Assembly (NCBI GenBank): GCA_017792465.1
Contig: CP051234.1
Location: 3,628,501-3,692,500 of the forward strand
DNA length: 64,000 bases
Reading direction: 5' to 3'
Source of the DNA: Filomicrobium sp.
Lineage (GTDB): Bacteria > Pseudomonadota > Alphaproteobacteria > Rhizobiales > Hyphomicrobiaceae
A model generated the notes under the pieces. It saw nothing but the letters and a program-made list of their open reading frames with translations, made no database searches and was not told the origin of the DNA. The translations under genes and the position numbers were made by a program. Every line of letters begins with the position of its first letter. Position 1 is the first letter of the stretch. Positions 1 through 64,000 of the stretch are shown in pieces.

Positions 1-302
1 GCGCACTCTTGCGGTGGCATTTTGAGAAGCAGGGTCGAACGGTCCAGATCGAGGTGAAAGGCCAGCTTACTCTTGATGAGGCAAGCCTTGTTCGCACTGC
101 CGTTCTGGAAGGTGTAGGCGTCGGCTTCATGTTCGAGCAGGATTTGCAGAAAGACCTCGCGGCAGGTCGCCTCGTCCAAGTGCTGAAGGACTGGACCCCC
201 GCTCTCCCGGACCTATGTCTCTACTATGCGAACCGGCGCAATCCGTCAGCGGCGCTTAAAGCGTTCGTTGGTCTAGCGCGTGAGATCGGTGTTAAGCGTT
301 AG
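1..302 (+). CDS. LysR-family regulator, C-terminal end (partial)
   Basis: The frame is open through the left edge (first full codon at base 3), so only about the last 100 residues are visible. They read as the end of a LysR substrate-binding domain: a stretch like LVRTAVLEGVGVGFMFEQDL, then RLVQVLKDWTPALPDLCLYY and a final helix with NRRNPSAALKAFVGLAREI. This is the usual pattern in which the effector domain closes with a proline-rich loop and a helix ending in a basic tail. The DNA-binding half lies outside the window, so the target cannot be named. It reads toward the symporter gene at 582, but 280 bases separate them. Confident of the family, not of the role. Confidence 0.75.
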   Translation, partial: ALLRWHFEKQGRTVQIEVKGQLTLDEASLVRTAVLEGVGVGFMFEQDLQKDLAAGRLVQVLKDWTPALPDLCLYYANRRNPSAALKAFVGLAREIGVKR

Positions 303-452
303 ACCGCGAACATCGTGCACCGTTAGCATTTGAGTGCGTCATGACAGGTTTGCAGATGACCGCCGGGTCAACCGATCGACCTTCGAATATGCCTTCTTTC
401 GCCCGCTGTTTGGGTGCCGCGGCCTTCCTGCGGCCAATACGGCAGAAGAAAA

Positions 453-476
453 CCGGCCGACCGGCCGACCGGTCAG
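453..476. repeat. Three tandem 8-bp GC-rich repeats upstream of the symporter
   Basis: The sequence CCGGCCGA is repeated twice and followed by CCGGTCAG, giving a period-8 block about 105 bases before the symporter start at 582. The rest of 303-581 holds no credible gene. The repeat could be a protein-binding site or simple slippage; nothing else in the window resembles it. Confidence 0.4.
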
Positions 477-581
477 GTTTGAATTGACCGAGCCCGCATT
501 GATTTCGAGAAATGAACTCATTGTGTGGTGACTGTGAAGCGCCGCTGCGTATGAGCTGTATCGAAATTTGGAGTCAACAAA

Positions 582-1982
582 ATGTTCGATCCAGTCATCA
601 CACTTGCAATCGTCACTCTTCTTGTCGCCGGCGGCAGCATCTATCTCAGTCCCATGGCGCGGGAAGCTGGGTCTTTTTACCGTGGACTTTCCGAAGAGGG
701 GACGGCGCCGAGCGTCCTGGCGCTGACATTCTCACAGGTCACGACTTGGATATTTGCGCGTTCCATCATGAATGCGTGCATTCTGGGCTATTTCTACGGC
801 GTCGCTGGAGCTCTCGCTTATGCCGTTTATTACCTGTCGTTTCTGACTGGGGCCTGGATCGTTTCCGGATTGCGGTTCCGGCACGGCTTCGACAGCGTGC
901 AGGACTTTCTTTTCGCCCGCTTTGGGATTGCCGGAACGTCAACGTATAATTTGGTGGTCGCGCTGCGGCTGGTTTCGGAAGTTTTCGCCAATCTGCTCGT
1001 CATCGGCTTGATCTTCGGCGGCGCGGGCTCCGGCAGCTATGTCGCCGCCATCATTCTCGTCGGAGCGGTGACGTTTGGCTACGCGGCGGTTGGGGGGCTC
1101 AATGCCTCTATCCGTACAGATGTGTTTCAAATGTCGATCTTTCTCGTCGTCATGGCAGTGTTGCTGGCAGTTGCCGTTGGCGCAGGCACGTTCGATATCC
1201 GTCAAATCGCGAGCGCTTGGCCGGAAACGACCAATCCCGGCTGGGTCCTGCTTGTCGTCGCGTTCCTGCAGGTCTGGAGCTATCCATTACATGATCCGGT
1301 GATGATGGATCGCGGTTTCGTCGCTGACCGTAAGACGACCATGTCGAGCTTCTATCATGCTGCCTGGATATCATTTGCCTGCATCATGGCATTCGGCCTA
1401 TTGGGCGTGTGGGCCGGACTCAACAAGCTCGACGGCGAAACTTTCATACCGACCTTGTCGCGCCTGATTGGCGAGTGGCCGACACTGCTCTTCAACATCG
1501 CACTCGTCATTTCGTGCATGTCGACGCTCGACTCCACGTTCTCAAGCACGGCCAAGCTCGCGGTCGTCGACATGCGTCTGGCTCAGCCGACCGTCTGGAA
1601 TGGACGCATTGCCATGGCCTGTTTCCTGGCCGCTGGCATCGCGATGGTTTTCCTCGGCTCCAAAGACCTTTTCAACGCCGTCGCCGTTTCGGGGACTGCC
1701 TCGATGTTTCTTGCTCCGGTCGTCTTCTTCTCAATCTGGATGGGTCGCACGGACGTACCGGTGTGGAGCTATCTGGTGTCGTTTTTTGCCGCGATTGCGG
1801 CGGCATCGATCTACTTCACCGACACCGCCGGATACAGTTCGTTCGTGGCGGACTTGACGGGATTGCAGCACAAGTACAGCCAACTATTGGTTCTGTGCAT
1901 TGGCACTCTCATCATCGGATGCGGGGCGTTCATTGTCGGGATAGCAATCCGGGCGCGTCGCGAAATCGCGGGCTTGACCTGA
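582..1982 (+). CDS. Sodium:solute symporter family transporter (SSS)
   Basis: A 466-residue protein with about 12-13 hydrophobic segments spread over its whole length, the expected size and layout for the sodium/solute symporter family. Useful landmarks are FSQVTTWIFARS near residue 50, the glycine-rich GYAAVGGLNASIRTDVFQ near 165-182 (the typical family loop reading GG+ ... TD+ Q), and CMSTLDSTFSS near 305, the conserved serine-rich helix associated with sodium binding. The substrate is not readable. The start is the ATG at 582, with a weak GGAG-like site before it. It is followed after 200 bases by the Mop gene on the same strand and faces the FecCD-type ABC operon, which may hint at anion or metal-oxyanion use, but that is only context. 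Confidence 0.8.
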   Translation: MFDPVITLAIVTLLVAGGSIYLSPMAREAGSFYRGLSEEGTAPSVLALTFSQVTTWIFARSIMNACILGYFYGVAGALAYAVYYLSFLTGAWIVSGLRFRHGFDSVQDFLFARFGIAGTSTYNLVVALRLVSEVFANLLVIGLIFGGAGSGSYVAAIILVGAVTFGYAAVGGLNASIRTDVFQMSIFLVVMAVLLAVAVGAGTFDIRQIASAWPETTNPGWVLLVVAFLQVWSYPLHDPVMMDRGFVADRKTTMSSFYHAAWISFACIMAFGLLGVWAGLNKLDGETFIPTLSRLIGEWPTLLFNIALVISCMSTLDSTFSSTAKLAVVDMRLAQPTVWNGRIAMACFLAAGIAMVFLGSKDLFNAVAVSGTASMFLAPVVFFSIWMGRTDVPVWSYLVSFFAAIAAASIYFTDTAGYSSFVADLTGLQHKYSQLLVLCIGTLIIGCGAFIVGIAIRARREIAGLT

Positions 1983-2186
1983 TTGGTGTTGGCTTATCAG
2001 GATTCAAATTCCGATTAGTCCCATGCGCTTGCTGTTGCCGGCCTATTTACGTACACCAATGGCCCGTCGGTGCCCGCCCTTGAATCGCAGCTAGCGCCGT
2101 CCGCATCGGTCATGGCAATGGCTTGACGCAAGAATTCTGCTCTCTATTTGGATGGGTAAGTTCGATAGCAAACCGAGAGGTGAAAA

Positions 2187-2396
2187 ATGAAACTCAGTGC
2201 ACGCAACATGCTCAACGGCACCGTCAAGGAAATCAAGAAAGGCGCCGTTGCTGCTCAAGTCAAAATCGACATTGGCGGTGGCAATGTCATTACGTCGACC
2301 GTGACCGTCGATGCGGTCGAAGAACTTGGCCTCGAAGTCGGAAAGCCGGTCAAGACGATCATCAAGGCAAGCGAAGTGATTTTGGGCGTTGATTAA
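2187..2396 (+). CDS. Molbindin-like TOBE-domain protein (Mop)
   Basis: A 69-residue protein consisting of a single Mop/TOBE fold: it opens with KLSARNMLNGTVKEIKKG, the classic molbindin beginning, continues with AQVKIDIGGGNVITSTVT and ends KTIIKASEVILGVD. Such proteins assemble as hexamers that bind and store molybdate or tungstate in the cytoplasm. The start has a good ribosome site (GAGAGG nine bases upstream). The gene ends only 21 bases before the stop of the convergent ABC ATPase, a placement that suggests the ABC system handles molybdate-like oxyanions. The family call is firm; the storage role is from family knowledge. Confidence 0.88.
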   Translation: MKLSARNMLNGTVKEIKKGAVAAQVKIDIGGGNVITSTVTVDAVEELGLEVGKPVKTIIKASEVILGVD

Positions 2397-2417
2397 GCAT
2401 CGTTACTGAGCAGCGGG

Positions 2418-3212
2418 TCACGATGCGCCGAAGTCCGGGGCACATATCTTCTGGCCCGACTGCAGCGTCTCTATGTCGACCGAGACGCCATAGACCTTCC
2501 TGAGGCGGTCCGGGCTTAGGACGACTTCGGGGGCACCAGAGGCAATGAGTTTTCCGTCAGAGAGCAATGCAACCCGGTCGGCAATCGCAAAAGCGTGGTC
2601 TGGGTCGTGGGTCGACAGCACGATCCCCAGTCCCTCTGACGCAAGCCTCGCCACTTCCTTCAGAACCAAAACCTGGTTGCCAAAATCAAGGCTTGCTGTG
2701 GGTTCGTCCATTACGATCGTCGGGGCGGCTTGAGCGAGCGCGCGAGCGATCAATGCGAGTTGCCGCTGGCCGCCGCTGATGCGGGTGTATTCGGAATTCG
2801 CCAAATCGCGGATGCCGAGCCGTGTCAAAGCCTCAAGAGCCTTATCGCAATCCCCGGTGTTGGGAGCGGCAAAGAGCCCGAGATGTGCTGTCCGCCCCAT
2901 TACGACCATGTCGAGGACCGTGTACGGAAACTGAGCGGAGTGGGCTTGCGGAACATAGGCAACGGATCGGGCGAGTTCTGGTCGCGATAGTTGTCCGAGC
3001 GGCTTCCCGCCGATACAGACTTCACCGCCTTGAGGCCTAATGAGGCCGAGCAATGTTTTGAATAGCGTGGTCTTGCCTGATCCGTTGGGGCCGAGCAGGC
3101 ATAGCACCTCGCCGGATGCGACCTGCAGACTGATCTGCTCCCCAACTGTATGACCGGGATAGCCGATTGTCAGATCGCGTGCTTCGACTTGCGGTGCCTG
3201 GATCACGACCAT
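2418..3212 (-). CDS. ABC transporter ATP-binding protein, FecE/MolC type
   Basis: A 264-residue ATPase read from ATG 3212. It contains Walker A LLGPNGSGKTT (near residue 37), a Q-loop region VPQAHSAQFPYTVLDMVVMG, signature motif ISGGQRQ, Walker B IVMDEPTASLD and the switch histidine in STHDPDHAF. Layout and size match the ATPases of type II (BtuCD-like) importers for ferric siderophores, cobalamin, haem or molybdate. The frame stays open far upstream to about 4091, but that extension is arginine-rich shadow coding inside the permease gene, so it was rejected. The start overlaps the end of the permease gene by 10 bases, so the two are translationally coupled. Last gene of the three-gene operon. 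Confidence 0.9.
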   Translation of the reverse strand: MVVIQAPQVEARDLTIGYPGHTVGEQISLQVASGEVLCLLGPNGSGKTTLFKTLLGLIRPQGGEVCIGGKPLGQLSRPELARSVAYVPQAHSAQFPYTVLDMVVMGRTAHLGLFAAPNTGDCDKALEALTRLGIRDLANSEYTRISGGQRQLALIARALAQAAPTIVMDEPTASLDFGNQVLVLKEVARLASEGLGIVLSTHDPDHAFAIADRVALLSDGKLIASGAPEVVLSPDRLRKVYGVSVDIETLQSGQKICAPDFGAS

Positions 3213-4252
3213 CCCTCCCGGCCGCGTGCCAAAAGCCAGAGGAAGAACGGCGCGCCGATGATGGCGGTCAAGACGCCGAGCGGCACTTCGATTGGAGCGA
3301 TCGTGCGTGCCAACGTATCGACGAGTAGAAGATAACTGCCACCCATCAACATTGAGGCTGGTAACATCCGGTCGAAATTCGGGCCAACCAGCATGCGTGC
3401 CAGATGAGGGATTACGAGGCCGACCCAGCCCACGACTCCCGCAATGGCTACAACACTCGCTGTCATCAAGGTCGCAGCTATGATGACGAGCAAGCGGAGC
3501 TTGCCTGAGTCGACGCCAAGGGCGTTGGCCTCTTCGTCGCCGAGCGACAGCACGTTGATCCGCCATCGCAGAAGGAAGAGCGGGACAAGGGCGAGGATGA
3601 CGAGCGGAGCGGAAGAATAGATATCGTCCGAGCGAATGCTCGACAGACTCCCAAGCAGCCAGAATACGATTGCGGGCAGCTGATCGTAGGGATCGGCCAG
3701 GACTTTCAGAAGTGAGATCACCGCTCCTGCTAGCGAACCGACCACAACGCCGGCGAGGACGAGAACGAGAGTCGGCTCTCTTCCGCGTACGAGGTTTCCG
3801 ATGAAATACACGATGGCAACGGTCAACATGCCGAATGCGAAGGCTGACAGTTGGATGAGCGACACTGGAAGCGATAGAAAGATACCCAACACAGCGCCAA
3901 GGCCGGCGCCTGTCGAAACGCCGAGAATGTCGGGGGAAACGAGCGGATTCCGGAAGAGCCCTTGGTAAGCAGCGCCTGCTGCCGCAAGGGCGGCGCCGAC
4001 CAGAACCGCAGCACAAATCCGCGGGAGTCGGACCGAGAACAGAACGGTATCGACTTGACTTTGTGACGTTCCGCCAAAGATGAAGCGCCAAAACGCATCG
4101 CCGGCTTCATTGATCGTAATGGAATAGGCGCCGACCGATGCGGCCCAAATGACAAGAACGCTAAGCAAAGCCACCAGAGCGCCGAGGGGGCCAAGGCGCT
4201 GCCAATGGGCTTTGCTTGCTAACTGTGTCAGGGGGCGCGTCCCTTGGACCAT
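3203..4252 (-). CDS. ABC transporter permease, FecCD/BtuC family
   Basis: A 349-residue membrane protein with roughly ten transmembrane segments. FecCD hallmarks are visible: RLPRICAAVLVGAALAAAGA, GLFRNPLVSPDILGVSTGAG, and near the C-terminus GWVGLVIPHLARMLVG followed by LLVDTLARTIAPIEVPLGVL. These match permeases of vitamin B12, ferric siderophore and Haemophilus-type molybdate (MolB) importers. The start overlaps the end of the upstream binding-protein gene by 25 bases and its stop overlaps the ATPase start, so the operon order is binding protein, permease, ATPase. One permease gene implies a homodimeric channel. Confidence 0.92.
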   Translation of the reverse strand: MVQGTRPLTQLASKAHWQRLGPLGALVALLSVLVIWAASVGAYSITINEAGDAFWRFIFGGTSQSQVDTVLFSVRLPRICAAVLVGAALAAAGAAYQGLFRNPLVSPDILGVSTGAGLGAVLGIFLSLPVSLIQLSAFAFGMLTVAIVYFIGNLVRGREPTLVLVLAGVVVGSLAGAVISLLKVLADPYDQLPAIVFWLLGSLSSIRSDDIYSSAPLVILALVPLFLLRWRINVLSLGDEEANALGVDSGKLRLLVIIAATLMTASVVAIAGVVGWVGLVIPHLARMLVGPNFDRMLPASMLMGGSYLLLVDTLARTIAPIEVPLGVLTAIIGAPFFLWLLARGREGWS

Positions 4253-5280
4253 TCTAGAAGCTGCTCCAATTCTGCCTGCGTGAGATCTACATGGTAAAAG
4301 ATCTTATAGAACTCGCGCACTTTTTCGGCGAAATCACCCTTAAAGCTTTCCGGATAGAAGAGTCGCGCAAGCCATTTCAGCCCGATGATGCGGTTGAGTG
4401 ACGGAGGGCGGTCGATCCAGCCGAATGGGGCTGTCGGAGATAGAAAGACCCGGCGTTTTTTTACCGCGTCGATGTTGGCCCACAACGGATCGTCAAAGAC
4501 CTTGGCGTAGAAGTTGCGGTCCCAGGTGATGATAGTGTCAGGGTTGGCGACAATTATTTGCTCGATGGACGCCCTAACGATGCCGCGCTGGCCCGGCGCA
4601 TCGGCGACGTTGATGCCGCCGGCGCGTTCGATGATCTCGGTGTTGATGGATCCGCGCACGCCGGTTTCAAGGCCGTCGGGGCCCCGGGCCAAGTAGACGC
4701 GAGGGCGGTTCTCTTGCGGAACATTTGCGAGAGCATCATCAATCTCGGAAAATGTATCTTCGACGTAGCGGGCGAGCTTTTCACCCCGCTCGGCAAGGCC
4801 CAACGTCGTTCCCAAAAGCCGCAACGCTTTGGCCGTATTCTCAAAGCGGCCGTCGATTAAAATATAGGGGATACCGGTTTGCTTCTGTACGGCATCTGCA
4901 AGTGAAGCATATGTTTCGCGCACCGAGCCGAAATCGAGGATCAGGTCCGGATTTACTTTGAGGACAACTTCCAGATTGGCTGTGCCGCCGCGCCCGGTAA
5001 GGCGGCCGAGCACCGGCAGACTACGATAGGGGGCAGCGATGTAGGGCAGTTCGTCCGCGTAAGGGGCGCGTGGCCAGCCCGTTAAGGTGTCTGGTGCCAG
5101 CATGTAGAGGAGAATGGACGCTGGCGGACCAGCTGCGAACACTTTTGTGATTCTGTCGGGGATATTGACCTTACGTCCCGCGGAATCGGTGACGGTGGCC
5201 GCAAGCAAGGGCGCAACACCGATGAGGAGGGTCATAATGGCAATCAGTAATCGAGGCATCGCGCTGCTTCCGCGTCCCAT
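4228..5280 (-). CDS. Periplasmic substrate-binding protein of FecCD-type ABC importer
   Basis: A 350-residue exported protein. Two starts are possible; the inner ATG at 5259 gives a cleaner signal peptide (MPRLLIAIMTLLIGVAPLLAA). The mature part has the cluster A-2/TroA-like layout: VTDSAGRKVNIPDRITKVFA at the start, NPDLILDFGS, then a long helix and IVANPDTIITWDRNF, and TAPFGWIDRPPSLNRIIGL near the end. These features are typical of binding proteins for ferric siderophores, haem, cobalamin or molybdate in this class. Substrate cannot be read directly; the adjacent Mop gene makes molybdate or tungstate the best guess. An iron chelate remains the main alternative. Confidence 0.88.
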   Translation of the reverse strand: MGRGSSAMPRLLIAIMTLLIGVAPLLAATVTDSAGRKVNIPDRITKVFAAGPPASILLYMLAPDTLTGWPRAPYADELPYIAAPYRSLPVLGRLTGRGGTANLEVVLKVNPDLILDFGSVRETYASLADAVQKQTGIPYILIDGRFENTAKALRLLGTTLGLAERGEKLARYVEDTFSEIDDALANVPQENRPRVYLARGPDGLETGVRGSINTEIIERAGGINVADAPGQRGIVRASIEQIIVANPDTIITWDRNFYAKVFDDPLWANIDAVKKRRVFLSPTAPFGWIDRPPSLNRIIGLKWLARLFYPESFKGDFAEKVREFYKIFYHVDLTQAELEQLLEWSKGRAP

Positions 5281-5592
5281 TGAACTCTGCCGACTGAATT
5301 AGGCTGGTCCGCCTCGGGCTGCAAGCTATTCCCGCGTCTCGCTTGTGGTTTCGAGACCATAGCCGCTCAATATGCCTTGCCTCTTAGGGCCTAGAATAGA
5401 GTTGGTCAGTTTGGACGCGGCGGGCACTTGCGAAAGATATCAAGAACGTCCGGGCAATCCACAAAACGGACATCTATGTTCAAACGAAAAACTTGTCATT
5501 TGACAGGTTATGGCGATCTGGTTCGCGGTATTAGAGTAATCTCCCGTTATGGGTATCCGCGAACTTGGACCCCGGAATTCAGCTGCAGAGTT
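5281..5592. other. Intergenic: promoter side of ABC operon and tail of RTX gene
   Basis: No gene is seen. Near the ABC operon, arms GCTAT+GTCTCG and CGAGAC+ATAGC (5325-5363) can fold into a hairpin in the presumed leader of the binding-protein gene. At 5491-5508 an imperfect 18-base palindrome (ACTTGTCA..TGACAGGT) is a possible operator. Perfect 8-base arms GTTCGCGG (5521-5528) and CCGCGAAC (5557-5564) lie 28 bases past the RTX stop on the minus strand; no T-run follows, so a terminator is only possible. Confidence 0.35.
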
Positions 5593-8500
5593 CTACAGCA
5601 GGACAATGTCGTCATTGAATACGATCCGCTCGACATTAACGAGGACATTTCGTCCATCATTGCCAACGGTGTCGGTGACGATGACAACGCCGGATTGGCC
5701 GTTTGCAATGGTGTAGTCGTCGCGCGAACCGAAGAATCTTACCGTGTCAAACTGGGCGCCGCCGTCGATGCGGTCGTTGCCCCGCTCGTCGAAAATCGTA
5801 TCCCGACCGTTGCCGCCGAAAATACGGTCGTTGCCGGTTCCGCCGAACAGGCGATCGTTACCTGAGCCGCCGTAGACGCGGTCGGCGCCAGCGTCGCCAC
5901 GGACAACGTCATTGCCGCCACCGCCATCAAGCAAGTCGTTGCCAGGACCGCCGAAAATTCTATCGTTGCCGGTGCCGCCGCGCAGGACGTCGTTGCCCAG
6001 CCCGCCGGACATCAGATCGTCGCCGATCCCACCCAGCAGCCGGTCGTCACCATCGCCGTCGCGCAAGATGTCGTTGCCGCTACCGCCGATGAGGAGGTCG
6101 TTGCCCTCTTCACCCAGAAGCCGGTCATTGCCCTCTCCCCCGCGGACGATGTCGTCGCCGTCTCCGCCAGCCACGATATCGTCACCGCCTCCTCCAAAGA
6201 AGGTTTCGTCGCCGTCGGTTCCGACTAGAGTCTCAGGATCATCGGTTCCGACCTGGACATCCTCGACGAGATCGTTGACGTCGATAAGCAGTGATTGGAC
6301 GGCGCTGAGACCGCCATCGTCGGTCACTGAAATGGTGACCTGGTGGCTCGTTTGAGATTCGTAATCGAGGCTTGCGCTGTCGGCGACGATCAATTCGCTG
6401 CCTGAAATGGCAAAGCGACCGTTGGCGTCATCTGTCAGCAGATAGGTGAACGTCATGCTCGGATCGACGTCGGTCGCGTTGAGCTGTGCGACAACAGTGC
6501 CAACGGCAGCGTTTTCATCGACGCTGGCGGAAGCGGGCAGCACGAGTTGGGGCGGATCGTTGACGGGCGCGACCGAGACTGTCCGGGTCTGGCCGGTGAG
6601 GCTGCCGCCGTTGCCGTCGGAGACGTCGTAGGACAGTGTTAGGGTGCCGTTGAAGTTCTGCGCCGGGGTGACGGTGAAGGTACCGTCCATGTTGTCGACG
6701 ACGGAGCCGCTGCTGGAGGTAAGGTTCGCCACCGACAGCGTATCGCCTTCCGGATCGGAGAAGCCCTGCAGCAGATCGGACGCGTTGACGATGAAGGCCA
6801 CGTCTTCGGTGGCGCCTGCCAGGGTTGCCATCGGCGTTCCCGTCGGGTCGTCGTTGACGGGCGCGACCGAGACTGTCCGCGTCTGGCCGGTGAGGCTGCC
6901 GCCGTTGCCGTCCGAGACGTCATAGGTCAGTGTCAGGGTGCCGTTGAAGTTGGTGGCCGGGGTGACGGTGAAGGTGCCGTCCGTGTTGTCGACGACCGAG
7001 CCGCTGCTGGACGTGAGGTTCGCGACCGACAGCGTATCGCCTTCCGGATCGGAGAAGCCTTGCAGCAGGTCGGATGCGTTGACGGTGAAGGCCACGTCTT
7101 CTGTGGCGCCTGCCAGGGTAGCCGTTGGCGCACCCGTCGGGTCGTCGTTGACGGGGGCGACCGAAACCGTCCGGGTCTGGCCGGTGAGGCTGCCGCCGCT
7201 GCCGTCGGAGACATCGTAGGTCAGCGTTAGGGTGCCGTTGAAGTTGGTGGCTGGCGTGACGGTGAAGGTGCCGTCCATGTTGTCGACGACCGAACCGCTG
7301 CTGGAGGTGAGGTTCGTCACCGACAGCGTATCGCCTTCCGGGTCGGAGAAGCCTTGCAGCAAGTCCGACGCGTTGACGGTGAAGGCGACGTCTTCGGTGG
7401 CGCCGGCCAGGGTCGCCGTTGGCGCACCCGTCGGGTCGTCGTTGACGGGGGCGACCGCGACTGTCCGGGTCTGGCCGGCGAGGCTGCCGCCGTTGCCGTC
7501 CGAGACGTCGTAGGTCAGCGTCAGCGTGCCGTTGAAATTGGTGGCTGGGGTGACGGTGAAGGTGCCGTCCATGTTGTCGACGACCGAGCCGCTGCTGGAC
7601 GTGAGGTTCGCCACCGACAGCGTATCGCCTTCGGGATCGGAGAAGCCCTGCAGCAGATCGGACGCGTTGACGGTGAAGGCGACGTCTTCTGAGGCGCCGG
7701 CCAGGGTCGCCGTCGGCGCACCCGTCGGATCGTCGTTGACGGGGGCGACCGCGACTGTCCGCGTCTGGCCGGTGAGGCTGCCGCCGTTGCCGTCGGAGAC
7801 GTCATAGGTCAGTGTCAGCGTGCCGTTAAAGTTCTGCGCGGGTGTGACGGTGAAGGTGCCGTCCATGTTGTCGACGACGGAGCCGCTGCTGGACGTGAGG
7901 TTCGCCACCGACAGCGTGTCGCCTTCGGGATCGGAGAAGCCCTGCAGCAGATCGGACGCGTTGACGGTGAAGGCGACGTCTTCGGTGGCGCCTGGCAGGA
8001 TCGCCGTCGGTGCTCCCGTCGGTTCGTCGTTAACTGGGGCGACCGCGACTGTCCGGGTCTGGCCGGCGAGGCTGCCGCCGTTGCCGTCCGAGACGTCGTA
8101 GGTCAGCGTCAGCGTGCCGTTGAAATTGGTGGCTGGGGTGACGGTGAAGGTGCCGTCCATGTTGTCGACGACGGAGCCGCTGCTGGACGTGAGGTTCGCC
8201 ACCGACAGCGTATCGCCCTCGGGGTCGGAGAAGCCCTGCAGCAGATCGGACGCGTTGACGGTGAAGGCGACGTCCTCGGTGGCTCCGGCCAGGGTCGCTG
8301 TTGGCGCACCCGTCGGGTCGTCGTTGACGGGCGCGACCGAGACTGTCCGGGTCTGGCCGGTGAGGCTGCCGCCGTTGCCGTCGGAGACGTCGTAGGACAG
8401 TGTTAGGGTGCCGTTGAAGTTCTGCGCCGGGGTGACGGTGAAGGTACCGTCCATGTTGTCGACGACGGAGCCGCTGCTGGAGGTAAGGTTCGCCACCGAC

Positions 8501-11500
8501 AGCGTATCGCCTTCCGGATCGGAGAAGCCCTGCAGCAGATCGGACGCGTTGACGATGAAGGCGACGTCTTCGGTAGCGCCGGCCAGCGTTGCCGTCGGCG
8601 CACCCGTCGGGTCATCGTTGACGGGGGCGATGTCGATGGTTGCGGTGTCGGTTGCGGTGTTGCCACCATCGTTGACCTGGAGCGTAAGTGTCGTCGAAGC
8701 GCCTGGCGCATCGGAGCTGTTGAAATACGCAATCGTGCTCGTCGGATCGGTGTTCAGCAGCGCGTTGATCTGCGCGATGGCTCCCGTCAGGATCACCGAT
8801 GCGCTCCCGCTACCGGAAACGCCTGCGTCGCTGGTCCCCGCCGTGACGGTGAGAGTGCCCTCACCGACGCTGATCGTGACTGTCAGGTTGTCACCGTCAG
8901 GATCGCCGACCGATAGCCCGGTATTCTTGAGATCGAGGCTCGTCTGTTCGGTGGCGGCGAAGCTCGTGGGCGTGATCGTTGCCTCGGGGGCAACGTTGAT
9001 GGTTGGCGGGAACGCCGGGTCGAAGTTGTCGGCGGTGAAGGCCGTTGCGGTGGTGTTCTGCAGGATCAGGACGGTGGCGTAATTCGCTCCGTTCGTCGAG
9101 CCATCCCTGTCGACCTGCAGCAGTGTGTCGGTGCCGTCCTGCACCAGCCGCAGATAGCCCGAGCCGAACGGATTGGTGCCGCTGTAGCCGGTGAGATTGC
9201 CCAGAAAGTCGCCGATTGAAATTATGTCGCCACCCGCACCTGCGGCGAAGTCGGTGATGATGGCCTGTGGGCCATAACTGGCGGCATTGGCAGCGTAGAA
9301 GCCGTCGACACTGGAACTTCCAAACCGAATGGTATCGCTGTCGGCTCCCAGCGTCACCGTAGCGGTATCGCCACTGCTAGAGTTCTTGCGCAAAAATATT
9401 GTGTCGCTGCCCGACCCGGCATCGACGGTATCGGCGCGGTTGTTGCCGACGCTATAGATTGTATCATTTCCGGCGCCGCCAATTAGCGTCTCGAAGGGTT
9501 GGGACGACGATGTCGAATTTGACGCTCGTATGGTATCGTTGCCGTCGCCACCGTCGATCGTGCCGCCGCCGCCGCCGCTGTCGATATAATCGTCGCCATC
9601 CTCGCCGTACAGGTTGTCGGCGCCGGACTCGCCGTAGATATTATCGTTCTCCGTGCCGCCGTAGATGGTATCGTCGCCGAACCCGCCATAAAGACCATCG
9701 GCCCCTTCCCGGCCATAGATCGTGTCGCTGCCGGAATCTCCTCTTACGACGTCGTTGCCAGCCAGCGCATCGATGATGTCGTCGCCAAGCGTCCCATCGA
9801 TCTGCGTTGCATTCCGGTCATCACCCGACGTGCCCGTGATCGTCTGGCCGGGTGGGTTGCTGCCGTCGGTCGGCCAGGCCGGATCGAAGTTGTCGGCGGT
9901 GAAGGCTGTTGCGGTGGTGTTCTGCAGGATCAGGACGGTGGCGTAATTCGCTCCGTTCGTCGAGCCATCCCTGTCGACCTGCAGCAGTGTGTCGGTGCCA
10001 TCCTGCACCAGCCGCAGATAGCCCGAGCCGAACGGATTGGTGCCGCTGTAGCCGGTGAGGTTGCCCAGAAAGTCGCCGATTGAAATTATGTCGCCACCCG
10101 CACCTGCGGCGAAGTCGGTGATGATGGCCTGTGGGCCATAACTGGCGGCATTGGCAGCGTAGAAGCCGTCGACACTGGAACTTCCAAACCGAATGGTATC
10201 GCTGTCGGCTCCCAGCGTCACCGTAGCGGTATCGCCACTGCTAGAGTTCTTGCGCAAAAATATTGTGTCGCTGCCCGACCCGGCATCGACGGTATCGGCG
10301 CGGTTGTTGCCGACGCTATAGATTGTATCATTTCCGGCGCCGCCAATTAGCGTCTCGAAGGGTTGGGACGACGATGTCGAATTTGACGCTCGTATGGTAT
10401 CGTTGCCGTCGCCACCGTCGATCGTGCCGCCGCCGCCGCCGCTGTCGATATAATCGTCGCCATCCTCGCCGTACAGGTTGTCGGCGCCGGACTCGCCGTA
10501 GATATTATCGTTCTCCGTGCCGCCGTAGATGGTATCGTCGCCGAACCCGCCATATAGAACGTCGGCCCCTTCCTGGCCATAAATCGTGTCGCTGCCGGAA
10601 TCTCCTCTTACGACGTCGTTGCCAGCCAGCGCATCGATGATGTCGTCGCCAAGCGTCCCATCGATCTGCGTTGCATTCCGGTCATCACCCGACGTGCCCG
10701 TGATCGTCTGGCCGGGTGGGTTGCTGCCGTCGGTCGGCCAGGCCGGATCGAAGTTGTCGGCGGTGAAGGCTGTTGCGGTGGTGTTCTGCAGGATCAGGAC
10801 GGTGGCGTAATTCGCTCCGTTCGTCGAGCCATCCCTGTCGACCTGCAGCAGTGTGTCGGTGCCATCCTGCACCAGCCGCAGATAGCCCGAGCCGAACGGA
10901 TTGGTGCCGCTGTAGCCGGTGAGATTGCCCAGAAAGTCGCCGATTGAAATTATGTCGCCACCCGCACCTGCGGCGAAGTCGGTGATGATGGCCTGTGGGC
11001 CATAACTGGCGGCATTGGCAGCGTAGAAGCCGTCGACACTGGAACTTCCAAACCGAATGGTATCGCTGTCGGCTCCCAGCGTCACCGTAGCGGTATCGCC
11101 ACTGCTAGAGTTCTTGCGCAAAAATATTGTGTCGCTGCCCGACCCGGCATCGACGGTATCGGCGCGGTTGTTGCCGACGCTATAGATTGTATCATTTCCG
11201 GCGCCGCCAATTAGCGTCTCGAAGGGTTGGGACGACGATGTCGAATTTGACGCTCGTATGGTATCGTTGCCGTCGCCACCGTCGATCGTGCCGCCGCCGC
11301 CGCCGCTGTCGATATAATCGTCGCCATCCTCGCCGTACAGGTTGTCGGCGCCGGACTCGCCGTAGATATTATCGTTCTCCGTGCCGCCGTAGATGGTATC
11401 GTCGCCGAACCCGCCATATAGAACGTCGGCCCCTTCCTGGCCATAAATCGTGTCGCTGCCGGCATCGCCGAGGACCGTGTCGTTGCCCGCCAGCGCATCG

Positions 11501-11871
11501 ATGATGTCGTCGCCGATCGTCCCATCGATCTGCGTCGCATTCCGGTCATCACCTGACGTGCCCGTGATCTCGTTGGCGTCCGTCACTTGTATGGTGATGA
11601 CTTCTGAATAGGTGTTGGTGGTCGAATCCGTGACCTGGACGGTCAGATTGTAAGTTGGCGTCGTCTCGAAATCGAGAACCGCGCCTTCCTTGAGACGGAT
11701 GGTGTCGCCGACGATTTCGAAGAGCGCCGATGCCGGCATGTCGGTGAGCGCGTAGGTGAACGTGTCACCGTTGTCCGCATCCACGGCCGACAAGGTGGCG
11801 ACCAACGCGCCCGGACCTGCCGATTCACTGATGCTTCCGCCGGTGACCAGAATGTCAGTTGGTGATGCCAT
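5593..11871 (-). CDS. Giant secreted cadherin-like / RTX repeat protein
   Basis: About 2092 residues from ATG 11871, chosen because GAGGGA lies just before it and MASPTDILVTGGSISESA begins the first cadherin-like domain; the frame opens further to 11994. Layout: cadherin-like domain (1-100); three 288-residue blocks (about 105-950), each with calcium-binding nonapeptides of GGxGxDxxY/I type plus a beta-rich tail; a VCBS-like domain; seven 98-residue Ig/cadherin-like repeats (about 1080-1765) containing FSDPEGDTLSVANLTSS; another cadherin domain with DENAAVGTVVAQLNATDVD; a classic RTX block (about 1885-2040); and a C-terminal region ending ERIVFNDDIVLL, as in type I secretion substrates. There is no Sec signal. 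It is probably an acidic calcium-binding adhesin or biofilm protein. No secretion genes lie nearby. Confidence 0.9.
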   Translation of the reverse strand: MASPTDILVTGGSISESAGPGALVATLSAVDADNGDTFTYALTDMPASALFEIVGDTIRLKEGAVLDFETTPTYNLTVQVTDSTTNTYSEVITIQVTDANEITGTSGDDRNATQIDGTIGDDIIDALAGNDTVLGDAGSDTIYGQEGADVLYGGFGDDTIYGGTENDNIYGESGADNLYGEDGDDYIDSGGGGGTIDGGDGNDTIRASNSTSSSQPFETLIGGAGNDTIYSVGNNRADTVDAGSGSDTIFLRKNSSSGDTATVTLGADSDTIRFGSSSVDGFYAANAASYGPQAIITDFAAGAGGDIISIGDFLGNLTGYSGTNPFGSGYLRLVQDGTDTLLQVDRDGSTNGANYATVLILQNTTATAFTADNFDPAWPTDGSNPPGQTITGTSGDDRNATQIDGTLGDDIIDALAGNDVVRGDSGSDTIYGQEGADVLYGGFGDDTIYGGTENDNIYGESGADNLYGEDGDDYIDSGGGGGTIDGGDGNDTIRASNSTSSSQPFETLIGGAGNDTIYSVGNNRADTVDAGSGSDTIFLRKNSSSGDTATVTLGADSDTIRFGSSSVDGFYAANAASYGPQAIITDFAAGAGGDIISIGDFLGNLTGYSGTNPFGSGYLRLVQDGTDTLLQVDRDGSTNGANYATVLILQNTTATAFTADNFDPAWPTDGSNPPGQTITGTSGDDRNATQIDGTLGDDIIDALAGNDVVRGDSGSDTIYGREGADGLYGGFGDDTIYGGTENDNIYGESGADNLYGEDGDDYIDSGGGGGTIDGGDGNDTIRASNSTSSSQPFETLIGGAGNDTIYSVGNNRADTVDAGSGSDTIFLRKNSSSGDTATVTLGADSDTIRFGSSSVDGFYAANAASYGPQAIITDFAAGAGGDIISIGDFLGNLTGYSGTNPFGSGYLRLVQDGTDTLLQVDRDGSTNGANYATVLILQNTTATAFTADNFDPAFPPTINVAPEATITPTSFAATEQTSLDLKNTGLSVGDPDGDNLTVTISVGEGTLTVTAGTSDAGVSGSGSASVILTGAIAQINALLNTDPTSTIAYFNSSDAPGASTTLTLQVNDGGNTATDTATIDIAPVNDDPTGAPTATLAGATEDVAFIVNASDLLQGFSDPEGDTLSVANLTSSSGSVVDNMDGTFTVTPAQNFNGTLTLSYDVSDGNGGSLTGQTRTVSVAPVNDDPTGAPTATLAGATEDVAFTVNASDLLQGFSDPEGDTLSVANLTSSSGSVVDNMDGTFTVTPATNFNGTLTLTYDVSDGNGGSLAGQTRTVAVAPVNDEPTGAPTAILPGATEDVAFTVNASDLLQGFSDPEGDTLSVANLTSSSGSVVDNMDGTFTVTPAQNFNGTLTLTYDVSDGNGGSLTGQTRTVAVAPVNDDPTGAPTATLAGASEDVAFTVNASDLLQGFSDPEGDTLSVANLTSSSGSVVDNMDGTFTVTPATNFNGTLTLTYDVSDGNGGSLAGQTRTVAVAPVNDDPTGAPTATLAGATEDVAFTVNASDLLQGFSDPEGDTLSVTNLTSSSGSVVDNMDGTFTVTPATNFNGTLTLTYDVSDGSGGSLTGQTRTVSVAPVNDDPTGAPTATLAGATEDVAFTVNASDLLQGFSDPEGDTLSVANLTSSSGSVVDNTDGTFTVTPATNFNGTLTLTYDVSDGNGGSLTGQTRTVSVAPVNDDPTGTPMATLAGATEDVAFIVNASDLLQGFSDPEGDTLSVANLTSSSGSVVDNMDGTFTVTPAQNFNGTLTLSYDVSDGNGGSLTGQTRTVSVAPVNDPPQLVLPASASVDENAAVGTVVAQLNATDVDPSMTFTYLLTDDANGRFAISGSELIVADSASLDYESQTSHQVTISVTDDGGLSAVQSLLIDVNDLVEDVQVGTDDPETLVGTDGDETFFGGGGDDIVAGGDGDDIVRGGEGNDRLLGEEGNDLLIGGSGNDILRDGDGDDRLLGGIGDDLMSGGLGNDVLRGGTGNDRIFGGPGNDLLDGGGGNDVVRGDAGADRVYGGSGNDRLFGGTGNDRIFGGNGRDTIFDERGNDRIDGGAQFDTVRFFGSRDDYTIANGQSGVVIVTDTVGNDGRNVLVNVERIVFNDDIVLL
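6568..8625. repeat. Seven tandem 294-bp repeats (98-residue Ig/cadherin-like units)
   Basis: Landmarks such as the NFNGTLTL and VVDNMDGTFTVTP codons recur every 294 bases exactly seven times with very few changes at DNA level. Units differ at a handful of positions (for example NFNG preceded by AQ or AT; one unit carries PGATED rather than AGATED). Such DNA-level identity in a protein repeat implies recent duplication or ongoing gene conversion. Confidence 0.92.
9021..11568. repeat. Three near-identical tandem 864-bp repeats (288-residue RTX blocks)
   Basis: The string CGAAGTTGTCGGCGG begins copies at 9021, 9885 and 10749, a period of exactly 864 bases, and long stretches between copies are identical. 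Each unit encodes one calcium-binding nonapeptide block followed by a beta-rich segment ending FTADNFDPAWP. The last copy ends near 11568. A few differences, such as QEGADVLYGG versus REGADGLYGG, separate copies. Confidence 0.93.
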
Positions 11872-12948
11872 ATCCCTCAGAAGCTCCAATAACGATTTTG
11901 CTGGAAAAAGAATTGCGCTCTCCGTCGGCCTCGTTGCCGAGGGGCCAGGAGACATTGAACTGCGCGAAGGCAAGTTCGGGTTGGTCGCCGTCAAATCGCG
12001 CTAAATCATCGCCGCAACCTGCAGTTGGATTTTTGCTGCGAGTTTGGCTGCAGTCGGCACAGGTGCCGTTGCGCTGATGGTTTGATGGAAGCCTGTCGGG
12101 CTGGCTGTCGGAAAAATGGCCTGTCGCGTCGCTATGCGAAACCGTATCGCCCGCCGCTACGGCCTTGTAGTCCGCGCGGCCGCCCCCCGCATCGGCCTGG
12201 AGAATGAGCCTGCCGGGAGTCGTAATGTTACCGAAATCGATTATCGAAGGAACCGCTGACATTACGCACACCGAAACTAACAACTACAAAAATTACGCTC
12301 GTGCGCCGGCGGCTGATGCCGGCGAAAATTCGCAAAGCTCAGTTGATTCCTGGCGTGCAGACAGTTAGGTGCCCAATCGTCCAAAAATATTCGTATGGCG
12401 ACCGGCATTTTCAGTGCGCATCGCTTGCCTGCTTCAGAACCCCCAGAGCCCTGTATTATCTAAACTATAACTCAATCGTGTGTCGGCGGATCATTCAAGA
12501 GAAAAATGCATCGACCGACCGAGAGCCCAACCTACTTTCCGGAAACGCGCCGTAGATGAGTGATCCACAAGACAAAGCTCCGATGTTTTCTTTAGAGTAT
12601 TCAGAAAAACATTCTCCACATCACCCAAATGGGGGATTGAAGAATGTTCTCGAACTCGTGAATGGCGCTGAGCCTCCCCCAACAAAGTGGTCCGAATTCG
12701 AGTTATGGATTTGATCCCGAGGAGGATGTGGATATGGGCAAGAGGCGCAGGCCTGAAGAAGATCGTTGCGCAGCTGCGTCAGGTCACGGTGGGCACAAGC
12801 CATATTGCGATAACCTCGCGCGGCCCCTAACGCGGTGACCTGAAGAGCTGATATTTGTTTGGGTCGCAAGAAGCATGTTGACGCGATTTGCGCTTCAATT
12901 CGTGCCTCATCGTATTTGTTCCGGCTTGGCATTGGCAGGTTTGACAGG
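11872..12948. other. Long intergenic region upstream of RTX gene
   Basis: About 1.08 kb with no convincing gene apart from the transposase remnant at 12669-12790. A minus-strand frame from 12283 to 11855 (142 codons) overlaps the RTX start out of frame; its composition is unlike a known domain and it was not called. Perfect arms CGCCGGC/GCCGGCG (12304-12324) form a small hairpin. The RTX promoter should lie here on the minus strand. Confidence 0.4.
12669..12790 (+). pseudogene. IS3-type transposase OrfA remnant
   Basis: From ATG 12734, preceded by GAGGAGG, the codons read MGKRRRPEE. After one extra base the next frame reads IVAQLRQVTV, giving the well-known IS3-family OrfA opening (GKRRxxPEEIVAKLRQV). 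Similarity stops abruptly after about 20 residues. Upstream, TGAGCCTCCCCCAACAAAGT at 12669 looks like a transposon end. Frameshift plus truncation means it is a dead fragment. Confidence 0.55.
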
Positions 12949-13533
12949 TCATTCCGAAATCAAGCGCATGGCTGCCGATTTGGTTGCACGCAGATGCTTT
13001 GCGTCAGCGGCCGTCCGTGCCATTACGCGTAATCCAATCACGAGGGCGAGCAACGATTGCGCGGTTGGGGCTGGGGCGACACTGAGCGGAATTGTCCCTT
13101 GCTTTTGACCCTTGATAATCATCTTTTTGAAAAAGGCTTCGAAATCTTTGAGAGCGGCTGCGACGAGTTCGCGAACATCCTCGTCGTGGTTGGGCAATTC
13201 CAACGCGGTGTTGACAAGTAGGCAGCCTTTGCACTCGGAATCCGCGACGCTTTCCTTTATCAATCGATCGAACAGTTTCGCAATTGCTTTCGGAGGGGCT
13301 TCTAGCGCTTCAAGCGATTGCAACCGCTTCTGGCGAAGTTCAGCATCGAATTTTTTGAAAGCGGCTTTGAAGAGTTCCTTCTTGCTGCCGAAGGCATTGT
13401 AAAGGCTGCCCTTGTTGATCTGCATCGCTTCCAGCAGATCGGTCATTGAGGTTGCGTCATAGCCTTTGCGCCAGAATACGACCATGGCGCGATCGACAGC
13501 CTCGTCGAGATCGAATGTCTTTTCCCACGGCAT
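12949..13533 (-). CDS. TetR/AcrR-family regulator with CxxC pair
   Basis: A 194-residue repressor from ATG 13533; the frame extends upstream to 13596 but the shorter start fits the family, with GGAGGA upstream at a rather long spacing. The N-terminal HTH is clear: AVDRAMVVFWRKGYDATSMT then EAMQINKGSLYNAFGSKKEL. The ligand domain contains SECKGCLLVNTALELPNHD, a CxxC pair placed as in regulators that sense electrophiles or oxidants. It is divergent from the two glutathione-transferase genes, and a double palindrome at 13658-13706 lies between them. The likely job is to repress itself and the GST operon until a reactive compound modifies the cysteines; this is inference from context. Confidence 0.88.
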   Translation of the reverse strand: MPWEKTFDLDEAVDRAMVVFWRKGYDATSMTDLLEAMQINKGSLYNAFGSKKELFKAAFKKFDAELRQKRLQSLEALEAPPKAIAKLFDRLIKESVADSECKGCLLVNTALELPNHDEDVRELVAAALKDFEAFFKKMIIKGQKQGTIPLSVAPAPTAQSLLALVIGLRVMARTAADAKHLRATKSAAMRLISE

Positions 13534-13657
13534 CTGCGCGGCGCTTCCTCCAAGCTGAATCACGATAAATTTAGCGCTATTTGACCGAGTGTTCAAGAAA
13601 GCGCCTTGCTCCGGTTTCTGCGCGGTAACGCTCTCATTTTTGGATCACGCAAAAATC

Positions 13658-13706
13658 TTGACCGATTGGTATATAAGGGCTAGCCGTATTTATACCAAGT
13701 GGTCAA
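13658..13706. promoter_or_regulatory. Double operator between tetR-type gene and GST operon
   Basis: Left arm TTGACCGATTGGTATA (13658-13673) is matched by right arm TATACCAAGTGGTCAA (13691-13706), identical as an inverted repeat at 14 of 16 positions. Each arm is also a small palindrome of the form GACC-N4-GGT, close to the NemR-type box. This gives two TetR sites in mirror arrangement with 17 bases between them, placed 125 bases from the TetR start and 74 bases from the GST start. Confidence 0.7.
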
Positions 13707-13779
13707 AACCCGAAGAATTTTGGCGTAGCAAGGATGTGGCGCTCAGTTGGTCTGGGCCGGAAAATCTGGAGTGAATTTC

Positions 13780-14460
13780 ATGATCGACCTTTACACGTGG
13801 GCGACGCCGAACGGTTGGAAGGCCTCTATCGCGCTGGAAGAGCTTGGCCTTCCCTACAAGGTCGTTCCCATCGACCTTTCGACAGGTGCTCAAAAAGCGC
13901 CGGAATTCACGGCGCTCAACCCGAATGGGCGCATTCCCGCAATCGTCGACCATGACAACGAGGACTTTGTCGTCTTTGAATCCGGTGCGATCCTTGTGTA
14001 CCTCGCCGAAAAGACAGGGCGGTTGATGCCGACATCCGCCAAGGGTCGGTCGGAAGTTTTGCAGTGGCTCATGTTTCAAATGGGTGGGCTCGGGCCGATG
14101 CAGGGTCAGGCACACGTCTTTATTCGCTATTTCCCGGAAAAGATTCCCGCAGCGATCGAACGCTACAAGAATGAGACGAGGCGGCTCTATGGGGTGCTCG
14201 ACAAGCGGCTTGCCGATCATGAGTTTCTCTCGGGCGACTATTCGATAGCCGATATTGCGCACTGGAGCTGGGCGCGCATTCACAACTGGGCGGACATCGA
14301 CGGGAGCGAATTTCCAAACATGATGCGCTGGATCGATCAGATCGCCAAGCGCCCTGCCGCCCAACGCGGCGTCGATGTGCCAATGCCGACAAATTACAAT
14401 CAACCGGACGCCGCGGATCAGGACTTCGTCGCCGGAACCTCCTCGATGGTAACGCGATAA
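13780..14460 (+). CDS. Nu-class glutathione S-transferase, YfcG/YghU-like
   Basis: A 226-residue protein from ATG 13780 with GGAG nine bases before it. It closely follows the YfcG pattern: [20 protein letters not shown] at the N-terminus, [12 protein letters not shown] (cis-proline loop), [29 protein letters not shown] and [11 protein letters not shown]. Nu-class enzymes use a threonine-asparagine motif (here TPNG) rather than a serine or cysteine, and E. coli members act as disulfide-bond oxidoreductases that bind glutathione disulfide. Here it heads a run of four genes under the TetR regulator. Cytosolic. The substrate in this organism is unknown. Confidence 0.9.
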
Positions 14461-14554
14461 CTATTTGCTCTCCGTGCCAGCAATGATTTTAGACGGCCGT
14501 TTCCTCCTTCTCCCAACGATACCAATCCCAAGAAGTGAAATGAGGTAATTCGCG

Positions 14555-15184
14555 ATGAAGCTGTATGACTTTTCGGGCGCTCCAAATCCTCGACGCGTCC
14601 GCATCTTTCTTGCCGAAAAGGGTGTCGACGTAGAGACCGTTCAGGTCAACATCTTCGAAAAAGAAAACCTTTCTCCTGAATTCGAGGCCGTCAACCCGCG
14701 CCGCATTATTCCAAGCCTTGTTCTTGATGATGGCACGGTGATAGACGAGTCGCTGGCGATTTGCCGGTACTTCGAGGCAGCCTTCCCAGAGCCGGCGCTA
14801 TTCGGTGCGACGGCGAAGGAGCAGGGCCTTGTCGAATCCTGGGCACGCCGAATTGAACAGGATGGGATCACTCAAGCGGCCTATGTGATCCGTAACGAAA
14901 ATCCCAGGTTCGAAGATCGAGCTGTAGCCGGTTTGACCGATTGCCCGCAGATCCCAGAGTTGACTGAGCGCGGGCGCAAAGGTTTGTCGGCGTTTTACGT
15001 CAGATTGAACGATCAGCTCGCGAAATCGCAGTACATCGCCGGAGACAACTATTCGGTCGCCGACATCACGGCCATGTGCGCGGTCGATTTTGGCGATTTT
15101 GTCGGCGTTGAAGTGCCTTCCCATTTGGCAGCGCTGGCAAATTGGCGGGAGCGCATGGCTGCCCGGGAAAGCTCCAAAGCGTGA
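14555..15184 (+). CDS. Glutathione S-transferase family protein
   Basis: A 209-residue second GST, with GAGGTAA before the ATG at 14555. The thioredoxin-like N-terminal domain reads MKLYDFSGAPNPRRVRIFLA with the cis-proline motif RRIIPSLVLDDG and the glutathione-binding IDESLAICRYFE. The helical C-terminal domain holds QYIAGDNYSVADITAMCAVD, the N-capping motif of GSTs. It is a different class from its neighbour at 13780, 94 bases upstream, with which it probably forms an operon. Likely a cytosolic detoxifying enzyme; no substrate can be assigned. Confidence 0.9.
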   Translation: MKLYDFSGAPNPRRVRIFLAEKGVDVETVQVNIFEKENLSPEFEAVNPRRIIPSLVLDDGTVIDESLAICRYFEAAFPEPALFGATAKEQGLVESWARRIEQDGITQAAYVIRNENPRFEDRAVAGLTDCPQIPELTERGRKGLSAFYVRLNDQLAKSQYIAGDNYSVADITAMCAVDFGDFVGVEVPSHLAALANWRERMAARESSKA

Positions 15185-15378
15185 AGCTTGCAGGGTGTGC
15201 CAACGGAGCAGTGGAAAAGCTGGCTTGTCGGTCTTGGCAATTTTAGAGGCAGCTCAACAGCACCAATGCAGGCAATTCATTTCGACTTGCTTGTGAATGC
15301 TTGGGCACCAAGGTCATCGCATCCAGTGACAAACCAAGTCGAGCACAGAATTGGGCCCGCCCGACCACAGGAGAAGCT

Positions 15379-15903
15379 ATGATCGGAAGTTTTAAGTTGT
15401 TCTGCGGTGTGGTCGGCATGTTGTTGCTGACGTCTTCTACTCTTGCTGCTCAACCCTTAGACGACGCCAAAAGACGTCAACTGGCCGAGGACCTTGTTGC
15501 CGAATTCTGGGAACGCGTCTGGTCTCCACAATCTGATTTAAGCGCAATCGATGATCTCGTCGTCGAGGACTTCGTGCTGACCAGTGCAGGTAGAAAAGTA
15601 ATTGGACGGGAGGCGTTTACGGTTTGGGTCAAGAATTTTCAGGGCAAAGCGAAGGGCGTAAAACTCAAAGCGTTCGAAACATTTTCCAATTTCGATGCGT
15701 CACGGGTGACATCGCGCTGGCAAGCGAAAGGCTTCAATAATGGCGTGCTCGGATTGGAGCCGGATGGACGAGCCATCTCGTTTACGGGAATCGCCATTTG
15801 GGAGATCCGCTGGACGCCCGATGGGCCGAGGTTGGCCCAAAACTGGGTCGAGCGAAGTGCTTGGGAACTTTACCAGCAGCTCAAGAAGAGCGATGGCGAG
15901 TGA
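15379..15903 (+). CDS. Exported SnoaL/NTF2-like protein
   Basis: A 174-residue protein from ATG 15379 with AGGAGA before it. It starts with a Sec signal peptide (MIGSFKLFCGVVGMLLLTSS then AAQ). The mature part resembles the SnoaL/NTF2 cone fold: a long first helix, LSAIDDLVVEDFVLTSAGRK, then a helix with REAFTVWVKNF, and paired strands near SFTGIAIWEIRW. Members can be small enzymes or ligand-binding proteins, and the fold alone does not say which. It sits between the GST genes and the dehalogenase-like gene, suggesting a role in handling a halogenated or electrophilic compound. Confidence 0.65.
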   Translation: MIGSFKLFCGVVGMLLLTSSTLAAQPLDDAKRRQLAEDLVAEFWERVWSPQSDLSAIDDLVVEDFVLTSAGRKVIGREAFTVWVKNFQGKAKGVKLKAFETFSNFDASRVTSRWQAKGFNNGVLGLEPDGRAISFTGIAIWEIRWTPDGPRLAQNWVERSAWELYQQLKKSDGE

Positions 15904-15945
15904 CAAGTTTTTCCAAGCCAGCTTGATGTTTGAAGGAAAATTGCA

Positions 15946-16629
15946 ATGGCCCGCGACACGATACTCTTTGACATTAATGAAACGGTCCTCGATTTGAGCG
16001 CGCTGCGCGCCAAATTCGAGGTTGCCTTTTCTGAGCCGTACGCAGCCCAGACCTGGTTCGCCATGCTGCTCCATAATTCCACGGTCTGCGCGCTGACCGG
16101 CGTAAAAACCGGATTTGCCGCACTGGCGGGGGCCATGCTTGATGCATTTGCAGCGCGACGCGGTGTTGTGCTAACTGGCGTCCAACGCGACGAAATACTG
16201 AGCACATTCGCCAACCTGCGACCCTATGCCGACGTCGAGCCATCGCTCAGGCGTTTGCAGCATGCCGGATATCGGACCGTTGCCTTCACAAACTCATCGT
16301 CGGATCTCGTAGGCCGCCAGATTTCAAATGCCGGACTGACAGAACGCCTCGATGAGATCATTTCGGTTGAAGAAGTCGGAAGCTTCAAACCCGATCCCAA
16401 AGTATACGCGTACGCAGCGGACAGGCTGAAGCGGCCGACAAGCGAACTCCGGTTAATCGCAACACACGATTGGGACACCCACGGTGCGATGGCTGCCGGA
16501 CTCCTCGCTGGGTATATTGATCGGTCGGGCGCGCCCTATCACCCGCTGTTCCGCCGCCCCGATCTGATCGAAAACGATATGATCCTGCTCGTTGAAAAAA
16601 TCATCTCTAGCGACAGCAATTTGGCTTGA
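15946..16629 (+). CDS. HAD-superfamily hydrolase, haloacid dehalogenase type II-like
   Basis: A 227-residue HAD protein with GAAGGAAAA before its ATG. Motif I is FDINETVLD with Asp9 as the expected nucleophile, motif II VAFTNSSSD, motif III lysine in GSFKPDPKVY and motif IV around ATHDWDTHGA. The cap sits between motifs I and II as in (S)-2-haloacid dehalogenases, and the NET variant of motif I occurs in a recognised subgroup. It probably hydrolyses a small halogenated acid or a phosphoester. Together with two GSTs upstream this suggests a detoxification or degradation cassette. The assignment to real dehalogenase activity is not certain. Confidence 0.8.
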   Translation: MARDTILFDINETVLDLSALRAKFEVAFSEPYAAQTWFAMLLHNSTVCALTGVKTGFAALAGAMLDAFAARRGVVLTGVQRDEILSTFANLRPYADVEPSLRRLQHAGYRTVAFTNSSSDLVGRQISNAGLTERLDEIISVEEVGSFKPDPKVYAYAADRLKRPTSELRLIATHDWDTHGAMAAGLLAGYIDRSGAPYHPLFRRPDLIENDMILLVEKIISSDSNLA

Positions 16630-16981
16630 ACTCGCAAGGGTTGTGTCCAGGAACCAAAGGGCATCAGTGCTCAGGCCAAGTTCCGTCCGATCAAACCGTA
16701 AAGCCCCACCCCTATTAGCGGATATTGATTGTGACAGCTTCCGGTCGATTTCGCTGTTTTTTGGAGCGCGCTGGCCAAGTTCGGTCTGGCGTCGAAAGTA
16801 GCGAGTCTGCCGAATGAAGGGAGAAACGTCAGCAGTGCCTCCGCTCGTGTCGTTATGAGACCGGATGCGGTTCTTCTCTGGAGGGCCAATGACTGCCATG
16901 GTCGCAACGCCAAAAATTCGTTGACGATTGACTGCTCCTTGCGGGGGTGCGGACGATTTCGGACGATAGGGAACGGACAGT
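16630..16981. other. Intergenic region with degenerate dispersed repeat
   Basis: No gene is supported between the HAD gene and the end of the GntR gene. The stretch 16811-16887 resembles 30573-30650; see the repeat entries. Confidence 0.5.
16811..16887. repeat. Dispersed intergenic repeat, copy A
   Basis: AACGTCAGCAGTGCCTCCGC and TCGTGTCGTTATGAG at 16825-16859, ending GAGGGCC, match 30573-30650 at roughly two thirds of positions. On the minus strand it reads SHNDTSGGTADVSPFIRQ; copy B reads LHNDAIGGIADVPPFARP. Decayed repeats with similar reading (GGIADVPP) are common between genes in rhizobia-like genomes. Confidence 0.6.
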
Positions 16982-17722
16982 TCACGCGATATTGGTTCCG
17001 GTTAGCGGGACATTAATTGACCCATCGCTTTTCACAAGTCCTGCCGATTCAATATTTGAGATCAACACCTCAGACGTGTCCGAGATGTGCCGCGTCAGGA
17101 TCTCTACCGCCAATTCCACATTGCGCGCTATGGCTGCTTCCGCCATGTCGTGGTGATCGCTCGCAACTCCGGCGAGGTAGGCGCGCCGCGGCACCGCGAG
17201 CACACGATAGCGATCGTAGCGTTGATAGAGGAGCTGACAGAACTCCGTGAATACGGATGCCGTCATGAGGCCCAGCAAGGTAAAATGAAAACGTCGGTGG
17301 CTTTCTTCCCAGTTGCGGTCGAGCGGTCTGGAATCGCCGACCTTGTGCAAATTGATCCGCAGTTCGTTGACGCTGCGCTCGATTGCAGATTCCCAATCTC
17401 TGTCGCCATTGTGAATGGCACGTTCCAAAAGCATCGGCTCGATCAGAAGACGAGTCGTGATCAAATCATCCAGGTCGCGTCGCGACATTGGGCAGACACG
17501 AAATCCGCGCCCGATTTCACGCACGGCGAGCCCTTCGCCGACAAGGCACGAAAGAGCTTCGCGCAGCGGACTCGAGCCGTAGGGATATCGCTCAGTCAGG
17601 AATACAGTCGAAAGCTTTTGTCCCGGTCGAAGAGCGAGAGACAGGATATCTGACCTCACGATCGTGAGGACGTCGTCACTCGTCGTCGCGTCCGTGGTGG
17701 CGTCCTGGCTTGCTTTGGTCAT
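16982..17722 (-). CDS. GntR-family regulator with FCD domain
   Basis: A 246-residue regulator. The winged helix is at residues 17-80: IVRSDILSLALRPGQKLSTV, then YPYGSSPLREALSCLVGEGL and REIGRGFRVCPMSRRDL. The helical FCD ligand domain follows, with TRLLIEPMLLERAI and the metal-binding type histidines spread through EESHRRFHFTLLG and the later DHHDMAEAAI segment. Such proteins usually repress catabolic or transport genes and respond to organic acids. It is divergent from the Fe-S protein and TctCAB genes that start at 17981, which are its likely targets. A perfect palindrome GAATTAATTC at 17888-17897 lies between them. Confidence 0.88.
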   Translation of the reverse strand: MTKASQDATTDATTSDDVLTIVRSDILSLALRPGQKLSTVFLTERYPYGSSPLREALSCLVGEGLAVREIGRGFRVCPMSRRDLDDLITTRLLIEPMLLERAIHNGDRDWESAIERSVNELRINLHKVGDSRPLDRNWEESHRRFHFTLLGLMTASVFTEFCQLLYQRYDRYRVLAVPRRAYLAGVASDHHDMAEAAIARNVELAVEILTRHISDTSEVLISNIESAGLVKSDGSINVPLTGTNIA

Positions 17723-17980
17723 GCTGGCACTATGGCTGGAGGTTTATGCCGACAACAATAGGCGACTTATTATTAAGCGCACCCGATTGATTTCTAGGCA
17801 AGGCCGAAGATTTTCGACAAAAACGCCTACTTTCCTGCCAGATGAACAATTTGGTTGCTACATAGGCGGCCCTGAACACGTCCTCTCGAATTAATTCAGC
17901 GATTCCATTTAGTTACGCGATGGCATGCGGCTTGCGATGAGGTCCGTCAAGCATTGGATTGCTCGCAAGGAGAATGAGTT

Positions 17981-19303
17981 TTGAGCAACGAAGGTTTCGC
18001 AACGGGTCTCAGTCTTCGAACAGACGACATCTTAAGTCGCTGTACGTCGTGCGGAGACTGTTTTGAGGCCTGTCCGATGACGTCTCCTGCGGGAATAGAT
18101 GCGGCGGACCCGACCGAGGTGGTAAACGGTGTGCTCGGCCTCATTAGCGGCGGCGCTAGCACTCAAACTGCGGATCGTTGGGCAACCGTGTGTTCGGGCA
18201 GCGGTGCCTGTATTCCGGCATGCAAAGAGGGGATCAATCCCCGCTTCATGCTGTCGCTTGCAAAGCTCGCACTGGCGCGACGGGCACCGGCAAAAACGCA
18301 GCGCAGTAAGGGGCATGCCTCTTATCGGGCGATGACGCGCGGTGTTCACGTGTTGTCGCGCGTTCAACTGAATAAGGAAGAGCTGGCACGGTTCGAAAGG
18401 ACGGAACCCCAACCGAGCGAAAAGCCGGACATCGTCTTTTATACCGGATGCAATCTCCTCAAGACTCCGCACATCGCATTTTTGTGCTTCGATATTCTCG
18501 AACGCATCGGCATTTCCTATGCCGTCATGGGAGGCCCCGCGGATTGTTGCGGCGTGCTCCAGTATCGCACAGGTGACGTCGAGGCCGCCGGCAAGCTCGG
18601 GTATCGCACCACCAGCAGGTTCGCAAAGCATGGAGCAGCGAAAGTTCTGTCGTGGTGTCCGACCTGCCAAGTGCAAATTGGAGAAAACGTGCTGCCCGGA
18701 CGCCGCGAAGAGGCAGCCGACGGGCAGTCGTTTGAATTCGAAGCGTTTGTCGTTTTCCTCGCCGACAACATCGACCGCCTGACGCCGCATTTGACAAAGC
18801 CTGTGAAGAAGCGCGTCGGGTTACATGAACATCCCGGTATCGCTGGCGCAGGGGCAGCAGCCGAACGCCTTCTCAGGGCCGTTCCTGGACTTGAATTTGT
18901 CGACCTGGAACAGCCGAAGGTCGGCTGGATGTGCAATACGCTCCAGCCCTTGCCCGACTACAAGCGTTCGCTGCACGCCGACCTGCTTGAAGCAGCCGAA
19001 GCTGCCAACGTCACGACGCTCGCTGGCGTCTATCACGCTTGTCACCGCGATATGTGCACCCATGAGCGCGATTGGCCATTTGAGGTCGTCAACTTCATGG
19101 AGCTGATCGGCGAGAGCATGGGCATCCACTACGAGGATCATTTCAAGCGACTGAAGATCCTTCAGGATGTCGACGTCATCCTGTCCGATGTCGCGCCGCT
19201 CGCTCTCGAAAATGGTCTGCGCATGGATGAGGTTCGAACCGTTCTGCTGAACGCGTTGCTTTCCGAGCAACCGCTTCCGCTGCGCGGGCAACCTCTCGAA
19301 TGA
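17981..19303 (+). CDS. (Fe-S)-binding CCG-domain protein, HdrD/GlpC/LutA-like
   Basis: A 440-residue protein from a TTG start at 17981, chosen because AAGGAG lies eight bases before it. The first 4Fe-4S motif is CTSCGDCFEACP (residues 21-32); the second site is atypical, reading CSGSGACIPACKEGINP, with a shortened cysteine pattern. The C-terminal half carries two CCG-like segments: TGCNLLKTP with PADCCGVLQ and SWCPTCQ, then a second set with a divergent CHRDMC. Relatives are electron-transfer subunits of heterodisulfide reductase, glycerol-3-phosphate dehydrogenase or lactate oxidase complexes. No flavoprotein partner is visible next to it. It probably feeds electrons from oxidation of the acid imported by the downstream TctCAB transporter. 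Confidence 0.8.
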   Translation: MSNEGFATGLSLRTDDILSRCTSCGDCFEACPMTSPAGIDAADPTEVVNGVLGLISGGASTQTADRWATVCSGSGACIPACKEGINPRFMLSLAKLALARRAPAKTQRSKGHASYRAMTRGVHVLSRVQLNKEELARFERTEPQPSEKPDIVFYTGCNLLKTPHIAFLCFDILERIGISYAVMGGPADCCGVLQYRTGDVEAAGKLGYRTTSRFAKHGAAKVLSWCPTCQVQIGENVLPGRREEAADGQSFEFEAFVVFLADNIDRLTPHLTKPVKKRVGLHEHPGIAGAGAAAERLLRAVPGLEFVDLEQPKVGWMCNTLQPLPDYKRSLHADLLEAAEAANVTTLAGVYHACHRDMCTHERDWPFEVVNFMELIGESMGIHYEDHFKRLKILQDVDVILSDVAPLALENGLRMDEVRTVLLNALLSEQPLPLRGQPLE

Positions 19304-19343
19304 CCCGAAGATCATAACGCACTCAATATTCAGGAGGCACAGG

Positions 19344-19409
19344 ATGAAGAAAAGGAACTCGCTGATCGGGTTGGTGGCCGACGTCCCGGGGAAGTCCGCG
19401 TCGCAGTAG
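19344..19409 (+). CDS. Possible 21-codon small ORF
   Basis: It opens MKKRNSLIGLVADV and ends at TAG 19409, with an excellent ribosome site (CAGGAGG) eight bases before the ATG. It lies between the Fe-S gene and tctC. No homology is recognised. It could be a leader peptide or the residue of a decayed gene whose start signals survive. Confidence 0.25.
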   Translation: MKKRNSLIGLVADVPGKSASQ

Positions 19410-19485
19410 TACGTCGGTCTGGTTGTTTGGTTTGAGTGGCCCGGTGAGACCGCGGTCCGAAGTGTTTCTGGAGGGAGACTTGCGC

Positions 19486-20454
19486 ATGAAGATTTATGCA
19501 AATACGGCAATTGCCGCAGCGATGTTTGCGGGCATGATGTTCGGCCTATCCGGCCCGGCATCGGCATACCCTGATAAGCCTGTCACTTTGGTTGTCGGTT
19601 TCGGACCCGGCGGGCCTTCCGGCATCGCAGCTCGTTTCATGCAGAAACGGTTCAAGGACGAGACCGGTCAGGAACTGATCATCATTAACAAGCCGGGCGC
19701 CGGTGGTGCTAAGGCGTGGTCTCAGATTACCCAGGATCCCCCCGATGGTTATCACCTCACTTTGTTAAATTTCCCTCATACCATTCTGCAGCCGATCGCC
19801 CGTGGCGCGAACGCCGGTTACTCCGACAAAGATATCCAACCGGTCCTCTATTACACCTCTGTGCCTCAAGTCATCGCGGTGCGCGCGGAAAGCCCGATCA
19901 AGACCTTCGAAGAGCTGTTGGCGGCGATTAAGAAAAGCCCCGGCAAGATAACCTTTGCTGGAACAGGGATTGGCGGCTCCAACCACTCCGCATTCTACAA
20001 GTTTGCAAAGGCTGCCGATATCAAAGCGGCGTACGTGCCTTTCAAAGACACCTCTTCGACGATTGCCGGTTTGAAAAGCGGTGCGGTGGATGCCGCCTGG
20101 ACCTTCACCACGCAAGGCGTCAAGGATGGTGACTCGATCCGCATGCTCGCCATTGCTGCGGAGGAGCGGATGCCGCTGTTTCCGGATCTGCCGACCTTGA
20201 AAGAACTGGGCTATCCTGTTGTCGACAAGGCTTGGTGGAGCATCGGCGTTCCCCCAGGGACACCGGACGACATGCGAAAGAAGGTGGCGGCCGCATTCTC
20301 GAAAGTGGTGAACAATCCTGATGTCGCTAGCGACATGAACAAAGGCGGCTATGTGCCGATGCTCGTCACGTTCCCCGAAAGCGTTGCGTTCTACGATGAC
20401 CTCAAAAAGGACTACACGCCGGTGGGCGAGGCGTTGGCGAAATCAAAGAAATGA
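19486..20454 (+). CDS. tctC: Tripartite tricarboxylate transporter binding protein TctC
   Basis: A 322-residue exported binding protein from ATG 19486 with GGAGGGAG upstream; the longer frame from 19423 lacks sense. Signal peptide MKIYANTAIAAAMFAGMMFG then GPASA. The Bug/TctC fold shows YPDKPVTLVVGFGPGGPSGI (the conserved glycine-rich ligand loop), INKPGAGG, DGYHLTLLN, GTGIGGSNHSAFY and LPTLKELGYPVV. It captures a carboxylated compound in the periplasm for the TctAB pump encoded directly downstream. The exact ligand cannot be read; the family covers citrate, dicarboxylates, aromatic acids and others. Confidence 0.92.
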   Translation: MKIYANTAIAAAMFAGMMFGLSGPASAYPDKPVTLVVGFGPGGPSGIAARFMQKRFKDETGQELIIINKPGAGGAKAWSQITQDPPDGYHLTLLNFPHTILQPIARGANAGYSDKDIQPVLYYTSVPQVIAVRAESPIKTFEELLAAIKKSPGKITFAGTGIGGSNHSAFYKFAKAADIKAAYVPFKDTSSTIAGLKSGAVDAAWTFTTQGVKDGDSIRMLAIAAEERMPLFPDLPTLKELGYPVVDKAWWSIGVPPGTPDDMRKKVAAAFSKVVNNPDVASDMNKGGYVPMLVTFPESVAFYDDLKKDYTPVGEALAKSKK

Positions 20455-20546
20455 CGGTTCCTTCCACACGATGACGCAAAGCACTGTCAGGGCGGGCGTG
20501 GAGCCTGGCCTGACTTGCGAATAGGAAGTTCGGAAAGCACGGGCAA

Positions 20547-22064
20547 ATGGAATTCTTGACGCATGCTGCAGCGGCTTTCACGCTGGTGAATGTTGCTGTT
20601 GCGATTACCGGGCTGCTCATCGGGATCGTGCTTGGCGCGCTTCCCGGACTGAGCTCCACGTTCTCCTGCGCCGTCATGCTGCCGGTGACATTCACCATGG
20701 CTCCTGTCACCGCCCTGATTTTCCTCGGGACCGTCTATATGGGCTCGACCTATGGCGGGGCCTTTGCCGCGATCCTCGTGAATACGCCGGGAACCCCACA
20801 ATCCATATCGACGACGTTCGACGGCTTCCCAATGGCCCAACGCGGTGAAGGCGGAATGGCGCTCTCGATAGCCTGCATTTCGTCTGTCGTCGGCGGGCTG
20901 ATTGGGATCTTTGCATTCCTGTGGCTTGCGCCACCTCTGGCAAAAATTGCGCTTTTGTTTGGGCCGGCGGAATACTTCTGGCTCGCCTTATTCGGTCTGA
21001 CCATTATTGCTTCTCTCAGCGAGGGCAATCTTCTGAAGGGGCTGATCAGCGGCTTCCTTGGCCTCTTGCTTTCGCAGATCGGGATATCGGTCGTGAGCGG
21101 CGATGCGCGCTTCACGTATGAAACAACAGCCCTCATTGGCGGCATTCCAATCATCCCCGCGACCATCGGGCTGTTGTGTCTTCCCGTCGTCATTGATCTC
21201 ATGGCCGATTCCGGACATCATCTCGAAGCCCCCAAGGACTCAGGCGATAGTCAGATCCGTCCTGCAACGCAAGCCGTGTGGCGCCAGAAATTCAATCTCC
21301 TGCGCAGTTCGGTCATCGGCACGGTCATTGGAATTATTCCGGCTGCCGGCGGAGCTGTGGCTAGCCTTGTGGCTTACGCAGAAGCTCAGCGGGCAGCGCC
21401 GAAAGCGGAACAGTACGGCAAGGGCGCGCCGGGCGGAATTGTTGCCTCCGAGTCGGCGAATAACGCGACGGTTGGAAGCGGTCTCGTCCCCACCTTCGTC
21501 CTTGGTATTCCGGGCACGCCGACTGACGCGGTGATCCTGGGGGCCATGCTCGTTCACGGTGTTCAAATCGGGCCGAAGCTGTTCACCGAGCATGGCGACG
21601 TTGTCTACACCTTCGTCGCCGGCATGTTGTTTGCGACTGTGATGATGCTGCCGATCGGATTGCTGCTTGGCCGCTACATCTATTTCGTCGTCGTCAAGAC
21701 ACCCAAGACATTCCTTGTGCCCATGGTCGCGCTCATGACGCTGATTGGCGCGTTTGCCATCCAGAACAATTACCACGACGTCGTTTTGATGCTTTGCCTT
21801 GGGGTTGCGGGATGGCTGCTCTCGCGGTTTGGCTTTCCGACGCCGCCAATCGTGCTGGGGCTTTTGCTTGGTCCGATCGCAGAGCAGGGTTTTGCCCAGT
21901 CGGTCATGATTGGGGAGGCCAAAGGCGACATTTTCGGCATGTTCTTTGGCAACACAGTATCGCAGATCCTCGTCGCTACGATTGTTGCAGCGGTCGCTCT
22001 GCCGCCCCTCGTACGCTCTTATTCGGCCAGTTATCACAGAGTGGTTCCCGATGCGGCAGAATGA
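20547..22064 (+). CDS. tctA: Tripartite tricarboxylate transporter large subunit TctA
   Basis: A 505-residue membrane protein with about 11-12 hydrophobic segments, the normal size for TctA. Family landmarks are GIVLGALPGLSSTFSCAVML near residue 30, YMGSTYGGAFAAILVNTPGT near 66-85, and, in the second repeat, GSGLVPTFVLGIPGTPTDAV near 312. The two-repeat layout with a GxPG motif in each half is typical. It forms the sodium-driven permease with TctB. Its stop overlaps the start of tctB by 14 bases, indicating coupled translation. Confidence 0.95.
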   Translation: MEFLTHAAAAFTLVNVAVAITGLLIGIVLGALPGLSSTFSCAVMLPVTFTMAPVTALIFLGTVYMGSTYGGAFAAILVNTPGTPQSISTTFDGFPMAQRGEGGMALSIACISSVVGGLIGIFAFLWLAPPLAKIALLFGPAEYFWLALFGLTIIASLSEGNLLKGLISGFLGLLLSQIGISVVSGDARFTYETTALIGGIPIIPATIGLLCLPVVIDLMADSGHHLEAPKDSGDSQIRPATQAVWRQKFNLLRSSVIGTVIGIIPAAGGAVASLVAYAEAQRAAPKAEQYGKGAPGGIVASESANNATVGSGLVPTFVLGIPGTPTDAVILGAMLVHGVQIGPKLFTEHGDVVYTFVAGMLFATVMMLPIGLLLGRYIYFVVVKTPKTFLVPMVALMTLIGAFAIQNNYHDVVLMLCLGVAGWLLSRFGFPTPPIVLGLLLGPIAEQGFAQSVMIGEAKGDIFGMFFGNTVSQILVATIVAAVALPPLVRSYSASYHRVVPDAAE

Positions 22065-22560
22065 ACCCTCAAAGGCAAACGGCAATCCAGCTGGGACGAT
22101 GAAGTGGAACGACCGGCACACGAACACCGTCGCGGGCATTCTGTTTGCGTTGCTTGGTGCTTACGTCATCTGGGAAGCTCAGCGTTTTGGCCAATATGGA
22201 GCGGTGACACCTGTTTTCGTCGGAGTCGGGCTGATCGTTTTGTCCGCAGCGCTGATCATCACCAGTTTTGTCATTCCAAGCTTAATCCCGGCAATTCAAT
22301 CGCCGGAAGGTTCGCTCAGGAAACGCGGCATCCTGGTCTTGTTGATGATCGTTTGGGTTGCCGTTTTGCCTTTTGCTGGCTTCCTTCTGTCGTCAGTCGT
22401 CGCGTTCGGATTGATCACATCTACCGTTCCCCTTCATGAGCGCTGGACCGTGCGCGGCATCGTTCTCCATGCCGTTGGCGCGGTCTGCGTCACGTTCGCA
22501 TTCTGGTTTATTTTGACGACCTATCTCAACGTTCCGCTGCCGAAGGCGAGCTTCCTATGA
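22051..22560 (+). CDS. tctB: Tripartite tricarboxylate transporter small subunit TctB
   Basis: A 169-residue protein from ATG 22051, within the end of tctA; an alternative ATG lies at 22099. It has four hydrophobic segments (near TVAGILFALLGAYVIWEA, VFVGVGLIVLSAALI, GILVLLMIVWVAVLPFAGF and HAVGAVCVTFAFWFIL), the normal TctB plan with low sequence conservation. Its position after tctA confirms the assignment. Its stop shares bases with an ATG (ATGA at 22557) that could start the next gene. Confidence 0.88.
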   Translation: MRQNEPSKANGNPAGTMKWNDRHTNTVAGILFALLGAYVIWEAQRFGQYGAVTPVFVGVGLIVLSAALIITSFVIPSLIPAIQSPEGSLRKRGILVLLMIVWVAVLPFAGFLLSSVVAFGLITSTVPLHERWTVRGIVLHAVGAVCVTFAFWFILTTYLNVPLPKASFL

Positions 22561-22631
22561 GCGGACGTTTTTATAACAACTGGGAATTCAGGTTTGCAGA
22601 CCTTGCCAAGGCAGAATGGAGGGTACTTTCC

Positions 22632-23021
22632 ATGTTAGAAATCATCCGGCACATGGTTGCCGACGGACCCAAGACCGTCGGTCCTTTTCATCATGCTGTG
22701 AGTGCTGGTGATTTTCATTTCATCACGGGTCAGATGCCGACATCGCCCGACGATCCGACCAAAGTTGTTGCTGGTGGAATTGAGGAGCAGACCCGCCGTG
22801 TGATGGACAACCTCGCACTGGTTTTGAAAGGTATTGGCTCCGGCTTCGACCGGGTGGTCTTCGCGCGCGTTTATCTCGTCAATTTCCAGGACTTCGCCAA
22901 AATGAACTCGGTCTATGAGACCTACTTCGCTGAGGGTGGATTACCCTCGCGCACTTGCATCGGCGTCACGGGATTGGCCGTCGGCGCACTTGTCGAGGTC
23001 GACCTCATCGCGGCCAAGTGA
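22632..23021 (+). CDS. RidA/YjgF family protein
   Basis: A 129-residue protein from ATG 22632, preferred over the overlapping ATG at 22557 because GGAGGG lies nine bases before it and the length is normal for RidA. Landmarks are FHHAVSAGDFHFITGQMP, EEQTRRVMDNLALVLKGIG, VVFARVYLVNFQDFAKMNSV and LPSRTCIGVTGLAVGALVEV, including the conserved arginine in PSRT. RidA proteins deaminate reactive enamine/imine intermediates; this one belongs to an oxidation or transport operon rather than a threonine dehydratase locus, so the substrate is open. It is the last gene of the tctCAB operon. Confidence 0.88.
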   Translation: MLEIIRHMVADGPKTVGPFHHAVSAGDFHFITGQMPTSPDDPTKVVAGGIEEQTRRVMDNLALVLKGIGSGFDRVVFARVYLVNFQDFAKMNSVYETYFAEGGLPSRTCIGVTGLAVGALVEVDLIAAK

Positions 23022-23400
23022 GCTGTTCCGTTTCGCCGACAGTTCGAGCATGCATAGAAGCCGGCGAGGATCCTCGGCGTAGAGGATGAAAAATCTATAT
23101 TCAGTAAGGCTGTTATCTGCGTCGCGTCGACGGGAAGCATCGGCTCCGGTTGGTCGAGGCGTCACTCGTCGAGCCATCAGCTAAGTCGTTCATACTGCCT
23201 CACGACATTTGATTGGCGACACCCCCCAAAAATATTGGCGGAATCCGGATGGAACGGCGTAGCGGCTGCCGGAGTTAGTCCGGCTGAGAACACACCGCGT
23301 TATGTCGCATGGTGTTGATTGTTGAGACTGCCCGTTAAAACCACGATCAAAGCGTGTCCGAACGGAAGGTCCGAGACGTCTGACTTGAGAGGATCACAAC
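23022..23400. other. Intergenic region, no gene seen
   Basis: About 380 bases between ridA-like and proteasome-like genes. A small hairpin GCCGGA/TCCGGC occurs near 23269-23285. No promoter motif is convincing. The break suggests the next gene has its own promoter. Confidence 0.4.
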
Positions 23401-24096
23401 ATGACCGTGGTGCTTGCCACCGTGTGCCGAGATGGAGTGGTGCTCGGCTCGGACTCCCAGATTACTGACAAGGGGCGAGGCATGACGTACCCCGCCGAGA
23501 AGCTCCACCCACTCGGCGAGTTGGCGGCTTGGGGCGGGAGTGGCGCTCGATCGGTGCTGGCGGATGTCGAACGCTGTTTCAACGATCACAGCGCGGAGAT
23601 TCTGGAGTCTCCCGAAATCGGCCGGGCGCTGCAGAAGCAGGTCCTCCCGATCCTCCGCCATCACTACGAAACGTTCATTCCTAACGTGCCGGGTGACGAA
23701 GGCGGCGGGACACCGTCGGCCTACGTCATGGCTGCCGGATGGAGAGATGGCGAGCCTTGGATCGTGGAAATCACGCCCTCGGGGATGATCGGGCACTACG
23801 CCGATATCGGTTTTCATGCAATCGGCAGCGGAGCGCCAATGGCCCAACAGGCCGGCACGCTCATGTCCCACTTCCATTTTGCTGAGCGGTCATTGCGCTT
23901 CGGTTGCGCGGCGGTGCTGCGGGTTCTGCAAGCACTTGATCTCACCTCTGCCAGCGTCGGCAAGCCGTTTAGTCTGTGTCGCATCGACGCCGACGGTGCC
24001 AACCACCTTAGCAACGACGAAATTGCGCAGGTCGGCGACGACGTGCGTCGATGGGAGGATGCCGAGCAAGCCGCAATCGCTGAGATCTTTGATTAA
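23401..24096 (+). CDS. Orphan proteasome-like (Ntn-hydrolase) peptidase subunit
   Basis: A 231-residue protein with GAGAGG before its ATG. The mature end after methionine removal would be Thr1. Counting from it, Asp17 lies in LGSDSQ, Lys33 in PAEKL and Gly47 in WGGSGA, the same spacing as the catalytic Thr1, Asp17, Lys33 and Gly47 of proteasome beta subunits and HslV. There is no propeptide. The size is longer than HslV (about 175) and near proteasome beta or Anbu size. No HslU, Mpa/ARC ATPase, alpha subunit or Pup gene is in the window. It could self-assemble as an autonomous peptidase. The family call is strong on motif spacing; function is unknown. Confidence 0.78.
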   Translation: MTVVLATVCRDGVVLGSDSQITDKGRGMTYPAEKLHPLGELAAWGGSGARSVLADVERCFNDHSAEILESPEIGRALQKQVLPILRHHYETFIPNVPGDEGGGTPSAYVMAAGWRDGEPWIVEITPSGMIGHYADIGFHAIGSGAPMAQQAGTLMSHFHFAERSLRFGCAAVLRVLQALDLTSASVGKPFSLCRIDADGANHLSNDEIAQVGDDVRRWEDAEQAAIAEIFD

Positions 24097-24297
24097 CGGC
24101 GCTATGCGCACGGACTTTGCCGCTGACCTAAGCCGCGACTTCCATCTAATCAGAGTGTGAGTCCTTGGTTGAGGCCCTGCCTTTGCCAAGCCTGTCGGGC
24201 AAGGGCGAAATGCTTCGTTCGTGATGCCTCCGGTGTCTGGTTGGCAAGAAAATCTTGACCGACTGACGTGATAACATTCTGCTTTCGAAGAGAGCCT

Positions 24298-24975
24298 TCA
24301 CCCCTCGCTCTGTTGGGAATTGCGAACGGCCTGCTCGTCCAGGAAGCGCGCGATAAGATCTCCGGTCTGCCTAATGTGCTGAGCTAGAAGGGCACTGGCT
24401 GCTTCTTCATTGCGCAGTGCGCACGCTGCCAGGATTGTGCGATGCTCACGTTCGGCGGTCGAGCGATAATCAGAGTTCGTGATCAGGACGCGAATATAGC
24501 GTTCCGTCTGGTTACTAATCTGGCGAATGAGTTGATTGAGCTTGGGTCGATTTGCAGGCTCGTACAGCAATGCGTGGAACGCCCAGTTCAGTTCTCCCCA
24601 TCGGTCAATCGAAGTTGTCAGCTCCGCTTCGTCCAAGATCTGAGTCGCCTCCGCGATCGTGGCGTCGCTCATGTGCGGAACGGCCAATAAAACTGCCCGG
24701 CATTCCAGCACCGCTCGGATATCGAGTATTTCGTCCGCTTCTTCGGATTCGAGGCGTGTAACGGCGAAGCCCCGGTTGGCCTCCACCGAAACCAGACCCT
24801 CCGCCACCAGCCGCAGCAAAGCCTCGCGCACCGGTATTTTGCTTACGCCCAGCGATGCCGCCAGCTTGTCTTGTCTCAGCGGCTTTCCAGGACCGAGGCT
24901 TCCGTCCAGAATTGCGTCGCGCAAATCTGCGAGGACGTCAGTTGGCCGTGACCGTTTTGGAGGCGTCTTGCTCAT
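24298..24975 (-). CDS. GntR-family regulator with FCD domain
   Basis: A 225-residue regulator. The winged-helix part holds LADLRDAILDGSLGPGKPLR, KLAASLGVSKIPVREALLRL and LVSVEANRGFAVTRL, the canonical GntR/FadR-type signature. The FCD domain follows: DEILDIRAVLECRAVLLAVP, NWAFHALLYEPANRPKLNQL and EHRTILAACALRNEEAASAL, with Asp/His residues at positions typical for metal-assisted ligand binding. It is divergent from the YdhR-like and TRAP genes at 25218 onward. Matched inverted 11-base sites lie in the gap (25036-25160), strongly suggesting it controls both directions. Confidence 0.9.
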   Translation of the reverse strand: MSKTPPKRSRPTDVLADLRDAILDGSLGPGKPLRQDKLAASLGVSKIPVREALLRLVAEGLVSVEANRGFAVTRLESEEADEILDIRAVLECRAVLLAVPHMSDATIAEATQILDEAELTTSIDRWGELNWAFHALLYEPANRPKLNQLIRQISNQTERYIRVLITNSDYRSTAEREHRTILAACALRNEEAASALLAQHIRQTGDLIARFLDEQAVRNSQQSEG

Positions 24976-25035
24976 GTTTGTAGCGCCGCCCTATGAGTTC
25001 TCATCGTTTGCACCACCCTATCGCGAACCACATTA

Positions 25036-25160
25036 TCGTATACTATCTTCATTCCAAGCCTTCCTCACGATGCCCAATTAAATCATAATATACTGATTTT
25101 ACGAATATAAATTTATGAATGCTGAGCTCCAGCTTTGATATTGGAATTTATAGTATACGA
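25036..25160. promoter_or_regulatory. Paired GntR-type operators
   Basis: TCGTATACTAT at 25036-25046 is the exact reverse complement of ATAGTATACGA at 25150-25160, and each contains the palindrome GTATAC. A weaker third copy, AATATACTGAT, lies near 25087. Spacing of about 114 bases between the outer sites would allow looping. The region is unusually AT-rich for this window and should contain both promoters. Confidence 0.65.
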
Positions 25161-25217
25161 ACTGGCATGAACTCTGCAGAATTAACACCAACACCATTCG
25201 CAATGAAGGGCCGTTAG

Positions 25218-25556
25218 ATGATTACCGCCATCGTTCTTTATCCGCTGCCTCCGCAGATCTCCAAGCAAGATTGCGAAGCGCATTTTCACATGATCGCGCC
25301 AGGCTTCAGAGAAGTGAAGGGGCTGCTTAGCAAGCACTTCATCTGGAACGTCGAAGGGAAGATTGCTGGCGGCGTTTACCAGTGGACCAGCCTGCGTGAG
25401 GCAAAAGACTTTTACAGCGGGCCTTGGCTTGAGGGCATCGTCGAGCGCTACGGCGAAGAGCCCAGCATTGAGTACTTCGAAGTTTTCGCCAAGACCGACA
25501 ATCAGGCCGAGACAGTGGAGAAGTTCAATTCGGTGCCGGCCGAAGGAGCTAGCTAG
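25218..25556 (+). CDS. YdhR-like monooxygenase-fold protein
   Basis: A 112-residue protein starting ITAIVLYPLPPQISKQDCEA, with HMIAPGFREVKGLLSKHFIW, AGGVYQWTSLREAKDFYSGP and EPSIEYFEVFAK. This matches the ferredoxin-like alpha+beta barrel of the YdhR group (dimeric, related to ABM monooxygenases). Members are proposed to act on aromatic compounds but few have been tested. It heads the operon with the TRAP transporter, so it probably acts on, or binds, the imported compound or a product of it. Cytosolic. Confidence 0.78.
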   Translation: MITAIVLYPLPPQISKQDCEAHFHMIAPGFREVKGLLSKHFIWNVEGKIAGGVYQWTSLREAKDFYSGPWLEGIVERYGEEPSIEYFEVFAKTDNQAETVEKFNSVPAEGAS

Positions 25557-25644
25557 CCCGTTGCGCACTGCTTCCCTGGGGGGGAAGTGCCAAGGAAGAA
25601 ACTCTGCAAATCTGGATAAACAGCTTTCAAGGGAGCGATGGCTC

Positions 25645-26757
25645 ATGAAGTTGAACCGTAGGAAATTCATCAAATCGGGAACACTTGCTGCCGGCGCCGC
25701 GACCGTCGCAGCAGCCGGTATCTCTTCTCCGGCCATCGCCCAAGGCAAGCAGGAATGGCGCATGGTCACGTCCTGGCCACGCGGTCTTCCCGGACTTGGC
25801 ACGGGCGCCGATCTTCTCGCCAAGCGCATTACTGAAATGACCGAGGGCCGCCTTTCGATCAAAGTTTTCGCTGCGGGTGAGCTTGTTCCAGGGCTTCAGA
25901 CTTGGGAAGCCGTCCAGAATGGCACTGCCGACATGGGCCACGACACTCCAGGCTTCCATCTTGGCAAGCACCGGGCCTTTGCATACTTCTTCGGCCCTCC
26001 GTTCGGCATGTCCTATTCCGAGCATGTTGCCTGGCTCGATCACGGTGGCGGACAGGAGCTTTGGGATGAGCTCTCAGCCCAGTTCGGTCTTGTCAGTTTT
26101 GCGATTGGCAACATCGGAACGCCGTCGTTTGGATGGTTCAAGAAAGAGATCAATACGCCCGAGGACTTCAAAGGCCTGAAGATGCGTATGCCGGGCATTG
26201 GTACTGAGATGATCCGGCGACTTGGTGCCGTACCAACTCTTATGCCCCCGGGTGATCTGTTCCCGGCGCTGCAGGCGGGAACGCTTGATGCTACTGACTT
26301 CACTGGCCCCGCCAATGACATGGCGCTAGGGTTCCATCAGGTCTGTAAGTATCTCTATTGGCCGGGCGTCCAGAAACCCGGTGCGGTTCAGCAGGTCATC
26401 ATCAGCAAGGCCAAGTACGATGCCCTTCCAACGGACATTCAGATGATCGTCAAGGTGGCATGTCAGGCAGCCCACCAGGATATGCTGGCCGAATACAACT
26501 GGATCAACGCAAAGGCCGCAAAGGCACTCAAGGAACAGCATGACGTGAAGTTCCTCACGCTCTCCGATGAGCTGTTGATAGCACTCGGCAACACAGCAGG
26601 TGAACTGCTGGTCGAAGAGCGCGGCAAACTCGATCCGTTGGGTCAGAAGATATGGGATGCCTATTTCAAAGCACGCGCCGATTTGATGGGCTTGACCGAC
26701 GGAGCGGATCGCGCCCTCTACAATGCGCGGAAACTTCCCTTCAAGTATCCAACCTAG
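25645..26757 (+). CDS. TRAP transporter substrate-binding protein, DctP/TakP-like
   Basis: A 370-residue protein from ATG 25645. It starts with a twin-arginine signal (MKLNRRKFIKSG, then an alanine-rich helix and AIA cleavage site). The mature part reads WRMVTSWPRGLPGLGTGADL, IKVFAAGELVPGLQTWEAV, FGPPFGMS, GWFKKEINTPEDFKGLKMRM and TDFTGPANDMALGF. This pattern belongs to the TakP-type subgroup that often binds 2-oxo acids and is commonly labelled mannitol/chloroaromatic. It delivers ligand to the DctQM permease encoded directly downstream. The Tat signal is normal for this subgroup. Exact ligand unknown. Confidence 0.92.
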   Translation: MKLNRRKFIKSGTLAAGAATVAAAGISSPAIAQGKQEWRMVTSWPRGLPGLGTGADLLAKRITEMTEGRLSIKVFAAGELVPGLQTWEAVQNGTADMGHDTPGFHLGKHRAFAYFFGPPFGMSYSEHVAWLDHGGGQELWDELSAQFGLVSFAIGNIGTPSFGWFKKEINTPEDFKGLKMRMPGIGTEMIRRLGAVPTLMPPGDLFPALQAGTLDATDFTGPANDMALGFHQVCKYLYWPGVQKPGAVQQVIISKAKYDALPTDIQMIVKVACQAAHQDMLAEYNWINAKAAKALKEQHDVKFLTLSDELLIALGNTAGELLVEERGKLDPLGQKIWDAYFKARADLMGLTDGADRALYNARKLPFKYPT

Positions 26758-26769
26758 GTTGGCGTCAAG

Positions 26770-27333
26770 ATGGCCAGCGCCTCGATGACAGCAGTGCAGA
26801 CAGTAGCTGACCGCCTCGATGCCTTTACATCAGGTGTCGGGCGGGTGGTTGCCTATCTGATGCTGATGACGGTTTTGATCTGCTTCACCAATGTGTGCCT
26901 GAGGTACGCGTTCGGCATTGGGCTGGTCTGGCTCCAGGAATCTTTTGTCTGGAGCCATACTCTGGCGATCATGCTGGGTTCCAGCTTTGCTCTGCTTCGC
27001 GGCGGCTTTGTCAGGGTTGATACTTTCTACAACCGAATGGGACACCGTGGACAGGCGATGGTCGACCTTTTTGGAACGTTAGCCTTCATGGGGCCATTCC
27101 TATGGATGATGGCCTACTACGGTTGGCCTTTCTTTTATTCTTCCTGGCAAATGGGTGAGCGCTCCGCCTATCAGACCGGGCTCGGGGCACTTTACCTCCT
27201 CAAGGGGTCGCTCCTTGTCTTCGTTCTGCTTGTCGGACTCCAAGGGGTGGCCATTGCCTTGAGAAGTCTTCTCACCATTGTCACCGGCATCGATCACAGC
27301 GCATCTGCGCGACAAGTGCAGGACGTGACCTAG
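26770..27333 (+). CDS. TRAP transporter small permease DctQ
   Basis: A 187-residue protein with four hydrophobic segments, the DctQ plan: RVVAYLMLMTVLICFTNVCL, WLQESFVWSHTLAIMLGSSF, a third around MVDLFGTLAFMGPFLWMM and a fourth around LYLLKGSLLVFVLLVGLQGV. The conserved EsfVWsh...LGsS helix with an arginine-bearing loop (LLRGGFVRVDTFY) is visible. It starts 12 bases after dctP-like and ends 2 bases before dctM-like, so the three are one operon. It forms the membrane complex with DctM. Confidence 0.9.
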   Translation: MASASMTAVQTVADRLDAFTSGVGRVVAYLMLMTVLICFTNVCLRYAFGIGLVWLQESFVWSHTLAIMLGSSFALLRGGFVRVDTFYNRMGHRGQAMVDLFGTLAFMGPFLWMMAYYGWPFFYSSWQMGERSAYQTGLGALYLLKGSLLVFVLLVGLQGVAIALRSLLTIVTGIDHSASARQVQDVT

Positions 27334-27335
27334 AC

Positions 27336-28916
27336 ATGGACACTCTGGTGACCGGAGAAATTCTAGCGGTCAGTCTTTTTGGCGGCGTGATGGTCGCGTT
27401 GATGCTTGGTTATCCGATTGCATTCACGCTTCCCGGTGCTGCCCTTTTGTTCGCACTTGTGGGATGGCTGCTTGGCGCGTTCGACCCCACCTACTTCAAC
27501 GCTTTGCCTTTGCGCTATTGGGGTGTGGTCACAAACGAGGTGCTGATCGCGGTGCCGCTGTTCGTGTTCATGGGAGTCATGCTTGAACGCTCTCAGCTCG
27601 CCGAAAGTCTCCTGAACACAATGGGCGAACTGTTCGGCCGCATGCGTGGCGGGCTTGGGATCTCCACTGTGCTCGTCGCCACCTTGCTCGGCGCATCAAC
27701 CGGCATTGTCGGAGCCACCGTTGTGACAATGGGCTTGATCAGCCTGCCTGCCATGCTCGATGCGAACTACAATAAGCGTTTGGCAAGTGGACTGATCTGT
27801 GCGTCCGGCTCGCTCGGCCAAATCGTGCCTCCATCGACATTGCTCGTCTTTCTCGCCGTGATACTCCAAAGTTCGTACAGTCAGGCCCAACTGGCGATGG
27901 GAAATTTTACGCCCGCCACCTTGTCCGTTGGTGACTTGTTTGCAGGCGCGTTTATTCCCAGCCTTATTCTGGCTGGTTCATATGCGGCATGGGTTATTCT
28001 CAATGCGATGTTCAGGCCGGAGTCCGCACCGGCCTTGCGGATTGCCCCCGAAGCGCGGCGTAGTTTGGCCCGGAGGGTGATCGTCGCGCTCCTGCCGCCG
28101 CTTCTGCTCATCGTGGCAGTGCTCGGTTCGATCATCTCTGGCATTGCGACACCTACGGAGTCGGCGTCGGTCGGCGCTGTGGGTGCAATCCTGCTGACTC
28201 TGATCAAACTCATATCGGAACACGTCGCGGAGAAACGAGAGAAAGACGCGGCGAGTAATTTCCAGTTCAATTTCTGGATTGGCGTATTGGCAGCTTATCT
28301 TGTGCTGTCATTCATCGCTGGTGGAATGGGCGTTTTGATGTTGACCATGGCCCTGCTCGTATCAGGGCTGGCGATAACTCTATCGCGCGCCAGTTTGAGG
28401 CAGAAGTTCGTCAAGATTCTTGATGAGGTTTGTCAGTCGAGCCTTGTCATCACAGCGATGGTGTTCGTGATCTTCCTGGGTGCCAGCGTCTTTTCCGTCG
28501 TCTTTACACGGCTAGGGGGCGAGGCCTTGGCGACTGAATTCCTATCCTCGATGCCCGGTGGTGTTAACGGTGCGCTGTTGACGGTCATGGCCGTCATGTT
28601 CGTACTTGGTTTCTTTCTCGACCCCTTTGAGATCGTTTTCGTCGTCGTGCCGATCGTCAGTCCCGTATTGTTTGCAATGAACGTCGATCCAGTTTGGTTC
28701 GCTGTGCTTGTTGGCATGAATCTACAGACGAGCTACCTCACCCCGCCGTTCGGGTTCTCGTTATTCTTCTTGCGCGGCGTCGCGCCCGACAGCGTGACAA
28801 CCATTGACATCTACCGCGGTATTCTGCCCTTCGTTGCAATTCAGTTGCTGTGTATCGGTCTCGTCTGGGCCTTTCCAACGCTGACTACATATTTACCGAA
28901 GCTGATCTACGGATAG
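27336..28916 (+). CDS. TRAP transporter large permease DctM
   Basis: A 526-residue membrane protein; longer than the usual 430 because of a loop and extra helices around residues 230-360, as in the subgroup paired with TakP-type binding proteins. Landmarks are GVVTNEVLIAVPLFVFMGVM near residue 63, GASTGIVGATVVTMGLISLP, CASGSLGQIVPPSTLLVFLA, and near the C-terminus FFLDPFEIVFVVVPIV and GMNLQTSYLTPPFGFSLFFL. These are the conserved motifs of the sodium-driven TRAP permease. It is the last gene of the operon; 105 bases follow before the next convergent gene. Confidence 0.95.
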   Translation: MDTLVTGEILAVSLFGGVMVALMLGYPIAFTLPGAALLFALVGWLLGAFDPTYFNALPLRYWGVVTNEVLIAVPLFVFMGVMLERSQLAESLLNTMGELFGRMRGGLGISTVLVATLLGASTGIVGATVVTMGLISLPAMLDANYNKRLASGLICASGSLGQIVPPSTLLVFLAVILQSSYSQAQLAMGNFTPATLSVGDLFAGAFIPSLILAGSYAAWVILNAMFRPESAPALRIAPEARRSLARRVIVALLPPLLLIVAVLGSIISGIATPTESASVGAVGAILLTLIKLISEHVAEKREKDAASNFQFNFWIGVLAAYLVLSFIAGGMGVLMLTMALLVSGLAITLSRASLRQKFVKILDEVCQSSLVITAMVFVIFLGASVFSVVFTRLGGEALATEFLSSMPGGVNGALLTVMAVMFVLGFFLDPFEIVFVVVPIVSPVLFAMNVDPVWFAVLVGMNLQTSYLTPPFGFSLFFLRGVAPDSVTTIDIYRGILPFVAIQLLCIGLVWAFPTLTTYLPKLIYG

Positions 28917-29022
28917 GAACGAACTTCTATTGGGACGAACAAGGACCAAGTAAGCTGAAGGGGCGCAGGTGTTCCTGCAACCTGTTACGAAGCGAGCAAC
29001 GGTCTCATGCTTCGTGTCGCCT

Positions 29023-29469
29023 TCAAGTCGCCGTACGGCGAAGCCTACCCGTCATTTTCAGGCCATCGCGCATGTTAAGTCCAAGCAAGGTGATGTTGGC
29101 GGCTCCTGCCAAAAGTTCCAACGCCTGAACTAAATAGAATGCGGTGTCGAACGAGGCTGAATTGGCTTTGAACGATAGGTAGAGCGCCGACGGAATGAGA
29201 ATGAGCAGGCCATTGGCAGCGACCAGAGGCATGCGCTTGACTTTCCCGTTGATGCGGCCACCGCGATGCCCTTTGGCCAGCGCAAAGCCTGTTCCGCCCG
29301 CAATCGCGATCGCGGGAATCAGCAGCAGGAAGCCCCATGGGATAGCGGTCTTCACTGCAACGATGGCCGACTGCGAGCCCAGCAGTTCGCTGAAGGCCGT
29401 CGAGAGCCAGAATGTGGCAATCGTCAGAATGGCCAACGCGCCCGCGACCGGATGAATGTACCTGATCAC
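29023..29469 (-). CDS. Four-helix membrane protein of unknown function
   Basis: A 148-residue protein from a GTG at 29469 with GGGAGG just before it. It has four hydrophobic segments: PVAGALAILTIATFWLSTAF, WGFLLLIPAIAIAGGTGFAL, MPLVAANGLLILIPSALYLS and the helix ending in ELLAGAANITLLGL. A histidine in the first helix border (RYIHPVAG) and basic cytoplasmic loops (KGHRGGRINGKVKR) are visible. I do not recognise a named family. It lies 25 bases downstream of the monooxygenase-like gene and is probably controlled by the divergent MarR regulator. Confidence 0.7.
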   Translation of the reverse strand: MIRYIHPVAGALAILTIATFWLSTAFSELLGSQSAIVAVKTAIPWGFLLLIPAIAIAGGTGFALAKGHRGGRINGKVKRMPLVAANGLLILIPSALYLSFKANSASFDTAFYLVQALELLAGAANITLLGLNMRDGLKMTGRLRRTAT

Positions 29470-29494
29470 CAGAGCCTCCCGTCATTCATTCGCG

Positions 29495-29863
29495 TCATGC
29501 AACGCAAATCCCTGGCACCGCGACCTTCTGGAAGAGATGCGGCGCAGCTACCGCCGATGAGGGATATGCCGAGAGACGCGATTGGAACTCCGGGTGGCTG
29601 AAAGCGGTGCGGAACGCGGCCGTCGATTCCCATACGGCATAGTTGAGATAGGCGCAGCTACCGCCGATAGCTCGATGGAGCTGCGTGGAGATGAAGCCCG
29701 GTTGCTGCTTCATGAACTCGGCGTCATGCTCCCACGCAGCGAGGAGCGCCTGCTCATCAGCCTGATCGAACGTGAACAGGTTGATGAGGACCACTGGGCT
29801 GGCATCGGTCGCCAGTTGCTGCTCGATGGGGAAGGCCTGATCCAAGGGGCGGAGCACAGACAT
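29495..29863 (-). CDS. Antibiotic-biosynthesis-monooxygenase-fold (ABM) protein
   Basis: A 122-residue protein with PVVLINLFTFDQADEQALLA, AWEHDAEFMKQQPGFISTQL, CAYLNYAVWESTAAFRTAFS and HPEFQSRLSAYPSS, the standard ABM dimeric alpha+beta pattern. ABM proteins include quinol monooxygenases and haem-degrading enzymes, but many are uncharacterised. It is divergent from the MarR gene with a clear palindromic site between them, so it is probably induced by a small toxic or phenolic compound. Operon with the membrane protein at 29023. Confidence 0.8.
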   Translation of the reverse strand: MSVLRPLDQAFPIEQQLATDASPVVLINLFTFDQADEQALLAAWEHDAEFMKQQPGFISTQLHRAIGGSCAYLNYAVWESTAAFRTAFSHPEFQSRLSAYPSSAVAAPHLFQKVAVPGICVA

Positions 29864-29882
29864 GACAAACTAACCTCAATTC

Positions 29883-29929
29883 GGTATCATGATGTCAATA
29901 CGATGCCAGAATTGACAACATGATGTCAA
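29883..29929. promoter_or_regulatory. MarR-type operator pair
   Basis: TTGACAACATGATGTCAA (29912-29929) is an inverted repeat with perfect TTGACA/TGTCAA arms and 16 of 18 positions symmetric. The ten-base half ATGATGTCAA is repeated as a direct copy ending at 29898. Both lie between the divergent ABM and MarR genes, the usual place for MarR autoregulation. Confidence 0.68.
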
Positions 29930-29957
29930 CACGCAGCTATGGAGCTTTTGAAATCAG

Positions 29958-30422
29958 ATGATGCGAACGGCTTCCGGTGATGCCTTGACGGGCTTGTTGC
30001 TCGATTTATTCAGGCTCAACAGTCTCTTAGTGACAGCGGGTGATCGTCTCGTCGCCCCTCTTGGGCTGACGAGCGCACGCTGGCAGGTTTTGGGCGCGAT
30101 CGTAGCGGCAGAGCGCCCGCAGCCCGTAGCTTGGCTCGCGCGCGATCTGGGTGCCAACCGGCAAAATGTGCAGCGGATCACCAATGATCTGGAACGCGAA
30201 GGGCTCGTGACTTTCGCACCGAACCCACATCACAAAAGGGCACAACTCGTCATTCTGACCGACAAGGGCAAACAGTCTTTCAAGGCGGCGATGGATCTGC
30301 AGGCACCGTGGGTGGACGACCTTGCGAACGGGATTGCGGTCAAGGATTTGAAGACCGTTCATCGCGTAATACGGATGTTACGCGAAAAGCTTGAAGGCGA
30401 TGAGGACGCCGACGAGCGATAA
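29958..30422 (+). CDS. MarR-family regulator
   Basis: A 154-residue winged-helix regulator. It shows LTSARWQVLGAIVAAERPQP, VAWLARDLGANRQNVQRITN as helix-turn-helix, and DLEREGLVTFAPNPHHKRAQ LVILTDKG as the wing with its conserved D/R segment (here HHKRAQ instead of DRR). The C-terminal helix with LKTVHRVIRMLREKLEG completes the dimer interface. It is divergent from the ABM and membrane-protein genes and likely represses them. The ligand is probably an aromatic or lipophilic compound by family precedent. Confidence 0.9.
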   Translation: MMRTASGDALTGLLLDLFRLNSLLVTAGDRLVAPLGLTSARWQVLGAIVAAERPQPVAWLARDLGANRQNVQRITNDLEREGLVTFAPNPHHKRAQLVILTDKGKQSFKAAMDLQAPWVDDLANGIAVKDLKTVHRVIRMLREKLEGDEDADER

Positions 30423-30726
30423 TCGACGGTGGGCCCTCGATCGGTTAGAGGTCGAAAGCGGGTCAAAGATCGACAGGGAAATGAGTGCTCGACAACGGCA
30501 GATTTGGATCATTCAGGCCGGTTCGGCACTGCTCTGGATACGACAGCTTGCTCCCCAGAAGCAGCCAGTTGGGCGAGCGAAAGGTGGAACGTCAGCAATA
30601 CCACCGATCGCGTCGTTATGGAGCCGTTGGCAGTGTGTCTCTGACGGGCCGATAGCAGCTCTAGCGAACTGGACACTAATCGGAACGCTGTCTCCAAAGA
30701 CGATATTTCGTGTTCGAACCGGGCAC
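30423..30726. other. Intergenic region with degenerate dispersed repeat
   Basis: No gene is supported between marR-type and kinase genes. Most of the region resembles the decayed repeat also seen at 16630-16890, with the best-kept part at 30573-30650. Confidence 0.5.
30573..30650. repeat. Dispersed intergenic repeat, copy B
   Basis: AACGTCAGCAATACCACCGA followed by TCGCGTCGTTATGGAG and ending GACGGGCC matches copy A at 16811-16887. Both copies are between genes and neither has an intact frame. Confidence 0.6.
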
Positions 30727-32070
30727 CTATTTGATAGCAAGCTGCAATGTGACGCCAAACATGCCCATGCGCTCGCTGTTTCTTGCGAGAACCCCTCCAC
30801 ATGCTTCAGCAATGTCTGCGGCGATTGACAAACCGAGCCCCGTGCCGTCGGGCGAGTTGTCTAGCCGTCGGCCACGCTGCAACATCTCTTCGAACCGCTT
30901 TTCCGGAATTCCTGGACCATCATCGTAAATGGTGACGAACGCCACCTGACCTTTGCGTGTCGCGCTGATGACGACCGCGCTCGTAGCATGCCGGCCAGCG
31001 TTTTCCGCCAGGGCTCCGAGTGCTTCGGAAAGATCATCTGGATGAATACGGGCGCAAAGGTTACTGGGCACGTCAATCGACCAGGATAGCTCGCGCTGCC
31101 TGGTCGCCTTCTCCAGAACGCGTACCACTCGTGCCGCGACATCGCCCACATTCGCTTGCACTGCCGAACCGTCCGTTACCATGCGCGCCCGGATCAGCTG
31201 GCGATCGACATGCCGTTGCATCAAATGGGTCGCATATTCGAGATCTGTCGCGATGGCTGTCTCTCCTGCCGCCTTCAGCTTGCCGATCCCGCCGACAATG
31301 ACCTGAAGTGGCGTTTTAAGGCCATGAGCCAGATCGCCGGCACGTGCCTTCGCCAACACAAGCTGTCGCTCGCGTCCGTCGAGAAGGGTATCTATCTCCT
31401 GGGCCAGAGGTCGTACCTCGGAAGGAAAATCAGACCCCAATCGTTTCGCGAACCCGGAACGGATTTGTTCGACCCGCAAGCGTATTGACGACAACGGTTT
31501 CAATCCCAAGCCCACTTGCAACCAAGTGGCTGCCAACAACAGGACGCCAAGAGCGATTAGGAAGGGTGCCAGGGCACCGGCAAATCGCCAAACTGCGCTA
31601 TTGACCTGCGCCTTGTCTAAAGCGACTGCGAACAATACCTCGGAGCGGCCGAGGCGCTGTGGCATCTCAACCTTCTTTTGTATGAGATAGAGTGTCTGAC
31701 CGTGCGGACCACTGATCGCATGATGGTGAGACTGCGCGTTTCTTGATGCCTCCGGCGGTAAATCGAGCACGACATCCCACAGCGAGCGTGAGCGTTCGAT
31801 CTTTCCATCTGCAAACATGACCTGCCAATACAAGCCTGACAGCGGGGTTTCGAAGCGCGAGTCATCGGGGGCTCCTTTGACGGTGAGAGTACCATCGGAG
31901 GCGCGCTCAACGTTGGCGATGAGGCGGTCTAAGTGACCCTCAAGTTCGCGGTCAATCCAATCAGTGACATGACGCTCAAACAGAGCCGTCAGTACGAAGG
32001 CTGCAATCAAAAGCGCTGTTGAAATGAAGATGACCGCACCGAAAAGGAGCCTTGTTCGCAGCGAAGTCAT
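30727..32070 (-). CDS. Sensor histidine kinase, PhoQ-like
   Basis: A 447-residue kinase. A first membrane segment (about 8-30) and second (about 165-187) flank a roughly 130-residue periplasmic domain. HAMP-like linker about 188-235. The phosphoacceptor box is AGDLAHGLKTPLQVI with His249, a PhoQ-type H-box. The ATP domain has the N box ALAENAGRH, G1 DDGPGIP and G2 GTGLGLSIA. Its start overlaps the response-regulator stop by four bases (ATGA). With the two PepSY proteins it resembles loci that sense divalent cations, metal or envelope state; the signal is not readable. Confidence 0.92.
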   Translation of the reverse strand: MTSLRTRLLFGAVIFISTALLIAAFVLTALFERHVTDWIDRELEGHLDRLIANVERASDGTLTVKGAPDDSRFETPLSGLYWQVMFADGKIERSRSLWDVVLDLPPEASRNAQSHHHAISGPHGQTLYLIQKKVEMPQRLGRSEVLFAVALDKAQVNSAVWRFAGALAPFLIALGVLLLAATWLQVGLGLKPLSSIRLRVEQIRSGFAKRLGSDFPSEVRPLAQEIDTLLDGRERQLVLAKARAGDLAHGLKTPLQVIVGGIGKLKAAGETAIATDLEYATHLMQRHVDRQLIRARMVTDGSAVQANVGDVAARVVRVLEKATRQRELSWSIDVPSNLCARIHPDDLSEALGALAENAGRHATSAVVISATRKGQVAFVTIYDDGPGIPEKRFEEMLQRGRRLDNSPDGTGLGLSIAADIAEACGGVLARNSERMGMFGVTLQLAIK

Positions 32071-32735
32071 TGTGGGTCTCTGTCTGTAATCGTGTAGCCA
32101 TGCCCGCGGCGGGTCTCGATCAAACCTGGGCCGAGCTTCTTGCGCAATCGCGCAATCACCGCCTCAAGTGCATTGGCTTCGCGCTCCTGTCCCTCTCCGT
32201 GGAGGTGGTCGAGAAGTTCGCCAGCAGGAACGACCCGCCCCTTATGGTGCGCGAGAAATGCGATCAGGCGGTATTCCAGTGGTGTCAGCGGCACGTGCGT
32301 GCCACGCATGTAAACGCGTATGAGGCGTGTATCGATGCGAAGGTCTCCGGCTTCTATGAACGGGCTTGCAAGTCCGACGGAGCGGCGAACCAAGGCCCTG
32401 GCGCGAGCGAGCAATTCCTCCATCTGAAATGGCTTGACCAGATAGTCGTCCGCGCCGGCATCAATCCCTTCAACGCGTTCAGGCCATGCACCCCGCGCGG
32501 TGAGTATGAGGACGGGAAACTGGCGCCCCGCTGTTCGCCACTTCTTTAATACAGCGAGGCCGTCAATTTTTGGTAAGCCAAGATCCAAGACCACGAGGTC
32601 ATAAGACTCTGTGTCGCCTAAGAACCAGGCTTCCTCACCGTCTCTAGCGATGTCGGAGACGAACCCGGCCACTTCGAGCGCTTGGGTGATATCGGCGGCG
32701 ATGCGGTGATCGTCTTCAACGACAAGCACGCGCAT
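32067..32735 (-). CDS. OmpR-family response regulator
   Basis: A 222-residue protein: receiver domain with acidic pair EDD (7-9), phosphoacceptor Asp51 in VVLDLGLPKIDG, conserved threonine in LILTARG and lysine in VKPF; then a winged-helix output domain with VPLTPLEYRLIAFLAHHKGR and ANALEAVIARLRKKLG, recognition helix included, and RRGHGYTI at the wing. It is translationally coupled at both ends (ATGA overlaps) to the PepSY gene upstream and kinase downstream. Direct repeats at 33097-33115 are a likely autoregulatory binding site. Confidence 0.94.
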   Translation of the reverse strand: MRVLVVEDDHRIAADITQALEVAGFVSDIARDGEEAWFLGDTESYDLVVLDLGLPKIDGLAVLKKWRTAGRQFPVLILTARGAWPERVEGIDAGADDYLVKPFQMEELLARARALVRRSVGLASPFIEAGDLRIDTRLIRVYMRGTHVPLTPLEYRLIAFLAHHKGRVVPAGELLDHLHGEGQEREANALEAVIARLRKKLGPGLIETRRGHGYTITDRDPQ

Positions 32736-33067
32736 CAGTCGTCGTCCTCAATGCTGAGGATACGTCCGGTCGCTGCATCTACTTCGACTTCCTGAACGCG
32801 GCCGCCAGATCTCAAGATCTTTATCTCGTAAACTATGCGACCATCCTCATACTCAAGTTCGGTTCCGAGCAATTTACCCGGCACTTTCTGCTTGACGTTG
32901 CCGAGCACCTTCGCCAGCCCAAGAATTTTTCCTTCCTCGACGAGCCGGAGCGCGGCCTCGTGGCCGATGTCATCTGCCAGCGCTTCAGTCGCCACCGGCA
33001 ATACGCCCGCCATGAGCGGTAAGCAGAGCCGCAGGATCAATCTTCGCAAGCGTGAATCCTTTCTCAT
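32735..33067 (-). CDS. PepSY-domain exported protein (operon with two-component pair)
   Basis: A 110-residue protein from ATG 33067; the frame can be read from a TTG at 33094 but the ATG gives the signal peptide (MRKDSRLRRLILRLCLPLMA). The mature part ends with a PepSY repeat: KVPGKLLGTELEYEDGRIVY, EIKILRSGGRVQEVEVDAAT and GRILSIEDDD. PepSY domains are periplasmic and are thought to modulate proteases or sensors. It is the first gene of the operon with the response regulator and kinase, and is divergent from a second PepSY gene, a common arrangement. Confidence 0.85.
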   Translation of the reverse strand: MRKDSRLRRLILRLCLPLMAGVLPVATEALADDIGHEAALRLVEEGKILGLAKVLGNVKQKVPGKLLGTELEYEDGRIVYEIKILRSGGRVQEVEVDAATGRILSIEDDD

Positions 33068-33096
33068 GAATATCGCCAGAGATTCTGGCCCCAAGA

Positions 33097-33115
33097 TGCT
33101 GACAAATTGCTGACA
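33097..33115. promoter_or_regulatory. Direct-repeat site for OmpR-type regulator
   Basis: TGCTGACA occurs at 33097-33104 and again at 33108-33115, a period of 11 bases, about one helical turn, as expected for tandem OmpR/PhoB-type binding. Further TCAGG-containing pieces follow to 33151. The site lies between the two divergent PepSY genes. Confidence 0.55.
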
Positions 33116-33211
33116 GGACTAGTCAGGTGGCAAGCAGGCGAGGTCTGTCAGGGTGCCATGGTCAACAACGATGCGCATTCCAGCGCGCGACAAATTAGGA
33201 GAATTACACTT

Positions 33212-33493
33212 ATGAAAAGCTACCGCACCCTCGCGATTGCCGGCGCCGTTTCTACCCTCATCTTTGCGGCAGCCTCCGCCTCGGCCGGCTCCAATCGGCT
33301 GAACGTGCCAGCCAGCGAGTGGCTTTCGCATGCCGAAGTAATCGCAAAATTGTCGGCCCAAGGGTATACCGTCCGAGAGATCGAAGCCGATGACGGTGTC
33401 TACGAGGTGGAGATGACAGACAAGAACGGCGTTCGAATCGAGAGCCATGTTCATCCGGCTACGGGCAAAATCTTGCACGGCTACGACGACTAA
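33212..33493 (+). CDS. PepSY-domain periplasmic protein
   Basis: A 93-residue protein from ATG 33212 with AGGAGA before it. Signal peptide MKSYRTLAIAGAVSTLIFAA then ASAS-A; mature part NRLNVPASEWLSHAEVIAKL, TVREIEADDGVYEVEMTDKN and a PepSY ending VHPATGKILHGYDD. It is a paralogue in style of the PepSY protein encoded on the opposite strand. It probably belongs to the regulon of the two-component pair at 30727-32735. A strong terminator follows at 33523. Confidence 0.85.
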   Translation: MKSYRTLAIAGAVSTLIFAAASASAGSNRLNVPASEWLSHAEVIAKLSAQGYTVREIEADDGVYEVEMTDKNGVRIESHVHPATGKILHGYDD

Positions 33494-33522
33494 GCCGCAG
33501 CGCGCGTCACTTGTCAAAGCAG

Positions 33523-33569
33523 AACAAGAGACAAGGAGCGGAATCGTCAAGCTTTCCTTGTCTCTTGTT
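33523..33569. terminator. Bidirectional rho-independent-type terminator
   Basis: AACAAGAGACAAGGA (33523-33537) pairs perfectly with TCCTTGTCTCTTGTT (33555-33569), a 15-base stem with a 17-base loop. It sits between two convergent genes, the PepSY gene and the Na/Pi cotransporter gene, and is followed by T-rich sequence on the plus strand. Confidence 0.8.
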
Positions 33570-33595
33570 GTTTCCAGCAGTACCGATCAGGACGA

Positions 33596-35281
33596 TCAAT
33601 TTGGCCGCGTGGGAATGTACTCCTCGCCGGCGTCATTCCGATCCTGCAGGCGGCTTTGAAGCAGTTCTCCGCTTTTCTCCAGAATCGGATAGGCAACGGA
33701 AGCGATGTGCGCGGCGATCCGTTTTAGGTCTCGTGCAATGTCAATGTGAAGAGCGCTCGTTTCAACGCTCTCAGTCCGCCTTTCGCGCAACCGCTGCAAG
33801 TGATTGTTGAGAACCGCTTTCTCGAGGCCGCGCATGTGCTCCTTCTGTTCGATCAATTGGCGCGCGGAACTCAGATCGCCAGCCAAAAAGACCCGTGCCG
33901 CTAGCTGAAGGTCGTTCATCAAGCTCCGATGCATTGCCTCGATGTCCTGACGGCCTTCTGGCGAAAACTTAAGGCGGTATTTGATCTTCTTGGAGGCGAT
34001 CTCGCGCAGGCTCTTGTCCAAGATATCGCCGACATGTTCGAGATTGATGCAGAACAAGAGAACCTCTCGACAACGTCTCTCATCGGGTTCGTTCAGCTTG
34101 TCTCTGCTGATGGCGGTGAGGTGCAGCTTTACTGCCGTGTGCAACTGATCGAGCGCATCATCCATCTTCGATAATTCAGCAAGAAGCTTGCGATCGTCGC
34201 TTTCCAATGCCCTGATAAAGTTGTTCAGCATCACTTCGACCATGTCCACCATGCGAAGAACCTCGCGTGATGCATTCGTGAGCGCGACAGGTGCCGGTGG
34301 AGAACTCGATTTGGTAATGTAGCGTGGATTTCCCGGACCATTGGGTACGGGGCCAGAAGGAAGTATCCGCGAGCAAATTTTCGCCAAAGGATCGAGAAGG
34401 CCAATGAACAAGGCTGCCAACGCAAGATTGAAGAGCGTGTGAAAGTTCGCTAACTGCCGTGCTGGGTTCGCGTCGAGTGCGGCCATGGCTTGAGCGACTG
34501 GATTCAGCAATGGGATGGCGAGAAGGCAACCTGTCCCCCGAATGATGAGGTTGCCAAGTGCGAGTCGTTTCGCAGGTATGTTCGTTCCGGCCGCCAAATA
34601 CTGCGGTATGACATTCCCAAGGTTGGCGCCGAGTACCATTGCAAGCGCGGCTTCCGGTGTGACTATGTGCTGCGAGGCAAGCGTCATGACCAGCAGCACG
34701 ACGGCGACACTTGAATAGGCTAACCATGTGAACAAGGCAGCGATCGCGACATCAAGCATCGGATCACCCGAAATCAACGCAAAGAGCTCACGCAATGCGT
34801 TGGTCTTCTCGACTGGCTCTATTGTGGCAACGATGAGCTGCAAGGCCAGGAGGACTAGGCCGACGCCGATGCTGACACGGCCTAAATCACGCGATCGCGT
34901 TTTGCCGCCCCTTTTGAAGGCCACAAGACCAAGTAGGATGAAGATTGGCGCGATAGCGCTCACATCGAAGGTGAGCACTTGAACAATTAAAGTGGTGCCC
35001 ACATTGGCACCAAGTGTGACCGCCAAGGCTGTTGCAAGTGTCATGAAGCCAGCAGCGATGAAGCTTGTCGACATCAGTGCCGTCGCCGTGCTGCTTTGAA
35101 GGACGGCTGTAATTCCGAGACCGGCGAAAAATGCCTTCCATACGTTGCCAAAACCGGTCGCCAAGAAGTGCCTCAAGCTGCCGCCGAACGCCCTTATGAC
35201 ACCGCTGTGCACCATATGAATTCCCCACAGCAGCAACGCGACGAAGCCTGCGAGGTGCAATAAGACTGTCGTGGATGACAT
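33596..35281 (-). CDS. Na/Pi cotransporter family protein with PhoU-like tail
   Basis: A 561-residue protein. The membrane half (1-310) has two inverted repeats; the first shows FFAGLGITAVLQSSTATALM (the QSST motif for sodium and phosphate) and TLGANVGTTLIVQVL, the second LAMVLGANLGNVIPQY. The C-terminal half (about 330-550) is helical and PhoU-like, with LRMVDMVEVMLNNFIRALES and LEHVGDILDKSLREIASKK. The NptA/YjbB class imports or exports phosphate with sodium. It lies 198 bases downstream of the phosphatase gene on the same strand, so released phosphate could be taken up by this protein. Confidence 0.92.
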   Translation of the reverse strand: MSSTTVLLHLAGFVALLLWGIHMVHSGVIRAFGGSLRHFLATGFGNVWKAFFAGLGITAVLQSSTATALMSTSFIAAGFMTLATALAVTLGANVGTTLIVQVLTFDVSAIAPIFILLGLVAFKRGGKTRSRDLGRVSIGVGLVLLALQLIVATIEPVEKTNALRELFALISGDPMLDVAIAALFTWLAYSSVAVVLLVMTLASQHIVTPEAALAMVLGANLGNVIPQYLAAGTNIPAKRLALGNLIIRGTGCLLAIPLLNPVAQAMAALDANPARQLANFHTLFNLALAALFIGLLDPLAKICSRILPSGPVPNGPGNPRYITKSSSPPAPVALTNASREVLRMVDMVEVMLNNFIRALESDDRKLLAELSKMDDALDQLHTAVKLHLTAISRDKLNEPDERRCREVLLFCINLEHVGDILDKSLREIASKKIKYRLKFSPEGRQDIEAMHRSLMNDLQLAARVFLAGDLSSARQLIEQKEHMRGLEKAVLNNHLQRLRERRTESVETSALHIDIARDLKRIAAHIASVAYPILEKSGELLQSRLQDRNDAGEEYIPTRPN

Positions 35282-35479
35282 TAGCGTACTCCCTTTCGGA
35301 GTATCCAGTGATGGCCAAGCTTAAACCAATTCACCAGCCTGCCGAGATACATCACGTAGAACGGCTTGGAGCTGGCGCGAGTTGCAGCATCTGGAAAAAA
35401 GTCAATCAACAGTCTCATGACAGGTGGCAAAGGTGAGCCCGGCGTCAATCTGGAACGCCAGGCCCTTGCTTCAATCACC

Positions 35480-37138
35480 TCAGTTTCTCAAGCCTTCCAA
35501 TACCTCGACAAGCGGGTTGCCGGTCGAACCGGTTGGCGGCTTGATCCCCAAGTATGTCGTGATTGTTGACGCCATGTCCTCAGGAGCGACTTCTCTATCG
35601 ACGATCTTGTGCTGAATTTTATGTCCGGCGAATAGGATCGGCACATACGTATCCATGGTGTAAGGCGTCCCATGCATCGCAGCGAACTCGTCAGGTTTCG
35701 GATAGAGGTACCAGCCCACATCCTGGACAAAGAGCACGTTACCTGATCGCGTGGGGTGGAATGCGCGTTGCAACTTGGCATGCATGGGTTCGTAGGTAAC
35801 GTTGCCTTTCAATAAGTCCGTCCGTGTGGCAGCAAACCGAACGCCTGGAACCTTTAGAATTTCCTCTCTCAAGGCGGCTTCTACAGTCTCGATTTCGAGC
35901 CCAGCTCGCTTCACGGCTTCCGGGTCAAGATACAGACTTGGATTCCAGAAGACCATCACAAGGTCTTCTGGAATCTTGAAACGCGCCTTCAAGCCCGCAT
36001 TCACAGTTGCAATGAAATCATTCGGACGGTGCCTGCCTGCGTCCAAACCGGAGTGGGCCGCGCGCTCAGGTACCGAGTCGACGCCGTGATCAGCGGACAG
36101 TGCAATCAGCACGTTATCCAGGCCGTATTTCCCGTCCAAGAAACTGAAGAAGTCAGCGAGCGTCCGGTCTAAACGCAGAAGGTTGTCTTCGGCCTCCAGG
36201 CTGTCAGGGCCAAAGGCATGGCCAATATAGTCGGTCACCGAGAAGCTGACGGCAAGGACGTCGGTCGTCGGGCCACTGCCGAGTTTTTCCTGGTTCACGA
36301 GTTCCTTGACGAATGCCAGAGTGAGTTCGTCTCCCATCGGGGCAAAGCGCAGTCCGGCGTTGAATGCTTTTGCATCGTCATTGCCGAGGGCGTGCGGGAA
36401 CGTCCGTCCGAGCTTCTTGTAAGATTTCTCCCACGGTTCATCATCGCGATCAGCAAAGATATATGTCGATGGATCGTGAAGGAGCTCCCATTTCTTGTCC
36501 TTGTAGGCAGCAGCATGACCTGCCTTGTTCCAGGCGCTCACCCAAGCTGGATACTCCGACGCATAGTAGGTGCTGGTGACGAACTGGCCGGAGCTCGATG
36601 AGTACCAATAAGCCTTACCCAGATGGCCACCCGGCAAGATCGCGCCGCGATCCTTGATTGAAACGGAGAAGACGCGCGACTGGCCACCCGAAGCGAGCAC
36701 CACCTCGTCGCCGAAGCTTGAAGAGGTCAAATTGCGAGGTGACACTCCCTGATGAGCCTTGGGATCTTTACCGATGAGATTATGGCGATCGTCTTCGACA
36801 CAGTAGATTTGCTTGCCCGTTGCAAAATCATGCCAGTCGTTGCCGGCAAAACCATGCTGCAAGGCATTTCCCCCCGTCGCAAGGCTGGCATGGCCGACAG
36901 CAGTAAAGGTTGTCGAATGGCGATAGTTTGCGTTCGTGTAAGCTGTACCTTTTTCCAAAAGGTATTTGAAACCGCCCTCACCAAAACGGTCTTTGAAGCG
37001 CCATGGCATGTCACCGCGGAGTTGATCAACGGTGATGAATACGACGAGCTTTGGTTGATCGGCGCGAACTCCGACTGCTGCGAATGGCAGCAGCAGTAAG
37101 GCCAGGAATGCGCACAAAGCGTGCAGACGGACTGGCAT
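35480..37138 (-). CDS. PafA-like alkaline phosphatase / phosphodiesterase
   Basis: A 552-residue exported enzyme from ATG 37138, chosen because GGAGGA lies six bases before it; an ATG four codons upstream lacks a site. Signal peptide MPVRLHALCAFLALLLLPFA. The alkaline-phosphatase superfamily core shows VVFITVDQLRGDM (first metal aspartate), STTFTAVGHASLATGG with the nucleophile threonine expected here as in PafA, VLAVSFSVTDYIGHAFGPDS (metal site) and IALSADHGVDSVPE (Asp-His metal ligands). PafA-type monoesterases use a threonine and are calcium- or zinc-dependent periplasmic enzymes that work without phosphate starvation. Together with the downstream Na/Pi transporter it would scavenge organic phosphate. 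Confidence 0.88.
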   Translation of the reverse strand: MPVRLHALCAFLALLLLPFAAVGVRADQPKLVVFITVDQLRGDMPWRFKDRFGEGGFKYLLEKGTAYTNANYRHSTTFTAVGHASLATGGNALQHGFAGNDWHDFATGKQIYCVEDDRHNLIGKDPKAHQGVSPRNLTSSSFGDEVVLASGGQSRVFSVSIKDRGAILPGGHLGKAYWYSSSSGQFVTSTYYASEYPAWVSAWNKAGHAAAYKDKKWELLHDPSTYIFADRDDEPWEKSYKKLGRTFPHALGNDDAKAFNAGLRFAPMGDELTLAFVKELVNQEKLGSGPTTDVLAVSFSVTDYIGHAFGPDSLEAEDNLLRLDRTLADFFSFLDGKYGLDNVLIALSADHGVDSVPERAAHSGLDAGRHRPNDFIATVNAGLKARFKIPEDLVMVFWNPSLYLDPEAVKRAGLEIETVEAALREEILKVPGVRFAATRTDLLKGNVTYEPMHAKLQRAFHPTRSGNVLFVQDVGWYLYPKPDEFAAMHGTPYTMDTYVPILFAGHKIQHKIVDREVAPEDMASTITTYLGIKPPTGSTGNPLVEVLEGLRN

Positions 37139-37720
37139 CGTTTCCTCCATTTTCTTGTATTTTTGTTTCTTTTCGACCGGCTTATTGGCGTTTCGAGCAA
37201 ACCGCCGAAGATCTTGCAGCGGCTCCGGGATCTAACTTTCCCAGATATCCACTGCTCATCGGTTCGTGCCGCAACGATCGGTCGCGGTGTCTACTCGTTG
37301 GCCACTTTCGCAGGAGGCATGCTTTCAGTTCGAAACCCGCATTGTCCAACTGGCATACGGCATAGGCCGATCGGCATACGGTTTGGGCTTCGGATATATC
37401 AAAAGAGATATTCTCAAAATTTTTACTTGGCCCAATTCACCGGTCCATTGGATGGGCTTGCGCGTGAGTTGAAGAAGGATGTGCGGGGAGGGTGAATTGA
37501 TGACGATGTTCCATTCGGCAAGGATGCTGCGCCCATCCCAGGAGGATCGTGGCCCAATCTTCGCAATGCAGCATGCTTTTTATGTGCAAACGGAAGCCAG
37601 CAGGCTTACGCTCGCTGATGCTCGTGCGCAAGAAAAGCAAACTTCTGAGGCCTGACTAACCTGAATGCCAGTCATTTGGATTGCATTCAGCTTGCCGGAA
37701 GGTCCAGGGGCCCAGACACT
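37139..37720. other. Divergent promoter region, phosphatase versus LuxR regulator
   Basis: About 580 bases. GGCATACGG occurs twice (near 37343 and 37369), with GGCCGATCGGC between, forming a dyad that may bind a regulator. No Pho-box-like site was recognised. A 51-codon small ORF lies at 37500-37655. Confidence 0.4.
37500..37655 (+). CDS. Possible 51-codon small ORF
   Basis: From ATG 37500, preceded by GGGAGGG at six bases, the frame opens MTMFHSARMLRPSQEDRGPI and ends SEA before TGA 37655, 65 bases before the LuxR-type regulator. Codon use is plausible and the ribosome site is strong, but no homology is recognised. Confidence 0.3.
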   Translation: MTMFHSARMLRPSQEDRGPIFAMQHAFYVQTEASRLTLADARAQEKQTSEA

Positions 37721-38389
37721 ATGAAAATTCTCATTGCCGACGATCATCCTCTCTACCGCGAGGCTCTCGCATCCGTGTTGGATGGGCTTGGGCCCGGTGT
37801 CCAGATTTATCAAGCCGAAACCTTCGATGAGGTGATTGAATGTGTTTCGGACCGGACCGTCGATCTCGATCTCATTTTACTAGATCTCTACATGGGTGCC
37901 GGTGACTGGGGATCGGTGATCGAGCAACTGCGCGAACGGCGTCCCGACACACCGATCATTGTCATTTCGGGCTCCGACTCCCGCGAAGATGCCGAGCGCG
38001 CCATGAACGCAGGCTCATTCGGTTACATTCCGAAATCGATGAAAAAAGACGAAATGCTGAGTGCCATTAGGCTGATTGTCAGTGGGGGCGTCTGCGTCCA
38101 GCCGCGGGACCTGAAACCTGCAGGAGGTCCGTCCGGCGCTACAGCTACAAGGACCAATGACGCTGACAGTCCCATTGCACAGCTCACGAGTAGGCAGCGT
38201 GAAGTATTGGCCGAGTTGGTGGCAGGTCGGTCAAATAAGCTCATCGCGCGCTCCCTCGGGATGGCGGAGGGGACTGTTAAGCTGCATGTCGCAGCAATTC
38301 TAAAGTGTTTCGGGACATCGAACAGAACTCAAGCCGCCATCCTGGCTCATCGGTTTATCGCGTCACAAGATCGTTCGGACATCGAGTGA
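37721..38389 (+). CDS. NarL/LuxR-family response regulator
   Basis: A 222-residue protein from ATG 37721 (MKILIADDHPLYREALASVL); the open frame runs further upstream but without sense. The receiver has DDH at 7-9, phosphoacceptor Asp55 in LILLDLYMG, and the conserved lysine in IPKSMKKDEML. The C-terminal LuxR helix-turn-helix reads LTSRQREVLAELVAGRSNKL then GMAEGTVKLHVAAILKCFGT. Kinase partner is probably the hybrid kinase at 39489, since no other kinase is adjacent. Followed by the PhnD-like gene. Confidence 0.92.
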   Translation: MKILIADDHPLYREALASVLDGLGPGVQIYQAETFDEVIECVSDRTVDLDLILLDLYMGAGDWGSVIEQLRERRPDTPIIVISGSDSREDAERAMNAGSFGYIPKSMKKDEMLSAIRLIVSGGVCVQPRDLKPAGGPSGATATRTNDADSPIAQLTSRQREVLAELVAGRSNKLIARSLGMAEGTVKLHVAAILKCFGTSNRTQAAILAHRFIASQDRSDIE

Positions 38390-38565
38390 GTGAGGTAGCC
38401 AGTCACAAAGCAGCCTGGAAAACGTTCGTCCGCCCTATGAGGGGCCGTTGCTCGCTCCAAGGATGCGTGCCTTCGATCAATGATATGAGGGTCGAGCCGA
38501 AGTTGACGATGAGTCCCATGCCAATTCAAGGAACTGGAACGACCCGAAGCGCTGCCGGCGGCGCT

Positions 38566-39480
38566 ATGCGGCTGCTCCAGCGTGCACAGAACTTGGCTCT
38601 GTTCTTCTGTTTGATGTTTTCTTTGCTGCTGGGCGGAGTCGTAGCTGCAGCGGAAGGTACTGCTCAGCCAGAGTATCGATTTGGTGTCACACCATGGCAG
38701 CATGGCCAGTCGGATGATGATATCCGCGCGCATTACAAGCCGTTGCTCGAATGGCTTGGGAAGAAGGTGGGAGCCAAGTTCATTATCGTCGGCGCGAGTG
38801 GCTATGGCGAAACCATTGATCTGCTCGCAAACGAGTCGATCGATCTTGCAGCGATATCACCGGTACCATTCGTCCTCGCACAGCAGAGAAATCCTCGCGT
38901 GACAATGCTTGCAACTGAGCTGAGCTGGGATTTTGGCAATAGGAAAAAGAGCCCGTCATACGATGGCTTCATCATCGCGCGCGCAGACCGGAACGACATA
39001 ACGGGGCTCGAGTCACTGCGTAACGCGCGGTTCGGCTTTGTACGGAAGCAATCGACCAGTGGATACGTCTATCCGGTTGCCTACTTCATCCGCAACGGCC
39101 TCAACTACCAGACCTTTTTTAGCAGGATTTATTTCCTCGGAAGTCAACCACGGGTCACCGATGCCGTTGCCAGCGGCAGCATCGATGCGGGCACGACCTG
39201 GGATTACAATCTAAAGCAGGCGATAGACAAGCACGGCGCTGTTTTCAAGATCGTTGCGAAGACGGGCACGATTCCGAATCTTGGCATTGCCGCCAATAGT
39301 GCGGTGCCATTGGAGATGCAGAAAAAGATTCGCAATGCTCTGCTCGAAGCCAAAAAAGAACTGTTCCGAGGGCTCCCGGCGGTCGGCTACGTGGTCAAGG
39401 AGGAATCCTATTACGACCCTGTCCGCGAGGTTGTTCAGCTCGTTTCCGGTGCATCTGGAATGAAAGGTGAAGGGAGGTAG
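38566..39480 (+). CDS. PhnD-like periplasmic phosphate/phosphonate-type binding protein
   Basis: About 304 residues from ATG 38566, which gives a signal peptide (MRLLQRAQNLALFFCLMFSL ending VAAA); other in-frame ATGs lie at 38485 and 38509 and none has a clear ribosome site. The mature part has the PhnD pattern: YRFGVTPWQHGQSDDDIRAH, IDLAAISPVPFVLAQQ, and KQSTSGYVYP, where the STSG loop normally binds the phosphate or phosphonate group. No permease or ATPase gene is nearby. It sits between a response regulator and a hybrid kinase, so it more likely serves as a periplasmic sensor subunit than as part of an importer. Confidence 0.82.
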   Translation: MRLLQRAQNLALFFCLMFSLLLGGVVAAAEGTAQPEYRFGVTPWQHGQSDDDIRAHYKPLLEWLGKKVGAKFIIVGASGYGETIDLLANESIDLAAISPVPFVLAQQRNPRVTMLATELSWDFGNRKKSPSYDGFIIARADRNDITGLESLRNARFGFVRKQSTSGYVYPVAYFIRNGLNYQTFFSRIYFLGSQPRVTDAVASGSIDAGTTWDYNLKQAIDKHGAVFKIVAKTGTIPNLGIAANSAVPLEMQKKIRNALLEAKKELFRGLPAVGYVVKEESYYDPVREVVQLVSGASGMKGEGR

Positions 39481-39488
39481 TCCTTAGA

Positions 39489-41834
39489 ATGCTCCATCCC
39501 CCATTGGAAGCTGCACATTCAGCGCGAAGTGAGGCGTCTAGCGGATTTGCTGCACTGGGCCGACCGGTTTTCGGGCTGACTTCAAAAGTCCTCGCTCCCA
39601 TAACTGTCCTGACCCTACTCGCGGCAGTATTAGCCGGACTGATCCTGCGCGAGGAGTACAACAGCTACCAGACAAATTTATCGCAGAAGAAGTCTGAGTT
39701 CGCCTGGCATGTGCGCACCCTCTATGAAAGCAACCGCTCCAAACTCCTAGACGTTGCGGAGTTGCTCGCAAAAAACACCAATGTGCAAAACGGGCTTCTG
39801 ATCGGAGACCAGGACACCCCACTGAACATCATCATGGGCTTTCTTGGCCATTCCAATATTGAAATCATCAATCTCTACGATCTTGATGGCCGCGCGTTCG
39901 CCCGAGCACAGTCGCCGAGCTATTTTGGTGATTACGATGAGCTGGCGCCGCTTGTCAGAGAAAGCGTCGGGTCTTCGAGGGATAATACTCCCAAGGTGAT
40001 CTCGGGCATTGTTTCTTACAAGGGCAAACTGGCGTTGGTTGCCATGCGCATCACTGAAGGCGTGAGTGGCGCGACGGGAGTCGTTGCTGTTGGCCAGTTC
40101 GTCTCGGAAAGATTTCTCGAATCTTTTGTCCCAGCAAACCACACCAGAATCGCACTCACCCAGAACGGCGGAACGGTTCCTTCAATTGATTTCGGCGGCA
40201 CCCCCAACGCAGCCAGTAGCATCGTCATTGTCGAGGAGCGCGAAATCAACGGAGACAACGTTTACAAAATCGAATTGCAGACCGATGACCCTGCACTCTT
40301 CAGCCCCTTCTGGGGTGCGCGTGCCAGCATCCTCTTGATCGCGGCGCTTGCCGCTATTGGATCTGTGATCGTAACCTTCATCTTCATGTTCGTTACGGTC
40401 GTTAAACCGGTGAGGCATTTGATTGCGGTGGCGGAGCAGCAAGTTTCGGGGGATCTAACCGCGCGGGTGGGTCTTCGTAGCCGGGATGAGCTGGGGCGAC
40501 TTGGCGACATCCTCAATCTCCTCACTGGAAACCTCAAAGCTACTCTTGAAAATCAGGATCGGATCAATGAGCAACTCGAAGCCCGCGTAAAGCAGCGGAC
40601 AGGAGAGCTGCAGTGCGAGCTCAGTGAGCGCGAAAATGCACAATCGGCTCTTGTTCGTGCCAAGGAAGAAGCTGAAGCAGCGAATGCGTCGAAGTCACGT
40701 TTCCTTGCTGCTGCCAGTCATGACCTGCGCCAGCCTGTGCATGCGATGACGCTCTTTGTCTCGAATCTCTCGCAACAGGTCGAAACGCCCAAGGCAAAGC
40801 GGACCGTTGCGAATATCAACGCGTGTGTTGAGTCGCTTTGCGAAATGTTCGAAAAGATCCTCGACGTTTCAAAATTGGCGTCCGGGGTGATCCAGCCGCA
40901 GATTGAAGAATTTCCGATCGACCGCTTGCTCAGCCGGCTGCAGAGGGAGTTCGAAGGGCTCGCTACAGACAAGGGCATTGAACTGCAAACTGTTCGATCC
41001 AGCCTCATTCTCAGAAGCGATCCCACTTTGCTTTATCGCATTCTTTGTAATTTCGTCTCGAATGCGTTGAAGAATACGAAACAGGGCAGAGTTCTGATTG
41101 GCTGCCGCCGCCGCGAGCAATCGGTTGAGATCCAGATCTGGGATACTGGAGTGGGCATCCCTCAATCGGAAATCGTCCACGTGTTTGAAGAATTCTATCG
41201 GGGGGCCAGTAGGGTCAGGCAGAAGAATGGCGGCGGATTTGGAGCAGGACTAGGTCTGGGCCTATCGATCGTGGAGCACACCGCCAAGCTTCTAAATCAT
41301 AGCCTTGACGTCTCCTCGACACCCAACAAGCATACCAGGTTTTCCATTCGTCTTCCGCGCGCCAGCTCTACCGCCACCAAACCACTGGAGAATAACCATG
41401 GCGACCTGAGTCTTGATGTTGCGGGTCATCGGATACTCGTTGTTGATGACGACATCCTTGCGTTGCGGGCTGTTCAGTCGACTTTGGAAGATTGGGGATG
41501 CATTGTTGATGCGGCGCAGTCACCGGAAGAAGCATTCGCAATTCTCGCTAATAACGAGCCGCCAGTGGTTCTGGTCGTCGATTACCTGCTGCAGAAAGGC
41601 GAGACGGGTCTCAATCTTCTGAGCATGGTGGAAGCGAGACTTGGTCTGAGGCTTCCCGCAATTGTGCTCTCAGGAGTGTCCAGTCGGCTCCTGGAGCAAG
41701 AGGCGGAACGTGGCGGTCACACGCTCCTATACAAGCCAGCGCAACCTGCGCGTCTAAGACAGGCGCTTGCGCAAGCCGTCGCGGTCAGTACCGTCGGCGC
41801 TAGCAGAAGGCTAGACGTCGGCATTGGCGACTGA
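39489..41834 (+). CDS. Hybrid sensor histidine kinase with extracytoplasmic sensor
   Basis: A 781-residue kinase starting eight bases after the PhnD-like gene. Membrane segments at about 31-53 and 280-303 flank a roughly 225-residue periplasmic sensor (Cache-like). HAMP about 305-355, coiled coil 355-400, then the H-box AASHDLRQPVHAMTLFVSNL with His411. ATP-binding domain: N box NFVSNALKNT, G1 WDTGVGIP, G2 GAGLGLGLSIV. C-terminal receiver about 648-765 with VVDDD and Asp698 in VVLVVDYLL. The HDLRQP subclass is widespread in hybrid kinases. Likely to interact with the PhnD-like protein in the periplasm and to signal to the LuxR-type regulator. Confidence 0.92.
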   Translation: MLHPPLEAAHSARSEASSGFAALGRPVFGLTSKVLAPITVLTLLAAVLAGLILREEYNSYQTNLSQKKSEFAWHVRTLYESNRSKLLDVAELLAKNTNVQNGLLIGDQDTPLNIIMGFLGHSNIEIINLYDLDGRAFARAQSPSYFGDYDELAPLVRESVGSSRDNTPKVISGIVSYKGKLALVAMRITEGVSGATGVVAVGQFVSERFLESFVPANHTRIALTQNGGTVPSIDFGGTPNAASSIVIVEEREINGDNVYKIELQTDDPALFSPFWGARASILLIAALAAIGSVIVTFIFMFVTVVKPVRHLIAVAEQQVSGDLTARVGLRSRDELGRLGDILNLLTGNLKATLENQDRINEQLEARVKQRTGELQCELSERENAQSALVRAKEEAEAANASKSRFLAAASHDLRQPVHAMTLFVSNLSQQVETPKAKRTVANINACVESLCEMFEKILDVSKLASGVIQPQIEEFPIDRLLSRLQREFEGLATDKGIELQTVRSSLILRSDPTLLYRILCNFVSNALKNTKQGRVLIGCRRREQSVEIQIWDTGVGIPQSEIVHVFEEFYRGASRVRQKNGGGFGAGLGLGLSIVEHTAKLLNHSLDVSSTPNKHTRFSIRLPRASSTATKPLENNHGDLSLDVAGHRILVVDDDILALRAVQSTLEDWGCIVDAAQSPEEAFAILANNEPPVVLVVDYLLQKGETGLNLLSMVEARLGLRLPAIVLSGVSSRLLEQEAERGGHTLLYKPAQPARLRQALAQAVAVSTVGASRRLDVGIGD

Positions 41835-42065
41835 AATGTGCTGCGGTTTTGCAGGCGATCTGCAGGCATGCGAAATTGCGCCTTGGGCAATGTTAGTTGG
41901 CAAGTCCCGCATTAGTCCAAATAGATTCGATCCGATTACACCCATGGCTGTCGCATACTTCTGCTAGTGCCAACTTGCTGGTAGATAATTTTCGAGTAGC
42001 GATCGGCTTAGGTTCGTTGCTTGAACCTTAAAATCAAACCCGTGATGGCTTTTTCGCAGAGCAGT

Positions 42066-42953
42066 TTAAGAGCGTTGCTCGCGACGCCAAATTGATGGCG
42101 AGCAGCCGTAAAAGCGCCGAAATGCTGCAGAGAATTTGCTTGGATTCGAATAGCCAACCAGAAATGCGACCTCTGTGATTGAGGTGCCGGAGTGCAATAA
42201 CTGTTTCGCACGTTCCATTCTGCGAAGGGTCAAATATTCATAAGGTGCAAAACCGGTCGATGCTCGAAACGATCGGGTGAAGCTTCTGACGTCCTGGCCG
42301 CATTCTATCGCCAACTCGTTTGTTCTAATATCGCAGTTCAGCCTACTTTCGATGAGGTCTTGTACCTTCTTGAGGTGAGCCTTGGAAAGTGGTCGGGCCG
42401 GCCGGACGTCAGCTCCTCCTCCGTTCAATCTATATTCGGACAGACGCTTTAGAATTAGAGCGAGCCCGTGGTCGAAGAAGGCTGACGTCAGTCCATGAAC
42501 TTCCGCGTCGCGCCACATGGCAGTCATAACAGCGGACACAAGCGGGTCACGATGCAGCTTGTGCGAAATCGGCTCCAACTGCTGAAGCGAAATGCCGTCG
42601 CCGAATTGAGACAGATGTCCGGGCTTTATCAATATCGCAAGTGCCTGAAGGCGGGGCCAAAAGCCCTCCGCTTCCGTATGTGGCAAAGTGAGACCGTATG
42701 ATCCTGGTCGTATAATTCCGTCCAGTCGCATCCCATCCGCGCTGTCTCTATAGATCCTGCCGACATGTGAGGTGCAAAGTTGGAGCCTCAAGAAGGGTTC
42801 TTTGTCGTACGAACCTTCGTAAGCGTCGAAGTTCGAGTGAGCGAGAAAAACTGAAGCATCGCGGTTCTTGAGGCTGAGCAGCGGCGTTGCCCCAAACTGT
42901 GACATTCGCTGTCGAAACTTCTGTTGTTGTCTGCCCCACATCTCATTATTCAT
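42066..42953 (-). CDS. AraC-family regulator
   Basis: A 295-residue regulator. The N-terminal half is a variable ligand domain. The C-terminal DNA-binding part (about 190-290) has both helix-turn-helix units: DIRTNELAIECGQDVRSFTR SFRASTGFAPYEYLTLRRME, then TSITEVAFLVGYSNPSKFSA AFRRFYGCSPSIWRR, the canonical AraC/XylS signature. It is divergent from the TonB receptor gene at 43293 and close to siderophore import genes, so it probably activates them on binding the ferric siderophore, as AlcR, PchR or RhrA do. That role is inferred from context. Confidence 0.9.
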   Translation of the reverse strand: MNNEMWGRQQQKFRQRMSQFGATPLLSLKNRDASVFLAHSNFDAYEGSYDKEPFLRLQLCTSHVGRIYRDSADGMRLDGIIRPGSYGLTLPHTEAEGFWPRLQALAILIKPGHLSQFGDGISLQQLEPISHKLHRDPLVSAVMTAMWRDAEVHGLTSAFFDHGLALILKRLSEYRLNGGGADVRPARPLSKAHLKKVQDLIESRLNCDIRTNELAIECGQDVRSFTRSFRASTGFAPYEYLTLRRMERAKQLLHSGTSITEVAFLVGYSNPSKFSAAFRRFYGCSPSIWRREQRS

Positions 42954-43292
42954 CGCGCGTTACCTTATCAGTCCTTCGGCGCCGGCTAGTCCACATTTTT
43001 GGTCGAAAAGTAGCCGCTTCCAACAACGTCCAAGCGTCGATTCTGTTGTCTTTCATGCAACACTTATCCATTGTCTACCAATATCGTCAAGAATATCCCG
43101 GTTTTGGAGCACTCCGCCCGCTCATGGAGCGGCGTGAACACCTCACAAACATGCAATCTGTGCAAAACACGTTTGAGATCGCGTTGACGCGTGGTCCCTG
43201 TTCTGCCGGCAAGCATGGCAGCAATCGCAATTGCAGCATGGATCTCAACACGTGGAGACGTGTCGGTTGGCGTTTTGGTGAGGGTTTTGGGA
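42954..43292. other. Divergent promoter region, AraC regulator versus TonB receptor
   Basis: About 340 bases with no credible gene. No perfect palindrome or iron-box consensus was recognised by eye. The TonB receptor frame runs upstream to 43191 but the signal peptide points to 43293. Confidence 0.35.
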
Positions 43293-45359
43293 ATGAAAGT
43301 TCGACTACTTCCTTGGATGATCATTACGGGTGTCATGGGCGCTGTAGTGTCGCCGGTCTCTGCACAGGAGGGTGGTTCTGGCGATACCGTTGTATTGGAA
43401 GGCATCATCGTAACGGGTGAGCTTATTGACAGACCACTCGCGAAGACAGGTACTAGTGCAGTCGTCCTGACAGAAAATGATCTGGAAGAGCGTCCGGGAC
43501 TTGATAGCGTCACCGATGTGCTTGAACAGACCCCTAACCTTAACGTCCTGGCTGGATCAGCCTTTGCCCCGACAGTGCGCGGCGTTGACGGCACGGGACC
43601 CACATTCGCTTTGTTCGCCTATTTCGCAGGAACCAGGCCGCGTTTGAACTACCAAATCGACGGGCGCACAATCAACTACACCGAACTTATCGATGGTGAC
43701 ACTGGCATTTGGGATGTCGATCGCGTTGAGGTCTTGCGTGGACCACAAAGCACGATCACCGGCCGCAATTCCATTGCTGGCACGGTCATTATAGAAACCA
43801 AAGATCCAACTTTCGAACCGGAAGTCGCCGCACAAGTTGCAGGCGGCAACTACGATCGTCGCCGTGTTTCCCTCATGGCGAACACCCCCATTATTAGTGA
43901 TTTGATGGCGGTAAGATTTACGGCTGATTGGGTCGGCTATTCTTCGGCGGTCAACTTTCAACCGTTTCTCGATGTCGACGATCCTGCCGAAAAAACATAC
44001 CTCAATCTGCGCGGAAAGGCACTCATCACGCCAAACATCGGCAAGGATACCAAGTTACTGCTCAGCGTGAATCACAATAGAAACTCAAGGCCGAATTCAG
44101 AGAGGGTTGCGCCGCCCTTCGAGGATCGCATTGCATCTTTCGCCCAGCAACCTGTTCACACAACGACCACCACGAGCTTTGGCAGCGAGTTCTCGACAGC
44201 GCTCAGTGACACGGTCACGCTTGGGGTCAATTCCACATATTCCGATTTCAACCTGGAACGGAATGCCGTGCCTCAGGCTGGTCCAGCGACAATCGATACG
44301 CGGGAGTTCGTGGTCGAGCCGAAAGTCAGCTACAAAGATACTGCGGGATATTCTGCCGTTGCTGGAATCTATGTCCTCAATATAAGGCAGGACGAACTCA
44401 TAAATGTCGTTGTCGATAACAATTTCGATGATCAAACCGACACCGTTGCAGCCTATGCCGAAGGGATTATCCCGCTAGGCAGCCAGTTTGAATTCCTGAT
44501 CGGTGGTCGTTACGAACGCGAAAATCGTTCTCGCGTTGGCGGGGATGCGGGGCCATTTGTTGACGTCAACTATAACAAGACCTTTGAGGCCTTCATGCCG
44601 AAGGCCGCACTTACCTGGCATCAAACAGATACGGTGAGCTGGGGCGTACAGGTCGCTCGCGGCTTCAATGCAGGCGGAGCCGGGGTTGCATTTGGCCCAT
44701 TTTTATTTCCCGTCGAGCCCTACGAATACGATGAAGAATATGTATGGAACTACGAAATTTTTGGACGCCAGTCATTTGCGGGTGGGCGGGTCCGCACGAC
44801 GCAGAATGTTTTCTATTCTGAATATGAGGACATGCAGTTACCTTTTGAAATAGACCCGACCGATGCAAACCCGTTCGATATCCTGATACGTAATTTCGAG
44901 GAAGTGAGAACCTATGGCGCGGAGTTCGGTGTAACGGCGCAAGTGACCGAACGGCTTATGTTGTTTGGCAATCTAGGTCTGCTGCAAACAGAAATCGTCA
45001 AGAGTTCGGAATCATCAGCTCTTGAGGGTAACAAGCTCCAAAGAGCGCCGAATGTCACTGCCAATATCGGTGTGGTTTGGAAAGATGGCAACTGGCGCGC
45101 GGGTGCGTCAGCTCGCTATTCGGATTCCTATTACTCTGACATCGACAATCGTCCGCGCGGCAAGGTCGATCCGTATGTGATCGCCGACGCGGAGTTAGCT
45201 TACGACTTCGGCGGAGCTGAGATATTCGGGTCGGTGAAGAATATCTTCGATCACGATCAGAACATTGCGCTCTTTGCCAATGGAGCGAACCCGGCTCTCG
45301 ACGCGGCTATACGGCAACAGCCTCGAACATTCTGGGTTGGCATCAAGGTGCGAAACTAA
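43293..45359 (+). CDS. TonB-dependent siderophore receptor
   Basis: A 688-residue outer-membrane receptor from ATG 43293 with GAGGG before it. Signal peptide MKVRLLPWMIITGVMGAVVS ending SAQ. The plug domain shows VLEGIIVTGELIDRPL, GLDSVTDVLEQTPNLNVL and VDRVEVLRGPQSTITGRNSI; the barrel follows with many alternating strands and ends NIFDHDQNI ... RTFWVGIKVRN, closing with an aromatic-rich strand. Plug and barrel match ferric-siderophore receptors. Divergent from the AraC regulator and followed by the MFS-SIP fusion, it would bring the ferric siderophore into the periplasm. Confidence 0.92.
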   Translation: MKVRLLPWMIITGVMGAVVSPVSAQEGGSGDTVVLEGIIVTGELIDRPLAKTGTSAVVLTENDLEERPGLDSVTDVLEQTPNLNVLAGSAFAPTVRGVDGTGPTFALFAYFAGTRPRLNYQIDGRTINYTELIDGDTGIWDVDRVEVLRGPQSTITGRNSIAGTVIIETKDPTFEPEVAAQVAGGNYDRRRVSLMANTPIISDLMAVRFTADWVGYSSAVNFQPFLDVDDPAEKTYLNLRGKALITPNIGKDTKLLLSVNHNRNSRPNSERVAPPFEDRIASFAQQPVHTTTTTSFGSEFSTALSDTVTLGVNSTYSDFNLERNAVPQAGPATIDTREFVVEPKVSYKDTAGYSAVAGIYVLNIRQDELINVVVDNNFDDQTDTVAAYAEGIIPLGSQFEFLIGGRYERENRSRVGGDAGPFVDVNYNKTFEAFMPKAALTWHQTDTVSWGVQVARGFNAGGAGVAFGPFLFPVEPYEYDEEYVWNYEIFGRQSFAGGRVRTTQNVFYSEYEDMQLPFEIDPTDANPFDILIRNFEEVRTYGAEFGVTAQVTERLMLFGNLGLLQTEIVKSSESSALEGNKLQRAPNVTANIGVVWKDGNWRAGASARYSDSYYSDIDNRPRGKVDPYVIADAELAYDFGGAEIFGSVKNIFDHDQNIALFANGANPALDAAIRQQPRTFWVGIKVRN

Positions 45360-45575
45360 AGATCAGCTAATCGAGCCAACGTTCCAGGCCGTTCCATCTT
45401 GCAGTGAGCTGGACACAACAATCGATCACAAGGTCCAAAGCTTTCACGGCTCCAATAGCACGCAGTGCGCACAATACGAATGACATTTGTTTCGGCTCGC
45501 AGTACGTGGGCCGAAACGGTCGTTTCAGAAAACCCATGCCGGCCAACCGGGCCGATTTTTTCGTAAGAGGCTTAC

Positions 45576-47831
45576 ATGCGTTGGCGGGTCCTTTCTGTAA
45601 TCGCGGCAATTTACGCAGTCCAGTTCAGCCCGGCGATCTTTGTCTTTATGACGCTGCCGATCATCATGCGCCAGGAAGGTCATTCAGCAACGACCATCGG
45701 GCTGGTGCAATTGGTCGGCATTCCCTACGTCTTTAAATTTCTTTGGGCCCCGTTGATCGATAAGTACCGACTGTGGCGCGATCGGTATAAGTCCTGGATC
45801 GTCGTGCTCTCGGCCATCCACGTGGGTAGCCTCGTTGTCCTGGCTTGGCTGGATCCTTCAGGCTCGATTACTCCACTTTTTATAGTCCTATTCATCGCGA
45901 TACTCGCGGTGAGCACGCAGGACATTGCTGTCGACGCACTAACAATCTCGCTCTTGCGGCCTGAAGAGCGGACCATGGGGGCTAGTTTCCAGAACTTTGG
46001 CATGTACCTGGGTGCAGTGGTTGGAGGGTTTGGGTTTCTAAATATTTACGGCATGGTGGGTTGGACCGCCGCCCTTCTAATGCAGGCTGCTTTGTTCGCA
46101 ACGCCGCTCCTGGCCTTGCTCCTCGTCGCGGAACCGACGCGCGCGCGCGGACTGCCCCCAGTGAACCTCCGCAACGTCTTACGCTTCTTCACGCAGCCTG
46201 GGATTACTCCTTGGCTTGCAATCCTGGGCACCATGCGCCTGCCTCTCATCATGACAACGCTACCTGTGCGATTGATGTTGGTCGATCAGGGCATGTCGAC
46301 GGAAGAAATCGCTCTTTGGGTCGGCCTATTTGCGATGTGTGCGGCGGGCGGCGTCTCGCTCTTCCTCAGTCCTTTGATGCGGAAACTGGCAAGGGTTCAG
46401 GCAATCTATCTGGTCGGGTCGGTCAACGTTGCCGTTTTGGCCGCGATCTGTCTTCTCGCAATACTCCGACCGAATGAAATCCATTTTGCGATCGTCATGG
46501 CTTGGGCAGCTGTGGCACTTACCGATGTCGTCTTGTTCCGTGGCGCGATGGATAAAGTCCGGCCTGAACTGCCTGGCTTCGATTTCTCAGTTCAGGTTGC
46601 AATATTGACGCTTCTACCGATCCTGACCAATCCCATCACCGGCCTCGCAATCGATACCCAGGGCCACATGCCGGTATTCTTTGCTGCACTCGTTCTTGCT
46701 CTTTTACCCCTCGCAATCCTTCACATCTGGATAGTCCCATCGCGCGCGTCTGCTGTGGAACCCAATGGTGAGGCGGTGATTTCAACTGCAACGGTTTCTA
46801 CCAAAAATGCATTTGCCCTTCTGGAAAAATGTGACGTTGAATTTACCGAACACGGCGTGAATTGTAGTCGGCCGAAGCAGAATTTCCTTTTGATAGAGGA
46901 AATGGGCTGCAAGGTGGAGATGAAGGCTGTCAATGATAGTCTTGATATTCGCATCGAAACTCCGACCGAAAATTTCATGACTTTCATACGAGACGAGATT
47001 GTCGAACACTTGGGAGAAATCGACCCTAAAGCGGTCGAACATCTGCGATGGTCTGGTGGTATTAAAGTCGGTGAGCTGCCTTCTAATTTCCGAATATTGA
47101 GGGCCTCTCGGAGACAGGAGATCTTCCCCGGCTTAATCCGCGTGACATTGTCCGGCATCGACGTCGAAGCGCTAACGCGCGATGGCATTCACATCAAGAT
47201 AATGATGCCGGAGGTGCGCGGCCGTTCGCCGGTCTGGCCGGTGATCGGAGAGAATGGCGGCATCTCCTGGCCACAGGGCGACGATAAGCTCCACGCCCGT
47301 TTCGTTACGATCCGGAAGATTCGCCTCGATGAAAGAGAAATTGACGTCGACGTTGCTCATCATGACGGCGGACTTATTTCCAACTGGGCAGTGCTGGAGG
47401 GCGATCATCAGGAGGTCGGTGTTATGGGCCCCGGGGGTGACCTGAAACTGCCCGGAACCGAGAATGTCGTCCTTGCCGCTGATTACACCGGCTTGCCTGC
47501 CATTGCGCGGCTTATTGAAAACACCGCGGGAGAAATTTCGGGTCACTTATTTGCTGCCGCTCCGTCCATAGAGGCGCTCGTCGACTACCTTCCGCCATCA
47601 GGCCTCAAGGTCACTGCAGTGGACCCAGATGTCTTTTCCGACAAGATCGCCGAGATGATCCGAAATTGTACGGATAGCACCGTGTCGTATGCCTGGTTTG
47701 CCGGCGAATTCAGTGCGGCCCAGGCCGCACGTTCGGTTTTCAAAAATGAATTCGGTTTGGCGCGAGACCAGCAGCTCAGCGTTGCTTATTGGAGGAAGGG
47801 TGAGCCCGGGCACAGTTCTCGTTCAGCGTAA
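45576..47831 (+). CDS. Fusion: RhtX-like MFS siderophore permease + DUF2218 + siderophore-interacting protein
   Basis: A 751-residue single frame. Residues 1-390 form an MFS/AmpG-like permease of about 12 helices resembling RhtX/FptX siderophore importers (LVQLVGIPYVFKFLWAPLID, STQDIAVDALTISLLRPEER). Residues about 403-495 match DUF2218 (VEFTEHGV, an alpha+beta domain often attached to SIP). Residues about 505-740 match the ViuB/SIP flavin reductase: ARFVTIRKIRLDEREIDVDV, where the RxYTxR flavin motif has Phe for Tyr, then DYTGLPAIARLIE and YAWFAGEFSAAQAARSVF. The fusion would couple import of ferric siderophore to iron reduction in the cytoplasm. Follows the TonB receptor gene after 216 bases. 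Confidence 0.88.
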   Translation: MRWRVLSVIAAIYAVQFSPAIFVFMTLPIIMRQEGHSATTIGLVQLVGIPYVFKFLWAPLIDKYRLWRDRYKSWIVVLSAIHVGSLVVLAWLDPSGSITPLFIVLFIAILAVSTQDIAVDALTISLLRPEERTMGASFQNFGMYLGAVVGGFGFLNIYGMVGWTAALLMQAALFATPLLALLLVAEPTRARGLPPVNLRNVLRFFTQPGITPWLAILGTMRLPLIMTTLPVRLMLVDQGMSTEEIALWVGLFAMCAAGGVSLFLSPLMRKLARVQAIYLVGSVNVAVLAAICLLAILRPNEIHFAIVMAWAAVALTDVVLFRGAMDKVRPELPGFDFSVQVAILTLLPILTNPITGLAIDTQGHMPVFFAALVLALLPLAILHIWIVPSRASAVEPNGEAVISTATVSTKNAFALLEKCDVEFTEHGVNCSRPKQNFLLIEEMGCKVEMKAVNDSLDIRIETPTENFMTFIRDEIVEHLGEIDPKAVEHLRWSGGIKVGELPSNFRILRASRRQEIFPGLIRVTLSGIDVEALTRDGIHIKIMMPEVRGRSPVWPVIGENGGISWPQGDDKLHARFVTIRKIRLDEREIDVDVAHHDGGLISNWAVLEGDHQEVGVMGPGGDLKLPGTENVVLAADYTGLPAIARLIENTAGEISGHLFAAAPSIEALVDYLPPSGLKVTAVDPDVFSDKIAEMIRNCTDSTVSYAWFAGEFSAAQAARSVFKNEFGLARDQQLSVAYWRKGEPGHSSRSA

Positions 47832-48273
47832 TACGATAGCATTTTTGATCGCCAAGACATCGCAAGGAAGATGTGACTGAGCGTTGTCGCACAACATCCC
47901 CTGTCGCCGAATGCGGACGTTGGTTTGCAGACTTTTCGGAACATCAATGTTGTCTGCTTGGGGTCAACCTGAGACGTCAAGATAAGCGCTCGGCATGCCC
48001 GGCCGTGCCTCGAGAACGGACATCGCTGCCGCCGACGGCCGGATCTCACCTGATAACGCACATTTTCCAGCATCCATCTGAAGTCAGCATGGGGGCCACC
48101 AGCGGTCGTCGGGATGATGCAAAGTTCAGTTTTCCGACAGCGCAAACGCGAATTGTTCGCAATCGCGGCGCCTGTGGCAGGCAGGACACTTTCTGATTTT
48201 TATCAGTCGTGTGGGAGCTTTGCACAAAGGTTTTGCTATTGCCGCTGATTGTTCGGTGTGGACATATCGAGGG
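47832..48273. other. Intergenic region, decayed repeat-like sequence
   Basis: No gene is supported. The segment near 47900-48080 holds scattered pieces (GCGGACGTTGG, GGGGTCAACCTGAGACG, AACGGACATCGC) that resemble decayed intergenic repeats of rhizobia-like genomes. It could not be aligned confidently to copies A and B. Confidence 0.35.
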
Positions 48274-48711
48274 ATGGTTGGATTTTGGCACAATGCGAAA
48301 CGGCACAGGAAATGGCATCGCCAAGTGGCGGCGATTGCTGTCGTTGCGCTATTGCTGCGTGCATTCGTGCCCACTGGCTATATGTTCAGCGTCGACGTGG
48401 ATACCAGCGGTGCAGAGCATCTGACGGTCGTCATCTGTACCGGGCAAGGCAGCAAAACCGTCAGCCTCGATGTTGGTACGTCAGATGGTGAAAGGCAGCC
48501 GTCTCAGGGGGACTCGCCAGACGGCAGTTCCGGTTCATCCTGCCCGTTTTCTTTGAGCGTTCACGCTACGCCGCTGCTCGCCGGCATCGCTTCCGACTGG
48601 CCGTTTACCGTACTGATGGGCCGGATTGTCATTCCGACACCGCGCCTCTTACTAGCCCGCGTCCCTGTGGGGCCCGCCGTTGGCTCCCGGGCTCCGCCCA
48701 CACTCTCCTAA
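48274..48711 (+). CDS. DUF2946-like protein
   Basis: A 145-residue protein from ATG 48274, with GAGGG just before it; the frame is also open from 48211. One hydrophobic helix (VAAIAVVALLLRAFVPTGYM) carries the DUF2946 mark LRAFVPTGYM, then LTVVICTG with its conserved cysteine and a later SCPFSLSVHA. These proteins are common next to TonB receptors and PepSY membrane proteins in iron or copper loci, where their role is unknown. Here it stands 81 bases before a TonB receptor, supporting that association. Confidence 0.72.
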   Translation: MVGFWHNAKRHRKWHRQVAAIAVVALLLRAFVPTGYMFSVDVDTSGAEHLTVVICTGQGSKTVSLDVGTSDGERQPSQGDSPDGSSGSSCPFSLSVHATPLLAGIASDWPFTVLMGRIVIPTPRLLLARVPVGPAVGSRAPPTLS

Positions 48712-48792
48712 ATCGCTGCACGACTTTGAGTTGGCCAGACTGATGCTGCGGCAACCGTCTGGTCCTGCGTCCGATCCAGGAGAGTTCCTTCA

Positions 48793-51087
48793 ATGTCCCA
48801 TTTACAGCCCCGCACTGCGCGTGCGGTCCACTTCGCATTGCTGATCGCGTCCGGGCTTCCGCTCATCGCGCCGGCTAAAGCGGTCGCGCAATCTTCAACG
48901 CCGTTGCCGCCGATTTATATCGATGGCGCCAGCGGATCTCCACCACCAGAGGGGGGAGGAGCGCCGCCATCTGCCGCAACCGAACCTGAGCAGGCTCTGC
49001 GTACACTCCCTGCAGCATCAGCCGCGGCAGCAGCCGCGAAGCTGGAGCTCAAAAATACCACCGGTAGTGCGCTCAATCTCACACCACGCGAAACACCAGC
49101 AACGGTGGAAATCGTCTCCCAAAAGGACATCGAGGAGCGGGGCGCGCGTGGACTGGTCGATGTCATGCGCTTGGTGCCAGGCGTCGTCGTCAGCAACAAT
49201 CCTGGTGAAGTTGGGACAACGGTGACCCGCGGTTTCCAGAAGGCAACCGGCTATTCGGTGGACGGATCGCGTGTCGCTGATCCGGTGTTCCTGCCGAGAG
49301 ACTTCAGTTCGTTTCATTTCGACCGGGTGGAAGTCCTCAAGGGGCCCGCGTCGGTCGTATCCGGCACAAGCGGACTAGCCGGTTCGTTCAACATCGTGAC
49401 CAAGCAGGCCACTACCGAGCGCACGTTCGGTGAGGCCATGATCAGTTACGGAAGCTTTGGGACGCTGGAAACTGGCGTTGGTTTTAATGCCGCCATCAGT
49501 CCTCAAGCCGCCGTACGCTCGACGCTGACGTTCTCGAATTCAGACGGCTACATCGACGACACCCCGTCTGAGAAATACGGCATCACCAGTAATGTCTTGC
49601 TGAAGCCGACCGACGATCTGAAAATCACGGCGTCGATCGATTACTTCAAGGACGACTTGTCGCCCTATTACGGCACGCCCCTGATCCAGAGGAGCGTCGC
49701 GCGCGATCCGACCGACGTCGTATCGAGTTCCGACGGTCTCGTGCTCGATAAAGGCAATCGCTACAAGAACTACGACTTCCTGGATTCGATCATGACTTCG
49801 GAGAGCGTCTGGCTGCGCGGAGCGGCCGACTATCGTCTTTCCGAGCAATGGAAGATCAGGAACGAGATCAGCTACTACACAGCAGACCGGCTCTGGCGCG
49901 GCTCCGACTATTATTCCTACACTACTGACACATCGTCATCCACGCCGATGCCTGCGATCTATCGCGGGATCACTCTTATCTCGCACGATCACGAGTTCTG
50001 GTCTGACCGGCTAACGGCGAGTTTCGACGGCGTGGTGGGTGGACTGAGAAATCGCTTTACGGCAGGCGTTGAATATTTGGAGACGAGTTTCGGCACCAAT
50101 CGCCATTTCGGAGATGCTCCGCTCGTCGACATATTCAACCCAGACCGGGGAACTTATCCCGCAGAGACTATTCCGCCATTCTATTCTCTCACCTACCAGA
50201 CGTCATCTCACGTCACCAAGGCGGCCTTTGCGGAGCATGCTATCAACCTCACCCCAAACTGGCTTGTGGCAGCCGGTATCCGCCGCGAGACGATCGAGCT
50301 TGAACGCAGCGTTCTCAACAAGACGACAGGCAACACTGAAGTTTTCGGCAACGATTTGAGCAGCACGACTTGGCGCGTCGGTTCGACTTACGAGGTGGTC
50401 CCCGGCACGACGATCTATGGTCAGTACGCCACGGCGGTCACGCCCGTTTCAGCACTCTTGCTTGCGAGTTTTTCAAACTCGCAGTTTGACCTGACGACCG
50501 GCAATTCAGTGGAGTTTGGCGTCAAGTCGACTATGTTTGGTGGTCGCGCGACCACGACGGCCTCGATCTACCAGATCGAGCAGGACAACGTCGTCACGCG
50601 TGACCCTTCGGACCCAACGGTTTCTATCCAAGGTGGCAGTCAGAGGTCCCGCGGCATCGAACTCGAAACCGCGGTGTCTCTGACAGACCGGTGGCATCTC
50701 AGTCTCTCGGGCACACTTATCGACGCGGAATTCACCGAACTTTTCAATCGCTCCGGCGAGAGCCTGGCGGGCAATCGCCCAGTCAATGCGGTGCCGTGGG
50801 CATGGCACGCCATGATGACTTACCGCCTCGAAGCTTTGCCCGTGACCATTGGGGCGCAGCTCACCGGAACTGGTCCGTTCTATACGAGTACCGCCAACCT
50901 TTACGAGGCTGAAGCGCGGACGGTCTTGGACGCCTGGGTCTCGTTCGATGTCGGACAAGGTACTCTGCGGGTTCGCGGGCGCAACCTGACGGATGAGTTT
51001 TACGTCGAAGGGGCCGACTACAGCGAAACGTCGCTCTACGTTGCGCCGCCGCGCAGCTTCGACGTGAGCTACAGCATCAAATGGTAA
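48793..51087 (+). CDS. TonB-dependent siderophore receptor, FhuE/FpvA-like
   Basis: A 764-residue receptor. Signal peptide MSHLQPRTARAVHFALLIAS ending KAVAQ; then a proline- and alanine-rich linker to about residue 90. The plug reads TPRETPATVEIVSQKDIEER, DVMRLVPGVVVSNNPGEVGT, RGFQKATGYSVDGSRVADPV and FDRVEVLKGPASVVSGTSGL. The barrel has ELETAVSLTDRWHLSLSGTL and ends GADYSETSLYVAPPRSFDVS followed by a terminal tryptophan. This is the siderophore type (TIGR01783-like layout). It is followed by a PepSY membrane reductase, a pairing seen in FoxA/FoxB and similar systems. No extracytoplasmic sigma gene is near. Confidence 0.92.
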   Translation: MSHLQPRTARAVHFALLIASGLPLIAPAKAVAQSSTPLPPIYIDGASGSPPPEGGGAPPSAATEPEQALRTLPAASAAAAAAKLELKNTTGSALNLTPRETPATVEIVSQKDIEERGARGLVDVMRLVPGVVVSNNPGEVGTTVTRGFQKATGYSVDGSRVADPVFLPRDFSSFHFDRVEVLKGPASVVSGTSGLAGSFNIVTKQATTERTFGEAMISYGSFGTLETGVGFNAAISPQAAVRSTLTFSNSDGYIDDTPSEKYGITSNVLLKPTDDLKITASIDYFKDDLSPYYGTPLIQRSVARDPTDVVSSSDGLVLDKGNRYKNYDFLDSIMTSESVWLRGAADYRLSEQWKIRNEISYYTADRLWRGSDYYSYTTDTSSSTPMPAIYRGITLISHDHEFWSDRLTASFDGVVGGLRNRFTAGVEYLETSFGTNRHFGDAPLVDIFNPDRGTYPAETIPPFYSLTYQTSSHVTKAAFAEHAINLTPNWLVAAGIRRETIELERSVLNKTTGNTEVFGNDLSSTTWRVGSTYEVVPGTTIYGQYATAVTPVSALLLASFSNSQFDLTTGNSVEFGVKSTMFGGRATTTASIYQIEQDNVVTRDPSDPTVSIQGGSQRSRGIELETAVSLTDRWHLSLSGTLIDAEFTELFNRSGESLAGNRPVNAVPWAWHAMMTYRLEALPVTIGAQLTGTGPFYTSTANLYEAEARTVLDAWVSFDVGQGTLRVRGRNLTDEFYVEGADYSETSLYVAPPRSFDVSYSIKW

Positions 51088-51095
51088 TCGGCTCA

Positions 51096-51128
51096 ATGGC
51101 GGCCTGCCGAAGTGCGGGCCGCCGCCAT
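51096..51128 (+). promoter_or_regulatory. Stem-loop between TonB receptor and PepSY gene
   Basis: ATGGCGGC (51096-51103) pairs perfectly with GCCGCCAT (51121-51128). No T-run follows, so it is more likely an mRNA processing or attenuating structure inside the operon than a terminator. Confidence 0.4.
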
Positions 51129-51151
51129 CAGATCGGGAAGGTTACGGCACA

Positions 51152-52537
51152 ATGAGCGAAACGCACATGGCGCTCTATCGCACTGTCTGGCGCTGGCATT
51201 TCTATGCCGGTATCTTCGTGGCACCGTTCTTGTTTATTCTCGCCGTTAGCGGAGCGATCTATCTGTTCAACGACGAGATCAACGACGCACTGCACGCAGA
51301 CAAACGCTTCGCCGTGTCCTCAGGCGCGCACCAGCCGCTGAGCAAGATTGCCGCCGGCGCACTTGAGGGATTTCCCGGCGGTAAAGTTACCCGCATCGAC
51401 TCTCCGACGCACGAGGGGCGTACCTATCAGGTGTTCGTGACACCTTCGGCCGGCGAGCCAGTGCGGGTGTTCGTCGATCCTGCATCAGCCAAGGCGCAAG
51501 GATCGTACATCTACAAGTGGACCCTGATCGGATTATCGGATCGACTGCACGGTTCGCTGATGATGGGCGACGTTGGTGACGCTATCGTCGAGATCGCAGC
51601 GTGTTGGGGGCTGATCCTTGTCGTCACCGGCCTCTACCTTTGGTGGCCGCGCGGGAGCGTGCGCCTGAGACAGGCCGTGCTTCCGAAGCTCAATGCGCAA
51701 GGGCGACCGTTCTGGAAGTCCCTGCATGCCACGACTGGCTTCTGGTCTGCGTTCCTCGTCATTTTTCTCATTATATCCGGACTACCGTGGGCGACTGTTT
51801 GGGGCGGCATGATCCGCCAAGTGACTGAAGCAGCCGGTATCGGCTACCCGGCAAGCGTCCGTTCCCATGGTGCTCCCGTCAGTGCTTCGCTCAAGGTGAA
51901 AGATGTCGCCAACGGCGCAGCACCTTGGACCGTGGAAACCATGCCGGCACCGCTATCTGATCCTCATGCCGGGCATTCCACGGGAAGCGTCAGTTCGGCG
52001 CAGTCCGCCGGTGTAGCGATCGATCTCGATCAGGTGGCAGCTGTTATTGCAGCCAAAGGGATGGTCGCCCCCTACCGGCTGGCCTTTCCGGCGGATGCGT
52101 CAGGTGTCTACTCAGCCTATACGTACCCCGATCAACCCGAGGGTCAGCGTTCCCTCTACATCGACCAGTACAGTGGAAATGTCATTCGCGATGTCGCCTT
52201 CAAGGACTATGGCATTGCGGCCAAGGCCATCGAACTCGGCGTGCAACTGCATATGGGGAACTATTTCGGCTGGCTGAACCAGGTCGTGATGCTCCTTCCG
52301 TGCATCGGCATCGTCGTACTGTCGATTACAGGGCCATATATGTGGTGGCAAAGACGGCCGAAAGGCAAGCTGGGTGCGCCAGCGACAACAGAGCCAACGA
52401 CGTTGCGTACCTTTGCACTGATGACGCTTGCCATGGCAGCGATCTTCCCGCTCGCCGGAGCTTCGCTCATGATCGTGGGAGCGATTGACGCGCTGGTTGC
52501 AATGCTTGTGGGACGATGGGGTGCTCAACGCGTCTGA
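51152..52537 (+). CDS. PepSY-associated membrane reductase, FoxB-like
   Basis: A 461-residue membrane protein. It opens YRTVWRWHFYAGIFVAPFLF with the conserved histidine (HFYAG), then a large periplasmic PepSY part (about 55-125), WTLIGLSDRLHGSLMMGDVG with paired His, a further helix with LWWPRG, HATTGFWSAFLVIFLIISG, a second PepSY part and LHMGNYFGWLNQVVMLLPCI near the C-terminus followed by PYMWWQRRPKGK. Such four-helix PepSY proteins bind haem and reduce ferric siderophores in the periplasm. It lies 65 bases downstream of a TonB receptor, giving a second iron system distinct from the fusion at 45576. Confidence 0.9.
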   Translation: MSETHMALYRTVWRWHFYAGIFVAPFLFILAVSGAIYLFNDEINDALHADKRFAVSSGAHQPLSKIAAGALEGFPGGKVTRIDSPTHEGRTYQVFVTPSAGEPVRVFVDPASAKAQGSYIYKWTLIGLSDRLHGSLMMGDVGDAIVEIAACWGLILVVTGLYLWWPRGSVRLRQAVLPKLNAQGRPFWKSLHATTGFWSAFLVIFLIISGLPWATVWGGMIRQVTEAAGIGYPASVRSHGAPVSASLKVKDVANGAAPWTVETMPAPLSDPHAGHSTGSVSSAQSAGVAIDLDQVAAVIAAKGMVAPYRLAFPADASGVYSAYTYPDQPEGQRSLYIDQYSGNVIRDVAFKDYGIAAKAIELGVQLHMGNYFGWLNQVVMLLPCIGIVVLSITGPYMWWQRRPKGKLGAPATTEPTTLRTFALMTLAMAAIFPLAGASLMIVGAIDALVAMLVGRWGAQRV

Positions 52538-52849
52538 GCCGCTGCCGCGCCACGGGTAAAGATCAGTGCTCTGACCTGAGGCCGGAAACAATTCGCGTGT
52601 TGTTGCGCACAAAGTCGCACGTCGGTTTGGTTTTCAGCTTCCTGTCAGGTGAAGGTGCGAGGCCGCCAATCGAACATGCCGGAATAGCCCGGCACAGCGA
52701 TTGGAGGGTGCATAGATATGGCAGCAATCAATGCTCGCACGAGCCGCCGCAATTCCTGCTCGATGTTGGACACGCGATCGGCTTGTGTGGAAGCCGCAAA
52801 CGTCGTGCGCAATCTACTTGAGAATGCCCTTCTGCATGGCGTGCCGTAG
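52538..52849 (+). pseudogene. Histidine-kinase remnant within intergenic scar
   Basis: The frame 52763-52849 ends VVRNLLENALLHGVP before TAG, an N-box of a kinase ATP domain. Everything before and after is missing, and the rest of 52538-52762 holds no gene. It abuts the truncated cytochrome frame at 52850, so a deletion or recombination junction lies near 52849. Confidence 0.5.
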
Positions 52850-53503
52850 AAGTCGACGCAAGCCTGGACGCTCGCGGCGGGCGGGAGGATTTACGACAAC
52901 TGGTGGGAGGTGCTCGACCGTGAAGAGCCGCAAGGAACGAACCCGGCTTATCCGTCGACCGGCAAGCGCAAAGGCGCTACAACCTGGCGCTGTGTTGAGT
53001 GCCACGGGTGGGATTATAAGGGCAAGGACGGTCTATACGGCGAGGGCGAACGCTACACTGGCGTCAAGGGGATCCAGGCGGCGACGCGTATGCCGTCGGA
53101 GGCCATCTCAAAACTTATGCGGTCGGGCCCACACAATTACACCTCCGAGATGATCCGCGACGAAGAGCTCGACTGGCTCGCCGCATTTATCCGCGAGGGT
53201 CAGCACGATACCGACCTCGTCATCCATCCTGCCACCGACACCGCGAAAGGCGATGCGGAACGCGGTGCTGCGATCTTCCAGACCGTGTGCGCGACCTGCC
53301 ACGGCTTTGATGATCGCCTGCTCGACTGGGGTGAGCCGGGTGACCTTGGTTCTGTTGGGACCGAAGCACGGCAGCTGCCAGCCGAGGTGCTGCACAAGAT
53401 CCGCAATGCCCATCCAGGCGCTGCCATGGTAAACCTGCGGGCCTTCCCGCTGCAAGACGCCGTCGACGTATTGACCTACGCGCAAACTCTACCGGCGGAG
53501 TAG
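52850..53503 (+). pseudogene. Diheme cytochrome c lacking its signal peptide
   Basis: The frame opens right after a stop at 52849 and reads AWTLAAGGRIYDNWWEVLDR, the usual start of the mature protein, without any signal peptide. Two haem sites follow: CVECH near the first third (WRCVECHGWDYKGKDG) and CATCH in the second domain (GAAIFQTVCATCHGFDDR). A GTG at 52910 could start translation but yields a cytosolic product that could not receive haem. Intact relatives have a Sec signal and about 220-240 residues. Probably a dead gene, its start replaced by a kinase fragment. Confidence 0.72.
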
Positions 53504-53759
53504 GTCGGTCCAGGCTCGTGAATTTCGTGAGGGTGGCAATATGCGTCTTGCCGTCGCTCCGATCACTCGACCAGACACCTATTCGACTGTGTCTCTAATC
53601 CCTGCGTGAGGACACGTTGATGGATGGGCAAGCTGGGACCTGCCTCAGCGTCGAAACCGACAACGATGTCGCAGGTGCCGGCAATTCAGGTGGCTTTCAG
53701 TTTCGCGTGGCATGCGCTTTGGCAGCTTAAGTTGTTGTCGCCTTCAGGAGGGCACGCGA

Positions 53760-54254
53760 ATGCTGCGCAAGTTGCTTTTTTCGTCGGTCGGCTTCATTGC
53801 CCTTTTGGGGGTCGCAGTCCTCAACGGCTTGGTTCTTGTCAGCCACTTCAACCAGCTGATCGACGAAGGCCTGCCGCTTGAGCGGGTCGTGTTCGAAGGG
53901 GCTGTTCGGCGACTGCGGCCGGTGTTGATGACCGCCAGCATCGCGGCGTTCGGCCTTGTCCCGCTGCTGTTTGCCAGCGGGCCCGGGTCGGAAATCCAGA
54001 AGCCGCTGGCCATCGTCGTCATCGGTGGGCTTGTCACATCGACGGCGCTCACCTTGTTCCTGCTTCCCATTTTATTTCGCCGCTTCGGCGTCACGCGCAA
54101 AGGCGTCACGGCGATGAGTTCTTGGGACTTGCGATTCGCGCTGCCTTGGCGAGGTCAGCGGCGGCTTTGTCGAGTTCGCCCATGGCTTGGAATGCCGAGG
54201 CTCGCAATCGCAATGCTTTGGCGTTCTCGGGGTCTAAAGAGAGAACGCTGGTGA
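53760..54254 (+). pseudogene. C-terminal remnant of a CusA/CzcA-type RND pump
   Basis: From ATG 53760 (with AGGAGGG before it) the frame reads SVGFIALLGVAVLNGLVLVS, RVVFEGAVRRLRPVLMTASI, AFGLVPLLFASGPGSEIQKP and VIGGLVTSTALTLFLLPILF, the last about 110 residues of a roughly 1040-residue heavy-metal RND pump, then drifts out of sense into the convergent TPR gene. The intact pump at 55317 has the same segment near its end but differs in sequence, so this is from another pump gene. The ribosome site probably belongs to a different lost gene. Confidence 0.78.
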
Positions 54255-54786
54255 AATCCTTGATGGCCTTTTGGTATTGCTGGCGTTTTCCAAACATGAA
54301 GCCGCGGTTGAAAAGCGCATAGGTGTTTTGCGGCTCAAGCCTTAGAGCGGCATCGAAGTCGGCTTTGGCGGCATCGAACCGGCTAAGGGCGGTTTTCGCG
54401 TTGCCGCGGTTTGCATAGGCCATCGTAAAATCCGGATTTCTCGTGAGCGCCAGGGTGTAGTCTTCAATAGCGGCTTCAAAGTCGCGCATCCGGAAGTGGG
54501 TGTTGGCGCGAAAGTAAAATGGCAGCGATTCTTGCGGACGAAGCAGAATGGCAAACGCGTAATCTGCAATCGCCTGTTCGAGATCGCCAGACTGATAATG
54601 TTTCAGTCCCATGCGCACATGAAACTGTGAATGCTCAAGCTTGCTTGCGATCTTCCTGTGTTTGGTTGCCCGCCCCTCGTCTGGGATTTCGTTTGCCAGC
54701 ACCGCCGAACACCAACAAGCGACATAGCCGGTAAGCCACATCACGAGAGTGGAGCTCGCCAGGATGGAACCAACGCTTGATTGCAC
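54106..54786 (-). CDS. TPR-repeat exported or membrane-anchored protein
   Basis: A 226-residue protein from a GTG at 54786 with AAAGGAG before it. An N-terminal hydrophobic stretch (ILASSTLVMWLTGYVACWCS) acts as signal or anchor. Then come about four TPR units, for example GLKHYQSGDLEQAIADYAFA, THFRMRDFEAAIEDYTLALT, GNAKTALSRFDAAKADFDAA and GFMFGKRQQYQKAIKDFTSV. The role is unknown; it lies at the end of the metal efflux operon and its tail overlaps the RND remnant on the other strand. Confidence 0.82.
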   Translation of the reverse strand: MQSSVGSILASSTLVMWLTGYVACWCSAVLANEIPDEGRATKHRKIASKLEHSQFHVRMGLKHYQSGDLEQAIADYAFAILLRPQESLPFYFRANTHFRMRDFEAAIEDYTLALTRNPDFTMAYANRGNAKTALSRFDAAKADFDAALRLEPQNTYALFNRGFMFGKRQQYQKAIKDFTSVLSLDPENAKALRLRASAFQAMGELDKAAADLAKAARIASPKNSSP

Positions 54787-54896
54787 GTGTCACTCCTTTC
54801 TTGAGGCAACGCCGAAGGCGTCGGCGCTGCGCCGGTGAAAGACTGGCGCGAACGGTGCGCCTTCAAAAATCGGTCCGTTCCGCCGAGCGCTCACGG

Positions 54897-55286
54897 TTAC
54901 TCTTTTACAAAGCGCGCCTGGATCGTGTGGCCGTGAGCATCCTTTCCTGACAAAGCGATTTTTGCCCCTTTCGGGAGGGCGGCATCGAGCTTGGCGGAGA
55001 GCTTGTCGCCATCAATGGCGAGCGGTAGAATTTTCGTTCCGTCGTCGGTTTGAACAATCGCTTTGAATGAGCCGCCGGTGAGCACCATAGGTTTGTGGTC
55101 CTCGCTGAGGTGGAACACGATCGCCGTGCCGTCGGAGACCATTTCCACGCCATGGTGGCCCTCAACTTCAACGTATTGACCGCCGTGGACTGCGCCCTGG
55201 TCGTGTTTGTCTTCCGCTTTGGCAGGGATGGCACTTGCGACGAGGAGTGGGATGAGAGCAACTGCTGCGAGTGAGTTGGTTTTCAT
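54897..55286 (-). CDS. Small exported protein of metal-efflux operon
   Basis: A 129-residue protein. Signal peptide MKTNSLAAVALIPLLVASAI ending AKA; mature start EDKHDQGAVHGGQYVEVEGH is histidine-rich, and the rest forms short beta strands (VEMVSDGTAIVFHLSEDHKP, IALSGKDAHGHTIQARFVKE). Similar small periplasmic proteins occur with CzcA-type pumps and may bind the metal before export. Encoded 30 bases downstream of the RND pump gene. Not assigned to a named family. Confidence 0.68.
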   Translation of the reverse strand: MKTNSLAAVALIPLLVASAIPAKAEDKHDQGAVHGGQYVEVEGHHGVEMVSDGTAIVFHLSEDHKPMVLTGGSFKAIVQTDDGTKILPLAIDGDKLSAKLDAALPKGAKIALSGKDAHGHTIQARFVKE

Positions 55287-55316
55287 GGGTTGGTCCTTTG
55301 TCGTTTCAGGGTTGGC

Positions 55317-58300
55317 TTAGAAGGCTTCTGTTGGTGCCGCACTGCTTTGTGGCGCGGCGTCTCTTTCGTTGACGATCCGCTCAAGTGGTTTGCGTCCGAA
55401 CTTCCAAAAAAGAAGGGGCGTTAACACAGCGTCGATGAGGGTGGCCGATACGAGGCCGCCGAAGATGGTTACGGCCAGCGGGTAAAGGATCTCGCGACCC
55501 GGCTCGTCACCGGCAGCAATGAGCGGCACAAGCGCAAGACCTGCGGAGACCGCTGTCATGAGAACCGGTGTCATGCGTTCCAGGCTGCCTCGGAGGATGA
55601 GGGGCCGCCCGAAGGTCTCGCCTTCGTAGAGCGCAAGATTGATGTAATGGCTGACCTTGAGGATCCCGTTCCGGGCTGAAATTCCCGCGAGTGTGATGAA
55701 GCCAATCAGGCTGGCGACCGAGAACGGTAATCCGGCGATCCATAACGCGGACACACTGCCAATGAGAGCGAGCGGGATATTCGTGAGCACGATGAGCGCG
55801 AGTATGGCTGAGCCATAGCGGCTGTAGAGCACCATGAAGATCAGCGCCAACGAAATCAGGGATAGCAAACCGATCGTGCGGGTGGCTTCTTCCTGGGCCT
55901 GGAATTGCCCTTCCAGCCGCACGACATAGCCGGGCGGCAGTTCGGCGGTGTCAATGATGCTGCGGATGTCAGCGATGATCGCTGCCATGTCTCTGATGCC
56001 GTCGCCGTTTGCCGAAACGATGATCCGGCGCTGTTGGTTTTCCCGCAGAATCTGGTTTGGCCCTTCGGCTTCCTTGATTGTTGCAAGCCTTTTTAACGGC
56101 AAGTAGCCATCGGGCGTCGCGACAAGGGCTTCGCCCAGTCCTGCTGTCGAGCGGTCTTGATCGTCAAGCCGCATGACAACGTCGAAGCGCCGGTTACCTT
56201 CGATGATTTGCGACACGGTCCGCCCATTCGTCAGGTCTGCGAGCGTGGCGGTCAGAGCAGGCGGCGTGATGCCATAAAGGGCTGCCCTGTCGTAATCCGG
56301 AACCACTTGCAGCTGTGGAATGAGGACCTGCTTTTCGACTTGGAGATCGACGACACCGGAGACTGTCTGAAGGCGTGTTTGCATGTCGGCTGCAAGCGTG
56401 CGCAAGCGATCCAAGTCTTCGCCAAAGATCTTGAGGGCGATCTGAGCGCGCACACCGGACAGCATATGATCCAGACGGTGGGCGATCGGTTGTCCGATCC
56501 CGATCGCTGCCGGCAGCATCGAGAGTTTTTCTCGAATGGCCGCGTAGACGTCTTCGCGAGACTTGCCGGTCTCCTTGAGGTCGATATCGAGTTCGGAGAC
56601 GTGGACGCCTTCGGCATGTTCATCGAGTTCCGCGCGTCCGGTGCGGCGGCCAACACTTTCGACGTCGTCGATGTCCATGATCAAGCGTTCGGCAATGCGT
56701 CCGAGCCGGTCGGACTCCGCCAGCGAAATTCCAGGGTTGTAGACGACTGAAACGAGGATGGTTCCTTCGTTAAAGGCTGGAAGGAACGCGCGCGGCAATT
56801 GCATTGCGAGCACGCCGGCGAGAATCACACCGATCGAGATTGCAGCTGCGACCGGTCGCCAATGATCCAGGCTCCAATTCAAAAGCCCTCGATAGCCGCC
56901 TTTCAAGGCCCGCACGACGGCTGTATCCTCTTCGGGCTTTTTCGGCACTTTCAAAAGGTAGAAGCAAAGGGCCGGTGTGAGCGTGACCGAGGTGATGAGA
57001 CTGGCGAGAATTGAGACAATGTAGGCAAGCCCGAGTGGGCGGAAGAGCTGACCTTCCAGGCCGCCCATCGCGAACAACGGGATGAACACCAAGATGATGA
57101 TCGCCGTCGCATAAACGATGCTGGAGCGGACCTCGTGCGAGGCGTTGAGCACAACCAGGAGCTTGTCGCGGGGGTGCCGCGCCTCGGCGTTGAGCCTGAG
57201 CCGGCGCAAGACGTTCTCGACTCCGACAACGGCGTCGTCGACTAATTCGCCAATGGCAATCGCAATTCCGCCGAGCGTCATCGTGTTGATCGACAGCCCA
57301 AAGGCGTAGAAAACCAACACCGTGATGAAAATCGACATCGGGATGGCGGTTAGCGAGATGAAGGTTGCGCGCCAATTCATCAGGAACAAGATGAGGATGA
57401 AGGCAACGACGACGGCCGCTTCGACGAGGACGCTTTTTACGTTCGCGATTGATGTCTCGATGAATGTTGCCTGGCGGAACTGAATACGATCTGCGGTCAC
57501 GCCATCGGGCAAGGTGCGCTGGATCTTCGCCAGTTGGGCCTCAATCTCGTTGGTGACTGTGACTGTGTCGGCCTGCGGTTGTTTTTGCACTCCGATAATG
57601 ACCGCGGGCTCGCCCATGAAACCGGCGTCGCCGCGCTTGACCCTGGGGGCGAAATTCACTTTGGCGACCTGGCGTAACAGGATGGGCTGGCCTTTGCGTG
57701 TGACGACCACAAGGTTCCTGAGGTCATCAAGGCGTGTGGTGCGACCGATGTTCCGGATCAAATATTCGCGTGCGTGTTGATCGATAAAACCGCCACCGGC
57801 ATTGGTGCCGAATTGGGCGATCGCGGCTTCGATCATCTTTGGTGTCACATTGAGCCGCTGCATGGCGATCAGGTCCGGGCTGACCCGGTACTGGCGCACT
57901 TCGCCGCCGATCGGGATCACTTGTGCCACGCCTGACACGGTCAGGATTTGCGGGCGGATTACGAAATCCGCGATCTCACGCAAGTCCATCGCAGAGACGG
58001 TCTTGCCGTTGATGGCAATCAGCATGATCTCGCCCATGATCGACGAAATCGGTCCCATTTGCGGTTGGATGCCGGTGGGCAATTGCTCCCCGACAATCGC
58101 CAAGCGTTCCGTCACGAGCTGACGGTTGCGATAGATATCCGTGCCCCAGTCGAATTCGACATAGATGATCGACAGGCCGACGCTTGAGACCGAGCGCAGG
58201 CGAATGACGCCTGGCATGCCGTTCAGGGCAGTTTCGAGAGGATAGGTGACGAGTTGCTCGACCTCTTGCGGCGCGTAGCCGTCGGCCTCGGTCAGAAGCG

Positions 58301-58442
58301 TGACGGTCGGGCGGTTGAGATCGGGGAAAACGTCGACTGGAAGCCGGGGCAAAACATAGGCCCCGTAGGCCGCCAAAAGGAGAGAGGCAACGATGACGAA
58401 CATGCGCTGCGACAGGCTGATGGCCACAAGTGTTTTGAACAT
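55317..58442 (-). CDS. Heavy-metal RND efflux pump, CzcA/CusA family
   Basis: A 1041-residue inner-membrane proton antiporter with the expected two halves, each with six helices and a large periplasmic loop. Landmarks are [40 protein letters not shown], a fourth helix reading [20 protein letters not shown], and in the second half [20 protein letters not shown] with [15 protein letters not shown]. The fourth-helix aspartates are present but the motif differs from both CzcA (zinc/cobalt) and CusA (copper/silver), so the metal is unclear. Encoded 11 bases after the adaptor gene. No CzcC-type outer-membrane gene is in the operon. Confidence 0.93.
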
Positions 58443-58453
58443 GGATGCCCCCG

Positions 58454-60229
58454 TCAGCGGATCTGATTGACCAAAGCCGCGCCGCGTTCGATGATCTGAT
58501 CGCCAGCTTGAAGCCCGCCTGTCACGTGGACCCGATCGACATCGATGGCGTCGAAGCGCACCGGCTTGGGCTGGTAGCGTTCCGGTTCGAGACGCTTGAA
58601 CACAACCATCTGCCCATTCGGGGCCTGTGCGATCGCGGACCGCGGAACGATCAGTCCTTTGATCGGTGCGCCGGTCTCGACGAGCACCTTGATCGGGCTG
58701 CCGATGTGCAGGGTTTTGTCCGGGTTCTCGATTTTGAATTGGAAGCGCACGGCTTGCTGCTGGAGTGCGCGGCTGCGGCCGACGAAGTCCAGTGTGTATT
58801 GCTCGCCGTCATCGTTGCGCGCCTCGACCTTAGTGCCTTCGACCGAGATGCCAGGATCATAGGAAATCGCTTCGACCCAGAGGCTTGAGGGATCGAGGAT
58901 GTGGAGAATGGTTCGTCCGCTTTCGACGACTTGTCCGGAAACGGCTTGCACCTCGGCGATTACGCCATCGACTGGTGCGGTTAGAGCTTCGGGAGCGTTG
59001 CGCGCGTTCTTGAGTTCCGCATACCGCTTCTCAAGCCCTTCGAGTTCGATCTTCAGGTCTTCGAGGTTTGCGCGGCTCGCGACATCGCGATCGACGAGGC
59101 GTTGTTGACGTCGGATTCGGGCGTTGATGAGCGTGATCTGCTGGCGTAAGTCGCCGGCTGTTTGGCGAACGTCGCTGGCGTCGATCGGAGCGAAAGCGGG
59201 TTCGACATAGGCGAGTATTTCGCCGGCCTTGACCTTGCGCCCAAGCGTTGGCAGCCCTCCATCCGTCGGTTTTATGCGTCCGCCGATGGTGCTTTGGACT
59301 AGCCCCGCCCTATTGGGATCTGCGATCACGCGACCGATCAAGCGGGTTGTCGCGCGTGTTGTCTCGGGTTGGAGTATGCGAGAGCGAATGTTCAACAAGC
59401 GCTGGGTGGGTTTGGGCAGGAACAAAACACCATCCGACATTCGCCGGGGTGCATCGCCGGACGTTCGCGCCGAGCCGCCGCCATCGCCATGATCGTGACC
59501 CGGACCGGCCCAGGCGAAACCGGCCCCAAGGACGGCAACGAGTCCGAAAACCGCAAGGGTTACGCCCGATTTGCTGCGCATAAGCGCTCCAACGAGGAGC
59601 CCTATTATGAGCCCCAGTCCGGCTAGAAACGCCCCGTTCGAAAATTTCCGCTCGATCGCCGAAGGCAGCACGCCAGCTTGTTTCAGGGTATCGGCAATGG
59701 GCTTAGGGAGTGCGGAGTGATCCGCAGCTCCATCGCCGGCGTGATGCACCGCATGGTCGTGATCATAGTGATCGTCATGTTGATCATGGGCTTGCGCATG
59801 TGGGATCTTCAACGCCCCGACCAGGAGATCGCTGTTGCCTGCATGCGTGATCGTGGCAATCAGCTCGATCTCGCCATCACCCTTGAATGCTTGCGCTTCA
59901 ACTTTGTAGGTGCCGTCGGCTGTGGGTTGCGCTTGTTCTGTTTGCCCATCGACGATCAACTCGATTGCAGCATCTCGGACCGGCTCGGTATCGGCGCGAC
60001 GATCAAGGTAGAGCGTCAGCTCTCCGTCTTTCAGGATGCCGACCAGTTCATAGTCTTGCGATTCTGCATAAAATCGAGGGCTGGATGGCCCATCGGCCCG
60101 GTTCGTTTTAGCGTGATCGTGGCCATGATCATGGCCGGGACCAGCAAGCGCAGATGGCACGACGTTAGCGGCTAGCAATGCAATAGCCGCAAGCACTGCC
60201 GGCACGACCGGCAACAGGCGTAGCTTCAT
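58454..60229 (-). CDS. RND periplasmic adaptor (HlyD type) with extra histidine-rich sensor part
   Basis: A 591-residue protein, about 200 longer than common adaptors. Layout: signal peptide (1-29); His-rich [12 protein letters not shown]; an Ig-like domain to about 150; another His-rich stretch ([12 protein letters not shown]); hydrophobic segments about 200-240 ([16 protein letters not shown] and [19 protein letters not shown]); a third His-rich motif [11 protein letters not shown]; then the HlyD core with [20 protein letters not shown], coiled coil [20 protein letters not shown], and [20 protein letters not shown]. The extension may bind metal. It pairs with the RND pump encoded next. Confidence 0.88.
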
Positions 60230-60259
60230 TTTTGAGATAACCTCTGACAGCGACGTGGA

Positions 60260-60279
60260 GCGCAGTCGATCGACTGCGC
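60260..60279. promoter_or_regulatory. Perfect 20-bp palindrome upstream of adaptor gene
   Basis: GCGCAGTCGATCGACTGCGC is fully self-complementary without a spacer. It sits in the 63-base gap between the CzcI-like gene and the adaptor gene. It could be a repressor site or an mRNA hairpin that separates expression of the two genes. Confidence 0.55.
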
Positions 60280-60292
60280 ACGATAATCGGCT

Positions 60293-60754
60293 TCAGAGGG
60301 CGGTGCGTGGAGGTCTCAGCAAAGTCGCGGCAGGCAGGCCCAGTATCGGCGTGGCCGCGAAGGCTTGAAGGCGCTTAAGCGTTAAGGGGAAGCTGATCGG
60401 AGCCCCTTCCGCTTCCAGAAATGCATGACAGCAGTGGACATGACCCTCGCAGTCGTCGCACTGGCCCTGCGCGTCACCGTCATTGGTGTGAGAAGAATGG
60501 TTGTCGTCCGCCACGGAATTGCTGTCCGTGTCGGTGAACGCGTGAGTATGAATTTTTGCGGTATGGCTATGATCGCCGTGCGACTCGGCCTCATCGCCGC
60601 TGGTCTCCTGGGACAGATCGAGCCCGGAGAAAGCTGGGATATAGAAGTCGTCAGCAAGACAGACCGTCGATAAGTTCAATGAGAGCACAAACAGGAGCGC
60701 CACCACGCAACGCGCGGCCCGTGCAACTCTCAGTTTTCCCATACCTATCAGCAT
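60293..60754 (-). CDS. CzcI-like histidine-rich exported protein
   Basis: A 153-residue protein; signal peptide about LRVARAARCVVALLFVLSLN ending LA (start at 60754 or 60742). The mature part carries His clusters (ESHGDHSHTAKIHTHAF), a cysteine-rich CDDCEGHVHCCHAF and ends ATLLRPPRTAL; the RPPR ending is common in CzcI-like/DUF2946-type proteins at the head of czc operons. It probably binds or senses the metal in the periplasm. First gene of the minus-strand operon that continues with adaptor, pump and two small proteins. Confidence 0.7.
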   Translation of the reverse strand: MLIGMGKLRVARAARCVVALLFVLSLNLSTVCLADDFYIPAFSGLDLSQETSGDEAESHGDHSHTAKIHTHAFTDTDSNSVADDNHSSHTNDGDAQGQCDDCEGHVHCCHAFLEAEGAPISFPLTLKRLQAFAATPILGLPAATLLRPPRTAL

Positions 60755-61218
60755 TCGGTTCCCGCAAAAGATACTGGGAAGAGGTAACTCATTCGCGACC
60801 GGGAAGGCAAGGGGCTGTGCTGATAGCGGTTACCTGTTCCCGTTGAAGGCGGCTCCGGTGATGGGTATTTGCAACGCATGTCCTGTGCAACTTGGGGGCA
60901 CCTCGAACTGCACCGACGACCGGCTGCGAAAGCAGTTGCCATTGAAAACGAGACGCGAATGCATTATCTCCCTTTGCGAAATCAATTGTGAACTTGGCGG
61001 GTAATCCGTGATCCAGAACCCCAACATCGTCGTCTCATCTTCGCGTCAGCGGTCTGCCGTTTCTGCGGCTGAGATTTATTATCTGGAAACGTAACCGAGC
61101 CTCTCATCCGGGAGGTCCGACTGGCCTCCCTTTGCGCAAATGCTGCCCTGGTTGGTCATGTCGGACTGCCGGGGCTTTTTGTTGTTGAACCGGCTTCGGC
61201 CGAACTTTGGAGAAAGAC

Positions 61219-61323
61219 ATGCGCGAGCTTGTTTGCTTCCCAATCGCTGCCTTTGCGTTTGCCGGCGAACCCGGCACAGCGTCGATGACGTGCGCGAAGA
61301 ACGCGTGGTGGCTGGAGACATAA
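61219..61323 (+). CDS. Candidate 34-codon leader peptide
   Basis: ATG at 61219 follows TTTGGAGAAAGAC, a good ribosome site. The peptide reads MRELVCFPIAAFAFAGEPGT and ends NAWWLET before TAA 61321-61323. It overlaps the proposed antiterminator strand at its first codons and is followed directly by hairpin 61324-61349. No homologue is recognised. Confidence 0.4.
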   Translation: MRELVCFPIAAFAFAGEPGTASMTCAKNAWWLET

Positions 61324-61349
61324 CTCCCCGGTGAAACTTCACCCGGGAG
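61324..61349 (+). promoter_or_regulatory. Leader hairpin after the small ORF
   Basis: CTCCCCGGTGAA (61324-61335) pairs with TTCACCCGGGAG (61338-61349) at 11 of 12 positions. It begins one base after the stop codon of the small ORF, so a ribosome finishing the ORF would cover it. Confidence 0.55.
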
Positions 61350-61377
61350 AACGACACCTCTCGGGCAAGACACAATC

Positions 61378-61416
61378 AAGCTCGCGAGGTCTATCGACTT
61401 CGCGAGCTTTCTTTTT
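61378..61416 (+). terminator. Intrinsic terminator inside the EF-Tu-like leader
   Basis: AAGCTCGCGA (61378-61387) pairs perfectly with TCGCGAGCTT (61400-61409), followed by TCTTTTT. It lies 121 bases before the EF-Tu-like start and would end transcripts arriving from upstream unless blocked. Confidence 0.75.
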
Positions 61417-61478
61417 GGGCCGACGGCAGGAGCCGTTTGGACCCTTCACCCCTTTGGCGCGCCAATGCCAACGGCTGG

Positions 61479-61505
61479 CCTGTCCGGCTTAGCTAACCGG
61501 ACAGG
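61479..61505 (+). promoter_or_regulatory. Hairpin just before the EF-Tu-like ribosome site
   Basis: CCTGTCCGG (61479-61487) pairs perfectly with CCGGACAGG (61497-61505) around the loop CTTAGCTAA. It ends 18 bases before the GAAGGAG site. Confidence 0.5.
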
Positions 61506-61520
61506 TCGGCAGCTTCAAAA

Positions 61521-61541
61521 ATGAAGGAGATTGAAGCATGA
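61521..61541 (+). promoter_or_regulatory. Six-codon upstream ORF overlapping the EF-Tu-like start
   Basis: ATGAAGGAGATTGAAGCATGA reads MKEIEA and its TGA shares bases with the EF-Tu-like ATG (61538). The ribosome site for the main gene lies inside this mini-ORF, so its translation would interfere with or couple to the main start. Confidence 0.4.
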
Positions 61542-62731
61542 CCGACAAACTGCATGTGAACGTCGGAACCATCGGTCACGTCGACCATGGCAAGACCACG
61601 CTGACGGCTGCCATCACGCAGGTGCAGGCGGCGCGCGTCGGAGGCACCGGTCTGGCGCTCAACCAGATCGACAATGCCAAGGAAGAAAGCGTGCGCGGAA
61701 TCACGATCAACACCTCGCACGTCGAGTATGAATCCGAGACGCGCCACTATGCGCACATCGACTGTCCGGGACACGCTGACTATGTGAAAAACATGATCAC
61801 GGGTGCTTCCCAGATGGACGGTGCGATCCTGCTTGTCGACGGCACGGAAGGGGCCGCCCGCCAAACGATCGAGCACATCCTGCTTGCGCGTCAGGTCGGG
61901 GTTCAAAGCATCGTCGTGTTCGTCAACAAGATGGACATGATCGCTGAAGCCGACCGAGCCGACATGAAGGAACTGATCGAGATGGAGATCGGCGCAATGC
62001 TGGCTTCGCAAGGCTACGAGGACGTTGCGTTTATTTTCGGCAGCGCTCTGCGTGCCTTGCAAGCCGCTGAGAAAGGAGATGTCGAAGGCGCCGACACTGC
62101 GTGCATCGTCGAACTGATCGAAGCATTGGACACTCGCATTGCGGACCCGGTCCGCGATTACGATAGTCCGTTCATGATGCCGATCGAAGGCGTGCACACC
62201 ATCCCCGGCCGGGGGACGGTGGTCAGTGGGCGTGTCGAGCGCGGTGTCATCAAGGTGGGTGATGCCGTGGAGATCGTCGGCCTGACGAACTCCGACGATC
62301 AGCAGGTCATCGTGACCGGTACGCAGGCTTTCCGGAAGAACATTTCCGAAGCTCGCGCCGGCATGAACGTTGGCCTGCTTCTTCGAGGTTTGAAGCGCGA
62401 GGACGTTCAGCGCGGTCAAGTGCTGAGCGCCCCTGGTGTGATCAAGCCTTACTCGAAAGGCAGCGCGCAGATCTTCGTTCTGGGGAAGGACGAGGGCGGA
62501 CGCCACACGCCATTTGGCAGTGGCTACCAGCCTCAGTTCTTCTTCGGTACGACGGATGTGACCGGCGTCATCACCGTTCTTGGTGAGGACGGTCTGGTTC
62601 AGCCCGGCGATCAGGCTGAGGTCGAATTCGACCTCAAGAAGCCTGTCGGCATCGAAGAAGGCATCCGCTTTGCCATCCGCGAGGGTGGCAAGACGGTGGG
62701 TGCCGGCTTTGTAAGGAGCGTCCACTCCTGA
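61538..62731 (+). CDS. Divergent EF-Tu paralogue (translation elongation factor Tu-like GTPase)
   Basis: A 397-residue GTPase of full EF-Tu length. The G motifs are intact: GHVDHGKT (G1), [12 protein letters not shown] (G2 region), [12 protein letters not shown] (G3), NKMD (G4) and GSAL (G5). Domains 2 and 3 are recognisable ([55 protein letters not shown] and [13 protein letters not shown]). It differs from housekeeping alphaproteobacterial EF-Tu: a short N-terminus, GTEGAARQT for the usual PMPQT segment, a shortened Tyr160 region and several domain 3 changes. It is not next to fusA or ribosomal-protein genes. Alone between its own leader and terminator, it is likely a specialised copy. Confidence 0.88.
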
Positions 62732-62752
62732 AAGGCTGAAACTGCGCAAAGT

Positions 62753-62801
62753 CCCCGAGCCAGGCCAGTGGTTTTTGCTGGCATTGGCTCGGGGATCTTT
62801 T
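62753..62801 (+). terminator. Intrinsic terminator of the EF-Tu-like gene
   Basis: CCCCGAGCCA (62753-62762) with GGCCAG pairs with CTGGC and TGGCTCGGGG (62785-62794), followed by ATCTTTT. It is 22 bases after the stop codon. Confidence 0.85.
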
Positions 62802-63230
62802 GGTAGTCCGGCGAAATCAAGTTTTCGGGTCGACAATTGAGTTGAGAGAGGGGGCTCCAGCCCGACTGACAGTCGGTCATCCACCGAACTCAAACGGACC
62901 GACCACCTCGGATCCGTGGAGGTGCGCCTTACTAATAGAGGCCGTATTCATGAAACGCGGATTGGCCGCAAATGGGATCAACCCGCCGGTCGCTCCCGCG
63001 CAGATCCTTGACGGGAAGGGGCATAGCCGGTCGCTTTGGATGTAGACAAAGCTGCAGTGGTAGGCCGGTTAAGGTGGACACCTAGGGTACGCCGAATCGC
63101 AGTTTCGAATTTCCTTATCCGCCGATCTTCAAATCGCAGCTTTGCATCGCTAGTTTGGCGTGGATTCGGTTATTAGCGTTTCTGGCTTTATCGATTGGCC
63201 GTCACGCAATCTCAGGGGGTGGGAAACGAC
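62802..63230. other. Intergenic region, no gene seen
   Basis: About 430 bases. A 31-codon frame from ATG 62951 (MKRGLAANGINPPVAPAQIL) has no convincing ribosome site and is not called. No repeat or RNA gene was recognised. Confidence 0.4.
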
Positions 63231-64000
63231 ATGCGAGACTTCGCTCAAAGGCTGCATCGGATCGGGCTGTGTCCGGCTCTGGCCGTAGGGATTTGTGTTG
63301 CGATTGCCGGTGGCCTTTCATCCTCCGCGTTGGCGCAAGCAAAAGAACCAAGCTTCCCATCTGTAATCAAGCCAGAAGGGACAGGTTCGCAGCGAGGTAA
63401 TTTGAGTGGGGCGAACGGCCACGAAGAAAACGTGCGCAAACTGCCCAAGGGAGAACAACTTGTTCGCGACTTCGAGGCTATGGAACTCGCGATCAAAGCC
63501 TATGACAAGGTGCTCCCCACCAAGACCTATGTCTTCGGTTCCGACCACCAGCGAAAATTGCTGAAGCCGTCAAGCGGACATGAGCATTCGTTGATAAAGT
63601 CAACCCGGCAAATGATCCTCGACCAATATGCCCACCGGCCAGTTTACGACTGGCAGGTTCTGGAAAGCAGCGCTCCGGTTGCCGTTGGCTGCAAGCTTGC
63701 CGGAGAGGTGACCACACCAGATGTTTCAGCGGAAGCCTGGCAAGGGTTTTCAGCGACAACATACGTCAACCATACGTCAAAACAGATTGTCGTGGCGATA
63801 GCCGGGACTGACATCCTGAGCCTCAGCGATTTGAACAACGACCGGCTGGCGCTGATGCACTCAAAGCCGCCGCACTTCGACGCGGCATGTGCGTATTTCC
63901 AGGATGTGATCAAGCGATACGAGGCAAAATTCGATCAGTATGAATTCTCTTGTACGGGACATAGCTTGGGCGGTGGAGCGTGCAGCTACGCGGCAGCGAT
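63231..64000 (+). CDS. Exported lipase-like serine hydrolase (partial, right edge)
   Basis: From ATG 63231 (GGGGGTGGGA upstream) 256 codons are visible and the frame runs off the window. A Sec signal peptide (about 1-36, with VGICVAIAGGLSSSALA) is followed by a long N-terminal part, then WQGFSATTYVNHTSKQIVVA and IAGTDILSLSDLNND (oxyanion-side strand), and FSCTGHSLGGGACSYAAA, the GHSLGG nucleophile elbow of class 3 (fungal-type) lipases and DUF2974-like hydrolases. The catalytic Asp and His lie beyond the edge. Likely a periplasmic or secreted lipase/esterase. Substrate unknown. Confidence 0.82.
   Translation, partial: MRDFAQRLHRIGLCPALAVGICVAIAGGLSSSALAQAKEPSFPSVIKPEGTGSQRGNLSGANGHEENVRKLPKGEQLVRDFEAMELAIKAYDKVLPTKTYVFGSDHQRKLLKPSSGHEHSLIKSTRQMILDQYAHRPVYDWQVLESSAPVAVGCKLAGEVTTPDVSAEAWQGFSATTYVNHTSKQIVVAIAGTDILSLSDLNNDRLALMHSKPPHFDAACAYFQDVIKRYEAKFDQYEFSCTGHSLGGGACSYAAA

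Follow-up and report, generated by a model that had tools for sequence, protein, structure and literature searches.

Why would a bacterial genome with two canonical EF-Tu genes carry an EF-Tu gene of a second lineage, and what determines whether that gene is read? The question arises at positions 61008-62731 of the DNA analysed here, a 64,000-nucleotide stretch of a Filomicrobium sp. chromosome that is referred to as the window. The favoured reading, to which a probability of roughly 0.7 is assigned, is that this region forms a transcription-attenuated second-lineage EF-Tu gene with aromatic regulatory codons, as modelled from the sequences and predicted folds of three bacterial loci: the window and the leader loci of two orthologues (L118 and L153). 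The initial annotation had proposed attenuation of a spare EF-Tu from one leader ORF, a hairpin and a terminator; it did not mention module 1, the paired Tyr and Trp codons, segments B and C, or the phage affinity of the protein. The region is laid out as follows.

61008-61094, + strand: leader ORF1, with a GTG start, a weak ribosome-binding site (RBS) and the peptide (M)IQNPNIVVSSSRQRSAVSAAEIYYLET; its TAT TAT pair ends three codons before the stop
61097-61130, + strand: segments A (GAGCCTCTC), B (GGGAGG) and C (GGCCTCCC) of module 1, placed by folding energies
61145-61180, + strand: terminator 1, arms 61145-61151 and 61169-61175 followed by TTTTT (-19.1 kcal/mol; L118 counterpart -24.0 kcal/mol)
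61209-61212, + strand: Shine-Dalgarno GGAG of ORF2, six bases before the ATG; the same GGAGAAAGA occurs in L118
61219-61323, + strand: leader ORF2, ATG start, 34 codons, peptide MRELVCFPIAAFAFAGEPGTASMTCAKNAWWLET; its TGG TGG pair ends three codons before the stop
61222-61231, + strand: complement to 61377-61386 at the start of ORF2, not kept in L118
61324-61335, + strand: segment A of module 2 (A:B -16.3 kcal/mol; L118 -15.7 kcal/mol)
61340-61349, + strand: segment B of module 2, pairing with A or with C (B:C -15.6 kcal/mol; L118 -17.5 kcal/mol)
61356-61366, + strand: segment C of module 2, pairing with B or with D (C:D -16.9 kcal/mol; L118 -8.5 kcal/mol)
61378-61391, + strand: segment D of module 2, the left arm of terminator 2
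61396-61416, + strand: segment E of module 2 (61396-61409), the right arm of terminator 2, with its U run (D:E -26.2 kcal/mol; L118 -20.4 kcal/mol)
61454-61480, + strand: conserved box TTGGCGCGCCAATGCCAACGGCTGGCC, a hairpin 3' of the terminators (alignment of the window, L118 and L153; fold)
61474-61510, + strand: strong hairpin upstream of the EF-Tu gene (folds)
61512-61537, + strand: weak hairpin GCTTCAA...TTGAAGC with the gene's Shine-Dalgarno in its loop (fold); similar in L153, not in L118
61538-62731, + strand: EF-Tu paralogue of apparent phage type, 397 aa (translation, profile match, trees)
62753-62801, + strand: terminator-like inverted repeat 3' of the gene, CCCCGAGCC...GGCTCGGGG then TCTTTT (read in the sequence)

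Terminator 1 and the inverted repeat after the gene fall outside an automatic terminator listing with a loop limit of 8. Adjoining the leader on the minus strand are heavy-metal efflux-type genes (55317-60754), recognised by eye from their translations as an RND pump (55317-58442), an adaptor (58454-60229) and a small His-rich secreted protein (60293-60754). Elsewhere in the window, 5593-11994 of the minus strand hold a repetitive ORF of 2133 aa with near-identical long blocks and, by eye, cadherin-like and calcium-binding-type repeats.

Positions 61538-62731 encode a full-length EF-Tu, with a TIGR00485 score of 530.7 bits against a cut-off of 522.4, in agreement with the initial annotation. 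The protein keeps T61, H84, K89 and N90 (alignment, E. coli mature numbering). Its putative role, judged from family membership, is the delivery of aminoacyl-tRNA in elongation. Each of the two canonical EF-Tu copies of the 4.47-Mb genome is 57% identical to the paralogue, and in a 68-row tree the genome's canonical EF-Tu falls among alphaproteobacterial EF-Tus.

Two close orthologues of the paralogue, and only two, are found in the genome draws. The first (81% identity), of leader locus L118, is from genome G310, which belongs to another family of the same order, shows 6% contamination and has its EF-Tu paralogue gene close to a contig end. The second (74% identity), of leader locus L153, is from G510, a genome of another order in the same class. 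As the canonical EF-Tus of relatives reach scores of about 1e-138 (or worse) against the paralogue, the limits for orthologues were tightened to 1e-141 in the first order draw and 1e-144 in the others. Matches at these limits occur in 2 of 397 genomes of the order and 2 of 385 of the class, each count including the source genome; in 1 of 310 in a second order draw (G310) and 1 of 320 in a second class draw (G510); and in 1 of 398 of the phylum and 1 of 103 of the source genome's own family, both being the source genome itself. In the family of G310 the count is 1 of 11 genomes, and in the family and the order of G510 it is 1 of 5, with the same five genomes in both. The draws overlap, and the larger ones scored the best few candidates per genome. 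In a scan of named genomes, the 80 loci listed reach at most 59% identity to the paralogue, and collections of 1513 plasmid and 94 phage records hold no place of at least 60% identity. Mobile-element neighbours were sought among ten neighbouring proteins of the bacterial loci, and these proteins belong to ordinary metabolic, transport or unknown families; no tRNAs occur in L152, L161, L162 or the window.

The affinities of the protein lie with phages. In the 68-row tree the three bacterial paralogues group within a clade with five EF-Tus of IMG/VR contigs (support 100/99). A 47-row tree, which omits the partial L189 and the 349-aa L181, places them nested among 21 EF-Tus of viral origin in a clade supported at 100/100. 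The inner forks of the midpoint-rooted 47-row tree are supported at 99/95 for L119/L120 as sister and at 83/66 to 94/88 for the others. The EF-Tu gene of L120 is flanked by one gene for a gp59-type helicase loader and another for a gp32-type single-strand binding protein. L120, at least, is thus a T4-like phage; the others are viral by the label of the collection. The EF-Tu gene of L122 neighbours RtcB, and tRNA genes are near those of L119, L121, L122 and L123, with none in L120. From the sequences, the paralogue looks like a phage-type protein captured by bacteria. Huge phages encode EF-G, Tu and Ts, according to PMC7162821; the window paralogue resembles the EF-Tus of such phages in grouping with phage proteins, and differs in residing on bacterial chromosomes and in having gained a leader. 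A second clade of viral-contig EF-Tus (L129, L134, L136, L137, L142, L143, L184 and L185) appears in both trees, distinct from canonical EF-Tu and from the clade of the window paralogue. The EF-Tu of a Streptomyces plasmid (L160) groups with enterobacterial EF-Tus in two trees.

The leader looks like a bacterial addition to this gene, as none of 25 phage loci has a leader module within the scanned region of up to 620 nt upstream of EF-Tu. The scan recovers the known modules of the window, L118 and L153 as positive controls; three of the 25 phage loci (L183-L185) fall outside the clade of the paralogue. A search of viral contigs with the conserved box matched five contigs, none with an EF-Tu match.

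The structures described by the initial annotation are present in the window. The 34-codon ORF stands at 61219-61323 with its ATG and a GGAG six bases upstream, the stem of the hairpin past its stop begins at 61324 directly after the TAA, and the intrinsic terminator, 14 pairs followed by TCTTTTT, spans 61378-61409 and precedes the EF-Tu gene with a U run. Folding, the check that had been suggested, finds the leader more stable than dinucleotide shuffles (z -4.08 for 61200-61420 and z -4.64 for 61080-61560). The succession of ORF, post-stop hairpin and terminator recurs in L118, of another family, and one ORF-terminator module recurs in L153, of another order, which speaks for attenuation of a spare EF-Tu. 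L118 repeats the arrangement of the window, with two modules of ORF plus terminator one after the other. Its ORF1 peptide ends in AAAAYYQDS (with MIRIETMIASGKRHHAGDAAAAYYQDS at the same place) against AAEIYYLET in the window and is followed by a terminator; its ORF2 peptide is MREKTYGSNAQAESLGNSWWFFR against MRELV...KNAWWLET, with a hairpin after the stop and then a terminator. L153 has one clear module, with the peptide MTKAYRLKEIREVMARAVAAERYWFDF and a terminator. By its RBS, which is kept in L118, ORF2 is predicted to be translatable; the RBS of ORF1 is weak.

Adjacent aromatic residues lie within the last eight residues of all five leader peptides (two in the window, two in L118, one in L153), which do not amount to five independent events because the modules of the window and L118 are homologous. 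Among ORFs of 20-40 codons, the same feature occurs in 13 of 447 in the window, a count that includes both window leaders, and in 2 of 62, 9 of 97 and 0 of 99 in L152, L161 and L162, respectively. A search for copies of the leader elsewhere in genomes G000, G310 and G510 returned only the homologous leaders and short chance matches, and no Rfam family reaches its gathering score in the window (in L118, two weak sub-threshold matches only).

Between the terminators and the gene, the window, L118 and L153 share the box TTGGCGCGCC(A/G)ATGCCA. The box and hairpins of 61454-61537, with the Shine-Dalgarno in a loop in the window and L153, may form a further, translational layer of control, as judged from the folds. 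At L153:1420-1500 the ATGCCA of the box opens a stop-free frame that runs into the EF-Tu coding sequence (ORF 1420-2679), unlike in the window and L118. A module scan also flagged in L153, at about 1153-1196, a further short ORF that ends in ...ADFYEAHK, with Phe-Tyr. Its stop codon TGA shares bases with the start codon of the main leader ORF (ATGA), which suggests translational coupling.

The conserved device is, as predicted from sequence, a classical one, with aromatic codons just before the stop and mutually exclusive hairpins A:B, B:C, C:D and D:E, all of which form in module 2 of the window and of L118. When these two modules are compared, a single two-sided change and a single one-sided one are seen in A:B (five outer pairs), and the same holds for B:C (eight pairs). 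Pairs 1-8 of D:E are invariant, and the window has a single C:D mismatch where L118 has two. Switching was modelled at equilibrium with a ribosome that hides all RNA up to a point 12 nt 3' of where its A-site codon begins, and was compared with shuffles (n = 300) that randomise the stretch from the stop to D. With half of E made, the modelled probability that D is sequestered in the window is 0.71 at Trp-Trp versus 0.03 at the stop, a difference reached by none of 300 shuffles and holding at ribosome offsets of 10-16, not 9; for a transcript ending before E, it falls from 0.71 to 0.58, as reached by 37 of 300. In L118, D sequestration falls from 0.67 to 0.14 in the transcript ending before E (2 of 300 shuffles) and from 0.67 to 0.36 with half of E made (24 of 300). 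The model switch is thus clear on one of two metrics in each module 2. Once E is complete, the terminator prevails in both modules at each of the ribosome positions shown (0.93-0.97), and the switch, if real, would therefore be kinetic.

A different switch was proposed initially, in which the start of ORF2 would pair with the left arm of the terminator and a ribosome on the start codon would free the terminator. The complement itself is real: bases 61222-61230 (CGCGAGCTT) can pair without mismatch with 61378-61386, and one further pair brings the perfect match to 10 nt (61222-61231 with 61377-61386, -19.1 kcal/mol), a length reached against the left-arm region by 9 of 2000 dinucleotide shuffles of ORF2 in a post hoc test. 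When the leaders of the orthologues are compared, as had been advised, the ORF is kept and the complement is not; ORF2 of L118 begins ATGCGCGAAAAAACC, and its longest complement is 6 nt at -9.6 kcal/mol. The partners are 150 nt apart, the pairing leaves the conserved aromatic codons unused, and the modelled probability that D is sequestered with no ribosome present (0.58-0.65) is no higher than at Trp-Trp. The logic of a stalled or absent ribosome switching on the gene is also inconsistent, in that a ribosome parked on the ORF start favours termination and an absent one favours read-through. This pairing was rejected as the main switch, a part that it is highly improbable to play; in the window, the complement may add to antitermination when ORF2 is untranslated.

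Hairpins A:B and B:C can also be placed in the remaining modules. The energies of A:B and B:C are -10.0 and -13.5 kcal/mol in module 1 of the window, -6.5 and -13.1 kcal/mol in module 1 of L118, and -11.0 and -12.1 kcal/mol in the L153 module. In the equilibrium model, none of these three switches with a ribosome at the stop. In the window, terminator 1 is disfavoured wherever the ribosome is placed (0.01-0.13) because an antiterminator that contains C (61116-61167) has an energy of -23.3 kcal/mol. That three of five modules fail the equilibrium test would suit an account in which the short ORFs are due to chance and the hairpins are ordinary terminators that insulate a weakly expressed foreign gene. 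Such an account is very unlikely: it has to face the recurrence of ORF, aromatic pair, hairpin and terminator in this order across family and order, the advantage of module 2 over its shuffles, and the position of the terminators inside the leader and not before its ORFs.

For the attenuator with aromatic regulatory codons, the following course of events is proposed. RNA polymerase would start upstream of ORF1. Where Tyr-Tyr (ORF1) and Trp-Trp (ORF2) are read freely, the ribosome at the stop would cover segment A, leaving B to pair with C and D free to form the D:E terminator. Where the ribosome stalls at the aromatic codons, A would pair with B, and C, being free, would hold D, so that polymerase would read on into the EF-Tu gene. 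Since the leader peptides end in paired Tyr or Trp codons, stalling at these codons is probably what turns the spare EF-Tu on. The protein would then be produced at times of slow aromatic-codon decoding, whether charged tRNA or working EF-Tu ternary complex is scarce.

The purpose of an attenuated EF-Tu can be inferred in part from residues that set the paralogue apart. In a comparison of 110 canonical EF-Tus with the three bacterial and 21 phage members (E. coli mature numbering), D216 is D in 110/110 canonical proteins and G in 3/3 bacterial and 10/21 phage members, F218 is F in 107/110 canonical proteins and H in 3/3 and 13/21, and T228 is T in 110/110 canonical proteins and 21/21 phage members and S in 3/3 bacterial members. 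Thus, three of six positions of the amino-acid pocket are altered (D216G, F218H and T228S), and H66, E215 and N273 are unchanged; the enrichment of changes in the pocket is marginal, with P values of 0.055, 0.13 and 0.047 for three limits of conservation. Outside the pocket, R333 is R in 110/110 canonical proteins and G in 3/3 bacterial and 21/21 phage members, Y160 is Q, Q and H in the three bacterial paralogues, and T334 is V in L153 only. R333 and Y160 are presumably sites of pulvomycin and kirromycin resistance, and a literature search for these assignments found no paper. The other positions tested that presumably belong to kirromycin (L120, Q124, I298, G316, Q329, A375 and E378) and to GE2270 (V226, G257 and G275) are unchanged.

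One purpose, compatible with the aromatic-codon attenuator, is general sensing of elongation stress. The aromatic codons would merely be slow ones, a drop in EF-Tu activity through a drug, toxin or phage attack would stall the leader ribosomes, and the replacement switched on would be an EF-Tu that the attacker does not recognise. The leader aromatics vary (Y, W, F) and do not specify one amino acid, the changes at R333 and Y160 fit an evaded attacker, and uORFs that sense translation stress are known, as PMC13236596 and PMC12218461 describe. Against this stand the unchanged positions that presumably belong to kirromycin and GE2270, and the expectation that a block of EF-Tu would hold back translation of the spare factor's own mRNA as well. 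The idea is plausible, if somewhat short of an even chance.

A second purpose is more specific, in that the captured phage EF-Tu would have a pocket remodelled for aromatic or bulky modified-aromatic aminoacyl-tRNAs and be induced by stalling at Tyr, Trp or Phe codons. It is suggested because the leader codons and the altered pocket both indicate the same kind of residue, and on the sequences it is unlikely. Its nearest parallels are engineered. As described in PMC6386890, Park et al. randomised these six pocket positions to obtain EF-Sep, which has D217G and T229S in Met = 1 numbering; EF-pY has D217G, and pocket-mutant EF-Tus, including D217A, accept bulky or phosphorylated residues. The natural D216G and T228S (mature numbering) equal the two EF-Sep changes, and D216G is the change shared with EF-pY. 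Unlike EF-Sep, EF-pY and the D217A mutant in that source, the paralogue keeps H66, E215 and N273, has H at F218 and is known from its sequence.

If the attenuator is real, a core translation factor and not an amino-acid enzyme would be under classical codon-reading attenuation, and the cell would therefore keep a second, phage-derived EF-Tu for decoding failure. The paralogue would also be the natural equivalent of EF-Tus whose pockets have been altered by engineering and an instance of an elongation factor passing from phage to host, and would suggest, in a directly testable way, why large phages have an EF-Tu of their own.

Leader-peptide attenuation and uORF sensors of translation stress are already known. 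Leader-peptide transcription attenuators control the trp, his and phe operons of Proteobacteria. Mycobacterial ilvB1 has one as well, and in whiB7/wblC, of which whiB7 is a regulator, translation of a uORF sets premature termination (PMC13236596, in part). In the alphaproteobacterium S. meliloti, a uORF acts as stress sensor for a DUF1127 gene, presumably through Rho-dependent termination (PMC12218461, in part). The leader studied here shares with these sensors the setting of premature termination by uORF translation; by contrast, neither of them controls an elongation factor. The rpsL-leader (PMC2965389, in part) is likewise a predicted attenuation element, and the operon behind it (rpsL-rpsG-fusA-tufA) has an EF-Tu gene as its last member, but this is a ribosomal-protein operon with a canonical EF-Tu, and the part in question describes no aromatic leader peptide. 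In the open-licence PMC literature, no report was found in which an aromatic leader peptide controls an EF-Tu gene. The closest resemblance is to the attenuators of amino-acid operons, with which the EF-Tu leader shares a short ORF, paired regulatory codons just before the stop, an intrinsic terminator and, in the model, a ribosome that masks the antiterminator when it is at the stop. It differs from them in that the gene controlled encodes EF-Tu and not an enzyme for the amino acid sensed, and in having two tandem modules with different aromatic pairs.
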